Shown here: positions 1 through 64,000 of the stretch, piece after piece
How the letters are laid out: every line of letters starts with the position of its first letter
How positions within the stretch are numbered: position 1 is the stretch's first letter
Assembly: GCA_013215295.1 (NCBI GenBank)
Contig: JABSOZ010000011.1
Span: 62,001 to 126,000 of the forward strand
Source: Colwellia sp.
Lineage (GTDB): Bacteria > Pseudomonadota > Gammaproteobacteria > Enterobacterales > Alteromonadaceae
DNA: 64,000 bases
Direction of reading: 5' to 3'
Made by a program: the position numbers and the translations under genes
Notes under the pieces: model-generated
What the model was told of the DNA's origin: nothing
The model's database searches: none
What the model saw: only the letters and a program-made list of their open reading frames with translations

Positions 1-2
1 AC

Positions 3-629
3 CACGCATTAACCATGAGCAGTGGGTTACAGAATGAAAATGAAGATAAAATGCAAAGGGAATATACTGACTGGATAAAATATAAGCTTGATCACCCAAT
101 GGAGCATAAACCCGGAGATAAATACGTTTATTCTGATGGCGGCATAAATTTATTATCAGGGGTAATTCAGTCGACTACTCAGCAATATTTACCTTCTTTT
201 ATACAGCATAAATTAATGCTACCAATGGATATAGATAACTTTCAAATGCGAACATCTCCTGCTGGTAGAGGATATTTAGCGGGTCATTTTTATTTGCGAC
301 CTATTGATTTTACAAAATTTGGTTTGTTGATGCTAAATCAAGGACAGTGGAATGGAAAACAGCTCATTTCAACGTCATGGATCAAAGAGTCAACCTCACC
401 AAAAGTCGATAAAGAGCATGGGTATTTCTGGAAATTGCATGAACGCGAAGTGGGCGGAAAAATTATGACGTCGATTGAAGCTTGGGGGAATGGTGGTCAG
501 TTTCTCATTATCATTCCTGAAATTGACATGACTATAACGCTCACAGGGGGAAATTATAACGTGTACCCCGAGATGGAACGTGGTTTTAAACTGCTAGAGC
601 AGTATGTTTTTCCAGCGGTAAAGTTATAG
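3..629 (+). CDS. Serine hydrolase, beta-lactamase class C family (5'-truncated)
   Basis: The C-terminal part of a beta-lactamase/transpeptidase-like hydrolase; the gene begins before the window and the reading frame is open from base 3. The first residues read HALTMSSGLQNE, which fits the segment that follows the catalytic SxxK motif in this family. YSDGG (about 35 residues later) matches the YxN/YSN motif region, and WGNGGQ near the C-terminus matches the HTG/KTG-like strand. The SxxK serine and any signal peptide lie outside the window. Such proteins are usually periplasmic esterases or D-aminopeptidases; substrate cannot be told. A hairpin with a T-run follows the stop. Confidence 0.75.
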   Translation, partial: HALTMSSGLQNENEDKMQREYTDWIKYKLDHPMEHKPGDKYVYSDGGINLLSGVIQSTTQQYLPSFIQHKLMLPMDIDNFQMRTSPAGRGYLAGHFYLRPIDFTKFGLLMLNQGQWNGKQLISTSWIKESTSPKVDKEHGYFWKLHEREVGGKIMTSIEAWGNGGQFLIIIPEIDMTITLTGGNYNVYPEMERGFKLLEQYVFPAVKL

Positions 630-702
630 ATTTACAGGAGAGCCTTAACGTAAAAATCAATCACTTTTTCTAGTTCAGGTGCTAGTTAATATTAAATAGA
701 AT

Positions 703-733
703 GGTTATCTAGCAATTGGTTGATAACCTTTTA
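703..733 (+). terminator. Intrinsic terminator after the serine hydrolase
   Basis: A 7-bp perfect stem GGTTATC/GATAACC with a 12-nt loop is followed by TTTTATT on the plus strand. It lies between convergent genes and could also stop the minus-strand gene ending at 753, although the T-run on that side is poorer. Confidence 0.6.
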
Positions 734-752
734 TTCCTGATACCTTGCCCTA

Positions 753-1922
753 TCACTGAATTTTTTGATGTGTTTCGGCAGGGATCAGCTTTTCATAATA
801 ACTGTCTTTTGGCATTTTTGGCGAAATGCCCGTTACTTGTCCATCGGGAGAGAAATGAAACAGCATGTGGGAAACGTCTGTACGTCCTTTAAGTTCAAAC
901 TTTTCAGGCGACAGAGGATTAAGCGCAAAATTAAATTTTCCTTCTTGCATTACAAACAAGAGACCATTGTTCACACTGACCTTGAGAAGGTTACCATCAT
1001 TTGCTTGATATTGACCTTCGTAAGCTTGTAAGGCTTTGCTATCAATGACATAAGCTGAACGAAACTCTAACTCGATCAATTGTATAATATTATATTTGAT
1101 CAACTCAGGTCTATCGCGATAGATAGGATAGATAGCTACGGCCTTTAACAATTCTTGATCCGCTGTCATGTCAGCAACGGACATACCTGCGCGATGTTTT
1201 TTACCGACTAAACGGGCAAAGTTACTTAAGGTTTCGCCTGCCAGTTTCAACTCTTCACGTTGACTAAACAGACGTAAATCTTTGTGTCCTGAAACGATTA
1301 ACGTTTTATCGTTGGCCATATCATAGGCTTGGTTAAATCCATCTAGGTGACCTTGTACACCGTGATAACCTGTGTATACCAATTTGTTGGTACGAAAAGC
1401 ATCGCCCAATAGCATCACATTACTATTTTCTAAATACACAATTGTTTGGCCATTATTATGCGCTAGTGTATGACGGGCAGTAAGCACTTCATCACCAAAT
1501 GACATCGAAAATTTATCATCAAACAAAATTTCTGTGCTTGCTCGGGTGTATTTAAGTGCTTTATGGGCAATTAATTCAGCCCCTCGCTCTTTAAAATATT
1601 GATTGGCGTCATAGTGAAAGTAGTCTGAAGCCATGTTGAAAACATGAGTGACGGCTTTGCCTGTTAATTCTTTTATTTTTGCTTCCAGACTGGGTGCCAC
1701 CGAGGACATCTGCGACGTAATCAATAGCACGCCTTTATCACCAACAATAATCGCGCTGTTAATAAATGACGTTTTGCTCCAGGCCACAGACAGCACATAA
1801 ACCTGATCAGTGATTTTTTCAGCGGTTATGTCATATTGCTCAATTTTTGTTGGGGTTGCTGCTAGTACTGACAGTGATTGGGCTAATATCGCCACCAATA
1901 ATATTAGATAAATTTTTTTCAT
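753..1922 (-). CDS. Secreted metallo-beta-lactamase-fold protein with degenerate metal site
   Basis: A 389-aa protein with a Sec signal peptide (about residues 1-21) and an MBL fold. Where active enzymes have HxHxDH followed by GGN, this protein has FNMASDYFHYDAN at residues 95-107, so most zinc ligands of that motif are gone. Other landmarks remain: His155 in TLAHNNG, Asp174 in LLGDAF and His213 in VSGHKD. The C-terminal 100 residues (from about 300) resemble the DUF3471-like beta domain that follows many periplasmic hydrolases. It is therefore probably a non-hydrolytic or altered-metal relative; the function is unknown. It is divergent from the regulator starting at 2213, which suggests a possible regulatory link. 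Confidence 0.75.
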   Translation of the reverse strand: MKKIYLILLVAILAQSLSVLAATPTKIEQYDITAEKITDQVYVLSVAWSKTSFINSAIIVGDKGVLLITSQMSSVAPSLEAKIKELTGKAVTHVFNMASDYFHYDANQYFKERGAELIAHKALKYTRASTEILFDDKFSMSFGDEVLTARHTLAHNNGQTIVYLENSNVMLLGDAFRTNKLVYTGYHGVQGHLDGFNQAYDMANDKTLIVSGHKDLRLFSQREELKLAGETLSNFARLVGKKHRAGMSVADMTADQELLKAVAIYPIYRDRPELIKYNIIQLIELEFRSAYVIDSKALQAYEGQYQANDGNLLKVSVNNGLLFVMQEGKFNFALNPLSPEKFELKGRTDVSHMLFHFSPDGQVTGISPKMPKDSYYEKLIPAETHQKIQ

Positions 1923-2200
1923 CAGGGTGTTTTCTCCGTTAATTATTTATGAATTTCATTTTCATCATATTAGCTGAGCAACTCAATGTAGGGAGCCTGA
2001 TAAAAAGCTGCAGAAAAGCTGATGGCATAAATATCAATAAGTTAAGTGGTTACTTTTCTGATTATTTATTATATGAACTCATGTTATTGGTGATCCCATT
2101 GAGCTATAAATGAGATTTATAAGTGATTGAAGGTTTTTGATAGCGTAAATATTTAGGATAGGTATACTGCGATTTTAGCTTTTATTAAGTTATCGCTTTT

Positions 2201-2208
2201 AGGGGAGG
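2201..2208 (+). promoter_or_regulatory. Strong ribosome binding site fixing a GTG start
   Basis: AGGGGAGG lies 4 nt before GTG at 2213, and supports GTG rather than a downstream ATG as the start of the CadC-like regulator. Confidence 0.7.
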
Positions 2209-2212
2209 TTTA

Positions 2213-4324
2213 GTGATTGAGTTTTATGTCGGTAACTACCGCATTGATATGGCACGTTCACAAATTGTTGCCCAAGACGATATTCTTTCTATGGAGCCAA
2301 AAGTACTGCAGGTTTTACTCATTCTTGCGGAAAATCAAGGACAGGTCGTTCCCCATGATGTCATATTAAATAAAGTATGGCCTGGTTCTGTCGTCGGATC
2401 TAATGCTATTCAGCGTTGTATAGCTCAGTTACGAAAAGCCTTTAATGATGATGCAAAAACACAAAGCGTTATTTCAACCCATCCTAAAGTGGGTTACAGC
2501 TTGCTCACTGATGTTAATTGGCCGACCGAACTCGCAAACATCAATAACCAAGAAAAATCAGCAGAGCAAGAAACAGAGCACTCTTTAGTAAATAGCGTTT
2601 TTATTCCTAAGCATTGGATATTAATTTCAGCGGCAATATTAATCATTATTGCATTATTTACTTACCAAGAGCTCATGTCAGCAGACAAACTTAACATTGC
2701 TAAGCTCACTCCTTTAACAGCAACAGATAACAAAGAGCAACAGCCAAGTTATTCGCCTGATGGACGTTACATTGCCTTTCAGCGTTATGTCGGTAGTTGT
2801 GAAAATCAGCTGTGGGCAAAGGATACGCTAAATAACAAAGAGTACTTATTAACCGAAGAAGTCGGCATATATGGTACACCCAGTTGGTCACCAGATGGCT
2901 CCCAAATTGTATTTTCAAGTGTGACCCATTGTAGTAAACATCAGGTACTAGAAGGCTGCGAAGAGCTGAGGGCATTATCTTTTGGTCTGGCTAAATCGTC
3001 ACCACAAGCGACCAGAGAAATACTTAGCTGTGAAAGTAAGGATTATCATTCACCTGTGTGGTTAGACAATGAAAGTATTGCATTTTTTAGCACTGAAGAT
3101 GATCAAGACAAACTCTTAAAAATGTCACTAACCGACAATAAAATAAGCACACTTTATACTCCTCAAAAAGCATCTCTTTATTCGTTAGATTATTCAGGCC
3201 ATTTAAATTTACTGGCTTTGTCACAATTTGATGCGGTGCATAATTTTAGTTTAGTGCTTGTTGACCCAGTAACAATTGAGACGACTATTACAGCGTTACA
3301 ACCAGAAGAGATGCATAAGCACTATAAGTACTGGAGCTTAAGCTGGCATCCTAATCAAGAAAGCTTGATTACTTCTGCGGGAAAATCTCTTTATACAGTA
3401 GATCTCAACGGTCAGTTAACCGAGTACAACTTCCCAGCCATGCAAAATATCTATGGCCCGAGATATCATCCGCAAGCCCATAGCATAGTTGCGGCAATGG
3501 GGACGTTTGATCCTGATATTGGTCAATTAAACTGGAACAAAGTTGAAGGTTCACAAAAGCCAGTTAATATCGTTACAAAGCAGCAGATGCTTGCACGCAG
3601 CACGGTGAATGAACATGACGCAAAATATCAGCCTCAAGGCAACCAAATTGCTTTTATATCAAACAGAGGAGGCAGCAGCCAGATCTGGTTGTTAAACTCG
3701 GCTGAGACAAGCAGACCCCCAAATCAATTAAGTTATTTCCCTGCAGATAAAGAAGTAAACGCCTTTGTTTGGTCGCAGGATGGTAGCTTAATGATTGTTA
3801 ACTCAGACAGGGGACTAACTTTACTCGATTTTAATGGTGAACTTACCCCAATAAAAATGCCTTTTGGTGTAGTTGATATCTATCACACCTTTGGTGAAAG
3901 CCAACTATTGCTTAAAGTTATTGAGAATAATCAATATGCGATCAAACTGTTCAACTTTGACAGTCACCATCTGGAAACCCTGTACATAGGCGTTAGTCAA
4001 AAAGCACTACTTACAGAGCAAGGTGATTTATTTGTAATTGATGATAAATTAGTGTTAAAGCAAATAGTTGATGATTCGTTATTACCGGTAGCAGGATTCA
4101 ATGAAAGTAAATCTTTCTCGATATTTCAAGGTAAAAATAACAACATTTTAGTTACCGACAGCCATGGTAAGCTTTGGCAATTCAATGTGGATTCGTCCTT
4201 AAAATCCTTGTATTTAGCCTCCGAAGGACACATGGGGACGGTGAGTGACATCTTACTTAATAAGAAAACGCTACTGTTTTCAAAAATGGTATCCATTAAA
4301 AAAGAAATTGTGCTGCTTAACTAA
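2213..4324 (+). CDS. CadC/ToxR-like membrane transcription regulator with TolB-type propeller
   Basis: A 703-aa protein starting at GTG behind a strong Shine-Dalgarno. Residues 1 to about 103 form an OmpR/PhoB-type winged helix (cytoplasmic, ending HPKVGYSLL). A single membrane segment lies at about 132-150. The remaining 550 residues are periplasmic and carry PD40/WD40-like strands of the TolB type, for example YSPDGRYIAF, WSPDGSQIVF and YQPQGNQIAFISN. By analogy with CadC it would bind DNA directly and sense a periplasmic signal through the propeller. The natural target candidate is the divergent degenerate-MBL gene 290 bp upstream; this is inference. Confidence 0.85.
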   Translation: MIEFYVGNYRIDMARSQIVAQDDILSMEPKVLQVLLILAENQGQVVPHDVILNKVWPGSVVGSNAIQRCIAQLRKAFNDDAKTQSVISTHPKVGYSLLTDVNWPTELANINNQEKSAEQETEHSLVNSVFIPKHWILISAAILIIIALFTYQELMSADKLNIAKLTPLTATDNKEQQPSYSPDGRYIAFQRYVGSCENQLWAKDTLNNKEYLLTEEVGIYGTPSWSPDGSQIVFSSVTHCSKHQVLEGCEELRALSFGLAKSSPQATREILSCESKDYHSPVWLDNESIAFFSTEDDQDKLLKMSLTDNKISTLYTPQKASLYSLDYSGHLNLLALSQFDAVHNFSLVLVDPVTIETTITALQPEEMHKHYKYWSLSWHPNQESLITSAGKSLYTVDLNGQLTEYNFPAMQNIYGPRYHPQAHSIVAAMGTFDPDIGQLNWNKVEGSQKPVNIVTKQQMLARSTVNEHDAKYQPQGNQIAFISNRGGSSQIWLLNSAETSRPPNQLSYFPADKEVNAFVWSQDGSLMIVNSDRGLTLLDFNGELTPIKMPFGVVDIYHTFGESQLLLKVIENNQYAIKLFNFDSHHLETLYIGVSQKALLTEQGDLFVIDDKLVLKQIVDDSLLPVAGFNESKSFSIFQGKNNNILVTDSHGKLWQFNVDSSLKSLYLASEGHMGTVSDILLNKKTLLFSKMVSIKKEIVLLN

Positions 4325-4687
4325 CTCTGCACAAACACATTTAAAATCTAATGCAAATATTTTTGGCGTTTTGACTTCGTTAGTTAGCTAAACTTCCCCA
4401 TTACCCGTTGACCCCGAACCAATTCCTTAAAGAAATGCAAGATGTTGCGGTGTGTCTTAGCTGAACATAATGAATAAAATAGAGCGTGATAATTCGAGGT
4501 GTAACTTTTTTATTTGCAATCATTTGATAATAAAGGGGTTACCAAAATTATTGAGATGACCAATAAGTCAACTCAACATACCAAGACAATTACTCAAATA
4601 ATTGAAAAATAAACTCATAAAGCCAGCAAATGAGTAATTCCCTTAATCACCCATTAACATCAGTAAATGTCAGTAAACTATTTGCCA
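4325..4687. other. Intergenic, 363 bp, nothing recognised
   Basis: This AT-rich stretch lies between convergent genes. I found no convincing ORF, RNA or hairpin with a T-run. Confidence 0.5.
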
Positions 4688-5575
4688 TTAGTTCTCTGTA
4701 TATCTAATTTCTAATCGCTTCAAATATAGAACCGTTATGGTAATCGAGCATAACGCTAATACCGTGATACTGAGAATTGACACTAAAACTGAAGGCGGCG
4801 TAACAACAATAGCAAGGGGGCTGTTATTGAGTGGTATAGGTAATAATCCCTTTAAATAATGGATAACGCTGAAAAACTTTAGTGCTGGAGGAAGCACAAA
4901 GTGGATAAATTCCCATCCTGCAATAATTGCCACAGGGAACAAAGGATTACGAAAGATAAGTCCAGTTGCCATAAAAAGTGAACCATAGCCCAAACAGCCA
5001 AGCATCGTTATGCCGAGATAAGTAAACATTTGTGCCGGGGCAATGCTGGCGGTCATATCCGAAATTAATTGCGTCATGCCAAAAGGAATGTATAACAGCA
5101 GGTAACAAATAAGCGTTGTCAGACCAAATAAAGCCCAAGCCGATAATAAACCTGCCAAAAATTTTCCAAGAACAATCAATTCTCTTCGAACCGGCGAAAG
5201 CAAATAATAATGCATGCTACAGCCTAATATCTCTCCTCGAAACAAGGCAGTAAAGATGGCTGCACTGCCGAGAAAAACAACAGCGCCCAAAATAAATCCA
5301 GAATAAATAAAGCCGAAAATTCGTCGTGTTTTATCTATGCTGAAATCGGTACTGGTAAAATCACCATTTCTAAAGGCTAATGACAACAACAATATGATCG
5401 GAATTAAGGTTAATATATAGGCGATTAATGACCGTTTAGAAAAAAGCGTATTATTTATTTCAATCCGAACAATTGCACCTAACTGTCGAAGTAACAAGGC
5501 TGCATTATTATTCCCTGCTTTAACACTGGGTTCGTTGCTTGCATTGCTATTCGTGCTGATATTAGAAATATTCAT
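4688..5575 (-). CDS. ABC-2 type transporter permease
   Basis: A 295-aa membrane protein with about six hydrophobic segments (first at about residues 50-70 of this start), typical of ABC-2/NosY-like permeases. The frame is open upstream to 5746, but that would overlap the ATPase gene by 80 nt and add a low-complexity Ser/Thr/Asn stretch. ATG at 5575 sits right behind AAGGAGG (about 5582-5588), so I chose it. It is the last gene of a minus-strand operon of ECF sigma factor, FecR protein and ATPase-permease-ATPase-permease, and should pair with the ATPase just upstream. The transported substrate is unknown. Confidence 0.8.
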   Translation of the reverse strand: MNISNISTNSNASNEPSVKAGNNNAALLLRQLGAIVRIEINNTLFSKRSLIAYILTLIPIILLLSLAFRNGDFTSTDFSIDKTRRIFGFIYSGFILGAVVFLGSAAIFTALFRGEILGCSMHYYLLSPVRRELIVLGKFLAGLLSAWALFGLTTLICYLLLYIPFGMTQLISDMTASIAPAQMFTYLGITMLGCLGYGSLFMATGLIFRNPLFPVAIIAGWEFIHFVLPPALKFFSVIHYLKGLLPIPLNNSPLAIVVTPPSVLVSILSITVLALCSITITVLYLKRLEIRYTEN

Positions 5576-5666
5576 GTTAGCCTCCTTAGTACTAGAAATG
5601 GCACTAGAATTGACACTTGAATTTGTCCTTGGATTAGTACTTGTTCTCGTGCATGAAAGATTAGTG

Positions 5667-6671
5667 TCATGATGCGACTTGCTCCCCAGCAATAAGATGG
5701 CGATAAATGGCTTCCACCGTTTGATCTGCTGGACCAATGGCGTCAACTTGCCAGTTTTGTGTTAATACTAAGGTATTAAATCCCAGAAAAAATTTATCGG
5801 CATTGCGGGTCAGAATAAACAAACCATGATCGTCTTTATGAATTTGAACTTCTAATACGTCTTCTATGGTAAACATTTTTGGGGCCATTTCCATGGCATG
5901 GTGACTGCGTATATAAATACGCATAGGTTCGCCTGTTTCCGTTGCTATACCGCTTGCGTCTCCGTCAGCGACGAGATAGCCACTATTAACCATGACCAAG
6001 TGATCAGCAATCAATTCAACTTCATGCAATATATGACTGGAAATAATAATACTTGCCCCGCCTGACGCTAATTCACGAAATAAGGCGATAACTTGAGTAC
6101 GTGCCATGGGGTCTAAACCATTAAGCGGTTCATCTAAAATGATCACTTTCGGCTCATGGCAAATGGCTTGTGCTAACTTAATTCGTTGCCGCATGCCTTT
6201 GCTATATCCCCCAATGCGACGGTCAGCAACGTCAACAAGATCAACTTGCTGCAATGCCTTTAAGGTCGCCCTCGCGGCACTTGGCTTTGTATAGCCATGT
6301 AAAAGCAAGGTATTTTGGATAAATTGACGTCCTGTTACGCCCGACGGAAAAGAGTCGTATTGCGTACAATAACCAATTTGTCTAAAGAAAACTTCAGGCT
6401 GAGCAGGTGTTAGTCCGAGTACCTTAAGTGTACCGCTGTTAGGTCGCATTAAGCCTGCTATTAAGTTCATCAAGGTTGACTTGCCTGCACCATTAGGTCC
6501 AACCAAGCCGGTTATACCGGCACCTAACGAAAAGGAAATTCGGTTGACCCCCAGTACGTCGCCATAGAACTTAGAGACATTATCAACTACGATGCTAGGC
6601 AATGATTCGGCTGCGAGCTTATGCGCGGCGTTTAACTCAGTTGAACCTGCAGTGATGGTTTTAACTGTCAT
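5667..6671 (-). CDS. ABC transporter ATPase (CcmA/NatA type)
   Basis: A 334-aa nucleotide-binding subunit. It has Walker A GPNGAGKST, the signature region GGYSKGMRQRIKLAQAI, and Walker B VIILDEPLNGLDP. The long C-terminal extension after about residue 240 is typical of exporter or regulatory ABC-2 ATPases (COG1131). The start codon overlaps the stop of the preceding permease by 4 nt (ATGA), showing translational coupling. It most likely energises the permease encoded just downstream (4688-5575). Confidence 0.9.
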   Translation of the reverse strand: MTVKTITAGSTELNAAHKLAAESLPSIVVDNVSKFYGDVLGVNRISFSLGAGITGLVGPNGAGKSTLMNLIAGLMRPNSGTLKVLGLTPAQPEVFFRQIGYCTQYDSFPSGVTGRQFIQNTLLLHGYTKPSAARATLKALQQVDLVDVADRRIGGYSKGMRQRIKLAQAICHEPKVIILDEPLNGLDPMARTQVIALFRELASGGASIIISSHILHEVELIADHLVMVNSGYLVADGDASGIATETGEPMRIYIRSHHAMEMAPKMFTIEDVLEVQIHKDDHGLFILTRNADKFFLGFNTLVLTQNWQVDAIGPADQTVEAIYRHLIAGEQVAS

Positions 6672-7534
6672 AGATTTACCTCAAAAGCCCGAATTTTACG
6701 TGCCAGCAACACGGTTGCTAACACCGTGACTGTAATGAAAAACAGATAAGACGCGGTGCTTGGCATACTGCTACTACTGCTAGTCACACCATATAAACCC
6801 GATACCATGACATCAAGTGAATCAATGAAACTAACTGTGCTGCCCTTCCAACCACCGTATATATTTTCTATGGCAGCACCCAGCGCTGAGCTGAGCCAAA
6901 CAAATCCAAAGAAAAACAATCTTGCTAATGCTTTCCATTTAACCCAAGCCGACACGGCGAGTGATAACATCGATAAACAAATAATCCAGATCAGTGAAGA
7001 GACCACCGAAGCTAGTGGAATATGTAAATTGTTTAACAGCCAAGGTTGGTCGCCTAAATTGGCATGAAAGAGGATCAATAACCACGCAGGTATCCAGGTT
7101 ATTAATGAGCCAAGGACCAATAAGACCAAGAGCTTGCCAAAAACATAATTGGTTTTATTGATAGGTCTTGAAAGATAAAGTGGTAAAGCATTATTACTGA
7201 TATCGGGGGATATTAATGCCGGACCAACAAACATAACCAAGGTAAAAACCAACCACATTTGCGGTATCTGCATCCAATGAGCAAAAAAGTTGGCATCAAC
7301 GGTGATAAGTTTATCCAGTGGTAGATTTAGTAAACTCAACATTTCCAAGTTATAGTTCATGTAGATCATGCACATCATAACCAGTGGAGGAATAAAACAT
7401 AATACAAAAAATGCCGTAAACAATTTTGAACTAAATACATCTGCCAATGCATAGCGAAAGATTACCCAAGGCTGGCGTAGTGTTGACGATATCTGGCCAT
7501 GAAACCCTTGATATGCATGTTGAAAAATAGCCAT
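6668..7534 (-). CDS. ABC-2 type transporter permease (NosY-like)
   Basis: A 288-aa polytopic membrane protein with about six hydrophobic helices and the SPDISNNALPLYLSRPI segment characteristic of ABC-2 permeases (COG1277 type). It directly abuts the ATPase gene upstream (7535) and overlaps the next ATPase gene downstream by 4 nt, so the four transporter genes form two alternating ATPase/permease pairs in one transcript. The substrate cannot be inferred. Confidence 0.85.
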   Translation of the reverse strand: MAIFQHAYQGFHGQISSTLRQPWVIFRYALADVFSSKLFTAFFVLCFIPPLVMMCMIYMNYNLEMLSLLNLPLDKLITVDANFFAHWMQIPQMWLVFTLVMFVGPALISPDISNNALPLYLSRPINKTNYVFGKLLVLLVLGSLITWIPAWLLILFHANLGDQPWLLNNLHIPLASVVSSLIWIICLSMLSLAVSAWVKWKALARLFFFGFVWLSSALGAAIENIYGGWKGSTVSFIDSLDVMVSGLYGVTSSSSSMPSTASYLFFITVTVLATVLLARKIRAFEVNL

Positions 7535-8599
7535 TTACGCATCCTCCATCGCACGTAAAAATATATCTTCTAACGAGTCACGTTTATAATCTAAGCTTCT
7601 GATCTGAACCTGCAATTGTTCGGCGGCCATATAAACGTCTCGTATCTCTATTTGTTGCGCTAATATCACTTTTAACCGTCTGCGATTAGTCAGTGCAACA
7701 TCGCAGCCTAGGCTACGCAAAGCACTAACGAAGCGGTCTCTATCTCCTCGAACGTGCATCAGTAAAAATTTTCGATCACTGCGTCTTTCTTCTTCCAGAT
7801 TGCAATAGATGGCAATTTTACCTTGTTTTAATACCAGTGCTTCGTCACAACACTCCTCCACATCTTTAAGTAAATGCGATGCCATGATAATTTTGGTTTC
7901 TCCGGCATCACGGATCTCTCTGATCAGTTGTAGCATGCGTGTTCGCGCTGGTGGATCTAAACCATTGGTGGGTTCATCTAAAAATAATAATTTTGGCCCA
8001 TGGACGATAGCCTGTGCCAACTTGACTAATTGTTTCATGCCTAAAGAATAGGTATCTATTTTTCGGTATCTCGCTTCACCCAAGCCGACATAAAAGAAAA
8101 CTTCATGCGCGCGCTCTAAGGCGTCACTTGGACTTAACCCTGACAACTCCCCCATTAAACGGACAAAACGAATGCCGGTCATACCGGTAATAAAAGCATC
8201 CCGCTCAGGCATATAACCAACCATATGTCTTACGCTATCGCTTTGGCTACTGACGTCGTAACCAAAAATTGAAGCGCTACCTGAACTTGGGCGATTAAAG
8301 CCAAGCAAAGTATTTAATAACGTGGTTTTACCCGCGCCATTAGGGCCAAGTAATCCAATGCAATTTCCCCTAACATTGGCCGTCAGCTTATCTAAGATGG
8401 GTCGACCAAAATTAACGGATAAATTTTGCAATTCAAAAACCGCGGGCTCTGTAACACTATCTGTGTTGCCACTTGCGCTAGGGTTAAAGGCAACTTTGTC
8501 AGTGTTTGTTTCAGCTACATGTTTATTTTTTTCATGACTAGAAACTTCCGATCCCACTTCGTCTATGTTCTCTGCTTGCTTTAAACGGTCTGATTCCAT
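7535..8599 (-). CDS. ABC transporter ATPase (CcmA/NatA type)
   Basis: A 354-aa ATPase with a 45-residue polar N-terminal extension, Walker [10 protein letters not shown], signature [15 protein letters not shown] and Walker [14 protein letters not shown]. The C-terminal domain after about residue 265 has the extra subdomain seen in ABC-2 exporters. It is the first transporter gene after the FecR protein and is separated from it by 137 bp that contain a possible tiny ORF. It presumably works with the abutting permease at 6668-7534. Confidence 0.9.
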
Positions 8600-8612
8600 T
8601 AAAATTGTCTCT

Positions 8613-8702
8613 TTATTCTAGGGTCTGTTGACCCTTATTAGCTGACTTACTTTTAATTTCTCTTAATATTTTACTAGCCACATCACCATTCAGCCGTATC
8701 AT
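8613..8702 (-). CDS. Possible 29-aa ORF in the FecR-ABC gap
   Basis: ATG at 8702 has AAAGGTGA about 6 nt upstream and opens a 29-aa frame ([13 protein letters not shown]..., basic, ending QQTLE). It ends 13 nt before the ATPase start. Position and ribosome site fit an operon member or a coupling leader peptide. With 29 codons a chance ORF is quite possible, and no family is recognised. Confidence 0.25.
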
Positions 8703-8736
8703 CAATACTCACCTTTGTCGGCGTCGACTTAAGATG

Positions 8737-11472
8737 CTATTCAGCTGCGCCCTCAATTAGCGATTGCAAACTTAACAGCTGTGCGATGCTAAAAGGGAGA
8801 TCGGCACTACCATTTTGTACAAGCCTAAAACCATTTGGCTTCACATTTACACTGTATAGTGATGATACATTTGAGTTTAAATTTTGTACAACTTCTTTTT
8901 GCTCTGCTGATAAATTTGTTGGAATTTTATCAACCAGATCAGCAACTAATTCACCGATACGGCTAAAGACAAGTGCGGAGAAGTCTAACTCGCCATTATT
9001 GGGCAATAACGATTGAAACTCGCTGTCTGTTAATAAACTCGCTGAGGTTTGATAATATTTAATGGCATTTTCAAGTTGCGCCATATTCGCAGCAGCAACC
9101 AAGTAACCATCAACATAAACATAAGACAGCTTTTGAAAGACACTCGAGTTACTTACCCCTTGGCTACTCAATTGGTAGGCGTTGAAGTCGCTAATCTGTG
9201 TTTTTGATATAAGTATGGAAGTCCCTTTGTTCTCAGCAGCCATTTTTTCATTGATGTATTCGATTATCTGTTCGATATTCTGTTGCAGCATATTTTCGTC
9301 ATAAACTTCCAAAACTACTTTCCATGAAGGCACTGGCAATAACGGTCCGTCGAGTCCTAAGGCAAATTCACCGCCTAATGTTGCTAATACTTCTTGCTTC
9401 ACTTGCTGCCATTTTTGGCTATCAAGAATGCTATCATGGCTAGTATTTTGTGTTTCATTTGTGCTTTCATTGGTCGTCGCACTGTTGTCTGTTGAGGATG
9501 CAAAATTTTCAATTATTTGTTTCATTTCTTCAATAATAATTGCGGGGTCTTTAAAGGCCGCCGCCGCTATCATGGTAGTATCAACAGAAAAGAACTCCAT
9601 TGATGCCAAGGGTCCAGGAGCTGCTAACCAAGACATCATGCCTGTGCGCTCACCGTCGAATAACAACTCTGCCACTAGGGAAGTACGATCACCCGTTTGT
9701 CGTCTTTCCGCCGTTAAATATTGCGCTTTGTTTAATCCACTAACGGCTAATCCTTTATTTGAATCCACATTTTCTGAATCACTTACCTCTGTCATTATTT
9801 TAGCTAAATGCACAGCGCCAAGCATCTCAGTACCTTTTGAATAGGCATTGTTTAACAAAGTATGAAGACCACTTCCAACAAAGTCACTTGAACCTTGTGC
9901 CAAAATCGCCTGCATCTCTTTCATGGAGTCAGCACCTACGGTAGCTACCAGTAAGTCACCCATTAACCAAATTGATAACTCACCGGAAACTGCTTGTTCG
10001 GGATCATCAATAAGCGCAATTTTTATCTCATGCTGATTATCGTCGTCTCCAATACTTAAGGTTAACTGCTGCAAGTGTGCTTCTATATCAGCTACGGTAG
10101 TACCCGCATCAACTTCAGATAAGATAACCGGACTAAAGCGAAAATTATTATCTGCATTATTACCTGTACTGTTTAAAGAAATTGTCACCACAGTTTCATC
10201 ACCAAGGAGGTCACCAAAATTAGCCAGACTTGCCATGATGGCATCTAACTGCTTGGTATCGGTCGGTAAATCGTCCCCCATACCCTCTAACGTATTAAAA
10301 TGAGACTTAAACAAGTCATAAACTTCGGCTATTTTTTTAGGCGCATTGGGTACTGCTATGTAAGCAACGGTATTAATGGGTGAAAGATCAAGTAAACGGG
10401 TCGAATAACGTGGGCCCGTATCTATCACTGAATTGAAATCTTTTTTGAAGGCTGACAATGCACTAAGCATATGAATATATTTGTCGGCGTCTCGACTCCA
10501 GGATATTTCATCCGCAATTTTTAGGGCGACGGTATCATAGCGCGAGCTTATTTGGTCGCCGGGTAATAAACTTTCGCTTATGCCTTTTTGCAATACCTGA
10601 ACTTCACCTTCAATAACGGCTACGCGAGAGCCCATGGTGCCATGAGCCACTTCGAAGATAGTTCCTGTAACAGATACCAACACTTCATTGGTTTTAACAA
10701 CTAGCGTTCCTGAGCCTTGAGGTGAAGCTTCAACTAATATTTTCCCCCGCTCTACATCTATGCGATTACCTGAGCCACGTCGAACCACACTCAACTGCGT
10801 ACGTTCATTCACTTCAACTCGTGACCCGTCATCAAGTACCAAAAGCGCACCACCGTTTATGGAAGTACGAATATTTTGGTGTCCATCAATCCAGACGCCT
10901 TCTTTTAATGGCGTTAACTGCCCCTGTTCAACAAGAAACAAATCCCCTTGTATCTCCTCTATCAGTACCAAATCAGATTGATCTAAAGACGGGAGTTTAG
11001 GTAAAATCATGAAAGCTGTAAACGCAATAACAACAAGTGCTGCACTGCGGATAAACCAGTTTGACATTGTTCGCTTTTGTGATTTTGTTTGATCCTGTGA
11101 ATCGCTCTTATCACCTTTGAGGGCCGTTTCTGTCGTATTATTTCTAGCATTCGTTAGTGCACGACGTAATGGAATAGATCTTCTGCTCTCCTCTTCAAAT
11201 AGTAACGTTTGCGCCGGAGAAAGTTGTTTTTGCAAATAATCGGGGATTGCCGCGATATAATCTTCAATTGAATCGAATTTCAACGAATTCGCTGGTGCGT
11301 GTTGCACTACAGTGGTATTCGCTGCATTTGTATTAGCAGCCTTGAGTAACTGCTTAACGCGATCACCAGCTGCGAGCATCTCTGCCTGTGGTGGAATATC
11401 GGCTTTGATGGATGCTACCGCTGCATCGATCAATTCATTGTTTTCATTACTGTTGTTAATGTCATCTTTCAT
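8737..11472 (-). CDS. FecR-domain membrane protein with large duplicated C-terminal region
   Basis: A 911-aa protein, far longer than ordinary FecR anti-sigma factors (about 320 aa). Residues 1-135 are polar and cytoplasmic, a single membrane span lies at about 141-158, and a FecR domain spans about 171-307. The remaining 600 residues are predicted periplasmic and contain two similar modules: GDLLVATVGADSMKEMQAIL (about 503) and DGYLVAAANMAQLENAI (about 786), each followed by a SxxFxxLL-like segment. This pattern recalls the DUF3352 family, though the assignment is tentative. It overlaps the ECF sigma gene by 4 nt, so it is the likely anti-sigma partner and signal receiver. No TonB receptor is adjacent, unlike FecIRA systems. 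Confidence 0.75.
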   Translation of the reverse strand: MKDDINNSNENNELIDAAVASIKADIPPQAEMLAAGDRVKQLLKAANTNAANTTVVQHAPANSLKFDSIEDYIAAIPDYLQKQLSPAQTLLFEEESRRSIPLRRALTNARNNTTETALKGDKSDSQDQTKSQKRTMSNWFIRSAALVVIAFTAFMILPKLPSLDQSDLVLIEEIQGDLFLVEQGQLTPLKEGVWIDGHQNIRTSINGGALLVLDDGSRVEVNERTQLSVVRRGSGNRIDVERGKILVEASPQGSGTLVVKTNEVLVSVTGTIFEVAHGTMGSRVAVIEGEVQVLQKGISESLLPGDQISSRYDTVALKIADEISWSRDADKYIHMLSALSAFKKDFNSVIDTGPRYSTRLLDLSPINTVAYIAVPNAPKKIAEVYDLFKSHFNTLEGMGDDLPTDTKQLDAIMASLANFGDLLGDETVVTISLNSTGNNADNNFRFSPVILSEVDAGTTVADIEAHLQQLTLSIGDDDNQHEIKIALIDDPEQAVSGELSIWLMGDLLVATVGADSMKEMQAILAQGSSDFVGSGLHTLLNNAYSKGTEMLGAVHLAKIMTEVSDSENVDSNKGLAVSGLNKAQYLTAERRQTGDRTSLVAELLFDGERTGMMSWLAAPGPLASMEFFSVDTTMIAAAAFKDPAIIIEEMKQIIENFASSTDNSATTNESTNETQNTSHDSILDSQKWQQVKQEVLATLGGEFALGLDGPLLPVPSWKVVLEVYDENMLQQNIEQIIEYINEKMAAENKGTSILISKTQISDFNAYQLSSQGVSNSSVFQKLSYVYVDGYLVAAANMAQLENAIKYYQTSASLLTDSEFQSLLPNNGELDFSALVFSRIGELVADLVDKIPTNLSAEQKEVVQNLNSNVSSLYSVNVKPNGFRLVQNGSADLPFSIAQLLSLQSLIEGAAE

Positions 11473-12053
11473 AAATTATCTCCTGAAAATTCATTCAAAA
11501 ATTTCTTCAATTGCTCGCGAGTTCTATGAAGCTCTACGGCGATACTCGCTGCTGACGTGTCCAGCATTATCGCAATATCAGCATTACTAAAAGCTTCAAA
11601 ATAACGTAAAGCAAAAATTTCTGCTGCTCGTTGGTTTAAGCTTGATAACGCACTGCGCAATTGTTTACGTAATTCAGTTTGAAGCAAATCATTAGCCCCA
11701 CTCAAACTCGCGGGCCCTGCTTGTTCATCGATATCTTCAAAATCAAGTATTTGTCTTCGTCCTTTACTACGAAGAATATCAAGACTGGCGTTAATGGCGG
11801 ATCTGCACAAATAGTTTTTCGGATTGACTCCGGCAGGGTCATTACCATTGCCAGAACGCTTGAGCAAACCCAAAAAGACAGACTGCAACACATCTTCAGC
11901 GTCGTGTGTATTGCCAGAAATTCGATATGCAGCCAAATAAACACGCTCATGATGTTCGCGAAATAGCTTATCGACAAAAGCTGGACAGATTAAATCAAGT
12001 CCACCTGCTGCTTTGATATGCTGTTTTTTAATGTTGATAGATTCATTTCCCAT
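11469..12053 (-). CDS. ECF-type RNA polymerase sigma factor
   Basis: A sigma-70-family factor of about 194 aa. Region 2 is seen in FREHHERVYLAAYRISGNTHDAEDVLQSVFLGLLKR and region 4 in LNQRAAEIFALRYFEAFSNADIAIMLDTS. The frame also has a TTG at 12089 that would add 12 residues; neither start has a clear Shine-Dalgarno, and I prefer the ATG at 12053. Its stop overlaps the start of the FecR-type gene, the standard arrangement of a sigma factor with its membrane regulator. It probably drives its own operon including the two ABC systems; I did not find a repeated promoter to prove this. Confidence 0.85.
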   Translation of the reverse strand: MGNESINIKKQHIKAAGGLDLICPAFVDKLFREHHERVYLAAYRISGNTHDAEDVLQSVFLGLLKRSGNGNDPAGVNPKNYLCRSAINASLDILRSKGRRQILDFEDIDEQAGPASLSGANDLLQTELRKQLRSALSSLNQRAAEIFALRYFEAFSNADIAIMLDTSAASIAVELHRTREQLKKFLNEFSGDNL

Positions 12054-12089
12054 ACTAGTTAAACGATTTACATCTAGAGATATTAACAA

Positions 12090-12629
12090 CTAAATAAAAA
12101 TATTTTCTGATTTGGTAAAACTAGTGCCATTTGAATAGGGATGCGAGCTTAAGGATAAGTGATAATTTACGATGTTAATGGGTGAAATTAAGGTTAAATG
12201 TTTGCAGTAAGAGAAGTCTATTTGGATACATTGCTCCTTAATATACCGCTAGAAAAGTTTTGTCTGCGACTTAAAAATGAAAGTTAAAATATAGAATAAA
12301 AATAAATGGGGAATTTGAGATACTCACATACGAGGCTTTACATAACACCCAGTACTATTTTTGATAATGACAAATTGATAAGAAGGTATTTGAGCAAGCC
12401 GCTTGCTTTCCTTAATAGAAAACAAGCGGTTACTAAAATTAGTGAGCTGACACTATAAGTCAGCTTCCTCATACTTATAATGCTATGTTTTTCGTATCCC
12501 TACAGCTTTCTGTTATTTGCTACGCCGCCTATAAACTTAGACGATCTTTTTCTAGGTGATTGTAAACTCTTTAGGTAAATAAATTTAAATTTCGTGGGAA
12601 TTTCTTAGGATTTAAATTTATAGTTCATT
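12090..12629. other. Intergenic, 540 bp, holds rnpB-like repeat copy 1
   Basis: This region separates the ECF operon from the sensor-kinase operon. It contains repeat copy 1 (12312-12465). At 12580-12620 an 11-bp inverted repeat TAAATTTAAAT/ATTTAAATTTA could end the kinase transcript, but it is AT-only. No ORF is convincing. Confidence 0.6.
12312..12465 (-). repeat. Dispersed repeat copy 1, matching the rnpB 3' end
   Basis: On the minus strand it reads a 7-bp hairpin (AGCTGAC/GTCAGCT around TTATAGT), then a second hairpin CCGCTTG/CAAGCGG. Bases 12423-12465 are identical to 20563-20605 (43 bp) in copy 2. The 19-bp core AGTGAGCTGACACTATAAG (12441-12459) is identical to the mature 3' end of rnpB at 26955-26973. 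Outside the 43 bp the two copies are only partly similar. All three are in the same orientation. Confidence 0.8.
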
Positions 12630-13952
12630 TTATTTGTTAGGGATTTTTATACATGCCTTCGCGCCTTTTTCATTAACCTTATTTACTAAGGTTAATTGCC
12701 CGCCATGCTGTTCTATAATGTTTCGACACAGCACTAAACCTATCCCTTGGCCATTTGTTTTTGTTGTATAAAAAGGTACAAATAAGTTTTCACTGTTTTG
12801 AATACCACTACCATTATCGCCAATTTCTATCATGGTAAAACCGGCTAGTTGATAACTGTGAAAACTTATGGTTATTTTCTCCCTCTCCTTGCTTTGCAAA
12901 ACACTTGCTTGTTTTGCATTAGAAATAAGGTTTATTAACACCTGTTCAAACAATATTGGATCAGCGGTAATATGCGAAACTTCTAATGTAGTTTTAAACG
13001 CTAGGTCTGGGTGTAGCAAGCACATTTTTGAGAGTGAGATTTGTAGATCTATTTCCTTAAGATTAAGACTATAAATTTGTGTCATCTGACTATATTGTTG
13101 AACAAATTCAGTTAAATTTTGACTGCGTTCAACGATAACTTCAAGGGCTTCTTTTTGATCAGGAACTTGGCTAAATTGAGCCAATGTTTGTGCTAATGAT
13201 TGAATCGGCGTTAAAGTATTTTTAATTTCATGACTTAATACCCTAACAACCTGCTGCCAAGACTGAGATTGCATCTTTCTCAATTCAGAACTGATATCAG
13301 TTAACATTAACAAGTGATGTTGTCCTGAGTGATCTTTAAAGCTGCTGGAACGAATTTTAAAACGTTGGGCTTGTTCTTTTTCATCAAAGCACCATTCGTT
13401 TTCAAATTGTGATAAACCGAAGGATTTAATCGGCATTAGGCGCACTAAACGCCAATCTTTGTTTAGCCAATTTGATAAAGCTTGATTACCGTAAACAAGC
13501 TTATTCTGTTCATTGATTAACAGTACCGGGCTGTCTAATTGCTTTATCAAGCTATGAACTAATATGTCTTTTTCGTCGAATAAGCGTTTTTTTTGTCTTA
13601 GCAGATGGGCAAGACTGCCTACCTCATGAAATAATTGCGCACTAACGCCTTGAGAAAAAACGGGAATGGTTTCAAAAGAGTAATCATCAACTTTAATTGA
13701 CTCTAGTGACGTTAACAAACCAAAATATGGCTGTATTAGCTTGTTTTTTATTTTTTCACTGATAAATGCCAAAAAAGGTAAGATAAAAATAAAGGTTGTC
13801 ACCACCAATAACAGCGACTGACTAATGAACCAAGTACTGAGTAACATTAGAAACAGTAGTATAAAATTAACGCTAAACAATACTCGATTAAGCCATTGTT
13901 CTAAACTTAATGCACTCATCGTTGGTAACTTATTGCTCTGTTCACTTTCCAT
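12630..13952 (-). CDS. NtrY-like sensor histidine kinase
   Basis: A 440-aa kinase with two adjacent membrane segments near the N-terminus (about residues 19-60), a PAS-like region, a dimerisation helix with H-box SHEIKNTLTPIQ (His about 241), and an ATPase domain with N-box NLISNAKQAS, DNGSGI and QGIGLVLCRNI. ATG at 13952 follows the regulator stop by 1 nt (TGAaATG). An upstream GTG at 13985 would overlap the regulator by 32 nt and is the alternative. It is the last gene of the HlyD-ATPase-MacB-regulator-kinase operon and should phosphorylate the NtrC-type regulator next to it. Confidence 0.9.
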   Translation of the reverse strand: MESEQSNKLPTMSALSLEQWLNRVLFSVNFILLFLMLLSTWFISQSLLLVVTTFIFILPFLAFISEKIKNKLIQPYFGLLTSLESIKVDDYSFETIPVFSQGVSAQLFHEVGSLAHLLRQKKRLFDEKDILVHSLIKQLDSPVLLINEQNKLVYGNQALSNWLNKDWRLVRLMPIKSFGLSQFENEWCFDEKEQAQRFKIRSSSFKDHSGQHHLLMLTDISSELRKMQSQSWQQVVRVLSHEIKNTLTPIQSLAQTLAQFSQVPDQKEALEVIVERSQNLTEFVQQYSQMTQIYSLNLKEIDLQISLSKMCLLHPDLAFKTTLEVSHITADPILFEQVLINLISNAKQASVLQSKEREKITISFHSYQLAGFTMIEIGDNGSGIQNSENLFVPFYTTKTNGQGIGLVLCRNIIEQHGGQLTLVNKVNEKGAKACIKIPNK

Positions 13953-13953
13953 T

Positions 13954-15405
13954 TCAGCTGAGTACCTTAAGGTAGTCTTTGGCACTGATTTTATATTTTT
14001 CTAAGCGACGATAAATAGCACTTTTACTTAATCCTAATAGTGCGGCCGCTTCATGGGTTTGCCCATGACATTGACTTAACGCTAGGTCGATTAACAGTCG
14101 TTCAGCAGCTTCAATGGTCATCAACGACAACCCCTGTTCTTTGTTTATAGACTGGATTGTTGACCTTTCATTATTTATATCATCTTGCTGGTAATTATCG
14201 TTTAACATCAGATTTTCTGCTTTGATGGCTACCTCTTTATGCATTAAAACGACACGTTCAAGTATATGGCTCAGTTCGCGCAAGTTACCTGGAAAGTCAT
14301 AACGACATAATCGCTTGATGGCACAAGGTAATAAACTCATCAGTGGTTTGTCATACTGCAGACACAACTTAGTCAGCATAATTTCAGCAAGCTCGGGAAT
14401 ATCTGCAACTCGCTCTCGTAAAGCTGGAATGGTTAATTCTATGGTGTTTAACCTAAAGTAGAGATCTTGTCTAAAAAGTCCTTGATCAAACAAGTCCTTA
14501 AAATTGGCATTCGTTGCACTGATCAAACGAACATTCGCTTTTTGTGTAATGCTCGATCCTACCGGCTCGTATTCTCCTGATTCAAGCACCCTTAATAACT
14601 TTCCCTGTGAAGCGAGGGGAATATTAGCCACTTCATCAAGAAACAAGGTACCAGACTCTGCTAGCTCAAATCGTCCAATACGCGTTTGATGTGCACCGGT
14701 GAATGCGCCTTTAGTGTGACCAAACATTTCGCTTTCAAACAAGTCGCCTGGAATAGCCCCCATATTAACGCTAACTAATCCGGAGCTGTTAGGCTGGTCA
14801 TGTTTTGAGCGTTGATTATATTTATGGTGAATATAATGGACTAGGGTACTTTTACCCGTGCCATTTTCACCGGTTAATAAAATTGTCGCCTTGGTTTGGG
14901 CAACCTCATCAAGTTGGCCTATTAATGTTTTCATCGCAGGAGAATGAGCAACAATCATTAATTGTTCTTCTATCTCAGCTTCATTTGTTTGTTGTAGTTT
15001 CTGATTTTGCTTTTGTAGTTCTTCCACTTTCAAACACTGTTTTATGACTTGTAATAACCTTTGATTGTTCCAAGGTTTTTCAATAAAGTCTTGTGCCCCG
15101 GCTTTAAGTGCCTTAACCACTAAATCAGCACTCGACCATGCAGTAATAGCCACAACAAGTAAATGCTCATTAAAAGCCATTATTTTTCGTAAACAATACA
15201 ACCCCTCTTCACCTGATGTAGTATCAAGTGAAAAATTCATATCTAATAACACGAGATTAACCACTGCAGTTTCAAGTAAAGCTAAGCCGGTAACAGGGCT
15301 GTCTGCTTCAATGACCTCAAAACCAAAATTACTCAAAAAAAAGCGTGCGCTTAATCTGACTTCAGCATTATCGTCAATAATAAGTATTGTTTGTTTCTTT
15401 GTCAT
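13954..15405 (-). CDS. Sigma-54-dependent response regulator (NtrC family)
   Basis: A 483-aa protein: receiver domain with phospho-acceptor Asp55 (LVLLDMNF), AAA+ domain with Walker A GENGTGKS (179-186), an intact sigma-54 contact loop GAFTGA (233-238) and FLDEVANIP, and a C-terminal Fis-type helix-turn-helix (HEAAALLGLSKSAIYRRL). It activates sigma-54 polymerase from a distance. The only matching promoter I found is in front of the operon it belongs to (20127-20142) with two palindromes 50-105 bp upstream, which suggests positive autoregulation together with the transporter. Confidence 0.92.
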   Translation of the reverse strand: MTKKQTILIIDDNAEVRLSARFFLSNFGFEVIEADSPVTGLALLETAVVNLVLLDMNFSLDTTSGEEGLYCLRKIMAFNEHLLVVAITAWSSADLVVKALKAGAQDFIEKPWNNQRLLQVIKQCLKVEELQKQNQKLQQTNEAEIEEQLMIVAHSPAMKTLIGQLDEVAQTKATILLTGENGTGKSTLVHYIHHKYNQRSKHDQPNSSGLVSVNMGAIPGDLFESEMFGHTKGAFTGAHQTRIGRFELAESGTLFLDEVANIPLASQGKLLRVLESGEYEPVGSSITQKANVRLISATNANFKDLFDQGLFRQDLYFRLNTIELTIPALRERVADIPELAEIMLTKLCLQYDKPLMSLLPCAIKRLCRYDFPGNLRELSHILERVVLMHKEVAIKAENLMLNDNYQQDDINNERSTIQSINKEQGLSLMTIEAAERLLIDLALSQCHGQTHEAAALLGLSKSAIYRRLEKYKISAKDYLKVLS

Positions 15406-15499
15406 AATGATTTGATAGCTTAATATTGCTGCTTTTAATTAAAGATATTAGCATAAAGACAGCAATTTATTCAGTAACTTATAACCAACTCAGCTCTTA

Positions 15500-17914
15500 T
15501 TATTCGTCTCTTAATGCTTTCACAGGGTCTTGCTTTACCATGCTTTTAACCGGGATAAAACAAGCAATAAATGAGAAGCCCAGTAATAAAAGTAAAGAAA
15601 GTATGATTTGAATGGCATCAGGTGAGCCTAAGTGTTCTATTTGATTCATGGCGACTTGATAAATTAGCACCGCAAATAAAAGGCTTGCACATAACCCTAG
15701 CATTACCGGTTTCAACGCATCTTTAAGCACTAAATTAATAATACGTTTACGTTTAGCGCCTAAGGCCATACGTACGCCTAATTCATAACGCCTCATTTGT
15801 GTTGAGTAACTGATCACGCCATATATACCAGTACAAGCAAGGATGAGGGCAAAAAGGCTTAAACCCGCGGCTAACCATGCCGTTAAACGGTATTGATAAA
15901 ACATCGCTTGTGCGGCTTGTGCTAATGGCAAATAATCTTGAATACGCAAACTTTTATCAACGATGCGTAATTGTTCAAGCAAGGCTATTTTAGACATCGG
16001 CATATTAGGTTTTATTTTTAAATTTAGCGTCAATCGCCACCATGGCCTAGCTGGCAAATATAATTGTGGTCGGCTTTCTTCTGAGAGGTTGCCAATATAG
16101 TTCTCGGTAACGCCGATGATTAAATTAGCCTTACCATTGCTATTATAAATATACTGCCCAGCTACATCGACCTTATTAAATATCTTTAATGCACTGGCCT
16201 TACTTAAGATGATTACATTTTTTTGCTCAGTTATTTCTTCCAAGCTAAAGTTTCGCCCCGATAAAAGTGAAAGTTGCAGTGTATCTATGTAGCTTTCATC
16301 AATAGTATTAAACCTAAAACTGCCTAAACGTTTATTATTTTTATCATAGTAGGCCATGCCCCAAGGCCATTTTAAAATAGGAGCAGAAGTAGTAATTGCA
16401 ACACTATCAACTTGAGGCAATTGGCTGAAATGCTGTTTAAGTTGACGTGCCAAAGTCGTCAGTTGTTGCGTACCTTGATAATTTTTACCGGCATCAATCC
16501 AGACACTGGTCACATTATCAACGTTTATACCTAAAGGCTTGTTAACGGTTTCCAAATTAGTTTGTAAAACCATAGAAGTGACTAACAACAAAAGTCCGGT
16601 AAGGGAGACTTGTGAGGCAATGAGCATTTTCCTTATTTTAGGAGAGACTTGCGCATTGGTACCTTTACCACTGGCAGATAATTGCTCTTTTAAAGCATCA
16701 TATGACACAGCAAATTTACCAAAAAATGCTAATAATGCAGCTAATACAACAGAAATAATCAAACTAAATATTATTGTCGTGCTATCTAAACTCAGTTCAT
16801 TAAGTCGGGGTAAAGCCTCTCCTGCAATTTCTCGCGTTAATACTAATAACCATGCAGCAATAACAAGCGCAAATATAGCGGCACTTATGGTTAAAAGTAA
16901 ACTCTCAACAAAAAGTTTTTTAAATATGGCTTTGGGTTTAGCTCCTATGCAAGCGCAAATAGCGAGCAGCTGTTGTTTTTTACTAATATGAGATAAATAT
17001 AAGTTAACCACATTGGCAAAAGCGATCAATAAAAGCACTAAAGATGCCGCAAAAATGACTAAGGTAATTTGAGCACTATCACCCTGTATTGACTCACTTA
17101 ATTTCGTTAAATGTGCTTTTAATTCTGTATCTTCGTAATTTGTTGTATCTACACCTTCTTGTGTGAAATCCTTCAAGATCATTGAAAGTTGTTCAGCAAC
17201 GCCAGCTAGACTCTGACCATCAGATAAACGAACCAAACTCAATAGACTAGAAGTTCCTCGACCAATACTTTCATTAAGACCACTATACTTAAAAGGTAAA
17301 TAAACTTGACTTGCGTAAGAGGTAAAAGTATCAGGCTCTTTAAAACCTTGTGCAATAACACCAACGATTTTATATTGTTCATCGTTTACTTGCATACTTT
17401 GACCAATAACTTGTTTGCTGCCAGCAAAGTCAGTTTGCCAAAGCTGATAACTTATGACAGCTTCAGCTTTTGCCTCACTCAATGGCGCTTTATCATCGCT
17501 TTGGGAAAAAGCACCACCCAACTCAAAAGGTATACTTAACAAAGAAAATAATTCATTACTTAAAAAAAGCGTTGATATTACTGGTTCACTAGGGCTACTT
17601 ACCAGTATACCGCTACCACTATTAATGATTGCAGAACTAATAAACTCTTTGCTTAATCTATGCATCCTTATTTGAGCGCCGATAATTTGACTACCAATAT
17701 TATCTTTGCCATCCCTGAATTTGTTTTGCTCTAAAATGTATAACTGCTCAGCATTGGCATAAGGAAGTTCTTTAAATAAAATCAGTTGATTTAAATTAAA
17801 TGCAGCAAATAAAGCCCCTAAAGTGATGGCTAAAGTAAACACTAAAGTGAAGACAAAAATAGGGGTTTTCTTCAAACCTGCAATACTGTGGATAATTTCA
17901 TGTTTAAGCTTCAT
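15500..17914 (-). CDS. MacB-like ABC transporter permease (MacB_PCD / FtsX)
   Basis: An 804-aa permease with a membrane segment at about 20-40, a large periplasmic domain, and three-helix FtsX blocks, followed by a second periplasmic domain and a C-terminal FtsX block with GIYGVISYSTQMRRYELGVRMALGA. This duplicated 2 x (periplasmic + FtsX) layout with about 8 helices is the ADOP/MacB-related type. The ATPase is separate (gene upstream, 1-nt TAATG overlap). With the HlyD-like adaptor it should form a mechanotransmission-type efflux pump working with an outer-membrane channel encoded elsewhere. Confidence 0.88.
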   Translation of the reverse strand: MKLKHEIIHSIAGLKKTPIFVFTLVFTLAITLGALFAAFNLNQLILFKELPYANAEQLYILEQNKFRDGKDNIGSQIIGAQIRMHRLSKEFISSAIINSGSGILVSSPSEPVISTLFLSNELFSLLSIPFELGGAFSQSDDKAPLSEAKAEAVISYQLWQTDFAGSKQVIGQSMQVNDEQYKIVGVIAQGFKEPDTFTSYASQVYLPFKYSGLNESIGRGTSSLLSLVRLSDGQSLAGVAEQLSMILKDFTQEGVDTTNYEDTELKAHLTKLSESIQGDSAQITLVIFAASLVLLLIAFANVVNLYLSHISKKQQLLAICACIGAKPKAIFKKLFVESLLLTISAAIFALVIAAWLLVLTREIAGEALPRLNELSLDSTTIIFSLIISVVLAALLAFFGKFAVSYDALKEQLSASGKGTNAQVSPKIRKMLIASQVSLTGLLLLVTSMVLQTNLETVNKPLGINVDNVTSVWIDAGKNYQGTQQLTTLARQLKQHFSQLPQVDSVAITTSAPILKWPWGMAYYDKNNKRLGSFRFNTIDESYIDTLQLSLLSGRNFSLEEITEQKNVIILSKASALKIFNKVDVAGQYIYNSNGKANLIIGVTENYIGNLSEESRPQLYLPARPWWRLTLNLKIKPNMPMSKIALLEQLRIVDKSLRIQDYLPLAQAAQAMFYQYRLTAWLAAGLSLFALILACTGIYGVISYSTQMRRYELGVRMALGAKRKRIINLVLKDALKPVMLGLCASLLFAVLIYQVAMNQIEHLGSPDAIQIILSLLLLLGFSFIACFIPVKSMVKQDPVKALRDE

Positions 17915-18693
17915 TAGCTCGCCTCCCCAACCATCATCACAGGTTCTGTGATCATTTCACCATCAAGTAAGTGCATTTGAGTGTCGGCAATTTCAGCGTA
18001 CCGCGTATCATGGGTCACCATACAAATGGTCGTACCGGCTTTGTTTAAACTCTTCAATAAAGCCATAACTGCATCACCATTTTTTGAATCTAGGTTCCCG
18101 GTAGGTTCATCAACCAATAAAATAGCGGGCTTGCCGACAAGTGCACGGGCAATAGCAATACGCTGCTGTTGTCCGCCAGAAAGTTGGTTAGGGTTATGCT
18201 CTGCTCGGTGCCCCATATTAACTTGGGCTAGCGCGCTATGTACGGCTTCCTTAATTTCGGTTTCCGTTAACTCTTTAGCCCCGTTGTCGACTTCTCGATA
18301 CCTTAAAACTAAAGCAATGTTTTCGAAAACACTCAGCTCATCAATCAAGTTAAATGACTGAAATATAAAACCAATACTTTTATTGCGTATTTCTGCTCGC
18401 ATATCAACGCCTAATTGACTGACATCTTTTCCAACAATATGATAACTGCCTGTACTCGGGCTATCTAATAAGCCCATAATGGCGAGCAATGAGGATTTTC
18501 CACAGCCTGAAGGACCTGAAATAGAGACGAAATCACCTTTATAAATAGTTAAATCGACACTTCTTAACGCATGAGTTTCCATGTTATGGGTGCGAAAAAC
18601 TTTGCCAATATTACTTAATTGCAAACAAATCTCTTTTTTATTTGCTGATTGATTGATTACGTTTTGAGTTGTATTTTTCAATTCTGTCATCAT
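17914..18693 (-). CDS. MacB/LolD-type ABC ATPase
   Basis: A 259-aa ATPase with Walker A GPSGCGKSS, signature [15 protein letters not shown] and Walker [14 protein letters not shown], all typical of the LolD/MacB branch. It ends by overlapping the permease start by 1 nt and starts 111 bp after the adaptor gene. It energises the permease at 15500-17914. Confidence 0.92.
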   Translation of the reverse strand: MMTELKNTTQNVINQSANKKEICLQLSNIGKVFRTHNMETHALRSVDLTIYKGDFVSISGPSGCGKSSLLAIMGLLDSPSTGSYHIVGKDVSQLGVDMRAEIRNKSIGFIFQSFNLIDELSVFENIALVLRYREVDNGAKELTETEIKEAVHSALAQVNMGHRAEHNPNQLSGGQQQRIAIARALVGKPAILLVDEPTGNLDSKNGDAVMALLKSLNKAGTTICMVTHDTRYAEIADTQMHLLDGEMITEPVMMVGEAS

Positions 18694-18804
18694 ATTTACC
18701 TGTTTTTTGCTGATAATGCTAACATTTGCATTTAAAATTATTTAATTAATAAGACTTTAAAGTTTCTAAGTTCAAGTGACTTATTTGAAAGTGTTTACTT
18801 AAAA

Positions 18805-20055
18805 TTATCGAATAATTTGAATATTTGCTTGTTCATAAAATTTATTCATATCGTTTAAAATAAATTGCTCGCCGTACTTTGCACCTGACTTTATCTCGAT
18901 GTATTGACCATTCTTCACGCCGAATTCTAACCAGGTAACTTGCGCGCTACTTTCTTCGGCATCAACTTTAAATATTTTTAAACGAGAGTTTGCTGAGCTA
19001 TTCACAGGAGACTTGATATACAATGCGTTTTCTAATCGGCCTAAGTTAACTTTTGCTTCAACCTTTAAGGATGGACGGGCATTTTTAGGTAATGGGCCAA
19101 TTAATTCAATTTCTACTTCAACGTTACCGTCTCTTACCACCGGATCAATACGGGTAACTTTGCCCTGTGCAACCCCACCTCTGGTATCAATGCTTACTGA
19201 CATTTCAGGTAACATTGCTTGTACATCTCGCTGGGGAATTTGCACTATTGCTAATAAATCGTTTGTTCCACCGACTAATGCTAATTGATGACCGATACTT
19301 ACGCTTTGCCCTAGTTCAATCGGCAACGCTTGTAATACGCCATCAATGCCAGCCCTGACTAATAACCTTTGGAAATTATTTTCAGCGATTGTTAATAAGC
19401 TCGATTTTTCAGCAATGTATTCTGCTTGAATTTGCAATCCTTGCTGATGAATATCAAGCAATTGCTTTAAGCGTTTTTTAGAATTATCTAAACGACCTGC
19501 TAGCTTATTAACCTCTGCTTGTGTGGTCATTAAGTTAAGTTGTGTCACTATGCCCTGTTTAGCCAGCTTTGTTTCAGCAGCAAGCTTAGAACGAAAAACA
19601 CCTAAATCTAGCTTTAGTTCTGCAATGCCATTGCTGGCTGACAAATTCTCTCGGGCTTGAGTTAACTTAAGTTGTTTTAATCGTCCATTTTCTGCATTAA
19701 GTGCCAACTGGGCTAAAATAACCGCCTGATCAATCTCTGGATTAGACATTTTTAAAATAATACTTGTAGGTGTTACCTTCGCGCCGGGTCTAAGGATAAT
19801 TTCTTCTATTACAGCCGAATATGGAGCAGTAAGAAATCGTTGCACTTTAGACTCTAGTTGACCAAAACCTGTCACCGTTAACTCCAATGAGCCTTGCTGC
19901 ACCTGTTCAATCCACAGTTGCTGAGATTCAACTTTGCTTTGTGCTACCGGTAAACTGAAAACCCAATAAATCAACATAAGTGCCAGTAGTCCTATCAATA
20001 AGGTTAGAGACCTCTTTTTAGATGATTTACTTTCTACTTCAACGTTAATATCCAA
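18805..20055 (-). CDS. HlyD/MacA-like periplasmic adaptor
   Basis: A 416-aa membrane-fusion protein: N-terminal membrane anchor (about residues 17-36), split lipoyl/barrel-sandwich regions (LTAPYSAVIEEIILRPG and LVRAGIDGVLQALPIELGQ), a coiled-coil hairpin between them (about 110-230), and a beta-barrel domain. The start is TTG at 20055, preceded by AAGAAGGG (about 20062-20069). It heads the operon with the ATPase, MacB-like permease and two-component pair, and lies 72 bp after the sigma-54-type promoter. Confidence 0.88.
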   Translation of the reverse strand: MDINVEVESKSSKKRSLTLLIGLLALMLIYWVFSLPVAQSKVESQQLWIEQVQQGSLELTVTGFGQLESKVQRFLTAPYSAVIEEIILRPGAKVTPTSIILKMSNPEIDQAVILAQLALNAENGRLKQLKLTQARENLSASNGIAELKLDLGVFRSKLAAETKLAKQGIVTQLNLMTTQAEVNKLAGRLDNSKKRLKQLLDIHQQGLQIQAEYIAEKSSLLTIAENNFQRLLVRAGIDGVLQALPIELGQSVSIGHQLALVGGTNDLLAIVQIPQRDVQAMLPEMSVSIDTRGGVAQGKVTRIDPVVRDGNVEVEIELIGPLPKNARPSLKVEAKVNLGRLENALYIKSPVNSSANSRLKIFKVDAEESSAQVTWLEFGVKNGQYIEIKSGAKYGEQFILNDMNKFYEQANIQIIR

Positions 20056-20126
20056 TGTGACAACCCTTCTTTTCTCTAATTAACATAACGATTTAAATTA
20101 ATGCATTTGAAACTTAACAGTTAGAT

Positions 20127-20142
20127 TGCAAATCACAGACCA
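20127..20142 (-). promoter_or_regulatory. Sigma-54-type -24/-12 promoter
   Basis: The minus strand reads TGGTCTGTGATTTGCA. It keeps the invariant GG and GC at the exact sigma-54 spacing and the TTGCA of the -12 box; the three mismatches are within the CAC of the -24 box. It precedes the HlyD gene of an operon that itself encodes a sigma-54 activator, which strengthens the call. Confidence 0.65.
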
Positions 20143-20194
20143 AAAATAACAACTTGATTTAAAAGGATTTTATAATAAGAAAACAAATAAGATC

Positions 20195-20246
20195 GGATAA
20201 TTCCCGAAATCGAATAAAATAGAATTAATGATATCGGGAATTATCC
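20195..20246 (-). promoter_or_regulatory. Paired palindromic upstream activator sites
   Basis: GGATAATTCCCGA (20195-20207) and TCGGGAATTATCC (20234-20246) form a perfect 13-bp inverted repeat with a 26-bp spacer, and each arm is itself nearly palindromic. They lie about 50-105 bp upstream of the -24 box, the usual place for NtrC-family enhancers. The likely binder is the regulator encoded at 13954-15405. Confidence 0.6.
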
Positions 20247-20465
20247 CAAATAAATAAGGCTTATTCCTTACTGGGCGTAACTGGATATACTGAAGGGCTA
20301 TCAATTTGGAGTATCTACATTTAGTCTCTATTTAATGTCCGCTTTGAAAGCTATTCATTAAAATAAAAGATATATTTTCAATTTATTAGTAAATATATAG
20401 TAAGAAATTTAACGGTAAAATAAAGTTGAATTTACTGGTGAATATAAAGAGAAATTAGAATGATG

Positions 20466-20605
20466 AAATTTGAGAATCACATACCATCCTGGGTACCATT
20501 TTTCAGAGTAACACTTGATAAGAAAAGGTTTTAGCAATCCGCTTGACTATTTATTAGATAATCAAGCGGTTACTAAAATTAGTGAGCTGACACTATAAGT
20601 CAGCT
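20466..20605 (-). repeat. Dispersed repeat copy 2, matching the rnpB 3' end
   Basis: It has the same design as copy 1: hairpin AGCTGAC/GTCAGCT followed (minus strand) by hairpin CCGCTTGA/TCAAGCGG. The rnpB 3'-end core occurs at 20581-20599. Further along, CCATTTTTCAG (about 20497-20507) is also found beyond the rnpB terminator (about 26888-26898), so similarity to the rnpB flank is not limited to the core. Confidence 0.8.
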
Positions 20606-20825
20606 CAAACAAGTAATTTAACACACTGTTTTTAATGGCAATATTGACTTATATCGATTCAAACAGCTCTCATCCATAATGTCTTAAACTTTCCATAGAA
20701 TACATCCAAAATAGTTTTCTTTTTAGGTATTCTAAAAGCTAAATATAATATATTAACTTTAATACATTCAACGTTAACCTTGAGCCTTTTTTTAATATGT
20801 GGACTTGCATCAGATAGCTTTCGGG

Positions 20826-21230
20826 TCATGTGCGAACATCTAAAAAATTAAGTTTCTTTTCAATCACAACCTTGTTAAAACCTTGATAAAACATATCATC
20901 GATAATTATTACTGGTAGCGCTTTATTTTTCAGGTTATCAAATGTTTTTCTAGCATGTTCATCTTTCTCGATATCATAATCAAGATACTCAACATTATTA
21001 CTATTAAAGTAATGTTTTAACTCAATACAAGCTTCACACCAACCGACTGTATATATTACTATTGGAGATTCATCAGTGACTCCGAATACACTATAATTCC
21101 CTAATACGCCTTCACTTAATTCTATTGAATTATAGTCTTCTCTTTCTATTGGTTGTTCTCCCCAATACAAATGATTGGCAATAATTACCAAGAGTAGGAA
21201 TCCTCCATAAAACGATATATTCTTCAACAT
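20826..21230 (-). CDS. Membrane-anchored glutaredoxin/thioredoxin-like protein
   Basis: A 134-aa protein with one N-terminal hydrophobic segment (about residues 5-20) and then a periplasmic thioredoxin-fold domain. The redox motif is CEAC in VGWCEACIELKHYF, followed by the cis-Pro segment LPVIIIDD and a GFN turn as in glutaredoxin/NrdH-type proteins. It is the last gene of the peptide-export operon, 21 bp after the CPPC protein. A role in forming, shuffling or reducing disulfides of the 4-Cys peptide encoded at the operon head is an attractive inference. Confidence 0.7.
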   Translation of the reverse strand: MLKNISFYGGFLLLVIIANHLYWGEQPIEREDYNSIELSEGVLGNYSVFGVTDESPIVIYTVGWCEACIELKHYFNSNNVEYLDYDIEKDEHARKTFDNLKNKALPVIIIDDMFYQGFNKVVIEKKLNFLDVRT

Positions 21231-21251
21231 TATCTGATTTCCTTTTCACAC

Positions 21252-21677
21252 CTAATTTACAATTGTTATTTTATGAAATTCAACTTTTTGATCTTTGAAC
21301 TTTTTCTTTAGTATATTGATAATTCTCTCTTGTTTTTCACAAGGTGGACATGGACCAATTTCTGGGCTAATCGTAATAAAAAATAATGTAAAGTTGCTAT
21401 CATCAAACGTTGGTTCGAAGTCGATTAATCCAAACAAATCTTGCGTTATTTGAGCACTCCGCTTATGGACAGGCTTTTTTCTAAATTCATTCCTTAATCC
21501 CTGATCTAAAGAGTCACTTTGAAATGTCAATTCTCCTTGTTTATTAAACAAAAAGAGTTGCGGACCCTTTTTAGGAATATTGCTTTCAGTTTGCACCGAA
21601 TATTCGAAATCTTTTGCCAATATAGACACGCTGTTAAAAGAAATAGCAATGTATAAAAGTATTATTAATTTTTTCAT
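21252..21677 (-). CDS. Secreted small protein with CPPC motif (partial thioredoxin-like fold)
   Basis: A 141-aa protein with a Sec signal peptide (about residues 1-21). The C-terminal 45 residues read as strand (FTLFFITIS), CPPC (in GPCPPCEKQ), helix (ERIINILKKKF) and strand (VEFHKITIVN). This is the first half of a thioredoxin fold, and the protein stops there. The preceding 75 residues are not recognised. It sits 21 bp from both neighbours in the peptide-export operon. It may be a dedicated thiol/disulfide factor for the peptide, or a peptide-binding protein using its CPPC pair. Confidence 0.6.
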   Translation of the reverse strand: MKKLIILLYIAISFNSVSILAKDFEYSVQTESNIPKKGPQLFLFNKQGELTFQSDSLDQGLRNEFRKKPVHKRSAQITQDLFGLIDFEPTFDDSNFTLFFITISPEIGPCPPCEKQERIINILKKKFKDQKVEFHKITIVN

Positions 21678-21698
21678 GTTTATCCTTAAATTTAAGTA

Positions 21699-24074
21699 TT
21701 AAGAAAGCGAGAGCCAAGCAAATCTTAACTTTTGTTTGATGTGATAACCTAATGATATTGCAACTAATAAAAGTATACAGATACCTATTAAAGTTATTGC
21801 TGTTATGTTAAATAATGAAGTGCCCACCAATAATTTTTGTAATAAATCACTTTTAAGCGTAAATAAAGTCACCACCCCCATAATTATTGGAATAAATACA
21901 ATAATGAAAAACAAATATTCTCGCCCAATGAGAGAACCAAGCTTTGCGCCTTCACAATAACGAAGTGCTAACTCCCTTGCGTTTTTATCGGTCAATTGTT
22001 TTATCGTACTAAAACAAAATACTATTGCGGCTATGAACATGAGAACCGTTGCAGTTAATGTCACTTTTAGAATAGCTAACCTAGGCTGATGCTCTTTTTC
22101 TATTAACTCAGACAAGGAAACGATATGAATCCCATTAAAACTAACATCTAACGTTTTGATTATTTTAGCGACTATTTTTGTCAATTTTATTGCAGAAATC
22201 TGTGACTCTATCACTAAGCCCTCAAAGCCTGTCAACGCGAATACAGGGCTATAAATAGTCGGTTCTATCTGAGTATCAGGGCCTGAAATGTAAATATTTT
22301 CAATAACACCTACAACACGATAGGCTGTTTTTTCACCATTCATGGTATTTACGTTCAGAAGTTGCGCATCAGCTAAGGTTTGATCGGTAAAATACCTATC
22401 CCATAAGGCCTGGTTTACCACAATGTTCATTGGTTTTAAGCTATCAACACTGTTGCCCAATAATATTTTTGTGCCTAATGTAGTGAAATAATCAGCCGAT
22501 ATGGTGTCTTCGGTGGTATTGCCGTGTGCTCCAGTACCTATAGATTCACCTGTTGTACTAAACCACTGGCTGTAACTGGTTTTTTCCGATAATGGTGGCA
22601 TAGATGTAATAGCTGCTTGTTTTATTTCTGGATTTGACACTAATTGCTGTAATAATAACTGTGCTGTATTATTTGCTTGTAATATTTCTGATCTGATTTC
22701 AGGGAAATCAAAAGTAACCACAAAACGATTTTCATCGACAAAGCCTAAGTGGGTTTTAAAGATGGACCGTTGGTTTTCTAACAATAATAAACTGCTATAC
22801 AATGCAATAGTCGTTAAGGATAGTAACAATGCAAGTAAGGTGTAGCTTTGCACTTTTTGACTAAAACTAGCACTTTGTCCTCGACCAAAAGTTGTTTTAA
22901 TTAACTTTTCTTGAATCAAAAATACGATACTCATGAAAAAGAGTACACAGAAAAATAAATAAGAGATAATATTTAATAATTGACTGAAGTTTGTTCTCAC
23001 TTCTTCCATACTCACTTGAGGCAAAAATAGTTGAACAAAATAATGACCAAGTGGCAAACAAAATATACAAAAAACAATAACTAACATTACGGTTAAAAAC
23101 ATATCCAAAAAACGTTGAACGAGTAGATTTACTTTACTCGCCCCACAAAATGCTCTTATTTTGTACTCTTGCTGCTTAGCAGCACATTCACCGCTATAAA
23201 AGTTGTTAAAAGCAATAAAACAAAATAACAGCAACAACCAAAATAATGTTTTGAGTAGGTATATTCTTTTACTGACCGTCAAATATTTTTGATTATTAAC
23301 CCCTATCGCACGATTAATCAAAATATCACTTTCTTCTAACAGTAATGCCTCGTTTTGTAGGTAGAGAGTAATATCTTGAGTCAAAGAGTCGAACACCTGA
23401 TTATTCCCTATTAAATAGCTATAAGTATCAGGCGTAATCGAGTAATCAACATCATCTAATAACTCTGGTAACTGCTTGTATGGCATAACAAAACTAGTTG
23501 TTTGGTGTTCTCTAAAGGAAATGAAATTTTCTGGCATAATAGCGACTATCGTCACTGTTTTATTGTTAATTTGTATTTTTTTACCAATAACATTTTTAGT
23601 TGTTTTTAAATGTTTTTTCCATTCAATATAACTAATCGCAGCAACAAGTTCTTGGCCTAGCTTTGGAAACTCCATTGACTCTAAAGAGCCCTGTAACGGT
23701 TTAATGTCTAGACTTTTAAAACCACCGGAAATAAAACTAATCAGTTTACTCTCTTTACTACTTTCGTTTCTTACTTCAAAAGATATACTTCGCTCATACA
23801 CTGATTTAACAGGCCATTTATTCTCTATTTCTTGCGAAATGTAATAAGGCAAAGGCTGAGACTTACCCTCTTCGACTAAAACTGAATTACGGATGGGACT
23901 GTCTTTTGATAATCCTGCAAAATTGGCATCAAGATACGATGTTTCGATTAATTGAAAATTAATTAAGATACTAATAGGAAAAGCTAGAAAGAGAATCACT
24001 AATAAAAACGACAGATTATTAGTCATTTGTTTTAGCCAGTTTACTATTAAATCAACACACAATTTATAGGTCAT
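21699..24074 (-). CDS. MacB-like ABC permease of the peptide-export operon
   Basis: A 791-aa permease with an N-terminal membrane helix, a MacB-type periplasmic core, an FtsX three-helix block, a second periplasmic core and a C-terminal FtsX block with ARELALRYCEGAKLGSLI. The organisation resembles the permease at 15500-17914, but sequence identity looks low. TTG at 24089 would add 5 residues (MVWRY); neither start has a good Shine-Dalgarno, and I prefer ATG at 24074. It pairs with the ATPase 42 bp upstream. Confidence 0.85.
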   Translation of the reverse strand: MTYKLCVDLIVNWLKQMTNNLSFLLVILFLAFPISILINFQLIETSYLDANFAGLSKDSPIRNSVLVEEGKSQPLPYYISQEIENKWPVKSVYERSISFEVRNESSKESKLISFISGGFKSLDIKPLQGSLESMEFPKLGQELVAAISYIEWKKHLKTTKNVIGKKIQINNKTVTIVAIMPENFISFREHQTTSFVMPYKQLPELLDDVDYSITPDTYSYLIGNNQVFDSLTQDITLYLQNEALLLEESDILINRAIGVNNQKYLTVSKRIYLLKTLFWLLLLFCFIAFNNFYSGECAAKQQEYKIRAFCGASKVNLLVQRFLDMFLTVMLVIVFCIFCLPLGHYFVQLFLPQVSMEEVRTNFSQLLNIISYLFFCVLFFMSIVFLIQEKLIKTTFGRGQSASFSQKVQSYTLLALLLSLTTIALYSSLLLLENQRSIFKTHLGFVDENRFVVTFDFPEIRSEILQANNTAQLLLQQLVSNPEIKQAAITSMPPLSEKTSYSQWFSTTGESIGTGAHGNTTEDTISADYFTTLGTKILLGNSVDSLKPMNIVVNQALWDRYFTDQTLADAQLLNVNTMNGEKTAYRVVGVIENIYISGPDTQIEPTIYSPVFALTGFEGLVIESQISAIKLTKIVAKIIKTLDVSFNGIHIVSLSELIEKEHQPRLAILKVTLTATVLMFIAAIVFCFSTIKQLTDKNARELALRYCEGAKLGSLIGREYLFFIIVFIPIIMGVVTLFTLKSDLLQKLLVGTSLFNITAITLIGICILLLVAISLGYHIKQKLRFAWLSLS

Positions 24075-24116
24075 ATAGCGCCAAACCAATTAATCGTTTT
24101 TTATTAATCGATAAAA

Positions 24117-24842
24117 TCAAACGCTACCCTGCCCTACAGTTTTGTGATTTCCCTCAGTATAAAGTTTGCCATCAAGTATTTGCCAAATACTTTTGGCTTT
24201 TTGAGCATAAGCATCGTCATGCGTGATAAGGCAAATAGTTTTACCTTGAATATTCAGACGCTCCAATAGATCAAAAACTTGCAAACTGTTTTTAGAGTCT
24301 AAGTTACCTGTTGGTTCATCAGCCAAAATAAGGGAAGGTTCATTAACTAATGCGCGCGCAATAGCGACTCTTTGTTGCTGTCCCCCTGAAAGTTGATCAG
24401 GAGATCTATCAATAAAGTCACCCATGTCAACTTGATGAAGTGCCTTTAAGACTTTATTTCGATATTGTGCACGTTTAACTTGCGGATTATATGTGAGGGG
24501 TAAGGCAACATTATCAAAGACACTTAATTGCGTTAATAAATTAAAGTTTTGAAAAATGAACCCTATCTCATGATTCTTAATTAATGATATCGACGATTGA
24601 GTTAAACGGGTTGTATTAGTCCCTAAGATAGAATAATTACCCTGGGTAGGTTGGTTAAGCAGCCCTAAAATCGAGAGTAATGTACTTTTCCCACTCCCTG
24701 ATGTACCTACAATCGCAATGTAGTCACCTTGATTAATGGTCAAGTTTATGTTCTGTAAAACGTCAATTTTAGTTTTTGGATAGTGAAAATTTAATGAAGT
24801 CATTTCAATTAATGAAGGAGAGCTTTTTATTATATCACTCAT
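24117..24842 (-). CDS. MacB/LolD-type ABC ATPase of the peptide-export operon
   Basis: A 241-aa ATPase with Walker [10 protein letters not shown], signature [15 protein letters not shown] and Walker [14 protein letters not shown]. It directly abuts the HlyD-like gene upstream (24843). Together with the adaptor and permease it makes a complete inner-membrane MacAB-type machine. Confidence 0.92.
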
Positions 24843-26090
24843 TTAACTTTCCTCAGAAATTTCATATTCCATATCCTCACTCAAATGCTTTGGTAAAATG
24901 AATAATATGTCACCTTGTGAAACTTGTTCGCCTAAAAATAAGTACTGAGATGAACGCCCAACGAATTCTATATTAGTCTTTACTGCTTTACCGCCACGTT
25001 CTTTTTTATATATAACCCAATGCTCATAATCGTTGTAATTATTGGGAGCATTGATAAGTAAACGTGTTTTTTGTTGAGCTGTATTGATGACGGCTTCTAT
25101 TGATTGATCGGTTTTTATCCATTGTGGTGGTGTGCCAATAAAAGCTATATAAATACTTACAGCCCCCTGACGGATAACCTTATCAATATGTTCAATTGTT
25201 CCACTTATTTCTCCATTAGGTGTAATAATGGTCGCCGATTGTTCTACTTGAATATGTGTTGTGGAATATTGAGGTATCTGAACTTTTGCAATCAATTTCG
25301 TTGTATCAACTAATTCAAATAGTAATTCCCCCTGATTCACCGCTTGACCTACGTTGCAGAGTACTTCGCTGATAATGCCGGTTACATTGGCCTGAATAGT
25401 TAATGCAGCAATACGGTCTTGTAGGAATTTCAATTGGTCGGTCGTTGTTGCTACTTTGGCGTCTAAGGCATCACGTTGTAATTGATAAATGTTGTTAAAT
25501 AATATTATTTGTTGTTTCCAAAACTCGACATCAACCTTAACCTGTTCATAAGACATCTCGCTTTGTTTAAACTTTATTTTCGATAAGATCCCTTTTTTTG
25601 CCATCAAGCCATTGGCTTCAAACTCTAATTGTTCTTTTCTTACTGATGTTTTTGCTTTAGCTAAATTTGATTCAAGTTGATACCTTTTCATCAACAACTC
25701 ATTTTTCTCTAGCTCTACTTCTGAGCGAATATTGATTAAATTATATTTAGCGGTATCTACTTCTTGTGCTAATGAGTAGTTGGTGATGATTGCGATCACA
25801 TCTCCTTTTTGTATCGTTTGGCCTGCACGGACAAATAATTGACTAATTTGACCGTTATCTGTCGCAGCAAGTAAATTTTTAGTCCGGGGAATAATCGTAC
25901 CAAGGCCACTTACCTTTGCCGTTTCACTAAGTGAATTAACAGCATAAGATTGATTAAATTCTTCGGGAAAATTTGCAACTTTTAATTGAACAACCCACCA
26001 CAGAAAAATGAGGATAAATAATATGGCTGAAAGTAGCCCTGATTTTTGTTTATTTGTTAAAGGTTTTTTTTCTTGAATATAATGTTGCAC
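24843..26090 (-). CDS. HlyD/MacA-like periplasmic adaptor of the peptide-export operon
   Basis: A 415-aa adaptor with an N-terminal membrane anchor (about residues 18-37), a first half-lipoyl region (LAATDNGQISQLFVRAGQTIQKGDVIAII), a coiled coil (about 110-220), a second half (QANVTGIISEVLCNVGQAVNQGELLF), and a barrel domain. Its start is GTG at 26090 with AGGA about 9 nt upstream. It lies 63 bp behind the small 4-Cys peptide gene with no terminator between, so the two are probably cotranscribed. Confidence 0.88.
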   Translation of the reverse strand: MQHYIQEKKPLTNKQKSGLLSAILFILIFLWWVVQLKVANFPEEFNQSYAVNSLSETAKVSGLGTIIPRTKNLLAATDNGQISQLFVRAGQTIQKGDVIAIITNYSLAQEVDTAKYNLINIRSEVELEKNELLMKRYQLESNLAKAKTSVRKEQLEFEANGLMAKKGILSKIKFKQSEMSYEQVKVDVEFWKQQIILFNNIYQLQRDALDAKVATTTDQLKFLQDRIAALTIQANVTGIISEVLCNVGQAVNQGELLFELVDTTKLIAKVQIPQYSTTHIQVEQSATIITPNGEISGTIEHIDKVIRQGAVSIYIAFIGTPPQWIKTDQSIEAVINTAQQKTRLLINAPNNYNDYEHWVIYKKERGGKAVKTNIEFVGRSSQYLFLGEQVSQGDILFILPKHLSEDMEYEISEES

Positions 26091-26153
26091 TTATGATGTC
26101 CTAGAACTTCTGCTTTATTTTATTGCTTGTGGAGTTTTGAGTTGTTAAATGTT

Positions 26154-26321
26154 TTATGGATCAGGGTATTCACTACAAAGTGTAACAACATTACAACCAC
26201 CTGGAACACAGTATGTTGTTGACTTACAGACTTTTTTAGCTGCATAAGCAGCCGTGGTACCGAATGCTAAAATAGCACATATTAATAATTTGGTAAATAT
26301 TGATTTATTCTTATTATTCAT
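26154..26321 (-). CDS. Secreted 4-cysteine small peptide precursor
   Basis: A 55-aa ORF with Shine-Dalgarno AAGGA before ATG at 26321. Residues 1-27 are a Sec signal peptide: basic n-region (NNKNKSIFTK), hydrophobic core (LLICAILAFGTTAA) and AYA cleavage site. The predicted mature peptide is 28 residues, AKKVCKSTTYC... ending CSEYPDP, with cysteines at 32, 38, 43 and 49 (C-x5-C-x4-C-x5-C) and a central PGG. It heads an operon of adaptor, ATPase, MacB-like permease and two CxxC proteins. By analogy with E. coli STII, a 4-Cys Sec peptide reported to leave through MacAB-TolC, I infer a disulfide-bonded exported peptide (bacteriocin, toxin or signal). No family is recognised. Confidence 0.72.
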   Translation of the reverse strand: MNNKNKSIFTKLLICAILAFGTTAAYAAKKVCKSTTYCVPGGCNVVTLCSEYPDP

Positions 26322-26377
26322 AAATATATCCTTTTATTTTTGTTTGAAATTCATGAGTCCCTCACAAGTGCCGAAGA

Positions 26378-26406
26378 AAAATAACAACAACAAAACTCAA
26401 AGTCAA
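26378..26406 (-). promoter_or_regulatory. Sigma-70-type promoter of the 4-Cys peptide operon
   Basis: The minus strand has TTGACT, a 17-bp spacer, then TATTTT with an extended -10 TG upstream. The expected start at about 26371 gives a 50-nt leader. TTAACATAA-type direct repeats just upstream (about 26415-26460) may be regulator sites. Confidence 0.5.
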
Positions 26407-26911
26407 CAATTAATACACACTTAATTAACATAAAATAAACATTAACTTAACATAATGTACAATTTATATTAATTTAACATTGGATGTCTTCTGAATAGGT
26501 CTATATTGTCAAATCATTAGAGTGTTTAAATCAGAAGTTAATCTTTCGATCTAATAAAGGCTAACATCCGCATGGTAAATTAGTCATCGTTTAGTATGAC
26601 GGTATTGAACGATAAAAAACGACCGCTCTGAGGAAAAGAATAGCCTAACTAATTAATGATCTTCTTCAATAATTATCAATCAACTATAGGCTACGGATAC
26701 CCACACTTATCGACTTACTTTACAATTGAGTACTATCCGTAGACCTTTGATACATAATTACAAATAGGATATTAATGAACTTTATTGAGTTAACGTTCAT
26801 TGATAATGACAACAGATTAAGCAGCTGTATACCTTATTTTCTAACGAGGAATTTTAGTTATGATGCTCAGCTGTTGAAGGTTCCATGCCATTTTTCAGCC
26901 GATATAAGTAC

Positions 26912-26946
26912 AAAAAAAGCCCCTACATTACTGTAGAGGCTTTTTC
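26912..26946 (-). terminator. rnpB intrinsic terminator
   Basis: On the minus strand the stem GCCTCTAC/GTAGGGGC is followed by TTTTTTT. It lies about 10 nt beyond the mature 3' end of the RNase P RNA. Confidence 0.85.
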
Positions 26947-26956
26947 TTGAATTAAG

Positions 26957-27382
26957 TGAGCTGACACTATAAGCCGGGTTTTGTATCTCTTTCGAAAAAG
27001 AGTGACAATCATTCGTCTAGGCCTTAAATCGCTCTAAGGCTCAAGCAACCTACCCGGTTTCCACGCGAACCACGCTTATACTCTTTAAACTTACGTTCAA
27101 ATAGTCATGAAACCCTATTTGGTCTTGCTCCGGGTGGAGTTTACCCTGCAATTACTGTTACCAGCAATCCGGTGCGCTCTTACCGCACCCTTTCAGCCTT
27201 ACCTGTTCTTCCGAAGAAGTCATCGGCGGTCTTCTCTCTGCTGCACTTGTCGTCGGCTTACGCCGCCCAGGCGTTACCTGGCACCCTGTTCATTGGAGCC
27301 CGGACTTTCCTCCCCCCTATCCGTATATCTTCAGTTTACACATCTGATACAACGATAGAGCAGCGATTGTCTGGTCAACTCG
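26957..27382 (-). ncRNA. rnpB: RNase P RNA, type A
   Basis: The catalytic RNA of RNase P, about 425 nt. Recognised by the conserved minus-strand blocks GAGGAAAGTCCGGGCT near the 5' end, ACAGTAATTGCAGGGTAAAC in the middle, and AAACCCGGCTTATAG at the 3' end. Helix P1 is formed by GAGTTGAC (5') and GTCAGCTC (3'). The ORFs that can be read across this region on the plus strand are artefacts. Its 3'-terminal 19 bp recur at 12441-12459 and 20581-20599. Confidence 0.97.
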
Positions 27383-27388
27383 CCGCGC

Positions 27389-27417
27389 ATTTTACCTGAA
27401 TTAAAATAAAACGCCAA
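27389..27417 (-). promoter_or_regulatory. rnpB promoter
   Basis: The minus strand has TTGGCG, a 17-bp spacer and TAAAAT, placing the start about 6-8 nt downstream at 27381-27383, followed by a GC-rich GCGCGGCG discriminator. This matches the expected 5' end of the RNA. Confidence 0.8.
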
Positions 27418-27552
27418 CGGTTATTAATCTGACTAAAAAAAACAAACTGCTATGAATACGTATGTAAACAATTGCGATCTATTTTCACAATTAGTTAACA
27501 TGAAGTGCAGTTCAATTAACAACCAACTCTTTACTTTAAATAAGGTCACACG

Positions 27553-29865
27553 ATGAAAACAAATATAATCGCTCAGCAGTGTGTAAAATATATACTCATT
27601 TTTTGTACACTTTCAATGGCGTCTTATAGCCAAGCAGATATTAACCCAAGTAACCTTGGAGCAAGCTACAGCGTTGATAAACAACAACTCAATTTTCGAA
27701 TTTATTCAGCCAGTGCGACAAAAATAGAGCTTTATCTTTATGACCAAGCAACGGGCGCTGAAGAAGTTGCTCAATACTCACTAAGTAAAGACACTAATAA
27801 TATTTGGTCCATATCTCTAGTCAACAGCAACTTAGACGCTAGCCTAAACGGCACCATTTATTATGGATATCGTGCTTGGGGAGCAAACTGGACATACGAT
27901 TCGGCCTGGCAAAAAGGCAGTAACTTAGGTTTTATCAGTGATGTTGATGCTCTAGGTAACCGTTTTAATCCTAATAAATTACTCAGCGATCCTTATGCTA
28001 AAGAATTGAGTCACGATCATTTAACACCTCAGTGGAATGACGGCACTATTTACGCGTCTGGCCAGAACTACCGTAATATCGACAGTGGATCACAAGCACC
28101 CAAAGGTATTTTACTCAAAGATTCCAATCAATCTATCGGCATAAAACCAACTAGAGCATTAAAAGATGATGTTATTTATGAAGTAAATGTTCGTGGTTTA
28201 ACTAAAAATGACCATGCAATTCCTGAACAATATCGTGGCACTTATCAAGGTGCTGCACTGAAAGCGGACTACTTAGCAGAATTAGGCATTACAGCTGTTG
28301 AATTTTTACCCGTGCAAGAAACACAAAACGATACCAATGATGTCGTCACATCAACCGATGGTGATAATTATTGGGGTTACATGACTTTAAATTACTTTGC
28401 CCCCGAACGCCGATATTCCAGTGATAAATCAGCTGGCGGCCCGACGAAAGAATTCAAAGCAATGGTTAAGGCTTTCCATGATAAAGGTATCAAAGTTTTT
28501 ATTGATGTTGTTTACAATCATACGGGTGAAGGCGGTGCATGGGTAAATGGTGACTCGTCAACTTATAACCTTTATTCATGGCGCGGCTTAGATAATCCTA
28601 CCTATTATTCTTTGACTAATGACAAGCAGCATTCATGGGACAACACGGGCGTTGGCGGGAATTACAATACGGTCAATCCTATCGCACAAAATCTGATTAT
28701 TGATTCTTTAGATTATTGGCAAACAGAACTTGGCGTCGATGGTTTTCGCTTTGATCTAGCTTCGGTACTCGGCAATACCTGTGAGCATGGCTGTTTTAAT
28801 TACGACAAGATGGCAGCTAATACGGCATTAAATCGTATTATTAATGAGTTTACTGAACGTCCAACATGGGGCGGACAAGGAACTGATTTTATTGCTGAAC
28901 CTTGGGCGATTGGCGGAAACTCTTACCAAGTAGGTGGTTTTCCAGCGGGTTGGTCAGAATGGAATGGCCAATATCGCGATACTATCCGTAAAGATCAAAA
29001 TCAAATGGGCACCGAAAACGTAACATTAGGTCAGCTGGCTAATGCGCTTACCGGGTCTGCTTCATTATTTCAAGACGATGGCAGAGCGCCGTGGAACTCC
29101 GTTAACTTTATGGTTTCTCACGATGGCTTTACCTTAAAAGACTTATATTCGTGTAACAGTAAAAATAACAATCAAGCCTGGCCGTTTGGTGCTTCAGATG
29201 GCGGCGAAAGTAGCAATCATAGCTGGGATCAAGGCTGGTATAATCAGGCGCAAGAACAGCGTAAAGCAGCGAGAAATGGTTTCGCATTATTAATGCTTAG
29301 CGCTGGTACCCCAATGCTAACCGGTGGAGACGAATATTTACGTTCTATACAATGTAACAACAATCCTTACAACCTTGACTCAGTAGCTAACTGGTTAACC
29401 TATGACTGGGACACAGATCAAAACAACTTCAACAGTTTTGCGAAAGGTATGATTGAGTTCCGCAAAAATCATCCATCATTACGCCCTGCTAATTTTTATC
29501 AATCAACTGACACCAATGGCAATATTATGGAGCAACTACGCTGGTTCAAACCAGACGGTAATGTTCCCAATGGTGATTACTTCAATGATACAAATAACCA
29601 TGCAATTGCCTACCGCATTGACAGCTCTGAATTTAGTGAACCAACAGCGGCAATATACGTGGCTTATAACGGTTGGTCTGGCAACGTTAACTTTACTTTA
29701 CCTTGGCCAGGTGCAGGTAAAAACTGGTATCGAGTTACTGACACGTCAAACTGGAATGAAGGAACGAGTACAGTAAAAGCAGCAGGTACTGAAGACTTTA
29801 TTGGTGGTGAATACACCTCTTATGGCCTTGGTGGTCGAGCCATACTGGTGTTAATCGCAAAATAA
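27553..29865 (+). CDS. Secreted isoamylase / debranching enzyme, GH13
   Basis: A 770-aa alpha-1,6-glucan debranching enzyme with a Sec signal peptide (cleavage near YSQA, residue 28). Order: signal, CBM48-like N-domain (about 35-180), GH13 barrel with conserved regions DVVYNH (from 318), GFRFDLA (397-403, nucleophile Asp401), AEPWA (acid/base Glu449) and SHDGF (Asp524), and a C-terminal beta domain. Length and motifs fit Pseudomonas-type isoamylase. It would act on extracellular or periplasmic glycogen or amylopectin. It is followed 37 bp later by a PEP-CTERM protein gene. It lies in an accessory stretch between rnpB and rsmI. Confidence 0.88.
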   Translation: MKTNIIAQQCVKYILIFCTLSMASYSQADINPSNLGASYSVDKQQLNFRIYSASATKIELYLYDQATGAEEVAQYSLSKDTNNIWSISLVNSNLDASLNGTIYYGYRAWGANWTYDSAWQKGSNLGFISDVDALGNRFNPNKLLSDPYAKELSHDHLTPQWNDGTIYASGQNYRNIDSGSQAPKGILLKDSNQSIGIKPTRALKDDVIYEVNVRGLTKNDHAIPEQYRGTYQGAALKADYLAELGITAVEFLPVQETQNDTNDVVTSTDGDNYWGYMTLNYFAPERRYSSDKSAGGPTKEFKAMVKAFHDKGIKVFIDVVYNHTGEGGAWVNGDSSTYNLYSWRGLDNPTYYSLTNDKQHSWDNTGVGGNYNTVNPIAQNLIIDSLDYWQTELGVDGFRFDLASVLGNTCEHGCFNYDKMAANTALNRIINEFTERPTWGGQGTDFIAEPWAIGGNSYQVGGFPAGWSEWNGQYRDTIRKDQNQMGTENVTLGQLANALTGSASLFQDDGRAPWNSVNFMVSHDGFTLKDLYSCNSKNNNQAWPFGASDGGESSNHSWDQGWYNQAQEQRKAARNGFALLMLSAGTPMLTGGDEYLRSIQCNNNPYNLDSVANWLTYDWDTDQNNFNSFAKGMIEFRKNHPSLRPANFYQSTDTNGNIMEQLRWFKPDGNVPNGDYFNDTNNHAIAYRIDSSEFSEPTAAIYVAYNGWSGNVNFTLPWPGAGKNWYRVTDTSNWNEGTSTVKAAGTEDFIGGEYTSYGLGGRAILVLIAK

Positions 29866-29902
29866 AAAAAGAATAATAAACGGAATGAATAGGAAGATAT
29901 AA

Positions 29903-30730
29903 ATGAACATGAAACATATACTCGCCGTCTCATTATTGGTTTTGGCTTTTAACAGCCAAGCCTCTTTAATAACAGTGGCAACAGATAACGCAAATAATTA
30001 CGGTGACCAGTGGTCTGGCAATGGTGGAACAGGCTTTGATGACTGGCACTTCATCAGCGACAACGCCAGTGGCAGCGCGGGTGGTTTTCTTGCAAATAAA
30101 AGTACGCAACTCGACCTAAATCATATTGCGTCAAATCCCAGTGATAACGCTTGGGGAAGTTATGCAAATGGTGATGGCTTTAATCAGTTTGAAGCTTACC
30201 GAGGTTTTGCAGGAAACTCGCTAACACAATCAGGTGATACCTTTAACGTATCATTTGAACATGGCGGTATCAATCAAGGTGGCGCTGTTGGTTTTGTCTT
30301 AAGAAATCAGAATATTCATAATTCTATTGGCGATTATAATCAGCAAAGCCGCTTTGAATTTGGCTTTATCGGTGGTGGTCAGCATTACAGTATTTTTGAT
30401 GGCCAAGGTGTTATTGATACTGGCATCAGTTATACCGACGCAGGACTTAATATAACATTCAGCCTTTTAAGCGCTGATTTATACCAGCTCGATATCTTCA
30501 ATGCCTTTGATAATTCGTTTATCCAAAGTCGAAATGGCTCATTAATGGGAAGTGGCAATATAGACAGTGTTTCGTTATACAACCGAGATGCTGATATATC
30601 TAATGCCTATTTCAACAGCCTTTCGATTCAAACGAATCAGTCTGTTTCAGTACCTGAACCCAGTAGTTATTTATTAATAATAATGGCGTTAGCTTTATTG
30701 TCATTCTCTAAGCGTAATAAGCACAGCTAA
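29903..30730 (+). CDS. PEP-CTERM surface protein
   Basis: A 275-aa secreted protein: signal peptide at residues 1-20 (AFNSQA), a beta-rich body with Gly/Asn-rich segments, and a C-terminal sorting signal with VPEPSS, a hydrophobic helix (YLLIIMALALLSF) and a basic tail (SKRNKHS). That tripartite tail is the PEP-CTERM signal processed by exosortase/EpsH systems, none of which is encoded in this window. It is probably cotranscribed with the isoamylase gene. The body is not recognised; a carbohydrate-associated surface role is only a guess. Confidence 0.8.
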   Translation: MNMKHILAVSLLVLAFNSQASLITVATDNANNYGDQWSGNGGTGFDDWHFISDNASGSAGGFLANKSTQLDLNHIASNPSDNAWGSYANGDGFNQFEAYRGFAGNSLTQSGDTFNVSFEHGGINQGGAVGFVLRNQNIHNSIGDYNQQSRFEFGFIGGGQHYSIFDGQGVIDTGISYTDAGLNITFSLLSADLYQLDIFNAFDNSFIQSRNGSLMGSGNIDSVSLYNRDADISNAYFNSLSIQTNQSVSVPEPSSYLLIIMALALLSFSKRNKHS

Positions 30731-30755
30731 TCGCTCTTTATTGAATAGGTAATGC

Positions 30756-30791
30756 GTAAACCGAGCATAGGCAAATAACTGCTCGGTTTAC
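30756..30791 (+). terminator. Hairpin after the PEP-CTERM gene
   Basis: A perfect 12-bp inverted repeat GTAAACCGAGCA/TGCTCGGTTTAC with a 12-nt loop lies between convergent genes. No T-run follows on the plus strand, so it may be a weak or factor-assisted terminator. Confidence 0.4.
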
Positions 30792-30826
30792 TTCGTCGTC
30801 AACGCCTTCAAGGTGGTCATTTATTT

Positions 30827-32389
30827 TCAGGTTTTGCACCGAGAATTTATTTCAGCAGAGCATAAAGCACTAAAAGCGACATGAACACCATTAGTCCAAC
30901 CAAAGCCTTCTTGTACATCATACTCTCCACCTCCTGCTTTATGGTTTTGCTGACATACATTATACTTTTCCATTATTTTTCCTGTCTGTTGAAAATATGT
31001 CTCCACCGTATTCAGCCAACGTTGCTGAATTGTTATTGCTAAGCATTTATTCTGATATTTTAATAACCCTTGTACCGTAAACCAATGCAGTGGCGCCCAG
31101 CCATTAGGTGAATCCCATTGTTGCCCACTTTCGATAACCGTCGTGACTAAACCACCTTGCTGTAAAAAGTCATTTTCAATCACTTCACTTACCTGCTTAG
31201 CTTGATTTGCATCAGCTAATTCAACAAATAAGGGTAAGACACCCGCTAAAGATTTGACTGAACTGTTAGATTTTTTATCGAGATCGTAGTCCATATAAAA
31301 GCCATCTTGCTCTGACCACATATACCGTTGTATTGCTGACTTTCGTGTTGTCGCATACTTTGTATAAACAAGGCTCGATGCTTCATCCCCAAGTGCTCCA
31401 AAATACTGAGCAAGTAACTTTTCTTGTTTGTACAACAGGCAATTTAAGTCAACCGGTAAAATACGAGTGGTACGAATTGACGCTAAAGAATGATCATCAC
31501 CTAACCAACGAGCGCTAAAATCCCAACCAGACTCACAAGCGGCGCGGATATTACGATAAAAGGATTCAGCATCATCAAGGTTTGATTCATTAAGCAACTC
31601 AATGTCTTCACGATATGACTCAGGGCGAGGAGCAGCATTATCATCCCAATAGCGATTCAAAAAACTTCCGTCGGGCATTTTAATGACTCGTCCAGATTCA
31701 AACTTCTCATCTGAACCAAGCTCTTTTCCCTTCATCCAGAAGTTATATTCCGCTTCAATAGCAATAATATGCGTCGTTATAAATTTTTGTTTATTTTGTT
31801 GATAAGGTAAAAGTAAATCAACGAACAAAGCTAAAATAGGTGGCTGTGAACGAGAAAGATAATAACTTCTATTACCATTAGGAATGCAACCATAGCTTGA
31901 TTGCAGATCTAAAAAATTACTCAACATTGATTCAGCTAAAGCAATATTTCCTGACTCAACTAAACCTAATGCCGTGAAATAACTGTCCCAGTAATAAATC
32001 TCTCTAAATCGACCACCTGGTACGATATAAGAATTTTTTAAAGGTAATAGAGATCCGATAATATTGGCATCAGCATTTTTCTTTAAAACAAGCCACAATG
32101 ATTCGATATGTTCATCAATACTCGTTTTTTCGTTTTCTATTCGTATTTCTTGATGTTCAATAATGTCAAAATAACGTTCAACGAAATCTTTGAGGTTAAA
32201 TGCAGAAGTCTTTGTTTTTTCAATTCGGTAACGTTGTAATATTTCTGTAAAAGAAGCCTTTTGAATAGCGTCAGTAAAAGTTTTACTGTCGGGAAACAAG
32301 CCACTCAGTTGTACTTCTTTGAATAATTCACTTTCAAAAAAATGTAAACTTTCTTGGGCTTGTTTGTTTAATAATTCGGTATTCATCAT
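30827..32389 (-). CDS. treF: Cytoplasmic trehalase, GH37
   Basis: A 520-aa alpha,alpha-trehalase that hydrolyses trehalose to two glucose. Both family signatures are present: PGGRFREIYYWDSY (about 123-136) and QWDSPNGWAP (about 420-430). There is no signal peptide, so it is the cytoplasmic form, and length is near TreF (about 550 aa). It lies 23 bp after the MFS transporter gene and is probably cotranscribed from the promoter with the palindromic operator at 33692-33715. Confidence 0.9.
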   Translation of the reverse strand: MMNTELLNKQAQESLHFFESELFKEVQLSGLFPDSKTFTDAIQKASFTEILQRYRIEKTKTSAFNLKDFVERYFDIIEHQEIRIENEKTSIDEHIESLWLVLKKNADANIIGSLLPLKNSYIVPGGRFREIYYWDSYFTALGLVESGNIALAESMLSNFLDLQSSYGCIPNGNRSYYLSRSQPPILALFVDLLLPYQQNKQKFITTHIIAIEAEYNFWMKGKELGSDEKFESGRVIKMPDGSFLNRYWDDNAAPRPESYREDIELLNESNLDDAESFYRNIRAACESGWDFSARWLGDDHSLASIRTTRILPVDLNCLLYKQEKLLAQYFGALGDEASSLVYTKYATTRKSAIQRYMWSEQDGFYMDYDLDKKSNSSVKSLAGVLPLFVELADANQAKQVSEVIENDFLQQGGLVTTVIESGQQWDSPNGWAPLHWFTVQGLLKYQNKCLAITIQQRWLNTVETYFQQTGKIMEKYNVCQQNHKAGGGEYDVQEGFGWTNGVHVAFSALCSAEINSRCKT

Positions 32390-32412
32390 GGGATAACCTT
32401 GTTGTTATTTCT

Positions 32413-33654
32413 TTAAACAGCATGCTTGGCTGTAGCGACTTTAAAAAAATACAAACTAGCGACTAAAAGTCCCATAGGTATTAACGAAAGATAAAAGGCT
32501 TGTTGACCACCGAGTGCTTCAAAAGAATACCCGGTAATAACAGATCCCGTTGTACCGCCAAGTGCAGAAAAAACCACGATGAGTCCAGTCATAGATGAGT
32601 GTTTAGGCCGCGCTAAGCTACTTAGCATCACGGAATTTAATACTGGATAAATAGGCGCCATCATTAAACCAATTAATGGTAGAAGATATGCAACGGCTGG
32701 AGCATCAAAAACACTGGTCACTACATCTGTCATCGGCTCTTGCGTTAATGGCAACAGTAAGAGAATAATTAGTGCCATACCCGCTAAACAGATATTCAAA
32801 AAGGTATACCAATTTATGTACCTGAGTATCTGCCCTGCCAATAATCGACCTAATGCTAATGCAGCGGCAAAGATACTCGTCATTTGAACACTAATGTTGG
32901 TAGGTAAGCCTAAGACTTCACTATTAAAAGTAGGTAACCATGTGCCGATCCCTTGCTCAATTAATACATAAAGAAAAATAGAAATAACAAAAATCAGTAC
33001 CAAACTTTGATAGCTCATTTTTACCATTTCAACAAAATCAGTAAATATACTGGTCGATGTCAAAGACTGTTCTGCTTTGCTAATTGAAGAAAAACTCACT
33101 AACACTAAGGTTAATAAAGCAATAACGCCAAGCACATAATAAACATTCATCCATTGGGTAGACTGTGCTGAATTGCCATCAATATAAAAACTGAATAACC
33201 AATAGCCCGATAAACTGCCCAGCATAAATATACCTTCTATGGTGTTGAGCAGTGAAGAATGAGATTTTACTGAATGTGTTAACTGACCAATAATTGAATA
33301 AACGGATATTTTTACTAATGCGAACGATACACCGATACAGGCGAATAGCAGTTTAATCACCACAAAGTTGCCAACAACAGGCGTTAAGAAACAGGCGACA
33401 GTGACTATGGCTAAACCCACTACCAGCGCAACTTTATAACCTATTCGTGGAATAACGGATGCCACAAAAAAAGAAACAAAAGCGATAGATAAATCTTTAA
33501 AACCTTCTAAAGAACTCGCTTGCGGTTTACTTATGTCAAAGCTATTTATTGACTGAAGAATAACAGTACCAACGCTATTAAGCAGAATAGCAAAAACGAA
33601 ATAGCTGGCGGCAATTGCACTTATGGTAATAAAACGTGACATGAATAAACTCAT
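32413..33654 (-). CDS. MFS sugar transporter (probable trehalose uptake)
   Basis: A 413-aa major facilitator with about 12 hydrophobic helices, most like the fucose/glucose permease-type MFS proteins used by Alteromonadales for sugar uptake. The gene directly precedes trehalase and follows a LacI-type operator. Trehalose as substrate is inferred from context only. Confidence 0.8.
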   Translation of the reverse strand: MSLFMSRFITISAIAASYFVFAILLNSVGTVILQSINSFDISKPQASSLEGFKDLSIAFVSFFVASVIPRIGYKVALVVGLAIVTVACFLTPVVGNFVVIKLLFACIGVSFALVKISVYSIIGQLTHSVKSHSSLLNTIEGIFMLGSLSGYWLFSFYIDGNSAQSTQWMNVYYVLGVIALLTLVLVSFSSISKAEQSLTSTSIFTDFVEMVKMSYQSLVLIFVISIFLYVLIEQGIGTWLPTFNSEVLGLPTNISVQMTSIFAAALALGRLLAGQILRYINWYTFLNICLAGMALIILLLLPLTQEPMTDVVTSVFDAPAVAYLLPLIGLMMAPIYPVLNSVMLSSLARPKHSSMTGLIVVFSALGGTTGSVITGYSFEALGGQQAFYLSLIPMGLLVASLYFFKVATAKHAV

Positions 33655-33691
33655 TATTGGATAGTTAAGTTTAGTCTATAACCAAAAGCAA

Positions 33692-33715
33692 ACAAATGCA
33701 AACGTTTGCATTTGT
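33692..33715 (-). promoter_or_regulatory. LacI-family operator upstream of MFS-trehalase genes
   Basis: A perfect 24-bp palindrome centred on AACGTT, with core TGCAAACGTTTGCA (33697-33710). The same 14-bp core occurs twice in front of the TonB receptor. A -10-like TATAGA lies downstream at 33675-33680. Binding would repress the MFS-trehalase transcript. Confidence 0.85.
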
Positions 33716-33744
33716 GTGCTAATAATAAGGATATTTTGCGATTA

Positions 33745-34767
33745 CTAGATTGAACGCGTAGAGTTTCGCGCGATTAACTCGATATCCATAACAACCGACT
33801 TGGCTTTTTCCCCGTTAAACTGAGCTAATAGTTGTTCAACCATGATTTTAGCCGCCGATTTAGTATTTTGCTTAATGGTGGTCAGTGACGGGTGAAAAAG
33901 TTCAGCCATGGCAATATCATCGAACCCGACAATGCCAACATCATTAGGAATACTGATATAACGTTCTTTCAAGGCTTTTAAAGCCCCAAGTGCAACCATG
34001 TCACTTGATGCAACAATACCATCAAAATTTAATCCCTTTTCAAGAATTAAATCGCCAATTCTTTCGTAAGCCACTTTACTGGTAATGTCACAAGCTAATG
34101 TTAATTCATCACTAAAATTTATCTCATACTCTTTTAGCGCTCGGCCATAGCCCTTATAGCGTTCACTCATTTCTGCATGTTCAGGATCACCAAGAAATAA
34201 AATACGTTTGCAACCGGTATTTATTAAATGTTCAGTCGCTAAGTATCCGCCTAGTTCATTATTACTGCCTACAACCGCGTAGTTCGCGTGTGCTTTTGGA
34301 TCGCCCCACACAACTAAAGGTGCATTAGATTCAGCCACCTTTTCAATTTTTTCGGTACTTTTACCCTGTCCAATAACAATAATGCCATCCGCACGACTGC
34401 TGCTGATAAAGTAATTAGCCCAATCTTGTGTAGCCATAAAAGAGTTAGACAAAAGTAATTCATAACCACTTTGATTAAGCGCTTGATTCAAGTCTCCCAC
34501 GACCTTAAGCAAAAACGGGTCACTGATACTTTGATCGGTATTGTCAGTTAAGTTTAAAATTACCGCGACAACATTGGTTTTTTGCGTGCGCAAACGACTA
34601 GCCGCTCGGTTTAGGCTGAAATTATTTTCACTCGCTAAAGCTTGTAATTTTTCACGAGTTTCTTTTTTTATCAATGGGTTATCGTTCAAAGCCCTTGATA
34701 CTGTTGACGTTGATACACCCGCTAGTTTAGCGAGTCCTGCCAAAGTAAGTTTGTTTTCGTTAGCCAA
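33745..34767 (-). CDS. LacI-family transcriptional repressor of the trehalose locus
   Basis: A 340-aa repressor: N-terminal helix-turn-helix with LAGLAKLAGVSTSTVSRAL (about 8-26), hinge region with NRAASRLRTQ, and a periplasmic-binding-protein-like effector domain (DGIIVIGQ, GCKRILFLG, DGIVASSDMVALGALKAL, VGIVGFDD). The start is TTG at 34767. It lies between the two operator regions carrying TGCAAACGTTTGCA, the expected site type for LacI proteins. It is probably a TreR-like regulator responding to trehalose or a derivative; the effector is inferred. Confidence 0.88.
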   Translation of the reverse strand: MANENKLTLAGLAKLAGVSTSTVSRALNDNPLIKKETREKLQALASENNFSLNRAASRLRTQKTNVVAVILNLTDNTDQSISDPFLLKVVGDLNQALNQSGYELLLSNSFMATQDWANYFISSSRADGIIVIGQGKSTEKIEKVAESNAPLVVWGDPKAHANYAVVGSNNELGGYLATEHLINTGCKRILFLGDPEHAEMSERYKGYGRALKEYEINFSDELTLACDITSKVAYERIGDLILEKGLNFDGIVASSDMVALGALKALKERYISIPNDVGIVGFDDIAMAELFHPSLTTIKQNTKSAAKIMVEQLLAQFNGEKAKSVVMDIELIARNSTRSI

Positions 34768-34853
34768 TTCCGTTTATTTCCAATAATGAATAAAATATAA
34801 ATGCCGAGCAAGTATTACATATCTAGCTAGTAATGCAATTGAAAGCACAAAAA

Positions 34854-34890
34854 TGCAAACGTTTGCAAAAACAACTTGCAAACGTTTGCA
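34854..34890 (+). promoter_or_regulatory. Tandem LacI-family operators at the TonB-receptor promoter
   Basis: TGCAAACGTTTGCA occurs at 34854-34867 and again at 34877-34890, centres 23 bp apart. The second overlaps the -35 box and spacer of the promoter at 34876-34904, so repressor binding would block polymerase. Confidence 0.9.
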
Positions 34891-34904
34891 TTCATCTCTA
34901 TATT
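34876..34904 (+). promoter_or_regulatory. Sigma-70-type promoter of the TonB-receptor gene
   Basis: TTGCAA (34876-34881), a 17-bp spacer and TATATT (34899-34904), about 80 bp before the start codon. Confidence 0.7.
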
Positions 34905-34984
34905 AATTCTGGGGAAGGATATATCATAAATATAACTAACAACTAATATGGCACTGCTAATATTGGTGTAAGAGGGCAAAATAC

Positions 34985-37255
34985 ATGACTACTAACTTCA
35001 AACTATCTACCATTGCGATAGTTGTCGCATTAAGCTGTCAAGCAAGTTCAAGCTTTGCGGCAGAGAAAACGGAGAAAAAAAATAAAAACGCTAAAATTGA
35101 AACCATTGTTGTTACCGGCACTTTCAGTGGTAAAACAGTTGCTAAAGAAGAGGCTAGTTTTGCCATTAGTTCCTTCTCAGAAGATGACATAAAAAAATTA
35201 GCCCCCAAAAGTACGGCTGACTTATTTAAAGCAATTCCTGGTGTTTGGTCAGAAAGCTCTGGTGGCGTTTCCGGAGCAAATGTTTTCGTTCGTGGCTTCC
35301 CCGGTGGTGGAGATGCACCTTTTTTAACAGTACAGTTACAAGGTGCGCCAATATTTCCACCACCAACTCTTTCTTTTTTAGAAAACTCGACGCTATTTCG
35401 CCTAGATGAAACCATTGAATTTATGGAAGCACTTAGAGGTGGGCCAAACCCTGTTGTGTCAAATGGTCAACCGGGACTTACCACTAACTTTCTTCTAAAA
35501 GAAGGCTCAGAAGAGCAAGAAGGTTTAATCAAGTACTCTACTTCTGATTATGGTTTACAAAGAGTAGATGGTGTTATCAGTGGCAGTTTAGCTGACGATT
35601 TATTCTTTATGGTTGGCGGTTATGTAAAAAGTTCTCCTGGTATTAGAGATGCAGGCTTTAACGCCGAGGAAGGTCATCAATTTACGGTTAACATGACTAA
35701 AAAATTAGATAATGGCAAAATAAACCTTTATACGCGCCAAACAGATGATCATGGCGTTTGGTACTTACCTTCTCCTTTAAATGTAAATACGGTTGATAAC
35801 CAATACACTCAAATAGGCACGAATAATCGCCAAGCGACTATCCAATATGGACCTGAAGGTAATAAAACAACTGAAACTATAGATTTTGGCAAAGGCCGTG
35901 GTTGGAATGGTTCAGTGTCTGGCGGTAGTATCAATTTGACACTCGATAACGGTTGGGACTTAGTTGACAGATTTATTTATACCAAAGGTGACGCCGATAC
36001 TTATGGCCTAGTACCTAACGGTGATGCGACAGAATTATCAAGTGTTGCAGACAGTGGTGACACAGCATTTGGCGTAGTAACCGGTAAAGAATATGACGGT
36101 TCAACCATAGTGCAACAAATTGGTCGCTGGGTAGTAAAAAAAGAAATAGCAGCATTTACTAATGATTTAGCTTTAACAAAAACCTTTGATAAAGGCACAT
36201 TTACTGCCGGTTATTATCACTCAACGTTCGAAGCCAAAGATTGGTGGGCACTCGGAAATCAGGCTTATCATGTGGTTGAATCTGGTGGTGAAATGTTAAC
36301 GGGTATTGATTGTAATGATAATCAGGACAGCTGTGGCTGGAATTACGATATAAACAGTATTGGTGATGGTTCAACTGACGCCTTATATTTTGCTGCATCT
36401 TATGAACTTACCGATGCATTAACATTAGATGCAGGAGTTCGTAACGAAAATCATCAAATAGAATATACCGTTGATGAAGGCTTAGACGGCGCAATCACTA
36501 AATCTGTTTCCTATGATGAAACAGAACTTGCGTGGACAGTAGGTGCAAACTTAATGTTCACTAAAAAACAAGGGGTGTTTGCTCGCATCAGTGAAGGGAG
36601 TAAAATGCCATTTTTTGATGATTTTCGAGATAACTTTGATGCGTACCAAGGCGGAGAAGATTTAATTAAAGCGGTGAGTCAATTTGAACTTGGCTATAAG
36701 TTATCAACCGATAATTATGAACTTTACGCCACTGCATTCTTCAACGAAGTAAAAGGCGATACTTTTGTCGCTCAGCCAGGCGATCCTGCAGAGATCCTAA
36801 CCAATGAAGCATACGGAGTAGAAGTAGATTTCAATTACTATACCGACAATGGCTTTTCAGTAAACTTGAACTCAACGGTACAAGAAACTGAAATTACTGA
36901 AAGTCCTAACAATCAAGGTAATGAAGCTCAAAGACAGCCTAGCTGGCAAATTCGTATGACGCCAAGCTATGACATTGAACTTTCAAACGGTATGGAAGCA
37001 ACACTTTACGGCACATTATCAGCTGTGGGTGATCGTTTTGCGAATAATGAAAACACCGTGATACTAGAAGGTTACGAAAAAATTGACTTAGGCATGATCT
37101 TAAATATTTCAGACGAAGTGCAATTGCAAGTATCAGTGAGTAACTTAACGGATGAAAATGCAATAACTGAAGGTGATCCACGTGATTCTTTATCTTCAAA
37201 TGGGCGTTATATTTTACCTAGAACGTTTGATTTGAGCGTTAGTTACCAGTTCTAA
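34985..37255 (+). CDS. TonB-dependent outer-membrane receptor (probable trehalose/oligosaccharide uptake)
   Basis: A 756-aa receptor with a signal peptide (residues 1-25), a TonB-box-like ETIVVTGT (39-46), a plug domain with FKAIPGVW and VFVRGFPGG, and a C-terminal barrel of paired strands ending in aromatic VSYQF. It is divergent from the LacI repressor and controlled by two operator copies, so it belongs to the trehalose regulon of trehalase, MFS transporter and repressor. Together they would move the sugar across both membranes and hydrolyse it inside. Confidence 0.88.
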   Translation: MTTNFKLSTIAIVVALSCQASSSFAAEKTEKKNKNAKIETIVVTGTFSGKTVAKEEASFAISSFSEDDIKKLAPKSTADLFKAIPGVWSESSGGVSGANVFVRGFPGGGDAPFLTVQLQGAPIFPPPTLSFLENSTLFRLDETIEFMEALRGGPNPVVSNGQPGLTTNFLLKEGSEEQEGLIKYSTSDYGLQRVDGVISGSLADDLFFMVGGYVKSSPGIRDAGFNAEEGHQFTVNMTKKLDNGKINLYTRQTDDHGVWYLPSPLNVNTVDNQYTQIGTNNRQATIQYGPEGNKTTETIDFGKGRGWNGSVSGGSINLTLDNGWDLVDRFIYTKGDADTYGLVPNGDATELSSVADSGDTAFGVVTGKEYDGSTIVQQIGRWVVKKEIAAFTNDLALTKTFDKGTFTAGYYHSTFEAKDWWALGNQAYHVVESGGEMLTGIDCNDNQDSCGWNYDINSIGDGSTDALYFAASYELTDALTLDAGVRNENHQIEYTVDEGLDGAITKSVSYDETELAWTVGANLMFTKKQGVFARISEGSKMPFFDDFRDNFDAYQGGEDLIKAVSQFELGYKLSTDNYELYATAFFNEVKGDTFVAQPGDPAEILTNEAYGVEVDFNYYTDNGFSVNLNSTVQETEITESPNNQGNEAQRQPSWQIRMTPSYDIELSNGMEATLYGTLSAVGDRFANNENTVILEGYEKIDLGMILNISDEVQLQVSVSNLTDENAITEGDPRDSLSSNGRYILPRTFDLSVSYQF

Positions 37256-37275
37256 TAGCGGTTAACATTATGTCT

Positions 37276-37305
37276 AAAGCCAGTTAACTTATTAACTGGC
37301 TTTTT
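37276..37305 (+). terminator. Terminator after the TonB receptor
   Basis: AAAGCCAGTTAA/TTAACTGGCTTT stem with a 4-nt loop followed by TTTTT. Confidence 0.9.
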
Positions 37306-37353
37306 AATATGTACCGACTGTTAGCTATTTATTCCAACGTAATACTCAGTTAC

Positions 37354-37388
37354 TTCAGCGAAAGTGCTATTTCAGCGAAAGTGCTATT
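37354..37388 (-). repeat. 17-bp tandem duplication at the rsmI stop codon
   Basis: TTCAGCGAAAGTGCTAT occurs twice in direct succession across the rsmI 3' end. Both before and after the duplication the protein would end ALSLK, so it is silent. Confidence 0.75.
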
Positions 37389-38215
37389 TCATACAAAGCA
37401 TTTTTCTTCACGCCATAAATTTCAGCGGTAATTGCACATGCCTTTTTAGGTTTCATTTCTTCCAACAATAACTTCAAGGTATCAATCGCTTTTGCAGGTA
37501 TAGCGTTGGGATCAATTTTATTACCTTCAATGATTAACACCATTTCACCTTTTAGCTGATTTGGATCTTCTTTTAACCAAGCCAATAAATTTTCAGCGGT
37601 ATCTGAATGAACGGTCTCAAACGTTTTAGTTAATTCACGAGAAATAACTACCTGACGTTCACCTCCTAACACTTTTACAATATCTTCAACCGTATCAATA
37701 GCTCGACGTGGTGCATCATAGAACACCATAGTGCGTGGTTCTTCTAACAAATTAGCTAAGGTTGATTGTCTAGCGCCAGATTTTGAAGGAAGAAAACCTT
37801 CAAATGAAAAGCGGTCTGTTGGTAAACCCGCAACAGATAAAGCCGCAATGGCTGCGCAAGCCCCCGGTATAGGAGAAACAGGTAAATTCAGTTGGCGACA
37901 ATGACGAACTAAATAAAAACCAGGATCACTGATCAAGGGTGTACCAGCATCTGACACCAGTGCTATGCTCTTCCCTTCTTGTAAAAGTGTTGCAACGTAA
38001 TCTTGGCGTTGGCGTTCATTGTGGTCATGCAGTGATAATGTTTTATTTTTTATAGAATACGTCGATAATAATTTTTGAGTATGGCGAGTATCTTCACAGG
38101 CAATAATATCCACATGGGTTAACACATCTAGTGCACGTTGACTGATGTCAGTTAAATTCCCGATAGGTGTGGCGACAATGTAAAGTGTGCCTGATTCTAC
38201 AAATACTGACGACAT
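37367..38215 (-). CDS. rsmI: 16S rRNA 2'-O-methyltransferase (C1402)
   Basis: A 282-aa tetrapyrrole-methylase-fold enzyme that 2'-O-methylates C1402 of 16S rRNA with SAM. Typical motifs: LYIVATPIGNLTDI at the N-terminus, IACEDTRHT, LVSDAGTPLISDPG and PGACAAIAALSVAGL. Length is as usual (about 285 aa). It is divergent from lpoA. In relatives rnpB tends to lie close to rsmI; here 10 kb of sugar genes separates them. Confidence 0.96.
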   Translation of the reverse strand: MSSVFVESGTLYIVATPIGNLTDISQRALDVLTHVDIIACEDTRHTQKLLSTYSIKNKTLSLHDHNERQRQDYVATLLQEGKSIALVSDAGTPLISDPGFYLVRHCRQLNLPVSPIPGACAAIAALSVAGLPTDRFSFEGFLPSKSGARQSTLANLLEEPRTMVFYDAPRRAIDTVEDIVKVLGGERQVVISRELTKTFETVHSDTAENLLAWLKEDPNQLKGEMVLIIEGNKIDPNAIPAKAIDTLKLLLEEMKPKKACAITAEIYGVKKNALYEIALSLK

Positions 38216-38291
38216 ATTGAATACTTAAGTTGAGACTGATGAGAATGAAGTTTATTATAAAGCTAACTAATAAAGTACGGATTTATCGCTG

Positions 38292-40169
38292 GTGAGCCAA
38301 ACTAATTTTTTGTTGTCTAATAAAAGACCTTTTTATCGCATAACTGCTCTCTGTTTTGTGGTTTTAATAACCTCTACACTTATGACCAGTTGTAGTACCT
38401 CGCAAAAATCATCGACCCAAAAAGTTACAGAGGTGCAAGTTAATAAGCCCTCAGCAACTTCAGGTAATGCAATAACGGCACAACAATTACTGTTGAGTGC
38501 TCAATCACAAGATTCACAAGCAGCCATAGCAACACTTACACAAGCAAGTGAGTTCCTCATTCTCGAAGAAAATTATAATCATGCGCTATGGTTATCGCAG
38601 CAAGTTGCCCAACTGTCAGAGAGTGAAGATCAAAAATATCGTTTAGCCTTAGTCAGTGCGCATAGTTTACTTAAAATAAATGAAGTTGAATTATCATTTC
38701 AACAACTAGAAATCGCGGATCAATATTCAGTAAACAGCAACATTGCCCATCAAGAAGAATATTACTATTTATTTTCTGAAGTACAACAAAGCAGAGCGCT
38801 AAAAATCAGTTCGCTTAATGCTAAATTACATTGGTTTGCACTTAGCCAGAAAACAAGCACTGATGACATTCATCAAATATGGCAAAACTTAAGCTTGCTC
38901 TCTACTTGGCAAGTTGGCCAATTAGCAGATTTGTCGCCACCTTACTTTAAAGGATGGCAGCAACTTTTGACCTACGCTCATAAGTTTGGTGGTGACAAGA
39001 ATCGATTTAATCGTTACTTAACACAGTGGCAACGTAATTTTTCTTCCCATCCCGCCCAAGCTATTATTGAAACATTAAGAACGTCCGAGTTAGAAGCTAA
39101 GCAATTTATTGAAAATATTGCGATTATATTACCTCTATCAGGTAACCAAGCAAAAGCAGGAAAAGTTGCCCAACAAGGAATATTAGCCGCCTATAGTAAT
39201 ATTCCTGATAAAAATTTAACCTTCATTGATGCTGACACACTCGATTGGACAATGTTAAATGAACAACTGATTCAATCAGATAGCCATTTCGTTATAGGCC
39301 CATTACTTAAAGCCAATGTTGACAAGTATCTCTCGCTACCTGAAATCGTATTGCCTAGCTTATTACTTAACACCCCCGAAAAAGCGCAACGTAATAACTC
39401 ACAAGTTATACTATCAATGCTTCCAGAAGATGAAGCTATACAAGCTGCTACTACATTAAGTCGCAAAAATTATCTTTCACCCGTTGTACTTAGCCATAAA
39501 GATACTGCCAGTAAAAGAATCGCGCAGGCATTTACTAAGCAATGGCAACTTATTAACGGCTATACACCAGAAGTGGTTTATTTCGACAAAGGTAAAAAAA
39601 TGCAACAGCAGCTGAAGGCAAGTTTAGATGTTGACAGTAGCCAAGCGCGTATTACAGATTTAAAAATAAGACTTCTACAGAGTTTAAAAACAGAATCTCG
39701 AAATCGTAGAGACATAGATATGTTTTATTTAGTCGGTTCACCTGCAGAAACGAGATTATTAAAACCTTACATCGATGTGAACACTAGTCCATTTGCAACA
39801 ATAATTCCTGTGTATGCCAGCTCTCGAAGTCATAGTACCAAACAAGATCCAAGTATCCTTAGCGACCTTCGTAATCTCGTTTTTACTGAAATGCCTTGGC
39901 TGTTAAATAGTCAACAGCAGAATACTCAATTAGCTAATTTAAGTAAGAGTCTATGGCCAAGTCGTAGTGATTCTTTACAGCGAATCTTTGCCATGGGTTA
40001 CGACAGTTTATATTTAGTTGATAAGCTTCCTTCAATGCAACAACGACCTTATGTTCGTCATTATGGCCAAACCGGTATTTTGAAGTTGAATGATAATAAT
40101 ATACTCACACGAAGTTTATTATGGGGCATTTATCAAAAGGGCAAGGTGTCCGAAATTGCTATGGACTAA
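38292..40169 (+). CDS. lpoA: Penicillin-binding protein activator LpoA (LppC)
   Basis: A 625-aa outer-membrane lipoprotein that stimulates PBP1A. The start is GTG at 38292. The lipobox is LMTSC (Cys about 34), followed by a TPR-like helical N-domain (to about 265) and a periplasmic-binding-protein-like C-domain starting IAIILPLSGNQAKAGK. It is followed by yraN with a short overlap, in the conserved order rsmI/lpoA-yraN-diaA-dolP. Confidence 0.92.
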   Translation: MSQTNFLLSNKRPFYRITALCFVVLITSTLMTSCSTSQKSSTQKVTEVQVNKPSATSGNAITAQQLLLSAQSQDSQAAIATLTQASEFLILEENYNHALWLSQQVAQLSESEDQKYRLALVSAHSLLKINEVELSFQQLEIADQYSVNSNIAHQEEYYYLFSEVQQSRALKISSLNAKLHWFALSQKTSTDDIHQIWQNLSLLSTWQVGQLADLSPPYFKGWQQLLTYAHKFGGDKNRFNRYLTQWQRNFSSHPAQAIIETLRTSELEAKQFIENIAIILPLSGNQAKAGKVAQQGILAAYSNIPDKNLTFIDADTLDWTMLNEQLIQSDSHFVIGPLLKANVDKYLSLPEIVLPSLLLNTPEKAQRNNSQVILSMLPEDEAIQAATTLSRKNYLSPVVLSHKDTASKRIAQAFTKQWQLINGYTPEVVYFDKGKKMQQQLKASLDVDSSQARITDLKIRLLQSLKTESRNRRDIDMFYLVGSPAETRLLKPYIDVNTSPFATIIPVYASSRSHSTKQDPSILSDLRNLVFTEMPWLLNSQQQNTQLANLSKSLWPSRSDSLQRIFAMGYDSLYLVDKLPSMQQRPYVRHYGQTGILKLNDNNILTRSLLWGIYQKGKVSEIAMD

Positions 40170-40530
40170 AAAGCCAACAACACGAGAAACAGGTAACGCG
40201 ACTGAAACGTTTGCTGCTAACTATCTTGTGAAACAAGGTTTAATTATTCAAGACAAAAATATACATAGTCGAATGGGTGAAATTGACATTATCATGAAAG
40301 ATGATGAAACTTTCGTCTTCATAGAGGTCAAATATCGCTCTTCTGCACGGTTCGGTGGTGCTATTTCAGCTATTTCCGAACAAAAACAACAAAAAATTAG
40401 GAAAACAGCCGCATTTTATCTGCAACAATGTGGTTTAAATGAATATAATACCTCATGTCGATTTGATGTTGTTGCCTTACAAGGTAATATAAACAATCTT
40501 GATATTACCTGGCTAAAAAATGCCTTCTAG
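40156..40530 (+). CDS. yraN: YraN family protein (UPF0102, endonuclease-like fold)
   Basis: About 124 aa. Family core: GNATETFAANYLVKQG, MGEIDIIMKDDETFVFIEVKYR (restriction-endonuclease-like E/D-x-K) and CRFDVVAL. An ATG at 40090 would overlap lpoA by 80 nt and add 22 residues unlike the family; TTG at 40156 with AAGG upstream gives the expected length and a 14-nt overlap, so I chose it. The function is not settled in any organism; a role in DNA processing has been suggested. Confidence 0.85.
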   Translation: MLWTKKPTTRETGNATETFAANYLVKQGLIIQDKNIHSRMGEIDIIMKDDETFVFIEVKYRSSARFGGAISAISEQKQQKIRKTAAFYLQQCGLNEYNTSCRFDVVALQGNINNLDITWLKNAF

Positions 40531-40539
40531 AAAAAATAA

Positions 40540-41148
<609 letters not shown>

Positions 41149-41149
41149 T

Positions 41150-41719
41150 ATGTCTTCTACAAAGTTATTAATTACCCTTAGCGCTGTTTTACTTCTACAA
41201 GGGTGTGTTGCTGCAGCTGTCATTACCATCATTGGCGGAGCATCTGCTGCTACCGATGAACGCAGTATTGGTACACAGTTGGATGACCAAAAAATTGAAT
41301 TTGAAGCGTATGCGAAGCTTTCTCAGCACGAAGCCTTAAATGATAATGCTAATCTACAAGTGATCAGTGTTAACGGCAGTGTATTAGTTATAGGACAAGC
41401 GCCTAATACCTATTTACGTGACTTGGCGATCAAATCTATTAATGAAGTAAGTCTGATCATACAGTTACATAATCAAATTCGCATCAGCAATACGACTTCT
41501 ATAACAACGAAAAGTCATGATATTTGGTTAACCTCAAAAGTTAAAACGGCTCTTTTTGGCAGTGACGTACTTGATGCTACTAATATTAAAGTCGTCACTG
41601 AAAATGGTGAAGTCTTTTTGATGGGCTTGGTCACTGAAACTCAAGCCAATGAAGCGGTAAACATTGCGCGTAATGTCAGTGGTGTTAATCGTGTCTTCAA
41701 AATTTTTGAGTACATTTAA
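41150..41719 (+). CDS. dolP: BON-domain outer-membrane lipoprotein
   Basis: A 189-aa lipoprotein with lipobox LLQGC (Cys about 19) and two BON domains (about 45-110 and 120-189; GSVLVIGQAPN and GEVFLMGLVTETQANEAVNIARNVSGV). DolP/YraP supports envelope integrity. It begins 1 nt after diaA and is followed by a strong terminator. Confidence 0.92.
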   Translation: MSSTKLLITLSAVLLLQGCVAAAVITIIGGASAATDERSIGTQLDDQKIEFEAYAKLSQHEALNDNANLQVISVNGSVLVIGQAPNTYLRDLAIKSINEVSLIIQLHNQIRISNTTSITTKSHDIWLTSKVKTALFGSDVLDATNIKVVTENGEVFLMGLVTETQANEAVNIARNVSGVNRVFKIFEYI

Positions 41720-41740
41720 AGCACTCAAAAATTAGATTAA

Positions 41741-41777
41741 AAAAAGCCTCACTAAATAATATTAGTGAGGCTTTTTT
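41741..41777 (+). terminator. Bidirectional terminator dolP / sspB
   Basis: AAAAAGCCTCACTAA/TTAGTGAGGCTTTTTT hairpin between convergent dolP and sspB, with A-run on one side and T-run on the other. Confidence 0.92.
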
Positions 41778-41830
41778 GTAACTCTACTCAGTCAAGGCTT
41801 CCCTCACACAATATAGCGGGGATAATATAT

Positions 41831-42349
41831 TTACTTAATCACTTTTAAGCTAGGTTTACCTTTTGCTTTTAGTGCGCCTTTTTTGGGCGAAGACTTTTCA
41901 GTATTTCTATTACCTGACTCTACGCTTGATAACCCTATTGGCTTTTTAGTATTTCTATTATCTGACTCTACGCTTGATAACCCTATTGGCTTTACAGCGT
42001 TTGTTTCTTCGCTATCTTTAGGTTCAGGATGTTCAATAGCTAACGATGTACCTGCACCATTTTCTTTCGCGTAAATAGCGGCAATCGCACCGTATGGTAC
42101 AACAATATGTTCAAGCTTACCGCCAAAACGAGCGCTAAGTTCAATTGCATTATCCGCAAGAGAAATAGAACCAACAGCTCCCATCGACACATTCAGAACA
42201 ATCTGCCCATCAGTAACATAGGCCATTGGCACTAATACACCGTAAACATTAACATCTACAGCGATATATGGCGTAAGCTGATTATCAGAAATCCACTGAT
42301 AAAAAGCCCTAACAATATAGGGCTTATTAGAAGTCATATCAGAAGACAT
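41831..42349 (-). CDS. sspB: ClpXP specificity-enhancing factor SspB
   Basis: A 172-aa adaptor that delivers ssrA-tagged proteins to ClpXP. The N-terminal substrate-binding domain (about 5-110; YIVRAFYQWISDNQLTPYIAVD) is normal. The flexible C-terminal linker carries a 16-aa tandem repeat (KPIGLSSVESxNRNT twice; DNA 41901-41996) and ends in the ClpX-docking motif LKVIK. It follows sspA by 4 nt. Confidence 0.95.
   Translation of the reverse strand: MSSDMTSNKPYIVRAFYQWISDNQLTPYIAVDVNVYGVLVPMAYVTDGQIVLNVSMGAVGSISLADNAIELSARFGGKLEHIVVPYGAIAAIYAKENGAGTSLAIEHPEPKDSEETNAVKPIGLSSVESDNRNTKKPIGLSSVESGNRNTEKSSPKKGALKAKGKPSLKVIK
41901..41996 (-). repeat. 48-bp tandem repeat inside sspB
   Basis: Two nearly identical 48-bp units (41901-41948, 41949-41996) differ at few positions and encode in-frame 16-residue repeats in the linker of SspB. 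Confidence 0.9.
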
Positions 42350-42353
42350 CAGG

Positions 42354-42992
42354 CTAAAACATACCTAAACGTATTTCACGTTCATCTTCAGTTAATGATG
42401 CTTGAAATGATTCACGTTCGAATAATTTCAACATATAACCTTTGAATTCTTTAGAACCCTCGCCATCAAGCTCAATACCTAAAACAGGTAAACGCCATAA
42501 CAATGGTGCTAAATAACAATCGACTAAGCTGAACTCTTCACTCATAAAATAAGGTGCTTCATTTAAAATTGGCGCAACACTTAATAAGCTTTCTTTAAGT
42601 TCTTGACGCGCTTTGCCAGCGGCATCTGCAGGACCATTTAAAATAATTTTTGCAAGGCTATACCAATCTTGCTCAACACGATGCATCATCAAACGGCTAC
42701 GGCCACGTGATACAGGATATACTGGCATCAATGGTGGGTGTGGAAAACGCTCATCTAAATATTCAATAATAATTGACGCTTCGTATAATGCTAATTCACG
42801 ATCAATTAATGTAGGCACTGTTCCATAGGGATTTAGGTCTAATAAATCTTCTGGTAAATTATCTAAATCAACTAAGTGAATATCTACGCCAACACCTTTT
42901 TCAGCGAGTACGATGCGTGTTTGATGACTATACATATCATCAGAGTGAGAATATAAATTCATCACTGAACGCTTGTTTGCTGCTACGGCCAT
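42354..42992 (-). CDS. sspA: Stringent starvation protein A
   Basis: A 212-aa GST-fold protein that associates with RNA polymerase under starvation. N-terminal thioredoxin-like domain (MNLYSHSDDMYSHQTRIVLAEKG, NPYGTVPTLIDRELALYEASIIIEYLDERFPHP) and helical C-domain. It lies in the classic order rplM-rpsI-petABC-sspA-sspB. Confidence 0.95.
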   Translation of the reverse strand: MAVAANKRSVMNLYSHSDDMYSHQTRIVLAEKGVGVDIHLVDLDNLPEDLLDLNPYGTVPTLIDRELALYEASIIIEYLDERFPHPPLMPVYPVSRGRSRLMMHRVEQDWYSLAKIILNGPADAAGKARQELKESLLSVAPILNEAPYFMSEEFSLVDCYLAPLLWRLPVLGIELDGEGSKEFKGYMLKLFERESFQASLTEDEREIRLGMF

Positions 42993-43015
42993 AATGTCTC
43001 CAAAAACCTATAATA

Positions 43016-43045
43016 AAAAACTAATAAAGGGGGCCAAAGCCCCCA
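43016..43045 (-). terminator. Terminator after petC
   Basis: A 6-bp GC stem GGGGGC/GCCCCC with a 4-nt loop; on the minus strand it is followed by TTTATTAGTTTTTT. Confidence 0.8.
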
Positions 43046-43076
43046 GAAATAAAACTCAGTACATTAACACTAACGG

Positions 43077-43787
43077 TTAATGTACATCTTTCCAATATTC
43101 AACTTTAAGTAAATAAGCAAAAATGAGGAAAATAAATAAGAAGCCTATAACCCAATAACCCATTGCTTGACGTTCAAGCTTACTTGGCTCAGCGGTATAC
43201 TCTAAAAAGTTTGCTAAGTCACGGGCAAAAACATCATATTCTTCAGCAGTCATAGAACCGCCAGTTGCTTCACTTAGCTTACCATGTTCGTCCATAGTAC
43301 GAACACCTTGTAAACTTTGTAAAACGTGTGGCATGCCAACGTCTTTGAATACAGTGTTATTAACGCCAAATGGACGGTTGGGATCAACGTAGAAAGAACG
43401 CAAGTAAGTGTATATCCAATCTGGACTACGCAAACGGGCTTCTAACGTTAAATCAGGTGGCGCGCTACCGAACCACTTAGCCGCTTCTTTAGCTGGCATA
43501 GTGTTGGTAATATGGTCACCTGATTTTTCACCGGTATACATGAAATTAGCTACACCGTCTGCTTCACTGATACCTAGATCAGCGAATGTACGGTTATAAC
43601 GTTGGTACTGTAGTTGGTGACAACCTAAACAATAATTAATATATGATTTAAAACCGCTTTTAAGCGACTCTTTATCGGTTAAATCATTGCCTGCTTTGTC
43701 TAAATGAACACCACCACTAGAAGCCAGCGTTAACATTGGGACAAGCGCGAAAATTCCAAAAGTAAAAGCTCTAATAAGTTTTTTCAT
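43077..43787 (-). CDS. petC: Ubiquinol-cytochrome c reductase, cytochrome c1
   Basis: A 236-aa membrane-anchored cytochrome c1 of the bc1 complex. Signal peptide (1-22), heme motif CLGCH (53-57), the DLTLEARLR region, and a C-terminal membrane helix (about 208-228) that anchors it to the inner membrane. The first base overlaps the petB stop. The bc1 complex passes electrons from ubiquinol to cytochrome c. Confidence 0.96.
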   Translation of the reverse strand: MKKLIRAFTFGIFALVPMLTLASSGGVHLDKAGNDLTDKESLKSGFKSYINYCLGCHQLQYQRYNRTFADLGISEADGVANFMYTGEKSGDHITNTMPAKEAAKWFGSAPPDLTLEARLRSPDWIYTYLRSFYVDPNRPFGVNNTVFKDVGMPHVLQSLQGVRTMDEHGKLSEATGGSMTAEEYDVFARDLANFLEYTAEPSKLERQAMGYWVIGFLFIFLIFAYLLKVEYWKDVH

Positions 43788-45052
43788 TATCCTGATACCC
43801 TCTCTGGAACTGGCTTGGTTTTCTCGTTCTTACTGTAGAACCAAATGGCTACAAAAAATCCGAAATACCCTAATGTAGCAACTCGGCCAATGTTATTCGC
43901 TAAATCTGTACCTGGCAGTGTACCTAAAATACCAAGTGCGATAAAACAGATAACAAATTGAGTTAGATTAATCATATGCGCTTTACTACGGAAACGTAGA
44001 GATTTAACAGTTCCTCGGTCAAACCAAGGTAGTGCAAATAATACGCCGATAGCAGCAAACATAGTGATCATACCCATCAACTTATCAGGTACAACACGTA
44101 GAATAGTGAAAAATGGTCCAAAGTACCAAACGGGTACAATATGTTCAGGAGTCTTTAAGTTATTAGCAGGTTCAAAATTCGGCGCCTCAATAAAGTAACC
44201 ACCGCCTTCAGGAGCAAAAAACAATACCCAACAGAAAACAATTAAGAAAATAACAACCGCAACTAAATCTTTTACGGTGTAATAAGGATGGAACGGTATC
44301 GCATCAACAATATCGTACTTTTCTGAATACTGTTTGTGGAATGTAAATTTACTTAATTCCTCAGGTTTAATACTGCCTTTCTTCTTCTTAATGTCAGTGC
44401 CTTCAGGATTATTAGAACCCACTTCATGAAGTGCAAGAATATGTAAGAAAACTAAAATAACAAGAACAAGCGGCATTGCAATAACGTGTAATGCAAAAAA
44501 GCGATTTAATGTTGCACCAGAAATAACATAATCACCACGTATCCATAGTGTTAAGTCATCACCAATAATTGGAATCGCGCCAAACAGAGAAATAATAACC
44601 TGTGCGCCCCAGTAAGACATATTACCCCAAGGTAATAAGTAACCCATAAAGGCTTCAGCCATAAGTACTAAGAATATCAACATACCGAATATCCAAAGTA
44701 ACTCACGAGGTTTTTGGTATGAACCGTACATCATGCCGCGGAACATATGCATATACACAACAATGAAGAACGCAGAAGCGCCTGTTGAGTGCATATAACG
44801 CAGTAACCAACCATAGTCTACATCACGCATAATGTATTCGATTGAAGCAAAGGCACCTTCACCAGTAGGCTCGTAACTCATTGTTAACCATATACCGGTA
44901 ACAATTTGGTTAACTAACACTACAGAAGCTAAAATTCCGAAAACATACCAAAAGTTAAAATTCTTTGGTGCCGGATATTGTGCAGCATGCTTGTTCATCG
45001 CATCCATTAGCGGCAAACGTTTTTCTATCCAAGCCATAAAATTTGCAATCAT
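43787..45052 (-). CDS. petB: Ubiquinol-cytochrome c reductase, cytochrome b
   Basis: A 421-aa integral membrane subunit with about 8 helices and bis-heme histidines, recognised by GYLLPWGNMSYWGAQV, WIRGDYVISGATLNRFFALHV and the quinol-oxidation PEWY-like region (here PVWYFGPFFTILR). It overlaps petA and petC by single bases. Confidence 0.96.
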   Translation of the reverse strand: MIANFMAWIEKRLPLMDAMNKHAAQYPAPKNFNFWYVFGILASVVLVNQIVTGIWLTMSYEPTGEGAFASIEYIMRDVDYGWLLRYMHSTGASAFFIVVYMHMFRGMMYGSYQKPRELLWIFGMLIFLVLMAEAFMGYLLPWGNMSYWGAQVIISLFGAIPIIGDDLTLWIRGDYVISGATLNRFFALHVIAMPLVLVILVFLHILALHEVGSNNPEGTDIKKKKGSIKPEELSKFTFHKQYSEKYDIVDAIPFHPYYTVKDLVAVVIFLIVFCWVLFFAPEGGGYFIEAPNFEPANNLKTPEHIVPVWYFGPFFTILRVVPDKLMGMITMFAAIGVLFALPWFDRGTVKSLRFRSKAHMINLTQFVICFIALGILGTLPGTDLANNIGRVATLGYFGFFVAIWFYSKNEKTKPVPERVSG

Positions 45053-45642
45053 TATGCTTCTCCTGGACTTATACCGATAAGCAATGTGCCATCAGTTGGG
45101 AAAGAGTGCTCTGGAACAACTAAATTAGTTGGAGCTGGTACACTTTGAAAAACGCGACCTGCCATATCAAATTTAGAACCGTGACATGGACAAAAGAAAC
45201 CGTCTTTAACGCCTGAAACGTGTTGTTCGAAATCACCTTTATGGTGAGTAGGAGCACAACCTAGGTGAGTACAAACGCCTAATGCAACCAAAATCTCAGG
45301 ATTAATTGATCGATATGCATTCGTTGCATAAACAGGTTGTTGTGGCTCTGTAGAGCCTGGGTCTTTCAATTGATCGTCATGTGCAGCTAAAGTAGACAAA
45401 ATTTCTTCTGTTCTCCGAACGACATAAACAGGTTTTCCTCGCCATTCAGCGCGGATTAATTGACCAGGTTCTATTTTACTTACATTGACTTCAACCGGAG
45501 CACCAGCAGCTTTCGCTTTAGCACTAGGGTTCCAAGAACCAATGAAAGGCACAGCCAAACCGACAACACCAACACCGCCCACTACCGAAGTAGCTGCAGT
45601 TAAAAAGCGTCGACGGCCGTTATTCACGGGCGCATTGCTCAT
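45052..45642 (-). CDS. petA: Ubiquinol-cytochrome c reductase, Rieske iron-sulfur subunit
   Basis: A 196-aa protein with a twin-arginine-type N-terminus (NNGRRRFLTAATS) and a membrane helix, and the [2Fe-2S] ligands in CTHLGC (124-129) and CPCHG (151-155). It is the first gene of petABC. Confidence 0.96.
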   Translation of the reverse strand: MSNAPVNNGRRRFLTAATSVVGGVGVVGLAVPFIGSWNPSAKAKAAGAPVEVNVSKIEPGQLIRAEWRGKPVYVVRRTEEILSTLAAHDDQLKDPGSTEPQQPVYATNAYRSINPEILVALGVCTHLGCAPTHHKGDFEQHVSGVKDGFFCPCHGSKFDMAGRVFQSVPAPTNLVVPEHSFPTDGTLLIGISPGEA

Positions 45643-46162
45643 TCAAAATCTCCAAATAACATTGTTTCAAACAAATTCGAATTATTATTCTCACATCCTT
45701 TTACAAGCATGAGAGTAAATACTTTCCAATTGTTTGCCCAAACTTGCGACAAAAAATTTTTCTGATAATAAAGAAATACACACTTTTTTACAAGTAAAAA
45801 AAGAGAAACATCAGTTATATATCTATATTTTGATGACTTTATCAAATTCGTACTCAAGCTAAATACGAAAGATTATTATTTAGAAAAGTCTGATAAAAAA
45901 ATAGCTTATATCTTCCTGTTTTATAAAAAAGGCTAAATGCTATCATTTGCCGTCTTTTCCGCACCTTCTAAAATATTTCTGTTGTCATGTCACCCAAAAT
46001 ATAATGTATGTAAGGCAAAATCCCTTTGATAGGTTATTTTTTTTATCTGCTCAATATTTTCTTGGTAGTCGTTCGGTTTGTTTATTACGTTTTATAATAA
46101 ATGTATGTACTAGCGTAGAACAAAAACAACATTTTCACCTGTTTTTCTAAATTGCAGACATA
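45643..46162. other. Intergenic, about 520 bp, nothing firm
   Basis: This AT-rich region between petA and the rpsI terminator must hold the petABC promoter, but no clear -35/-10 pair stands out. The short ORFs here have no ribosome sites or coding character. Confidence 0.5.
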
Positions 46163-46189
46163 AAAAAACCGACATAAAGTCGGTTTTTT
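46163..46189 (-). terminator. Terminator after rpsI
   Basis: AAAAAACCGAC/GTCGGTTTTTT hairpin with T-run in both directions, 20 nt past the rpsI stop. Confidence 0.9.
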
Positions 46190-46209
46190 GAAAACGTATA
46201 AGGTAAATA

Positions 46210-46602
46210 TTAACGTTTTGAAAATTGTGGCTTTTTACGAGCCTTGTGTAAACCAACTTTCTTACGTTCAACTTTACGAGCATCACGAGTTACGAAACCA
46301 GCAGTACGTAGAGAACCACGTAAAGTTTCATCGAACTCCATTAATGCACGAGTAATACCGTGACGAATTGCGCCAGCTTGACCAGAAATACCACCACCAA
46401 CTACAGTGATGTTAAAGTCAAACTTTTCTAACATTTCAACTAATTCTAATGGTTGACGAACAACCATACGAGCCGTAGGACGACTAAAGTATACAGAAAT
46501 GTCACGCTTATTAATTGTAATTGCACCGTTACCAGCTTTCATGAACACACGAGCAGTTGAGCTCTTGCGACGACCAGTACCGTAATATTGATTATCAGCC
46601 AT
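46210..46602 (-). CDS. rpsI: 30S ribosomal protein S9
   Basis: A 130-aa S9 with [15 protein letters not shown] at the N-terminus and the conserved basic tail KKPQFSKR that reaches the P site. It lies 3 nt after rplM, the standard operon. Confidence 0.98.
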
Positions 46603-46605
46603 TGC

Positions 46606-47034
46606 TTAAAGCTCCAAAAGTTGTGGTTGTTGTGCAGTATGTTTGTGTTCAGTGCCAGCGTAAACTTTAAGCTTACGGAACATTTCACGACCTAAAGGAC
46701 CTTTAGGTAACATACCTTTAACAGCGAATTCTAAAACACGTTCTGGAGCTTTTTCAATTAACTTTTCAAAGCTAATTTGCTTAAGACCGCCTGGGAATTC
46801 TGTATGCGAGTAGTAAATTTTACCCTTCGCTTTATTACCAGTTACTTTTACTTTCTCAGCATTGATAACAACGATGTAATCGCCAGTATCTACGTGAGGA
46901 GTATATTCTGCTTTATGCTTTCCGCGTAAACGGCTTGCAATTTCAGTAGCGATACGACCTAAAGTTTTATTTTCGGCGTCCACTAAGAACCATTCGCGTT
47001 GTACGCTTTCTGGTTTTGCTACAAAAGTTTTCAT
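46606..47034 (-). CDS. rplM: 50S ribosomal protein L13
   Basis: A 142-aa L13. The frame is open to 47046, but MKTFVAKPE at 47034 is the family start and gives exactly the usual 142 residues ([42 protein letters not shown]). Confidence 0.97.
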
Positions 47035-47190
47035 TAAAAAACCCAATATTTATTATGTTACTTTAAATGATGAATGTTAAGAATTAACATCACCGGTTAA
47101 AAAGACTACGCACTACCCCTTCGAGTATCGAGTCCATCGCCACTACTTTTCACAAAAGTCAAAAACAGTAGGCATTTGTAACGCAGGGAG
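47035..47190 (-). promoter_or_regulatory. rplM leader, possible L13 autoregulatory region
   Basis: A leader of about 155 nt runs from the promoter to rplM and can fold a small hairpin TGTTAA/TTAACA (about 47085-47097) near the start. Gammaproteobacterial L13 is reported to repress its own mRNA through the leader; that this leader does so is inference. Confidence 0.35.
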
Positions 47191-47195
47191 CGCGG

Positions 47196-47201
47196 ATTAT
47201 A
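47196..47201 (-). promoter_or_regulatory. rplM-rpsI promoter -10 box
   Basis: A perfect TATAAT on the minus strand followed by CCGCGCTCCC, the GC-rich discriminator expected at stringently controlled ribosomal promoters. The -35 box is weak. Confidence 0.65.
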
Positions 47202-47307
47202 CAGAAGTTATCTTCTAAGATCACCTGTAAATCACAAAAAACTGCACTTTATTTGAACTTTTATTCATTTAATAATAAATACCCATACAAATATTAAATA
47301 ATTTAAT

Positions 47308-48462
47308 TTACGGTAAATGCTCACTGGCAAGATAGTCATGGGATTGCATCTCTTGTAAACGACTTAAACAGCGTTTAAATTCAAAAACCAAACCACCGTG
47401 GCTATATAAATTTTCCATCTCCACTTCAGCTGAAATAATTAATTTCACATTACGCTCGTAGAACTCATCAACAAGCGCGATAACACGTCTGGTAGAATCA
47501 TCAAGCTCAGCCGTCATTTGACTAACGTTGGCTAATAATACCGTGTGATATAAACGGCTTAATTCCATGTAGTCGGTTTGGCTACGAGCTGATTCACACA
47601 ACACTGAAAAGTCGAAGTGCACGATGCCATCAGATTCTTCAATCGCAGGTAATACTCTGTTATTCACTTCAATATCAATCAACTTCTTCCCTGGTTCCAC
47701 AGAGAGCTGATTAAAATATTGTGCTAAGTTTTTGCTGGCTTTCGCATCTAAAGGTGAATGATAAATCTCCGCTTGTTCTAATGTACGTAAGCGATAGTCT
47801 ACCCCGCTGTCCACATTCACCACATCACAATACTGATTAATTAATTTGATCGCAGGTAAAAATCGCTCTCGTTGTAGACCATTACGATAAAGTTCATCAG
47901 GAATAATATTCGACGTTGCGACTAACGTGACATTATGAGCAAATAGCTCTTCAAATAGAGCTCCTAGGATCATCGCATCAGTAATGTCAGAGACAAAAAA
48001 TTCATCAAAACAAATAATGCAGGTTTCATCCGCAAAACGTTTGGCAATTATTTTTAGTGGGTTTTCCTGGCCTGTTAAGGTTTTTAATTCTTGGTGAACA
48101 CGGTGCATAAAACGATGAAAGTGAACACGCATTTTATTTTCAAAGGGTAGGCAATCATAAAAGGTGTCAACTAAATAGGTTTTGCCTCGCCCTACTCCAC
48201 CCCAGAAATAAATGCCCTGAATGGTTTTAACTTCAGATTTAGCAATAATCCGCTTCCAGCGATTCAATACCTTTTTGAACCCTTCAGTAGGCAAAGGTTT
48301 ATTTTGGAAGTCTTCATAAAGGCGTTGAAGGTTTAATACTGCATTTTTCTGTGCCTCATCATATAAAAAATCATCACGAGTTAAATCTTGGTTATACTTA
48401 TCTAAAGGTGAAAGCTTGATCATTTTTTGGTCACTTATATTTTGATTCACTGAGTCTTTCAA
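47308..48462 (-). CDS. zapE: Cell division ATPase ZapE (AFG1-like)
   Basis: A 384-aa AAA+ ATPase with Walker A GGVGRGKTYLVD and Walker B IICFDEFFVSDI. ZapE interacts with FtsZ during constriction. It is divergent from zapG, as in related genomes. No C-terminal anomalies are seen. Confidence 0.93.
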   Translation of the reverse strand: MKDSVNQNISDQKMIKLSPLDKYNQDLTRDDFLYDEAQKNAVLNLQRLYEDFQNKPLPTEGFKKVLNRWKRIIAKSEVKTIQGIYFWGGVGRGKTYLVDTFYDCLPFENKMRVHFHRFMHRVHQELKTLTGQENPLKIIAKRFADETCIICFDEFFVSDITDAMILGALFEELFAHNVTLVATSNIIPDELYRNGLQRERFLPAIKLINQYCDVVNVDSGVDYRLRTLEQAEIYHSPLDAKASKNLAQYFNQLSVEPGKKLIDIEVNNRVLPAIEESDGIVHFDFSVLCESARSQTDYMELSRLYHTVLLANVSQMTAELDDSTRRVIALVDEFYERNVKLIISAEVEMENLYSHGGLVFEFKRCLSRLQEMQSHDYLASEHLP

Positions 48463-48600
48463 AGACTAATGCGATATTTCCTTGAAATTTACACATTCGC
48501 AATCATATTGATTAGGTATGCGTGAATAGAAGCGCTATTATACAAAATAAGTTTATATATTTTTACTACTTTTTATCGAATATTACGAGGGTTTCACACT

Positions 48601-49056
48601 ATGGATATCATTTTAGCAATTTTTCTTTTATTAGTTGGCGCTGCAATTGGCTTTATTGCTAGCCGTTTTTTATCTGCATCAGTTCAAGACAATCAAAAAC
48701 TTAGTGAACAAGTCAGCAATAGTGAATCCGCTTTAGCACAATATAAACTTGATGTGACAGAACATTTAAATGATTCAACCATACTTTTAGAGAAAATGAA
48801 TAGTACTTGCCAAACGGCAATGAAGCAGATGGAAAAAAGTACTCAACTATTACAACAAGCAACACCTGTAGATGTTGAAGGCATGCCATTTTTCTCGAAA
48901 GAAACTCAAGAGCAATTAGCCCAAACAGTGACATTACGTCATAACCGAGGCGAACGAAAAGATAAAGTAGCAATCACTGAGGCACCACTGGATTATTCAG
49001 GTGAAGCGAGTGGTATTTTTACAGACAAGAAACAAAGTGTTACAAACACAGAGTAA
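48601..49056 (+). CDS. zapG: Z-ring-associated protein ZapG (YhcB, DUF1043)
   Basis: A 151-aa inner-membrane protein: one N-terminal helix (residues 3-25, ILAIFLLLVGAAIGFIASRF), then a cytoplasmic coiled coil (about 30-85) and a low-complexity tail. It links division, envelope growth and morphology in E. coli. Conserved place between zapE and degQ. Confidence 0.88.
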   Translation: MDIILAIFLLLVGAAIGFIASRFLSASVQDNQKLSEQVSNSESALAQYKLDVTEHLNDSTILLEKMNSTCQTAMKQMEKSTQLLQQATPVDVEGMPFFSKETQEQLAQTVTLRHNRGERKDKVAITEAPLDYSGEASGIFTDKKQSVTNTE

Positions 49057-49147
49057 GACTATCTGGAACTAACAGGAAAAGCATAGGTCTTTAGTTAGGT
49101 ATAAAAATTAAATTAATCATTATGTTTAGAGAAAGGTCATCTCATTT

Positions 49148-50509
49148 ATGAAAAAACTGTCTGTTTTAGCAACAAGTATTTTGTTGTCCGGCACTATTGC
49201 CGTTGCGAGTTTGCCTGCACAAGCAAACCTACCTTATTCCGTTAATGGCCAACAGATGCCAAGTTTAGCTCCAATGCTAGAAAAGGTGACTCCCGGTGTT
49301 GTACTCATTTCTGTAACGGGTACTCATGTAGAGAAATCAAAAGTACCTGACGCCTTTAAATTTTTCTTTGGTAATCCAAATCAAAATAGAAACCAATCAA
49401 GAGAACGTGAATTTCGAGGTTTAGGTTCAGGTGTTATTATTGATGCCGACAAAGGCTACATTGTTACAAATAATCATGTAATTAATGAAGCGGATGAAAT
49501 TTTAATAACCCTAAAAGACGGTCGTCAAATCAAAGCGAAGAAAATTGGCTCTGATGCAAGTAGTGATATCGCTTTACTACAAATAGACGCTGAAAATCTA
49601 ACTGAAGTAGAACTTGGCGATTCAGATAATATCCGTGTCGGAGACTTTGCAGTAGCTATTGGCAGTCCTTTTGGTTTAGGACAAACAGTAACTTCGGGTA
49701 TTATAAGCGCTTTAGGGCGTAGCGGATTAAACGCACAGAATTACGAAGACTTCATCCAAACCGATGCGGCTATTAATAGTGGTAACTCCGGTGGTGCGTT
49801 AATTGACTTGAATGGCAAGCTTATTGGTATTAATACCGCAATACTCGGTCCAAATGGCGGAAATGTCGGTATTGGTTTTGCTATCCCGAGTAACATGGTC
49901 GACAACTTAGTCAGACAAATTATTGAGTTTGGCGAAGTACGTCGCGGAGTACTTGGCGTGTTAGGCCGAAGCGTTAATGGTGAAATAGCGAAAGCTTTAG
50001 AGCTTGAGTCAAGCCAAGGTGGTTTTATCGAGCAGGTAGTCGCTGATTCAGCTGCTGATGAAGCAGGTATTGAAGCCGGAGACGTTATTACAAAAGTTAA
50101 CGGTAAAATGGTGAAAACCTTTGCTGAAATTCGAGGTAAAATTGGATCGATTGGCGCAGGTAAAAATGTTCAGTTAACCGTAATCAAAAAAGATGGTTCT
50201 GAAAAGAATTATGACGTCACACTTAAGAAACAAGCAACAGCAAAAGTAGAAGCAGCGAGTATTCATAGAATGTTAGATGGCGCTGAACTTGAAAATAACG
50301 CTGATGCCTTAGGTATTGATATTAAATCAGTAGAAGATGATAGCCCTGCGGCGGCTATTGGTTTGCAAAGAGGTGATGTAATAAGCGGTATAAACCGCAC
50401 ACGTATCAAATCTATTGGTGAATTACGCAGCTATTTAAATGATAACAAAGGTGTTTTTGCACTCAATGTCGTAAGAGGCAATAGCACACTATTCTTAATG
50501 ATCCGTTAA
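49148..50509 (+). CDS. degQ: Periplasmic serine endoprotease DegQ/DegP family
   Basis: A 453-aa protease-chaperone: signal peptide (to about 26), trypsin-like domain with catalytic His110 (TNNHVI), Asp140 (SDIALLQ) and Ser214 (GNSGGAL), and two PDZ domains (about 260-350 and 365-450). The short LA-loop-like region (about 62-85) fits DegQ better than DegP. It degrades or refolds misfolded envelope proteins. Confidence 0.93.
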   Translation: MKKLSVLATSILLSGTIAVASLPAQANLPYSVNGQQMPSLAPMLEKVTPGVVLISVTGTHVEKSKVPDAFKFFFGNPNQNRNQSREREFRGLGSGVIIDADKGYIVTNNHVINEADEILITLKDGRQIKAKKIGSDASSDIALLQIDAENLTEVELGDSDNIRVGDFAVAIGSPFGLGQTVTSGIISALGRSGLNAQNYEDFIQTDAAINSGNSGGALIDLNGKLIGINTAILGPNGGNVGIGFAIPSNMVDNLVRQIIEFGEVRRGVLGVLGRSVNGEIAKALELESSQGGFIEQVVADSAADEAGIEAGDVITKVNGKMVKTFAEIRGKIGSIGAGKNVQLTVIKKDGSEKNYDVTLKKQATAKVEAASIHRMLDGAELENNADALGIDIKSVEDDSPAAAIGLQRGDVISGINRTRIKSIGELRSYLNDNKGVFALNVVRGNSTLFLMIR

Positions 50510-50538
50510 TGCTATCAGCTAAACCATCAAACTAAACG

Positions 50539-50562
50539 AAAGGCTCTTTATGAGCCTTTTTT
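50539..50562 (+). terminator. Terminator after degQ
   Basis: AAAGGCTC/GAGCCTTTTTT hairpin, about 30 nt past the stop codon. Confidence 0.9.
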
Positions 50563-50646
50563 ATGAGTAATTTTTTTCGAACTATAAGATTAAACCTGAC
50601 CTATGCTATGCTAAGTCATATAAAACACTCATAATAAAAATTCATC

Positions 50647-51696
50647 TTGAAGATAATCAACTTAATAAAATATATTGTTCGTCCAGCCAGTTATGGTGTG
50701 ATGATAGCCGTAGCTTTACTACTGTTAGTTCCTGAACTACGTATGAATACTTTGCAAGTGCTTCAAAGTAATCAACAGCAGCAACAGCCATTATCTTATG
50801 CAAAAGCTGTAAGTACCGCGAGTCCTGCAGTAGTTAACATTTATTCCGAAGAAATAAGTACTCGACCCGTTTACGGAACAAAAGGAAGAAGGCCAACTAA
50901 TTTAGGCTCAGGCGTTATAATGGATGCCTCGGGTTACATTTTAACAAATTTCCATGTCGTTCAAAATGCAGATTTAATCACAGTTCTGCTACAAAATGGC
51001 CAATATTTCCCAGCTGAGTTAATAGGTTACGATACTTATACTGATTTAGCTGTACTCAAAGTAGAAGCAGCCAACCTACCAGTAATCCCACAAAGAGCAA
51101 ACTTACATTCACTCGTTGGTGATGTGGTTTTAGCTATAGGTAACCCACTTAATTTAGGACAAACTGTTACTCAAGGTGTTATCAGCGCAACAGGTCGTAG
51201 CGGTTTAAGTGTAATTGATTATTTAGAACTTATTCAAATGGATGCAGCAATCAATGATGGAAATTCTGGCGGTGCACTAATAAATACCAACGGAGAACTT
51301 GTTGGTATTAATTCAAGAAAATTTACTGATAAAAGATTAAACATTCAAGGCATATTTTTTGCCGTACCTTATTCTCTCGCCCATAAAGTGATGAGAAAAA
51401 TAATTACTAATGGTCGCGTTATTCGTGGTTACTTAGGCGTAAGTATCAACTCTTTTCAAAACACTTTGAAAGGTTTTACTATTTCTGCTGTTGAGGGTAA
51501 TAGTCCTGCATTTAAAGCAGGATTAAAACCAGGGGATATTGTTTATAAGATCGATGATGTCGCGATAAATTCCTTTACACAGGCGCTAGATATTGTTGCA
51601 GAAACAAAACCTGGTACAACATTGCTTTTTAAATTAATAAGAAAGAAAGCGTTATTAGAAGTGTCTGTCACTATTTCTGAAAAGGCTAAAACTTAA
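50647..51696 (+). CDS. degS: Inner-membrane serine endoprotease DegS
   Basis: A 349-aa membrane-anchored protease with one N-terminal helix (about 15-30), protease domain with His103 (TNFHVV) and Ser207 (DGNSGGAL), and one PDZ domain. DegS makes the first cut in anti-sigma RseA on envelope stress. The start is TTG at 50647 with no clear Shine-Dalgarno. It follows degQ and its terminator. Confidence 0.92.
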   Translation: MKIINLIKYIVRPASYGVMIAVALLLLVPELRMNTLQVLQSNQQQQQPLSYAKAVSTASPAVVNIYSEEISTRPVYGTKGRRPTNLGSGVIMDASGYILTNFHVVQNADLITVLLQNGQYFPAELIGYDTYTDLAVLKVEAANLPVIPQRANLHSLVGDVVLAIGNPLNLGQTVTQGVISATGRSGLSVIDYLELIQMDAAINDGNSGGALINTNGELVGINSRKFTDKRLNIQGIFFAVPYSLAHKVMRKIITNGRVIRGYLGVSINSFQNTLKGFTISAVEGNSPAFKAGLKPGDIVYKIDDVAINSFTQALDIVAETKPGTTLLFKLIRKKALLEVSVTISEKAKT

Positions 51697-51723
51697 ACCA
51701 CAGGAACTTAACTGATAAGTAAC

Positions 51724-53178
51724 TTAACCTACCGGAAACTTAATAAGATAAGCTAAACCTTTACCCACTTGGCTTTTGACTGTTATTTTTCCTTTCAGGG
51801 ACCCCGTTACTAAATTATAAACGAGATGGGTTCCTAACCCGCTGCCTCCTTCTCCTCTTTTAGTCGTGTAGAAGGGTTCAAAGAGCAATTTAAGTGCTTC
51901 ATCATCAATACCTTTACCATCATCACGATATCTAATGATAATACTGGCATTTTTCTCGTAGACTTCAATGAGAATCTTACCTTTAGTCTTTTCATCAAAA
52001 GCATGATTTACCGAATTTAAAATTAAATTACTGAAAATTTGTGAGATTGCCCCTGCATTAACATTAATGAATAAGCGTGAATCACACTCAACATCAATCG
52101 TGATATTTGTTCTTTTTAATTTAGGTCTTAATGATAAGGTAATTTCATCAATATATTGCAGCACATTAATATTTCTTACTTCATTAGATGACTGATCCAC
52201 GGCTACTTGTTTAAAGCTATTCACGAGTGATGCACCACGAAGAGTATTAGTGGAAAGAATGACCAGTACTTCTCCCATATCTTCAAAAAAATTCATCAAA
52301 TTAACTTCAGTTAATGTCTTATCATCGATTGACTGCTTAATTATTTTATATTCTTCCTGTAAATGACTCACACCCGTTACACAAATCCCTAAAGGGGTAT
52401 TAATTTCATGTGCAATTCCAGCAACAAGGCCACCTAAAGACGCCATTTTTTCTTTCTGAATCAATTCCTCTTGCGTTGCTTTCAACTGTTCAATGACATG
52501 ATTTAAATCTTGATTTTTCTCCTCTAACAATCGATGTTGCTTAGCCATTTTTAATTGAGAATCTTTACGTTGCTGCGTATTCACCACAGTATCAATAGCG
52601 TTCGCAACATGTTGAGCCACAAAATTAAGCAGCATTAGGTCATTGTCATTATAGATAATATCTTTATCATAACTCTGAACGACAATCAGCCCATGCAAAA
52701 CGTTAGCTGAAATCATCGGTGCCCCCATCCATGAAGTAAAATCTGCAGAGCCAAGTATTCCTTCTATTTCGCCTTGTGCTATAAGCACATTAATCTGACT
52801 TAAATCTAATAATTGAGGCATTCGGGTACGAATAACATAAGCACTAACGCCTTTTCCAATGGGTAGTTTTCGTCCCTTGAAGTGATTATCATCTTTCTCA
52901 TCAATAAAGTAGGGGATCGTTAGGCTTAAATCTTCTTCACTGTATAAAGCAATGAAGAAATTTTTCGCATAGATGAGTTTATCAATAATACTATGAATTT
53001 GTTGGTAGAATAGATCGAGATCATTACTGTTATAATCTATTGAAGCGATCTTAAATAGCGCGTGTTGCAGTTTTTCAGATCGTTTTCTCTCTGCAAGTTC
53101 TTGCTCTAGTTGAAGGATGTATTCTTGGCTATCTAAAGTCTTAGACTTTGAATCAGCGCTATTTTCGGTGATAGACAA
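51724..53178 (-). CDS. GAF-domain sensor histidine kinase
   Basis: A 484-aa cytoplasmic kinase with no membrane helix. An N-terminal coiled coil (about 15-45), GAF domain (about 50-195), second coiled coil with ATQEELIQKEKMASLGGLVAGIAHEIN (H-box His257), and ATPase domain (GAISQIFSNLILNSVNHAF, DDGKGI, GEGGSGLGTHLVYNLV). The start is TTG at 53178 behind GAGG. It lies downstream of the diguanylate cyclase and the giant hybrid sensor, so it may act with them; the partner regulator is unknown. Confidence 0.88.
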   Translation of the reverse strand: MSITENSADSKSKTLDSQEYILQLEQELAERKRSEKLQHALFKIASIDYNSNDLDLFYQQIHSIIDKLIYAKNFFIALYSEEDLSLTIPYFIDEKDDNHFKGRKLPIGKGVSAYVIRTRMPQLLDLSQINVLIAQGEIEGILGSADFTSWMGAPMISANVLHGLIVVQSYDKDIIYNDNDLMLLNFVAQHVANAIDTVVNTQQRKDSQLKMAKQHRLLEEKNQDLNHVIEQLKATQEELIQKEKMASLGGLVAGIAHEINTPLGICVTGVSHLQEEYKIIKQSIDDKTLTEVNLMNFFEDMGEVLVILSTNTLRGASLVNSFKQVAVDQSSNEVRNINVLQYIDEITLSLRPKLKRTNITIDVECDSRLFINVNAGAISQIFSNLILNSVNHAFDEKTKGKILIEVYEKNASIIIRYRDDGKGIDDEALKLLFEPFYTTKRGEGGSGLGTHLVYNLVTGSLKGKITVKSQVGKGLAYLIKFPVG

Positions 53179-53270
53179 TGGTATACCTCACTTAATATCT
53201 TTGCATTAAGTTTAGTAAAAAATTGAATTAAAGGAAGTGAATGTCGAAAGGTATTTTATATATAGAATTT

Positions 53271-54182
53271 CTACAGCATTTCAGCGATACACCACTGATT
53301 TCGACCATTATTTTTCGCTTGATATAACAAAGTGTCAGCTTCTTTCATGATATTAGCAACGACAGAATATTCTGAAGATTTAACAACAACAGCGCCAACA
53401 CTTACCGTTAATTGTTCAGAAACACTGGAATATTCATGTTTAATCATTTTATCTTTTATAGATTGTGCAATATTACCTAGCATAATTTCAGCACCTGCTT
53501 TATCGCAATCAGGTAAAATAATGACAAATTCTTCACCGCCATAACGAGCAACAAAATCTCGTGGTCGTAAAAATATTTCACGTAGTGCTTGTCCAACTTG
53601 CCTTAGTGCAACATCTCCAGCACCATGACCATAATTATCATTATACGGCTTGAAAAAATCAATATCGAGAATGGCAACTAACAGCGATGTGTTTTCTTTG
53701 TTATTGGCGGCAACTTCGTCTTGTAAAACAACGTCCATTTTACGACGATTATTAACCCCTGTTAATGCGTCGATATGCGCAATTTCATCTAACATTTTTC
53801 GCTGACGTATTAATTCTAAATGCATAATAACGCGCGCAATAACAATGTTTGATTTAAAGGGTTTATAAATATAATCACAGCCCCCTAGATTAAAACCACG
53901 CTCTTCATCGTCATCATTCGCCAAACCAGTGATGAATATCACTGAGATATTCATCGTTTCAGGGTCATTCTTTAAAAATTCAATAACATCAAAACCAGAC
54001 AGATCAGGCATAACCACATCTAATAAAATAAGATCTGGTATATGTTTTCGAGCAAGTTCTTTCGCTTGCTCACCGTTTTTGGCAAAAATTATTTTTGCTT
54101 GTTCTTGCAATAACTCTTTAAGCATTTTACGATTTATTTTGTCGTCATCAACAATCAAAATAATCTGTTCTAAGGTTTTCAT
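53271..54182 (-). CDS. Response regulator with diguanylate cyclase (GGDEF) output
   Basis: A 303-aa PleD-like protein: receiver domain with Asp55 (LILLDVVMPDLSG) and a GGDEF domain with active GGEEF (215-219). RPRD precedes it by five residues, the correct spacing of the inhibitory I-site, so product feedback is likely. It makes cyclic di-GMP when phosphorylated. It lies 85 bp behind the hybrid sensor, which ends with an HPt domain and is a plausible phosphodonor. Confidence 0.92.
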   Translation of the reverse strand: MKTLEQIILIVDDDKINRKMLKELLQEQAKIIFAKNGEQAKELARKHIPDLILLDVVMPDLSGFDVIEFLKNDPETMNISVIFITGLANDDDEERGFNLGGCDYIYKPFKSNIVIARVIMHLELIRQRKMLDEIAHIDALTGVNNRRKMDVVLQDEVAANNKENTSLLVAILDIDFFKPYNDNYGHGAGDVALRQVGQALREIFLRPRDFVARYGGEEFVIILPDCDKAGAEIMLGNIAQSIKDKMIKHEYSSVSEQLTVSVGAVVVKSSEYSVVANIMKEADTLLYQAKNNGRNQWCIAEML

Positions 54183-54267
54183 TATTTCGTCATCAACTTT
54201 TTTCTTTTTAAATGAGTGTTAATCAAACCAAAAGTTGACTCTTCCCCCCTATTACGATTGTGTATGC

Positions 54268-57200
54268 TTACAATACAATTTTATTCTTTAATGCATCTAT
54301 ACTTTTTAATGCGCTAGCATATTCAATATCTTCAACAAGTTCGACAATATTATCAACAAGCTCTGTCATTCCACTACCCGTTGTAAACTCTACCAATTGT
54401 GGCAATAAATCTTCAACTTCTGCATCTTCTTGTTTGAGTAGTTCGATCATTGAATTGAGCAAAACGGTTATCAGCTCAACATTAATCTCTCTTGCTGGTT
54501 CTACACTAACCGATATTTCTGAATCATTCGCTGTTAATGTTGCTAAAGCGGACAATATTTTTTGATGCTCAGTGATCAATTGCTTCATCACGGGTAAACA
54601 ATTTTCAGGTTGGTTTTTTACTTTTTCTTCAAATTCAGCCGATAATTCAGCTAAGCGGTAAGCGCCAATATAAGCCGCGTTTGATTTTAATGAATGAGCA
54701 AGTCTATATAATGTTTCAAAGTCTTTATCTTGATAAGCTTGCTCCATTTCGGTATGCAGCTCTCGAGTACTTTTATGAAAATCTACGACTAATTTTTCAT
54801 AAATATGCTGACGACCACCCATTAGCGACAACGCTTTCTTCGTGTTTAAGCAGGTCAATTCAGCAATACGCTCCATTAACGGCTTTTCAGATTTTTCAAT
54901 AGTAAGCTCAGGAATATCAGGCTTGAGTTCTTTAACCTGACCGTCATTATTTGTATCAGAGTGAGTTTGAACGCCATTAATTTTATCACTCAAATATCTA
55001 GCCATTAAGCTAAACAAAGCATTAGGATCAATCGGTTTAGTAAAGTATTCATTCATACCGACTTCTAAACATTTATTGAGCTCGTCTGGCATGGCATGAG
55101 CGGTCATTGCAATGATAGGTAGCTCTTTATATTTCTCTTGTTTTCTAATAACTTGTGTTGCCGTTACGCCATCCATTTCAGGCATTTGTATATCCATCAA
55201 GACGAGGTCATAATCTTTATTAGCTAACTTCTCTAAGGCAATTAGCCCATTGCCTGCAACATCAACGTTCGCTTTGGTATCTTCTAAAAATCCTAATACC
55301 ACTTGTTGGTTCAATTCATTATCTTCAACCAATAATATATTCGTCGATGAAAAGTCCACTAAACTTGCATTCTTCATGCTGTAAAAATCTTCATCAGGGT
55401 CAATTTGTAACACGTCCATCATCGCTTCTAAAAGCAGACTCGCATTAACTGGCTTTTCCAAGAAAGCATCAATTCCGGCTGAATGCGCTAACGGCATTAC
55501 ATCACTCTTATCGAATGCTGTTACCATTAATACCGCTTTAACGTTATAAAGGTTTTTATCTTCTTGTATCGCTTTAGCAAAAGCAATACCGTCCATTTTA
55601 GGCATACGCCAGTCGGTAATAACTAAATCGTAAGATGTATCATTACTTTTCGCTGTTGAGAGCAATTGTAAGGCTGTTTCTGCATTCTCAACTGCGGTAA
55701 TTTCACAATGAAACTCTTGCAACAATTCAGTCATAACACTTAAGCAAAGCTCATTATCATCAACTACTAGAACATTTAACCCTTTAATAGCATCAATATT
55801 TGTAAGTTCATTGACCGGTAAATCACTTACTTCACAAATGATATTAAAGCTAAATTTACTTCCTTCACCTAACGTACTCTCAACCCAAACTTCACCACCC
55901 ATTAAACCACTCAGTTCTTTACAGATGGATAAACCTAAGCCGGTTCCACCAAATTTACGGGTAATAGTGCTATCTGCTTGAGTAAATGATTGAAAGAGGT
56001 TATTTATTGACGACTCTTCTAAACCGATGCCCGTATCACTGACACTGAACTCAAGGGTCAAATACTTATCGTCGTCATCCGTTAGCTGTTTTTCAGCCAC
56101 GCCAATTTCTATCAGAATATGTCCTTCATTAGTAAACTTAATCGCATTGCTTATTAAATTCACCAGAATTTGTTGTAAACGTACGGGATCAGACTTGATG
56201 TGTTTTGGCACATCACTGTGCACTTTTACAATAAGCTCTAAATCTTTAGCATGAGCACGTAACGCACAAATATTGTTGGTTTTTCGAATTAAACCGCCCA
56301 TATTCATCGTGACAGATTCTACCGTCATCTTACCGGCTTCTATTTTCGAGAAATCAAGAATATCGTTAATCAAGCTCAAAAGAGCTTGAGAAGCGTCTTG
56401 CGTTTTTCCAACTAAATCTTTTTGATTCGGATCTAAATCTGTTTTGAGGGTTAAATAACCTAAACCGATAATGGCATTCATTGGTGTGCGAATTTCATGG
56501 CTCATTTTAGCCAAAAACTCACCTTTCGCTTGCATAGCATGTTCAAGTTCAACGGTTCGCTCAGCCACTTTTTTCTCTAAGCTACGGTTAATGTCAAGTA
56601 GTGTTAAATGTGTTTCAACCCGCGATAATAATTCATGTTTTGAAATAGGTTTCGTTAAATAGTCGTTACCGCCTGCAGCAAAACTTTCAACCAAGTCAAT
56701 CACTTGATTTTTAGCGGTTAAGAAAATAACCGGTAATTCGTTAACTGAATAGGTTTGACGAAGTTTTCTACATACTTGGTAACCTGAGACCTTCGGCATC
56801 ATAATATCAAGTAAAATCAAATCAAACGGGCGCTCTCCTTCGGGTAACCCCTCACTCGCTTTATGAATAAAGGCTAAAGCTTGCTCACCACCACTGGCTT
56901 GAAATAATTGATAATCAAGCGGAAGTAAGTAGTTGTTGAGTACTTGGCGATTAATCGCGTCGTCATCAACAATCAATACTCTAAAATTACTATTATTTTT
57001 ACGCGCAACTGAATCATATGAGGTTTTTTCCAGCTCATTATTTACAGGGAAATAATCTATGGTGTCATCTAACCCTTGTAAGCGAGACAGTTGTTGTTTG
57101 GCTTGCTCATTTTTAACATCAATCATAGTGGACAGTTCACTAAATCCACTTTCATCGCTGCCGTAAAGGGGCAACGTAAAACTAAAAGTACTGCCTTTAT

Positions 57201-60200
57201 TAATTTTAGACCTTACTGTTATTTCACCACCATGTAATTCGACTAGCTGTTTAGATACCGCTAGACCTAACCCTGTACCACTTGCGCCGCGCGTTTCATC
57301 TGTGGAGATTTGCTCAAATGAATCAAAAATAGTTGATAGGTTTTCAGCCGCGATACCTATCCCTGTATCGGCAATATCAATACAAATGAATTGTTGTTCA
57401 TCACTTTCGCTATTACCTACCAGTTGGGCAGAAAGTGCAATCGTGCCTGACTCGGTAAATTTAATCGCATTACCGATGATATTAAAAAGAATTTGCTGTA
57501 AGCGGTCTTCATCCGCTTTTATTGCGGGAAAGTCGCACGCAATATTGTTAATTAACACTAAGTCTTTGGTTTTTAATGACGCACGAGATAAGGTAAATAC
57601 CACATCAATCATGCTGTTAATATCAATGGCCGTTGTGTTTATCTGTAAACCATGATTTTTTAACTTTGAAAAATCTAGAATATCATTAACCAAATTAGAC
57701 AAACGTCTACCACTTGCTACTACCATGGATAGGTCACGATTCGCTTTATCAGGTAACTGCCCGGCGACACCGTCAATTAACGATTCAGCTAAGCCAATAA
57801 TTCCGTTCAATGGTGTGCGTAACTCATGAGAGGTATTTGCTAGAAATTCATCTTTTAATTTATCAACACGTGTTAAACGTAAGTTAATCGCTTGCTCTTT
57901 TAAACGTCTATTATTCAGACGATAAATATAAGTAACCAACGACCCGACAAAGAGAATAAAATAGAAAGTAAACGCCCACCAAGAAAGCCAAGGCGCAGGT
58001 AATACGGTTACGTTTAGTGATTTTCCTTGTTCATTCCAATAACTATCGCCATTACTGGCTTTTACGCGAAAAACATAATCGCCTGCAGGTATATTAGTGT
58101 AGGTAGCTCTGCGGTTTTTTGCATCGGTATAAATCCAACCTTCGTCAAACCCCATAAGCATATAAGCATATTGATTATTCATCGGTTCCGAAAAATGTAA
58201 TGCAGAGAACTCAAAAGTGATCAATTTTTCAAGGTGAGTTAATGTAAGCTTTGTTAGTTCATTAATCACAGAGTCGATCATAAATGGCTGTTCAGCTTTA
58301 TTGTTACTTTTTTGAGATTTTCCCACCTCAACCGTTTCGTTGTGTACTAAAAAGTTAGTTAACACAACATTCGGTAGGATTGTATCGTCTTTAATATCTT
58401 GCGGGTAAAAATGGTTATAACCATTGGCTCCGCCAAAAAAGAACTCTCCCGATTTACTTTTATAATAAGACAATGAGGCAAATTCTTTTGATTGAAGGCC
58501 ATCGGTCACATCATAATTTATAAAATGTTCTGTCGTTGGGTTAAAACGTGAAAGCCCACCATTAGTACTTAGCCATAAGTGGCCTTGTTCATCTTCTAAA
58601 ATACCGTAAACAGTAGCATTAGCAAGCCCATGTTTTTCTTTATAATGGATAAATTTTTCAGTTGTCGGATCAAATTTATTCAAACCATTCGTGGTACCTA
58701 TCCATAAATACCCGTTAGTAGATTGATGAATAACAGTAACAAATTGGTTACTAATAGCGTTTTCATTTTTAGCATCAAATTTGAAATGTGTAAAAGTATT
58801 GGTTTTAGGGTCAAACTTATTTAGCCCGTTGAACATAGTACCTATCCAGAGAACCTCGTTATCGTCTTGATGTATCGCCCATATCTTATCACCAGAAAGG
58901 GAATTGTCATTATTTGGGTCGTGCTTAAAGTGAGTAAATTTCTTAGTACGGGTATCAAATTTATTCAGTCCACCTCCCCACGTGCCTAACCATAAAGTAT
59001 GTTCATTTTCCTGAAATATAGGCAATACAGCATTATGACTGATACTGGTAGGGTCATCAGGATTGTGCATAAACCGTGTAAATTCTTTGGTTTCAATATT
59101 AAAAAGGTTTAAACCTCCGCCAACGGTACCTACCCAAGCACCATTTTTGTCATCATCAATTAACCAAGTAACCCTATTGGCTCCTATGCTTTTATCGTTG
59201 GTCGGGTCATGCAAGTATTGCTGATATTCACCTGTCGTTTTGTCGAATACATTTAACCCAGACGCATAAGTAGAAATTAAGAGTTTATTACTTGAGTGCT
59301 CCAAAAGGCGCATAATAGATCTGCCTTTCAATGTATTGGTTTTTGATATATCTTCTTTGATATGGTTAAACTGTTCTCGAGATAAGTCATACTTATTAAT
59401 GCCATTTACATATGTGCCGAGCCACACGTTATCTGAATTATCGACAATAATCGTTCTAACATCATTATTCGCTAGACTATCGGCATTGTTCTTATCTGCT
59501 TGAATATGTTCAACACTTTTACTTGATGTATTATATCGATAAACGCCATTATTCCTAGTCGTTATCCATAAGTCGCTTTTAGTGCGCCGTAAAAAAGAAG
59601 TGATCTGACTATCGGCTAATGCGTTAATTAATACTGATTGCTCGGTAATTAATCCACTTTTTTTATCATATAAATACAAGCCCTTTTCCGTACCTAACCA
59701 TAAAGTATTAGTGTCGAACTCCATCAGACTAGTGATACTTTTTTCTTCTAAACCCAATTCGATAGGGCGAAGTAAATTCGACTTAACATCCAAAAAACTC
59801 AAACCACCTTTAGTACCTAACCATAAATTATCGTTAGTGCCTTTGATAATCACTTGAATGTTATTACGTAAAGCTTTATTCGTTTCGGTTTGGTGTGAGT
59901 AGCGAATAAAGCTTTCGCCATTAAATTTATTTAAGCCATCACTGGTGCCCACCCATAAGTTACCAAACTTATCGCTAGTTAACGCCTGTACAATATTGTT
60001 ACTTAAACTATGACTTTGCTTTTCATCGTAAAAAAATGCGGTAAATGTTGCTGTTTTTTTATTAAACCTATTTAGCCCCCCTTGGGTTCCGAGCCATAAG
60101 GTTTCGTTGCTGTCTTCAGTAATGGATAAAATATTGTTATTAGACAAACTATCAAGCTTATCGCTATTATTGCGATACACTTTAAATTGATAACCGTCAA

Positions 60201-60393
60201 AGCGATTAAGGCCATCAGAAGTTCCTGCCCATATAAAGCCTTGTTTATCTTTATATAATACCTCTGCGGATAATTGCGATAAGCCTTGTTCTCGAGAAAA
60301 GTGCTCAAAACGATACTTAATAGTGTCTGCATAGCTATTTAGCGATGTTGCAAATAATAGAATGAGGGAAAATAATGGAATATAGCAGCGCAT
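54268..60393 (-). CDS. Giant hybrid sensor kinase with periplasmic propeller, two kinase cores, three receivers, HPt
   Basis: A 2041-aa protein. Order: signal peptide (to about 22); about 14 regulator-propeller repeats with motifs such as LWIGTxGGLNKFD (about 25-690); a Y_Y_Y domain (about 700-800); a membrane helix (about 808-828); kinase core 1 (H-box His856, ATPase to about 1090); receiver 1 (Asp1196); kinase core 2 (His1299, ATPase to about 1530); receiver 2 (Asp1594); receiver 3 (Asp1734); HPt (His1900). All phosphorylation residues are present. Such propellers often sense polysaccharide fragments, but the ligand is unknown. The following gene is a phospho-regulated diguanylate cyclase. 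Confidence 0.92.
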   Translation of the reverse strand: MRCYIPLFSLILLFATSLNSYADTIKYRFEHFSREQGLSQLSAEVLYKDKQGFIWAGTSDGLNRFDGYQFKVYRNNSDKLDSLSNNNILSITEDSNETLWLGTQGGLNRFNKKTATFTAFFYDEKQSHSLSNNIVQALTSDKFGNLWVGTSDGLNKFNGESFIRYSHQTETNKALRNNIQVIIKGTNDNLWLGTKGGLSFLDVKSNLLRPIELGLEEKSITSLMEFDTNTLWLGTEKGLYLYDKKSGLITEQSVLINALADSQITSFLRRTKSDLWITTRNNGVYRYNTSSKSVEHIQADKNNADSLANNDVRTIIVDNSDNVWLGTYVNGINKYDLSREQFNHIKEDISKTNTLKGRSIMRLLEHSSNKLLISTYASGLNVFDKTTGEYQQYLHDPTNDKSIGANRVTWLIDDDKNGAWVGTVGGGLNLFNIETKEFTRFMHNPDDPTSISHNAVLPIFQENEHTLWLGTWGGGLNKFDTRTKKFTHFKHDPNNDNSLSGDKIWAIHQDDNEVLWIGTMFNGLNKFDPKTNTFTHFKFDAKNENAISNQFVTVIHQSTNGYLWIGTTNGLNKFDPTTEKFIHYKEKHGLANATVYGILEDEQGHLWLSTNGGLSRFNPTTEHFINYDVTDGLQSKEFASLSYYKSKSGEFFFGGANGYNHFYPQDIKDDTILPNVVLTNFLVHNETVEVGKSQKSNNKAEQPFMIDSVINELTKLTLTHLEKLITFEFSALHFSEPMNNQYAYMLMGFDEGWIYTDAKNRRATYTNIPAGDYVFRVKASNGDSYWNEQGKSLNVTVLPAPWLSWWAFTFYFILFVGSLVTYIYRLNNRRLKEQAINLRLTRVDKLKDEFLANTSHELRTPLNGIIGLAESLIDGVAGQLPDKANRDLSMVVASGRRLSNLVNDILDFSKLKNHGLQINTTAIDINSMIDVVFTLSRASLKTKDLVLINNIACDFPAIKADEDRLQQILFNIIGNAIKFTESGTIALSAQLVGNSESDEQQFICIDIADTGIGIAAENLSTIFDSFEQISTDETRGASGTGLGLAVSKQLVELHGGEITVRSKINKGSTFSFTLPLYGSDESGFSELSTMIDVKNEQAKQQLSRLQGLDDTIDYFPVNNELEKTSYDSVARKNNSNFRVLIVDDDAINRQVLNNYLLPLDYQLFQASGGEQALAFIHKASEGLPEGERPFDLILLDIMMPKVSGYQVCRKLRQTYSVNELPVIFLTAKNQVIDLVESFAAGGNDYLTKPISKHELLSRVETHLTLLDINRSLEKKVAERTVELEHAMQAKGEFLAKMSHEIRTPMNAIIGLGYLTLKTDLDPNQKDLVGKTQDASQALLSLINDILDFSKIEAGKMTVESVTMNMGGLIRKTNNICALRAHAKDLELIVKVHSDVPKHIKSDPVRLQQILVNLISNAIKFTNEGHILIEIGVAEKQLTDDDDKYLTLEFSVSDTGIGLEESSINNLFQSFTQADSTITRKFGGTGLGLSICKELSGLMGGEVWVESTLGEGSKFSFNIICEVSDLPVNELTNIDAIKGLNVLVVDDNELCLSVMTELLQEFHCEITAVENAETALQLLSTAKSNDTSYDLVITDWRMPKMDGIAFAKAIQEDKNLYNVKAVLMVTAFDKSDVMPLAHSAGIDAFLEKPVNASLLLEAMMDVLQIDPDEDFYSMKNASLVDFSSTNILLVEDNELNQQVVLGFLEDTKANVDVAGNGLIALEKLANKDYDLVLMDIQMPEMDGVTATQVIRKQEKYKELPIIAMTAHAMPDELNKCLEVGMNEYFTKPIDPNALFSLMARYLSDKINGVQTHSDTNNDGQVKELKPDIPELTIEKSEKPLMERIAELTCLNTKKALSLMGGRQHIYEKLVVDFHKSTRELHTEMEQAYQDKDFETLYRLAHSLKSNAAYIGAYRLAELSAEFEEKVKNQPENCLPVMKQLITEHQKILSALATLTANDSEISVSVEPAREINVELITVLLNSMIELLKQEDAEVEDLLPQLVEFTTGSGMTELVDNIVELVEDIEYASALKSIDALKNKIVL

Positions 60394-60585
60394 CTGTTTC
60401 TTCTTTTTGTGAATAACGGTTTATTTAAGCTGTATGTAGCTTAAATATAAATTGAGACATCAACAAGTTATAATTTAAATAACAACTTGACAAGAAATTC
60501 AATCAATTACTATGCTATTGGTACTTTATTTCAAATAATTGATATAGAGTAACGATGATAACACCTATAAATTTAAGGATAAAAT

Positions 60586-60768
60586 ATGTCTGATAATAAA
60601 AGTAATACTGAAGATCTTCATGAATGTGGCGCAATCAATAAAGATGATTTAAGTGCTGAGCATACTCAAGCTATTGAAAGTTTATCTAAAGAAGAAATTG
60701 AACAATTAAAAACGATTCACAAAAATGCAAATAAAGATCAAGATCAACCTGTTGGCATCATTGTTTAA
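60586..60768 (+). CDS. 60-aa acidic peptide, candidate RiPP precursor
   Basis: ATG at 60586 has a good ribosome site (AAGGA, 7 nt upstream). The peptide is hydrophilic and acidic, with an amphipathic helical middle (AIESLSKEEIEQLKTIHKNA) and a short hydrophobic C-terminus PVGIIV; one Cys at residue 14. There is no signal peptide. It ends 5 nt before the heme-oxygenase-like gene and is surely cotranscribed with it. The leader-like helix, short end and neighbouring radical SAM and peptidase genes suggest a ribosomally made, modified peptide. It could instead be a small partner protein of the oxidase. Confidence 0.6.
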   Translation: MSDNKSNTEDLHECGAINKDDLSAEHTQAIESLSKEEIEQLKTIHKNANKDQDQPVGIIV

Positions 60769-60773
60769 TTATT

Positions 60774-61454
60774 ATGCAAAAATCATCCATTAGCTTATTT
60801 GAGCGACTATCTCGTAACTTATTGCTGATGAAGATGAAAGCGGGTGGAGTGAATAAAAAGTTCACTTCGCTCTCTTATTCTAAGCAAGTTTGTATTGAAC
60901 AAGCGATTGTAAATTACAAAATTTCAACGACATCTACAGAGTTGATGAAAGAAGTTATTCGTTGTGCAAAATTACGTCCTGACGATCCTGTATCAACACC
61001 CCTAATTACTTATATGGAACATCATATTCCTGAAGAGCTTAATCACGACGAGTGGTGTTTGGAAGACCTTGAAGTACTTGGCGTATCTAGAGAGTCGGTC
61101 ATTAATAAAATCCCTTCAACAAATTTAGCTGCTTTAATTGGTTCACAGTATTATTGGATCCGACATGCTCATCCAGTTGCTTTTATGGGATACTTAGCTT
61201 GTTTAGAAGTAAACCATCCAACAGTTGAATATGTGGAAACATTAATTGAAAAATCAGGTTTACCGGCTGAGGGCTTTAATAGTTTAATGCATCATGCCAA
61301 AGTCGATTTACACCATAAGCAAGATATTATTGATACGATTAACGCATTAGCATTAACTGAAGAGCAATATCAGTTGATGGAACTTAGCGCTTTTCAAACC
61401 TATCGTTATACCGCTTTAGTAATGGAAGATGTTTGTCGGGCTGCTCAAAATTAA
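60774..61454 (+). CDS. Heme-oxygenase-like diiron (HDO) family protein
   Basis: A 226-aa all-helical protein of the iron-containing redox enzyme / PqqC-TenA-like superfamily. Candidate metal ligands lie in the expected order: Glu88-x2-His91 (EELNHDEW), Glu145 (CLEVNHP), and His174-x3-Asp178-x2-His181 (HAKVDLHHKQ). This pattern fits the diiron oxygenases that act on amino-acid-like or fatty substrates. Being 5 nt behind the 60-aa peptide gene, it may oxidise that peptide; this is inference. Confidence 0.72.
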   Translation: MQKSSISLFERLSRNLLLMKMKAGGVNKKFTSLSYSKQVCIEQAIVNYKISTTSTELMKEVIRCAKLRPDDPVSTPLITYMEHHIPEELNHDEWCLEDLEVLGVSRESVINKIPSTNLAALIGSQYYWIRHAHPVAFMGYLACLEVNHPTVEYVETLIEKSGLPAEGFNSLMHHAKVDLHHKQDIIDTINALALTEEQYQLMELSAFQTYRYTALVMEDVCRAAQN

Positions 61455-61494
61455 CAAAAAATGTCATAATTGCTTATATTTTATGATTATGACT

Positions 61495-61534
61495 AAAAGT
61501 CTTTATTAAGCATGACTTAATAAAGACTTTTTTA
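61495..61534. terminator. Bidirectional terminator between HDO gene and radical SAM gene
   Basis: AAAAGTCTTTATTAAG/CTTAATAAAGACTTTT perfect 16-bp stem, 6-nt loop, T-run on both strands. Confidence 0.9.
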
Positions 61535-61566
61535 TATGTTCAATCAATAATTGTTAACGTTACTAT

Positions 61567-63492
61567 TTAAAATTTCAAATAACCTGCGGGATAGTCTTTC
61601 GCATCCGGTAGTGGCGGTGTTTGCCCTTTTAGTGCTAATGCTAAGTAGCAGTTGCTGAGCGATAACAATAACTTATTATTCACAAGTGTTTCTATCGCTT
61701 CGCTCACCGAAACATCATCACTGGGTAGTTCAAGATCAACTAATTTACTCACTAAGCGATTCTTTGATACTGGTTCTTCACAAAGTCGATAAATAGCCGC
61801 AGTTACTCCTGATAAGGTATGAGTAAAGTTAGTAGCTTCTTTACGTGTGTCAATAACTACGATGTTTTCACCTTGGTCACTCATATAAAGTAAAGATACT
61901 GAACCGCTGCTCCATTGAAGCGCCCATTCTGATATTTTTTCTTGCAATAGTTGGTGACCAGAAATTTGATGAACATTCTCAACACTTAAACTAAATACAT
62001 CGACCTCTTTTGTAGACTTTTCATCAAAGAAATAAGCAATATTAAAAAGATCTTGCTCTACTAATGGGTATATATACTGATAGCTTTTTAATGGTTCGAG
62101 CGTTAAACCGTATTTATCAGGGTCTTTAAAATAAGGGCTAAAGCGGGGATAGCGAATTTTAATCAGTTCAAAGTGCGGAGGTTGTAAATGCATAATAAGT
62201 GGTAATATTTCTGCCATTTCATTATACCAATGCTCTTTCTCATTTGGCGCTCCACACAATACATTCCATGAAACTTTTACACCAAGATTTAAACACCATT
62301 TTAATGCAGAAACATTTTGAATAGCCGTTGCACCTTTTGCGACTAATTTTAAAAATTCATCATTAAGGCTTTCAAAACCAGGTTGTATCCATTTAACCCC
62401 AGCATCGGCAAGTTGTGCTATATGTTCTTTTTTCAAGTTCGATTTTGTTTCATAAAATATATTATATTTTTTCTCTTTACTTAGAGCGGGCAACACCGTT
62501 TTCATGTATTCCATCGGCAAAATATTATCAACAATTTCTAATTTATTAATTTTGTATTTTTGATGAAGTTCTTTAAATTCAGCTAAAACAGCCGATGATG
62601 ATTTTGATCTATGGGTCATGCTCAAGCCATTTAAGCCGCAAAATGTACAATGTTTTTTAGCTCCCCACCAACAACCACGTGAGGTTTCAGCCAACAAACC
62701 TGGTTGAATATTTTCTGTTAACTCTAACTTGTTTATCGTATTGAAATAGCTGTCGTAAATTGGTGTGCCAACCTGAGCCATATCTTCAATATAACCACGA
62801 GGCGGTTTTGCTGATACATTATTTTGCGATAATAATAACTCATTATTTCTTTGGCAAATAAAACCATGGGGTAAATTATGTGCACCAATAAATTCATCAC
62901 GCATCAACTTATCAATAAACTTACCTATTACGTCGTCGCATTCACCCGAAAATACATAATCAACCCAAGTGAAAGACTCGCTAATGGTTTGTCCCATAAC
63001 GCCTTCGCAATTAGCCCCGCCCATCAATGTTATTACGTTATTATTTTTTTCCTTAATAATGCGTAATAACGCTAATGAAGCACAATTTTGTTGAAAGGTT
63101 GAGGTACAAGCAACAATTTTTGGTGATTGCTCTAGTATACGATTAGCGAGTTCATGGATATAATTTTCTGCTTCATTTCTAGTCGATAAGAGTTGTTGTT
63201 TTATCGTGTCTGATAGGTCAGAAAATAAAGTAAAGAATCCTTCGTCATTAAGCACTTTTTCAGGAAAAGCCACTCGAGAAAAGGTCCACTCTCCTATGAG
63301 GTGTTCAAAGAAAGACTTGTCTATTTGATCATAAAGCTCAAGACCAATTTTAGCCGAAAATTCAACATTGCCATATATAGTTTCAACTTGGTGGCCATGT
63401 TTATTAATATAGTTTTCAATAAGTCCTAACGCTAAAGAAGGACGAGTTATTGAAGAATACGGCATATTGATCAAGTAGATAGTTGATAGCAT
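61567..63492 (-). CDS. B12-binding radical SAM enzyme, ribosomal-peptide-maturation type
   Basis: A 641-aa enzyme. The N-terminus LINMPYSSITRPSLALGLIENYI and YGNVEFSAKIGLELYDQI match the RiPP maturation radical SAM protein 1 family; a B12-binding-like Rossmann region follows (about 60-215; CTSTFQQN, LMGGANCEG). The cluster motif is SRGCWWGAKKHCTFCGLNG, Cys274-x7-Cys282-x2-Cys285. A C-terminal region (about 540-625) resembles a PqqD/RRE-type peptide-recognition domain. I chose ATG at 63492; a TTG at 63537 would add 15 residues. Family members C-methylate or otherwise modify peptides. Convergent with the 60-aa peptide/HDO genes and divergent from the C1 peptidase. Confidence 0.85.
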   Translation of the reverse strand: MLSTIYLINMPYSSITRPSLALGLIENYINKHGHQVETIYGNVEFSAKIGLELYDQIDKSFFEHLIGEWTFSRVAFPEKVLNDEGFFTLFSDLSDTIKQQLLSTRNEAENYIHELANRILEQSPKIVACTSTFQQNCASLALLRIIKEKNNNVITLMGGANCEGVMGQTISESFTWVDYVFSGECDDVIGKFIDKLMRDEFIGAHNLPHGFICQRNNELLLSQNNVSAKPPRGYIEDMAQVGTPIYDSYFNTINKLELTENIQPGLLAETSRGCWWGAKKHCTFCGLNGLSMTHRSKSSSAVLAEFKELHQKYKINKLEIVDNILPMEYMKTVLPALSKEKKYNIFYETKSNLKKEHIAQLADAGVKWIQPGFESLNDEFLKLVAKGATAIQNVSALKWCLNLGVKVSWNVLCGAPNEKEHWYNEMAEILPLIMHLQPPHFELIKIRYPRFSPYFKDPDKYGLTLEPLKSYQYIYPLVEQDLFNIAYFFDEKSTKEVDVFSLSVENVHQISGHQLLQEKISEWALQWSSGSVSLLYMSDQGENIVVIDTRKEATNFTHTLSGVTAAIYRLCEEPVSKNRLVSKLVDLELPSDDVSVSEAIETLVNNKLLLSLSNCYLALALKGQTPPLPDAKDYPAGYLKF

Positions 63493-63667
63493 GTAAGAGA
63501 ATGTCTTATTAATTTTAGTATAAATATATACTAACAAGTAAAGCTATTCTTCGCTGCTTTTTATCCTTTTATCTATAAAATTCAAAGCTTGCTACACGAG
63601 TATCGACCTATCATGATAAATATTGTATGTTGACCATCGTTATTAATTAACATAATAAAGAGAAGAC

Positions 63668-64000
63668 ATGGAAGCTTTACATAAAAGAACCCTTCAACCT
63701 GATTGTCATGACCATCGTGATCATCAGTTTTGCGATCATCATGGAGAAAAATCAGCTCACTACAATCATATTTCTTGTCCGATTAAAGTCAAAGAAAAAG
63801 TCGCTGAACATACTCTGCATGCTGTAGATTTACGAAAGAGTCTCACCTCTGAAATTATCAACCAAGGGTTACTCAATTCATGCTCTGCTTGTGCTATTGC
63901 GGTAGCGGCGGAACTTTATTTAGTAAAAGATAATCAGCCTTTTATTAATGAAAATATCAGTAATATTGATGCCTCACAAATGTTCGTTTACTACAACGAA
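63668..64000 (+). CDS. Papain-like C1 family peptidase with His/Cys-rich N-terminus (3'-truncated by window)
   Basis: ATG at 63668 behind AGAGAAG; the frame is open to the window end (111 codons). Residues 10-37 are packed with His and Cys (CHDHRDHQFCDHH and more), a likely metal-binding stretch. From residue 53, VDLRKSL, then NQGLLNSCSACAIA (oxyanion Gln66, catalytic Cys72) and FVYYNE match the start of bacterial C1A peptidases. The catalytic His and Asn lie beyond the window. No signal peptide is seen. Next to the radical SAM gene it may act as the leader protease or as part of the same pathway. Confidence 0.78.
   Translation, partial: MEALHKRTLQPDCHDHRDHQFCDHHGEKSAHYNHISCPIKVKEKVAEHTLHAVDLRKSLTSEIINQGLLNSCSACAIAVAAELYLVKDNQPFINENISNIDASQMFVYYNE

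Follow-up and report, generated by a model that had tools for sequence, protein, structure and literature searches.

What function joins a short secreted peptide with four cysteines to a MacB-type pump and two thiol-redox proteins within a single operon? The locus lies in a window of 64,000 nucleotides from Colwellia sp. (contig JABSOZ010000011.1), where all six genes described in the initial annotation were recovered at their positions. They share one strand in the order peptide, adaptor, ATPase, permease, CPPC protein and CEAC protein, with intergenic gaps of 0-63 bases (Table 1). The annotation's observation that the operon is free of internal terminators was confirmed: none occurs on the minus strand from the peptide gene to the last gene, and one is located beyond it. 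Relatives do show hairpins following the peptide. A promoter belonging to the operon itself, also claimed, is hinted at by a single site (26406-26378) ahead of the peptide gene, with 9 of 12 positions matching, but the scanned region holds fewer promoter-like sites than its shuffled versions (24 versus a mean of 30.8).

Table 1. Features of the peptide-exporter operon, in positions of the window.
Feature	Position	Strand	Remarks
Secreted peptide precursor, 55 aa	26154..26321	-	Sec-type signal with AYA before the cut (by eye); four Cys of the mature part spaced C-x5-C-x4-C-x5-C
Periplasmic adaptor, MacA/HlyD type	24843..26090	-	GTG start; HlyD_3 family
ABC ATPase, MacB/LolD/DarD type	24117..24842	-	Family profile
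MacB-type permease, ~790 aa, without fused ATPase	21699..24089	-	MacB_PCD family
Secreted CxPC (CPPC) protein	21252..21677	-	Circularly permuted thioredoxin by sequence
Membrane-anchored glutaredoxin-like protein (WCEAC)	20826..21230	-	PF00462; anchor by eye
Terminator-like stem beyond the last gene	20583..20607	-	9-pair stem

Adaptor (PF13437), permease (PF12704) and ATPase (PF00005) all scored above the Pfam cut-offs; the permease is ADOP-like, but its score falls below the ADOP cut-off. With an HlyD-type adaptor, a MacB-fold periplasmic core domain and an ABC ATPase, the operon encodes the parts that define a tripartite exporter of the MacA/MacB type. A TolC homologue above the TIGR01844 cut-off is encoded elsewhere in the genome, outside the operon, and is a candidate channel for this pump. 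The peptide matched no Pfam or NCBIfam family at E 0.1, the CPPC protein received no family assignment in the Pfam/NCBIfam search, and a literature search retrieved no paper on this peptide-exporter system.

The peptide is conserved, principally in its cysteines. Close relatives of the exporter were located at 12 distinct loci, and nine of these carry a four-Cys frame directly upstream of the adaptor gene, so that the check proposed with the initial annotation (a four-Cys spacing that stays constant while other residues vary, next to and upstream of homologous adaptor genes) gave a positive result. The Cys frame is nearly the sole invariant part of the peptide, with all four Cys unchanged in eight aligned rows, and equal odd arms around a turn of 4-5 residues, a spacing that fits a disulfide ladder, were found in 10 of 12 four-Cys peptides. 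A strict pattern with equal arms of 5 or 7 residues and a turn of 4-5 matched 10 times in 967,118 translated residues, every time at a peptide locus; away from these loci, none of the 83 loose four-Cys matches has this geometry. Relatives with only two Cys also exist. If cleaved after AYA (signal and cleavage site were judged by eye), the mature part counts 28 residues, and AlphaFold2 predicts that it forms a two-stranded β-hairpin with strands at 4-14 and 17-27 (pLDDT 92 for the central block, pTM 0.28). In this model, the Cys pairs 7+24 and 13+18 are both compatible with the register that follows from the ends of the strands, which suggests Cys1-Cys4 and Cys2-Cys3 disulfides. The calculated average mass of the mature peptide is 2963.4 in reduced form and 2959.4 with both disulfides closed.

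The Cys frame is maintained across exporters that are only 28-31% identical, and operons further removed, with their genes in another order, contain comparable frames; peptide and pump therefore appear to have long travelled together. In the adaptor tree, the wider kin and the close loci failed to form a group that excludes unrelated adaptors (support 0.152), which gives no backing to a single origin of the operons as a whole. In a survey of 395 genomes of the family, in which no more than two candidates were scored for each genome, the exporter locus was patchy and occurred in 10, including that of the window; it was found in none of five genus-mates of the source genome.

The redox genes behave differently from what the initial annotation proposed, namely folding enzymes built into the system. 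The glutaredoxin-like gene is an optional member (4 of 12 loci), and the CxPC gene accompanies every one of the 12 exporters, including those of eight loci whose peptide is broken or was not found; the CPPC protein therefore probably does more than fold the peptide of its operon. In the 10 carrier genomes, CxPC profile matches (E 1e-5 or better) were confined to the exporter locus. Both Cys and P39 are invariant in 16 sequences, and P112 in 15. The protein displays the hallmarks of the thioredoxin superfamily with its halves in reversed order: the CxxC stands at the start of a helix (113-126) that follows strand 96-103, and P39 precedes strand 40-45. Profile similarity spanned both halves only when these were exchanged: the best PDB match then reached E 1.2e-5 over both halves, against 3.5e-4 over one half in the native order, and hhalign gave 97.1% over 72 columns. 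Profiles and a middling model thus support reading the CPPC protein as a circular permutant of thioredoxin.

Loss of the peptide is frequent. Its frame is broken in six of the 12 loci, by differing lesions, and it was not found in two others. Adaptor, ATPase, permease and CxPC genes are under purifying selection in the pairs tested, with dN/dS of 0.06-0.14 in the sole peptide-less pair (L057/L063), which carries most of this argument, and 0.05-0.16 in a pair with both peptide copies broken. The breaks in L054 and L055 may be recent, and the permease of L064 is also frame-broken.

Several known systems share parts of this organization. STII is described as a small Sec-secreted peptide with two disulfides that is taken from the periplasm by MacAB-TolC of E. 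coli (PMC5985334). The likeness, one of description, comprises a Sec peptide, two disulfides (here predicted) and a MacA/MacB/TolC-type pump. For STII, the pump and the Dsb enzymes are general parts of the cell, whereas here pump and CxPC genes are encoded with the peptide and the permease has no fused ATPase. The lactococcin 972 operon has the same kind of gene order, but it is Gram-positive, with a different peptide, and lacks both adaptor and thiol proteins; membership was rejected, as the ATPase scored 208.9 bits against a TIGR03608 cut-off of 254.85 and the peptide had no family match. The darobactin exporter DarBCD likewise consists of separate adaptor, ATPase and MacB-type permease, and the NCBIfam search matched the operon's ATPase best to DarD, as it did an unrelated second ATPase nearby. 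With scores of 58.9/450, 218.5/375 and 37.4/700, the three subunits all fell far below the curated cut-offs of the DarBCD families (NF038007, NF038008 and NF038010) and the peptide had no NCBIfam match, so the darobactin exporter was rejected as well. Thiol-disulfide enzyme genes also occur inside the bacteriocin operons of sublancin (BdbA/BdbB) and pediocin (PedC). Those systems are Gram-positive, with a cytoplasmic leader and PCAT-type export, in contrast to the Sec signal and permuted thioredoxin found here. Tachyplesin and polyphemusin have arms of three residues, shorter than the 5 or 7 seen here; these peptides are of animal origin and cationic, whereas those studied here are bacterial and near neutral or acidic. 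These marine invertebrate peptides comprise two antiparallel strands with four Cys and two disulfides in ~2.5 kDa (PMC10608444), a shape equal to the hairpin predicted for the Colwellia peptide, for which we claim no homology.

The initial annotation had read the operon as a system that makes, folds and exports a peptide. Making and export agree with the conserved peptide and with the STII precedent for a MacB-type pump that takes up a Sec/Dsb-made peptide in the periplasm (PMC5985334); the folding enzymes, as worded, are not supported. A costly secreted antibacterial peptide outlived by its protection fits the loss of the peptide beside a retained pump and CxPC better than a plain make-fold-export operon does. 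We therefore favor, at even confidence, a bacteriocin-like Sec peptide with a MacB-type pump, in which pump and CxPC protein protect both producers and related non-producers. The 55-aa precursor would cross the inner membrane through Sec, and its mature part would fold in the periplasm into the doubly tied hairpin. The CxPC protein may capture, reshuffle or reduce its disulfides, and adaptor, ATPase and permease, together with the TolC-type channel, would carry the peptide from the periplasm across the outer membrane. The peptide is presumably antibacterial and the pump and CxPC protein presumably shield cells against it; we propose that their genes remain under selection after peptide loss because they protect. 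The conserved peptide, the predicted hairpin, the STII precedent, the TolC homologue, the decay of the peptide beside a kept pump and the patchy distribution count in favor of this reading. Against it count the absence of a separate immunity gene from the operon, the frame-broken permease of L064 and the net charge of the peptides (+2 to -4 over 10 computed; +1 for the Colwellia peptide), unlike most cationic β-hairpin antimicrobials.

A peptide that is lost this often could also be a dispensable accessory, or the pump could have a different substrate. Pump and CxPC protein could constitute a general envelope protection that clears periplasmic thiol or peptide stress, with the peptide an easily lost sensor, decoy or regulator; their retention without the peptide and the antimicrobial-peptide resistance conferred by MacB relatives (PMC5985334) agree with this, but a Cys frame kept over such divergent exporters, and in distant operons of other gene orders, makes it rather unlikely. 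That the broken frames are phase-OFF states or assembly errors, and that all lineages make the peptide, is improbable. Several breaks could indeed have arisen in this way, as they lie beside a C8 run (L030), beside an A9 run (L118) or at a 10-bp tandem repeat (L055). Substitutions, however, separate the near-identical pair L058 (a stop) and L064 (no start), the peptide of L119 is truncated, that of L056 retains one Cys, and L057 and L063 hold no trace of the frame.

A secreted signal (pheromone), exported by the pump and with its disulfides set by the CxPC and glutaredoxin-like proteins, would suit a small peptide with a dedicated exporter and variable residues between its Cys. The operon contains no receptor or regulator, and an exporter maintained beside broken or missing signal genes is hard to account for; we give this reading little credence, if slightly more than phase-OFF frames. 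It seems highly improbable that the peptide, its four Cys binding a metal, haem or redox cofactor, acts as a small carrier in the periplasm with the pump serving it: the invariant Cys and the adjoining CxPC gene would suit such a role, but the ladder-like spacing, the two-Cys relatives and the lack of any other metal-system gene in the operon speak against this.

More broadly, the bacteriocin-like reading would extend, as a tentative and rather doubtful possibility, to a novel class of antibacterial peptides from Gram-negatives, Sec-secreted and disulfide-laddered β-hairpins. A permuted thioredoxin would engage their disulfides in the periplasm, as a new kind of protection, and hand them over to a MacB-type pump of their own. 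The peptide gene would repeatedly be switched off or decay and the protection persist, with immune non-producers left behind in several genera. If true, a group of mostly marine gammaproteobacteria would possess an undescribed family of short encoded disulfide-hairpin peptides that come with their own exporter and protection gene and that a simple pattern can pick out in DNA, with zero background in the residues searched. The family would supply a natural cognate peptide for the study of MacB-type pumps, a natural permutant of thioredoxin whose partner can be tested, and a clear example of a weapon lost and its protection retained.

All six genes claimed by the initial annotation are present in the window; they lie on the minus strand and are separated by 0-63 bases. 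The peptide reads MNNKNKSIFTKLLICAILAFGTTAAYA / AKKVCKSTTYCVPGGCNVVTLCSEYPDP, where the slash marks the cleavage point as judged by eye. Pfam and NCBIfam assign the adaptor (HlyD), the ATPase, the MacB-type permease and the glutaredoxin-like protein, and give no family name to the peptide or the CPPC protein; the latter, read as a circularly permuted thioredoxin, is here called CxPC together with its relatives. The G+C content is 33.5% for the operon and 37.3% for the window; when the window is scanned in 117 sliding 5.5-kb segments, 5 have a lower value than the operon.

An adaptor search in 394 genomes of the order gave matches in 18, of which one genome (G219; 28%, E 8e-55) stands out, its locus showing the order of the window: four-Cys frame, adaptor, ATPase, permease and CxPC. 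With a permease profile (threshold E 1e-60; scoring was limited to two candidates per genome, and some carriers may therefore have been missed), ten of 395 family genomes, the window's own included, and 7 of 52 genera were identified as carriers, and none of the five genus-mates of the window. A wider permease profile, searched in the 394 order genomes, returned two carriers, both already known; two Pseudoalteromonas loci (L063 and L064) were added by a further scan. Carriers include Rheinheimera sp. YQF-1, Pseudoalteromonas sp. T1lg75 and two Alteromonadaceae MAGs. The resulting 12 distinct close loci (the window, L030, L051-L058, L063 and L064) share the gene order adaptor, ATPase, permease, CxPC, the permease of L064 being frame-broken. 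Eleven of their adaptors form one clade (local support 0.977; L064 was omitted as nearly identical to L058). The glutaredoxin-like gene comes next in four of the 12 (the window, L051, L054 and L055), and additional CxPC copies occur (see table). The C-x2-C-P-P protein of L052 and L053, two related MAGs, looks secreted.

Conservation of the four-Cys spacing upstream of homologous adaptors, put forward as a test in the initial annotation, was borne out: such a frame lies directly upstream of the adaptor at 9/12 close loci. In an alignment of eight peptide rows, no positions other than the four Cys and a single Ala are invariant. A strict pattern, with arms (Cys1-Cys2 and Cys3-Cys4) of 5/5 or 7/7 residues and a turn (Cys2-Cys3) of 4-5, was searched in 967,118 residues translated in six frames from 32 sources and occurs ten times, at seven close loci and in three more distant operons. 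When symmetry is not required, 95 four-Cys matches are obtained, 12 at peptide loci and 83 elsewhere; equal odd arms around a 4-5 turn are found in 10 of the former and none of the latter. A whole-genome search of ten carriers with a peptide profile gave a strong match (E 4.2e-15 or better) in eight, each at the exporter locus, and only chance-level matches in the genomes of L056 and L057. The second MacAB-type set in the window has relatives in L031-L033 and L040, loci at which the strict pattern is absent.

Two Cys separated by an odd number of residues lie on one face of a strand; with arms of equal length and a short turn, the bonds Cys1-Cys4 and Cys2-Cys3 become possible between two strands. 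AlphaFold2, given the 30-residue mature part with four sequences (one from a broken gene), predicts a first strand at residues 4-14 and a second at 17-27, with Pro15-Gly16 between them (pLDDT 92 in the central block and 78 on average; pTM 0.28). The strand limits, from which, rather than from coordinates, the register was taken, imply pairs summing to 31, as both Cys pairs do (7+24, 13+18). The mature peptide is predicted to be a beta-hairpin, a modeled shape resembling that of the marine invertebrate beta-hairpin peptides with two disulfides (PMC10608444).

Weaker CxPC relatives were detected in other genomes with a CxPC profile. Eight adjoin an adaptor, ATPase and permease in differing gene orders (L117-L121, L130, L132 and L133); their adaptors match HlyD_3 in 8/8 and their permeases MacB_PCD or FtsX in 7/8, some near the cut-off, with none for L132. 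Four-Cys frames with 7/7 arms are present in L117, L118 and L130, secreted peptides whose mature part has two Cys in L121 and L133, and a three-Cys remnant in L119, whose exporter is nearly identical to that of L120; no peptide was seen at L120 or L132. No exporter lies near the CxPC relative of L131. In the tree, the wider-kin adaptors do not join those of the close loci in a group that excludes the control adaptors, so the recurrence may reflect one old system or repeated assembly.

The peptide gene is frequently broken or not found. An ATG at least 30 codons before the first Cys is present in the window, L051, L052, L053 and L130; a start codon further than 12 codons upstream of this Cys is lacking in L030, L054, L055, L058, L064, L117 and L118. 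The peptide is intact in four, broken in six and not found in two (L057 and L063) of the 12 close loci; over all 20 exporter loci, the counts are seven intact (including L121 and L133, judged by their two-Cys peptides), nine broken and four not seen. Over the 959 bases that surround the gene start, L058 and L064 are 97% identical, but they carry different breaks. Among 13 intergenic stretches folded without a shuffle control, stable hairpins follow the peptide in L051, L058, L064, L117, L118 (with a T run), L119 and L130, and none does in the window. Such hairpins resemble those of operons yielding more peptide than pump.

Features and peptide lesions at the exporter loci and related loci
Locus	Coordinates	Strand	Feature or lesion
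Window	12630-20055	minus	Second MacAB-type set (adaptor, ATPase, permease), then sigma-54-type response regulator and histidine kinase; directly downstream of peptide operon
L030			Peptide ATG out of frame beside C8 run
L118			Peptide ATG out of frame beside A9 run
L054			Peptide ATG out of frame in another way
L055			Peptide gene broken at 10-bp tandem repeat
L058			In-frame stop in peptide gene
L064, L117			Peptide start lost
L056			Peptide frame decayed, one Cys left
L052	2749-2892		Second peptide copy, decayed, upstream of intact one; two of four Cys lost
L051	8565-9546		Two CxPC copies in tandem
L055	3035-4544		Three CxPC copies in tandem
L054	8921-9362		Second CxPC copy, frame-broken
L064	8998-11372		Permease, identical to that of L058 except for one-base length difference splitting the frame
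L052	1658-2380		Protein of unknown kind upstream of peptide, ending C-x2-C-P-P
L053	2658-3464		Protein of unknown kind upstream of peptide, ending C-x2-C-P-P
L131	6634-7230		CxxC relative (CTAC), closely followed downstream by small secreted peptide with two Cys (C-x8-C)

The component parts are of known kinds. MacB-type pumps are thought to take up substrates in the periplasm, and STII is exported by Sec, receives two disulfides from Dsb and exits via MacAB-TolC (PMC5985334). For lactococcin 972, an ABC transporter with a part in immunity may be encoded by the two genes that follow the peptide in its operon (PMC4055356). Because of these precedents and a TolC homologue elsewhere in the window's genome, we propose that the peptide would leave the cytoplasm by Sec and form its hairpin in the periplasm, and that the pump and CxPC would expel it and protect the cell. 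The peptide net charges, which span +2 to -4, and the broken permease of L064 count against this mechanism. Literature searches retrieved no description of the peptide family, its geometry, the permuted thioredoxin or the decay pattern.

Selection on the machinery was compared in three locus pairs (Nei-Gojobori dN/dS; adaptor, ATPase, permease and CxPC, respectively). With the peptide intact (L052/L053), the values are 0.140, 0.112, 0.106 and 0.119. With both peptides broken (L054/L055), they are 0.088, 0.047, 0.093 and 0.161, and 0.115 for the glutaredoxin-like gene, at a dS of 1.0-1.6, near saturation. The telling pair is L057/L063, which judging from the sequences retains the machinery without an adjacent peptide (0.132, 0.062, 0.136 and 0.105). 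If CxPC were dedicated to folding, it would be expected to vanish with its only client; its retention favors a protective role. We therefore favor a pump and CxPC that protect in the manner of an orphan immunity gene, and give an even chance to the full reading, in which the peptide would be a secreted, bacteriocin-like product outlived by its protective machinery.
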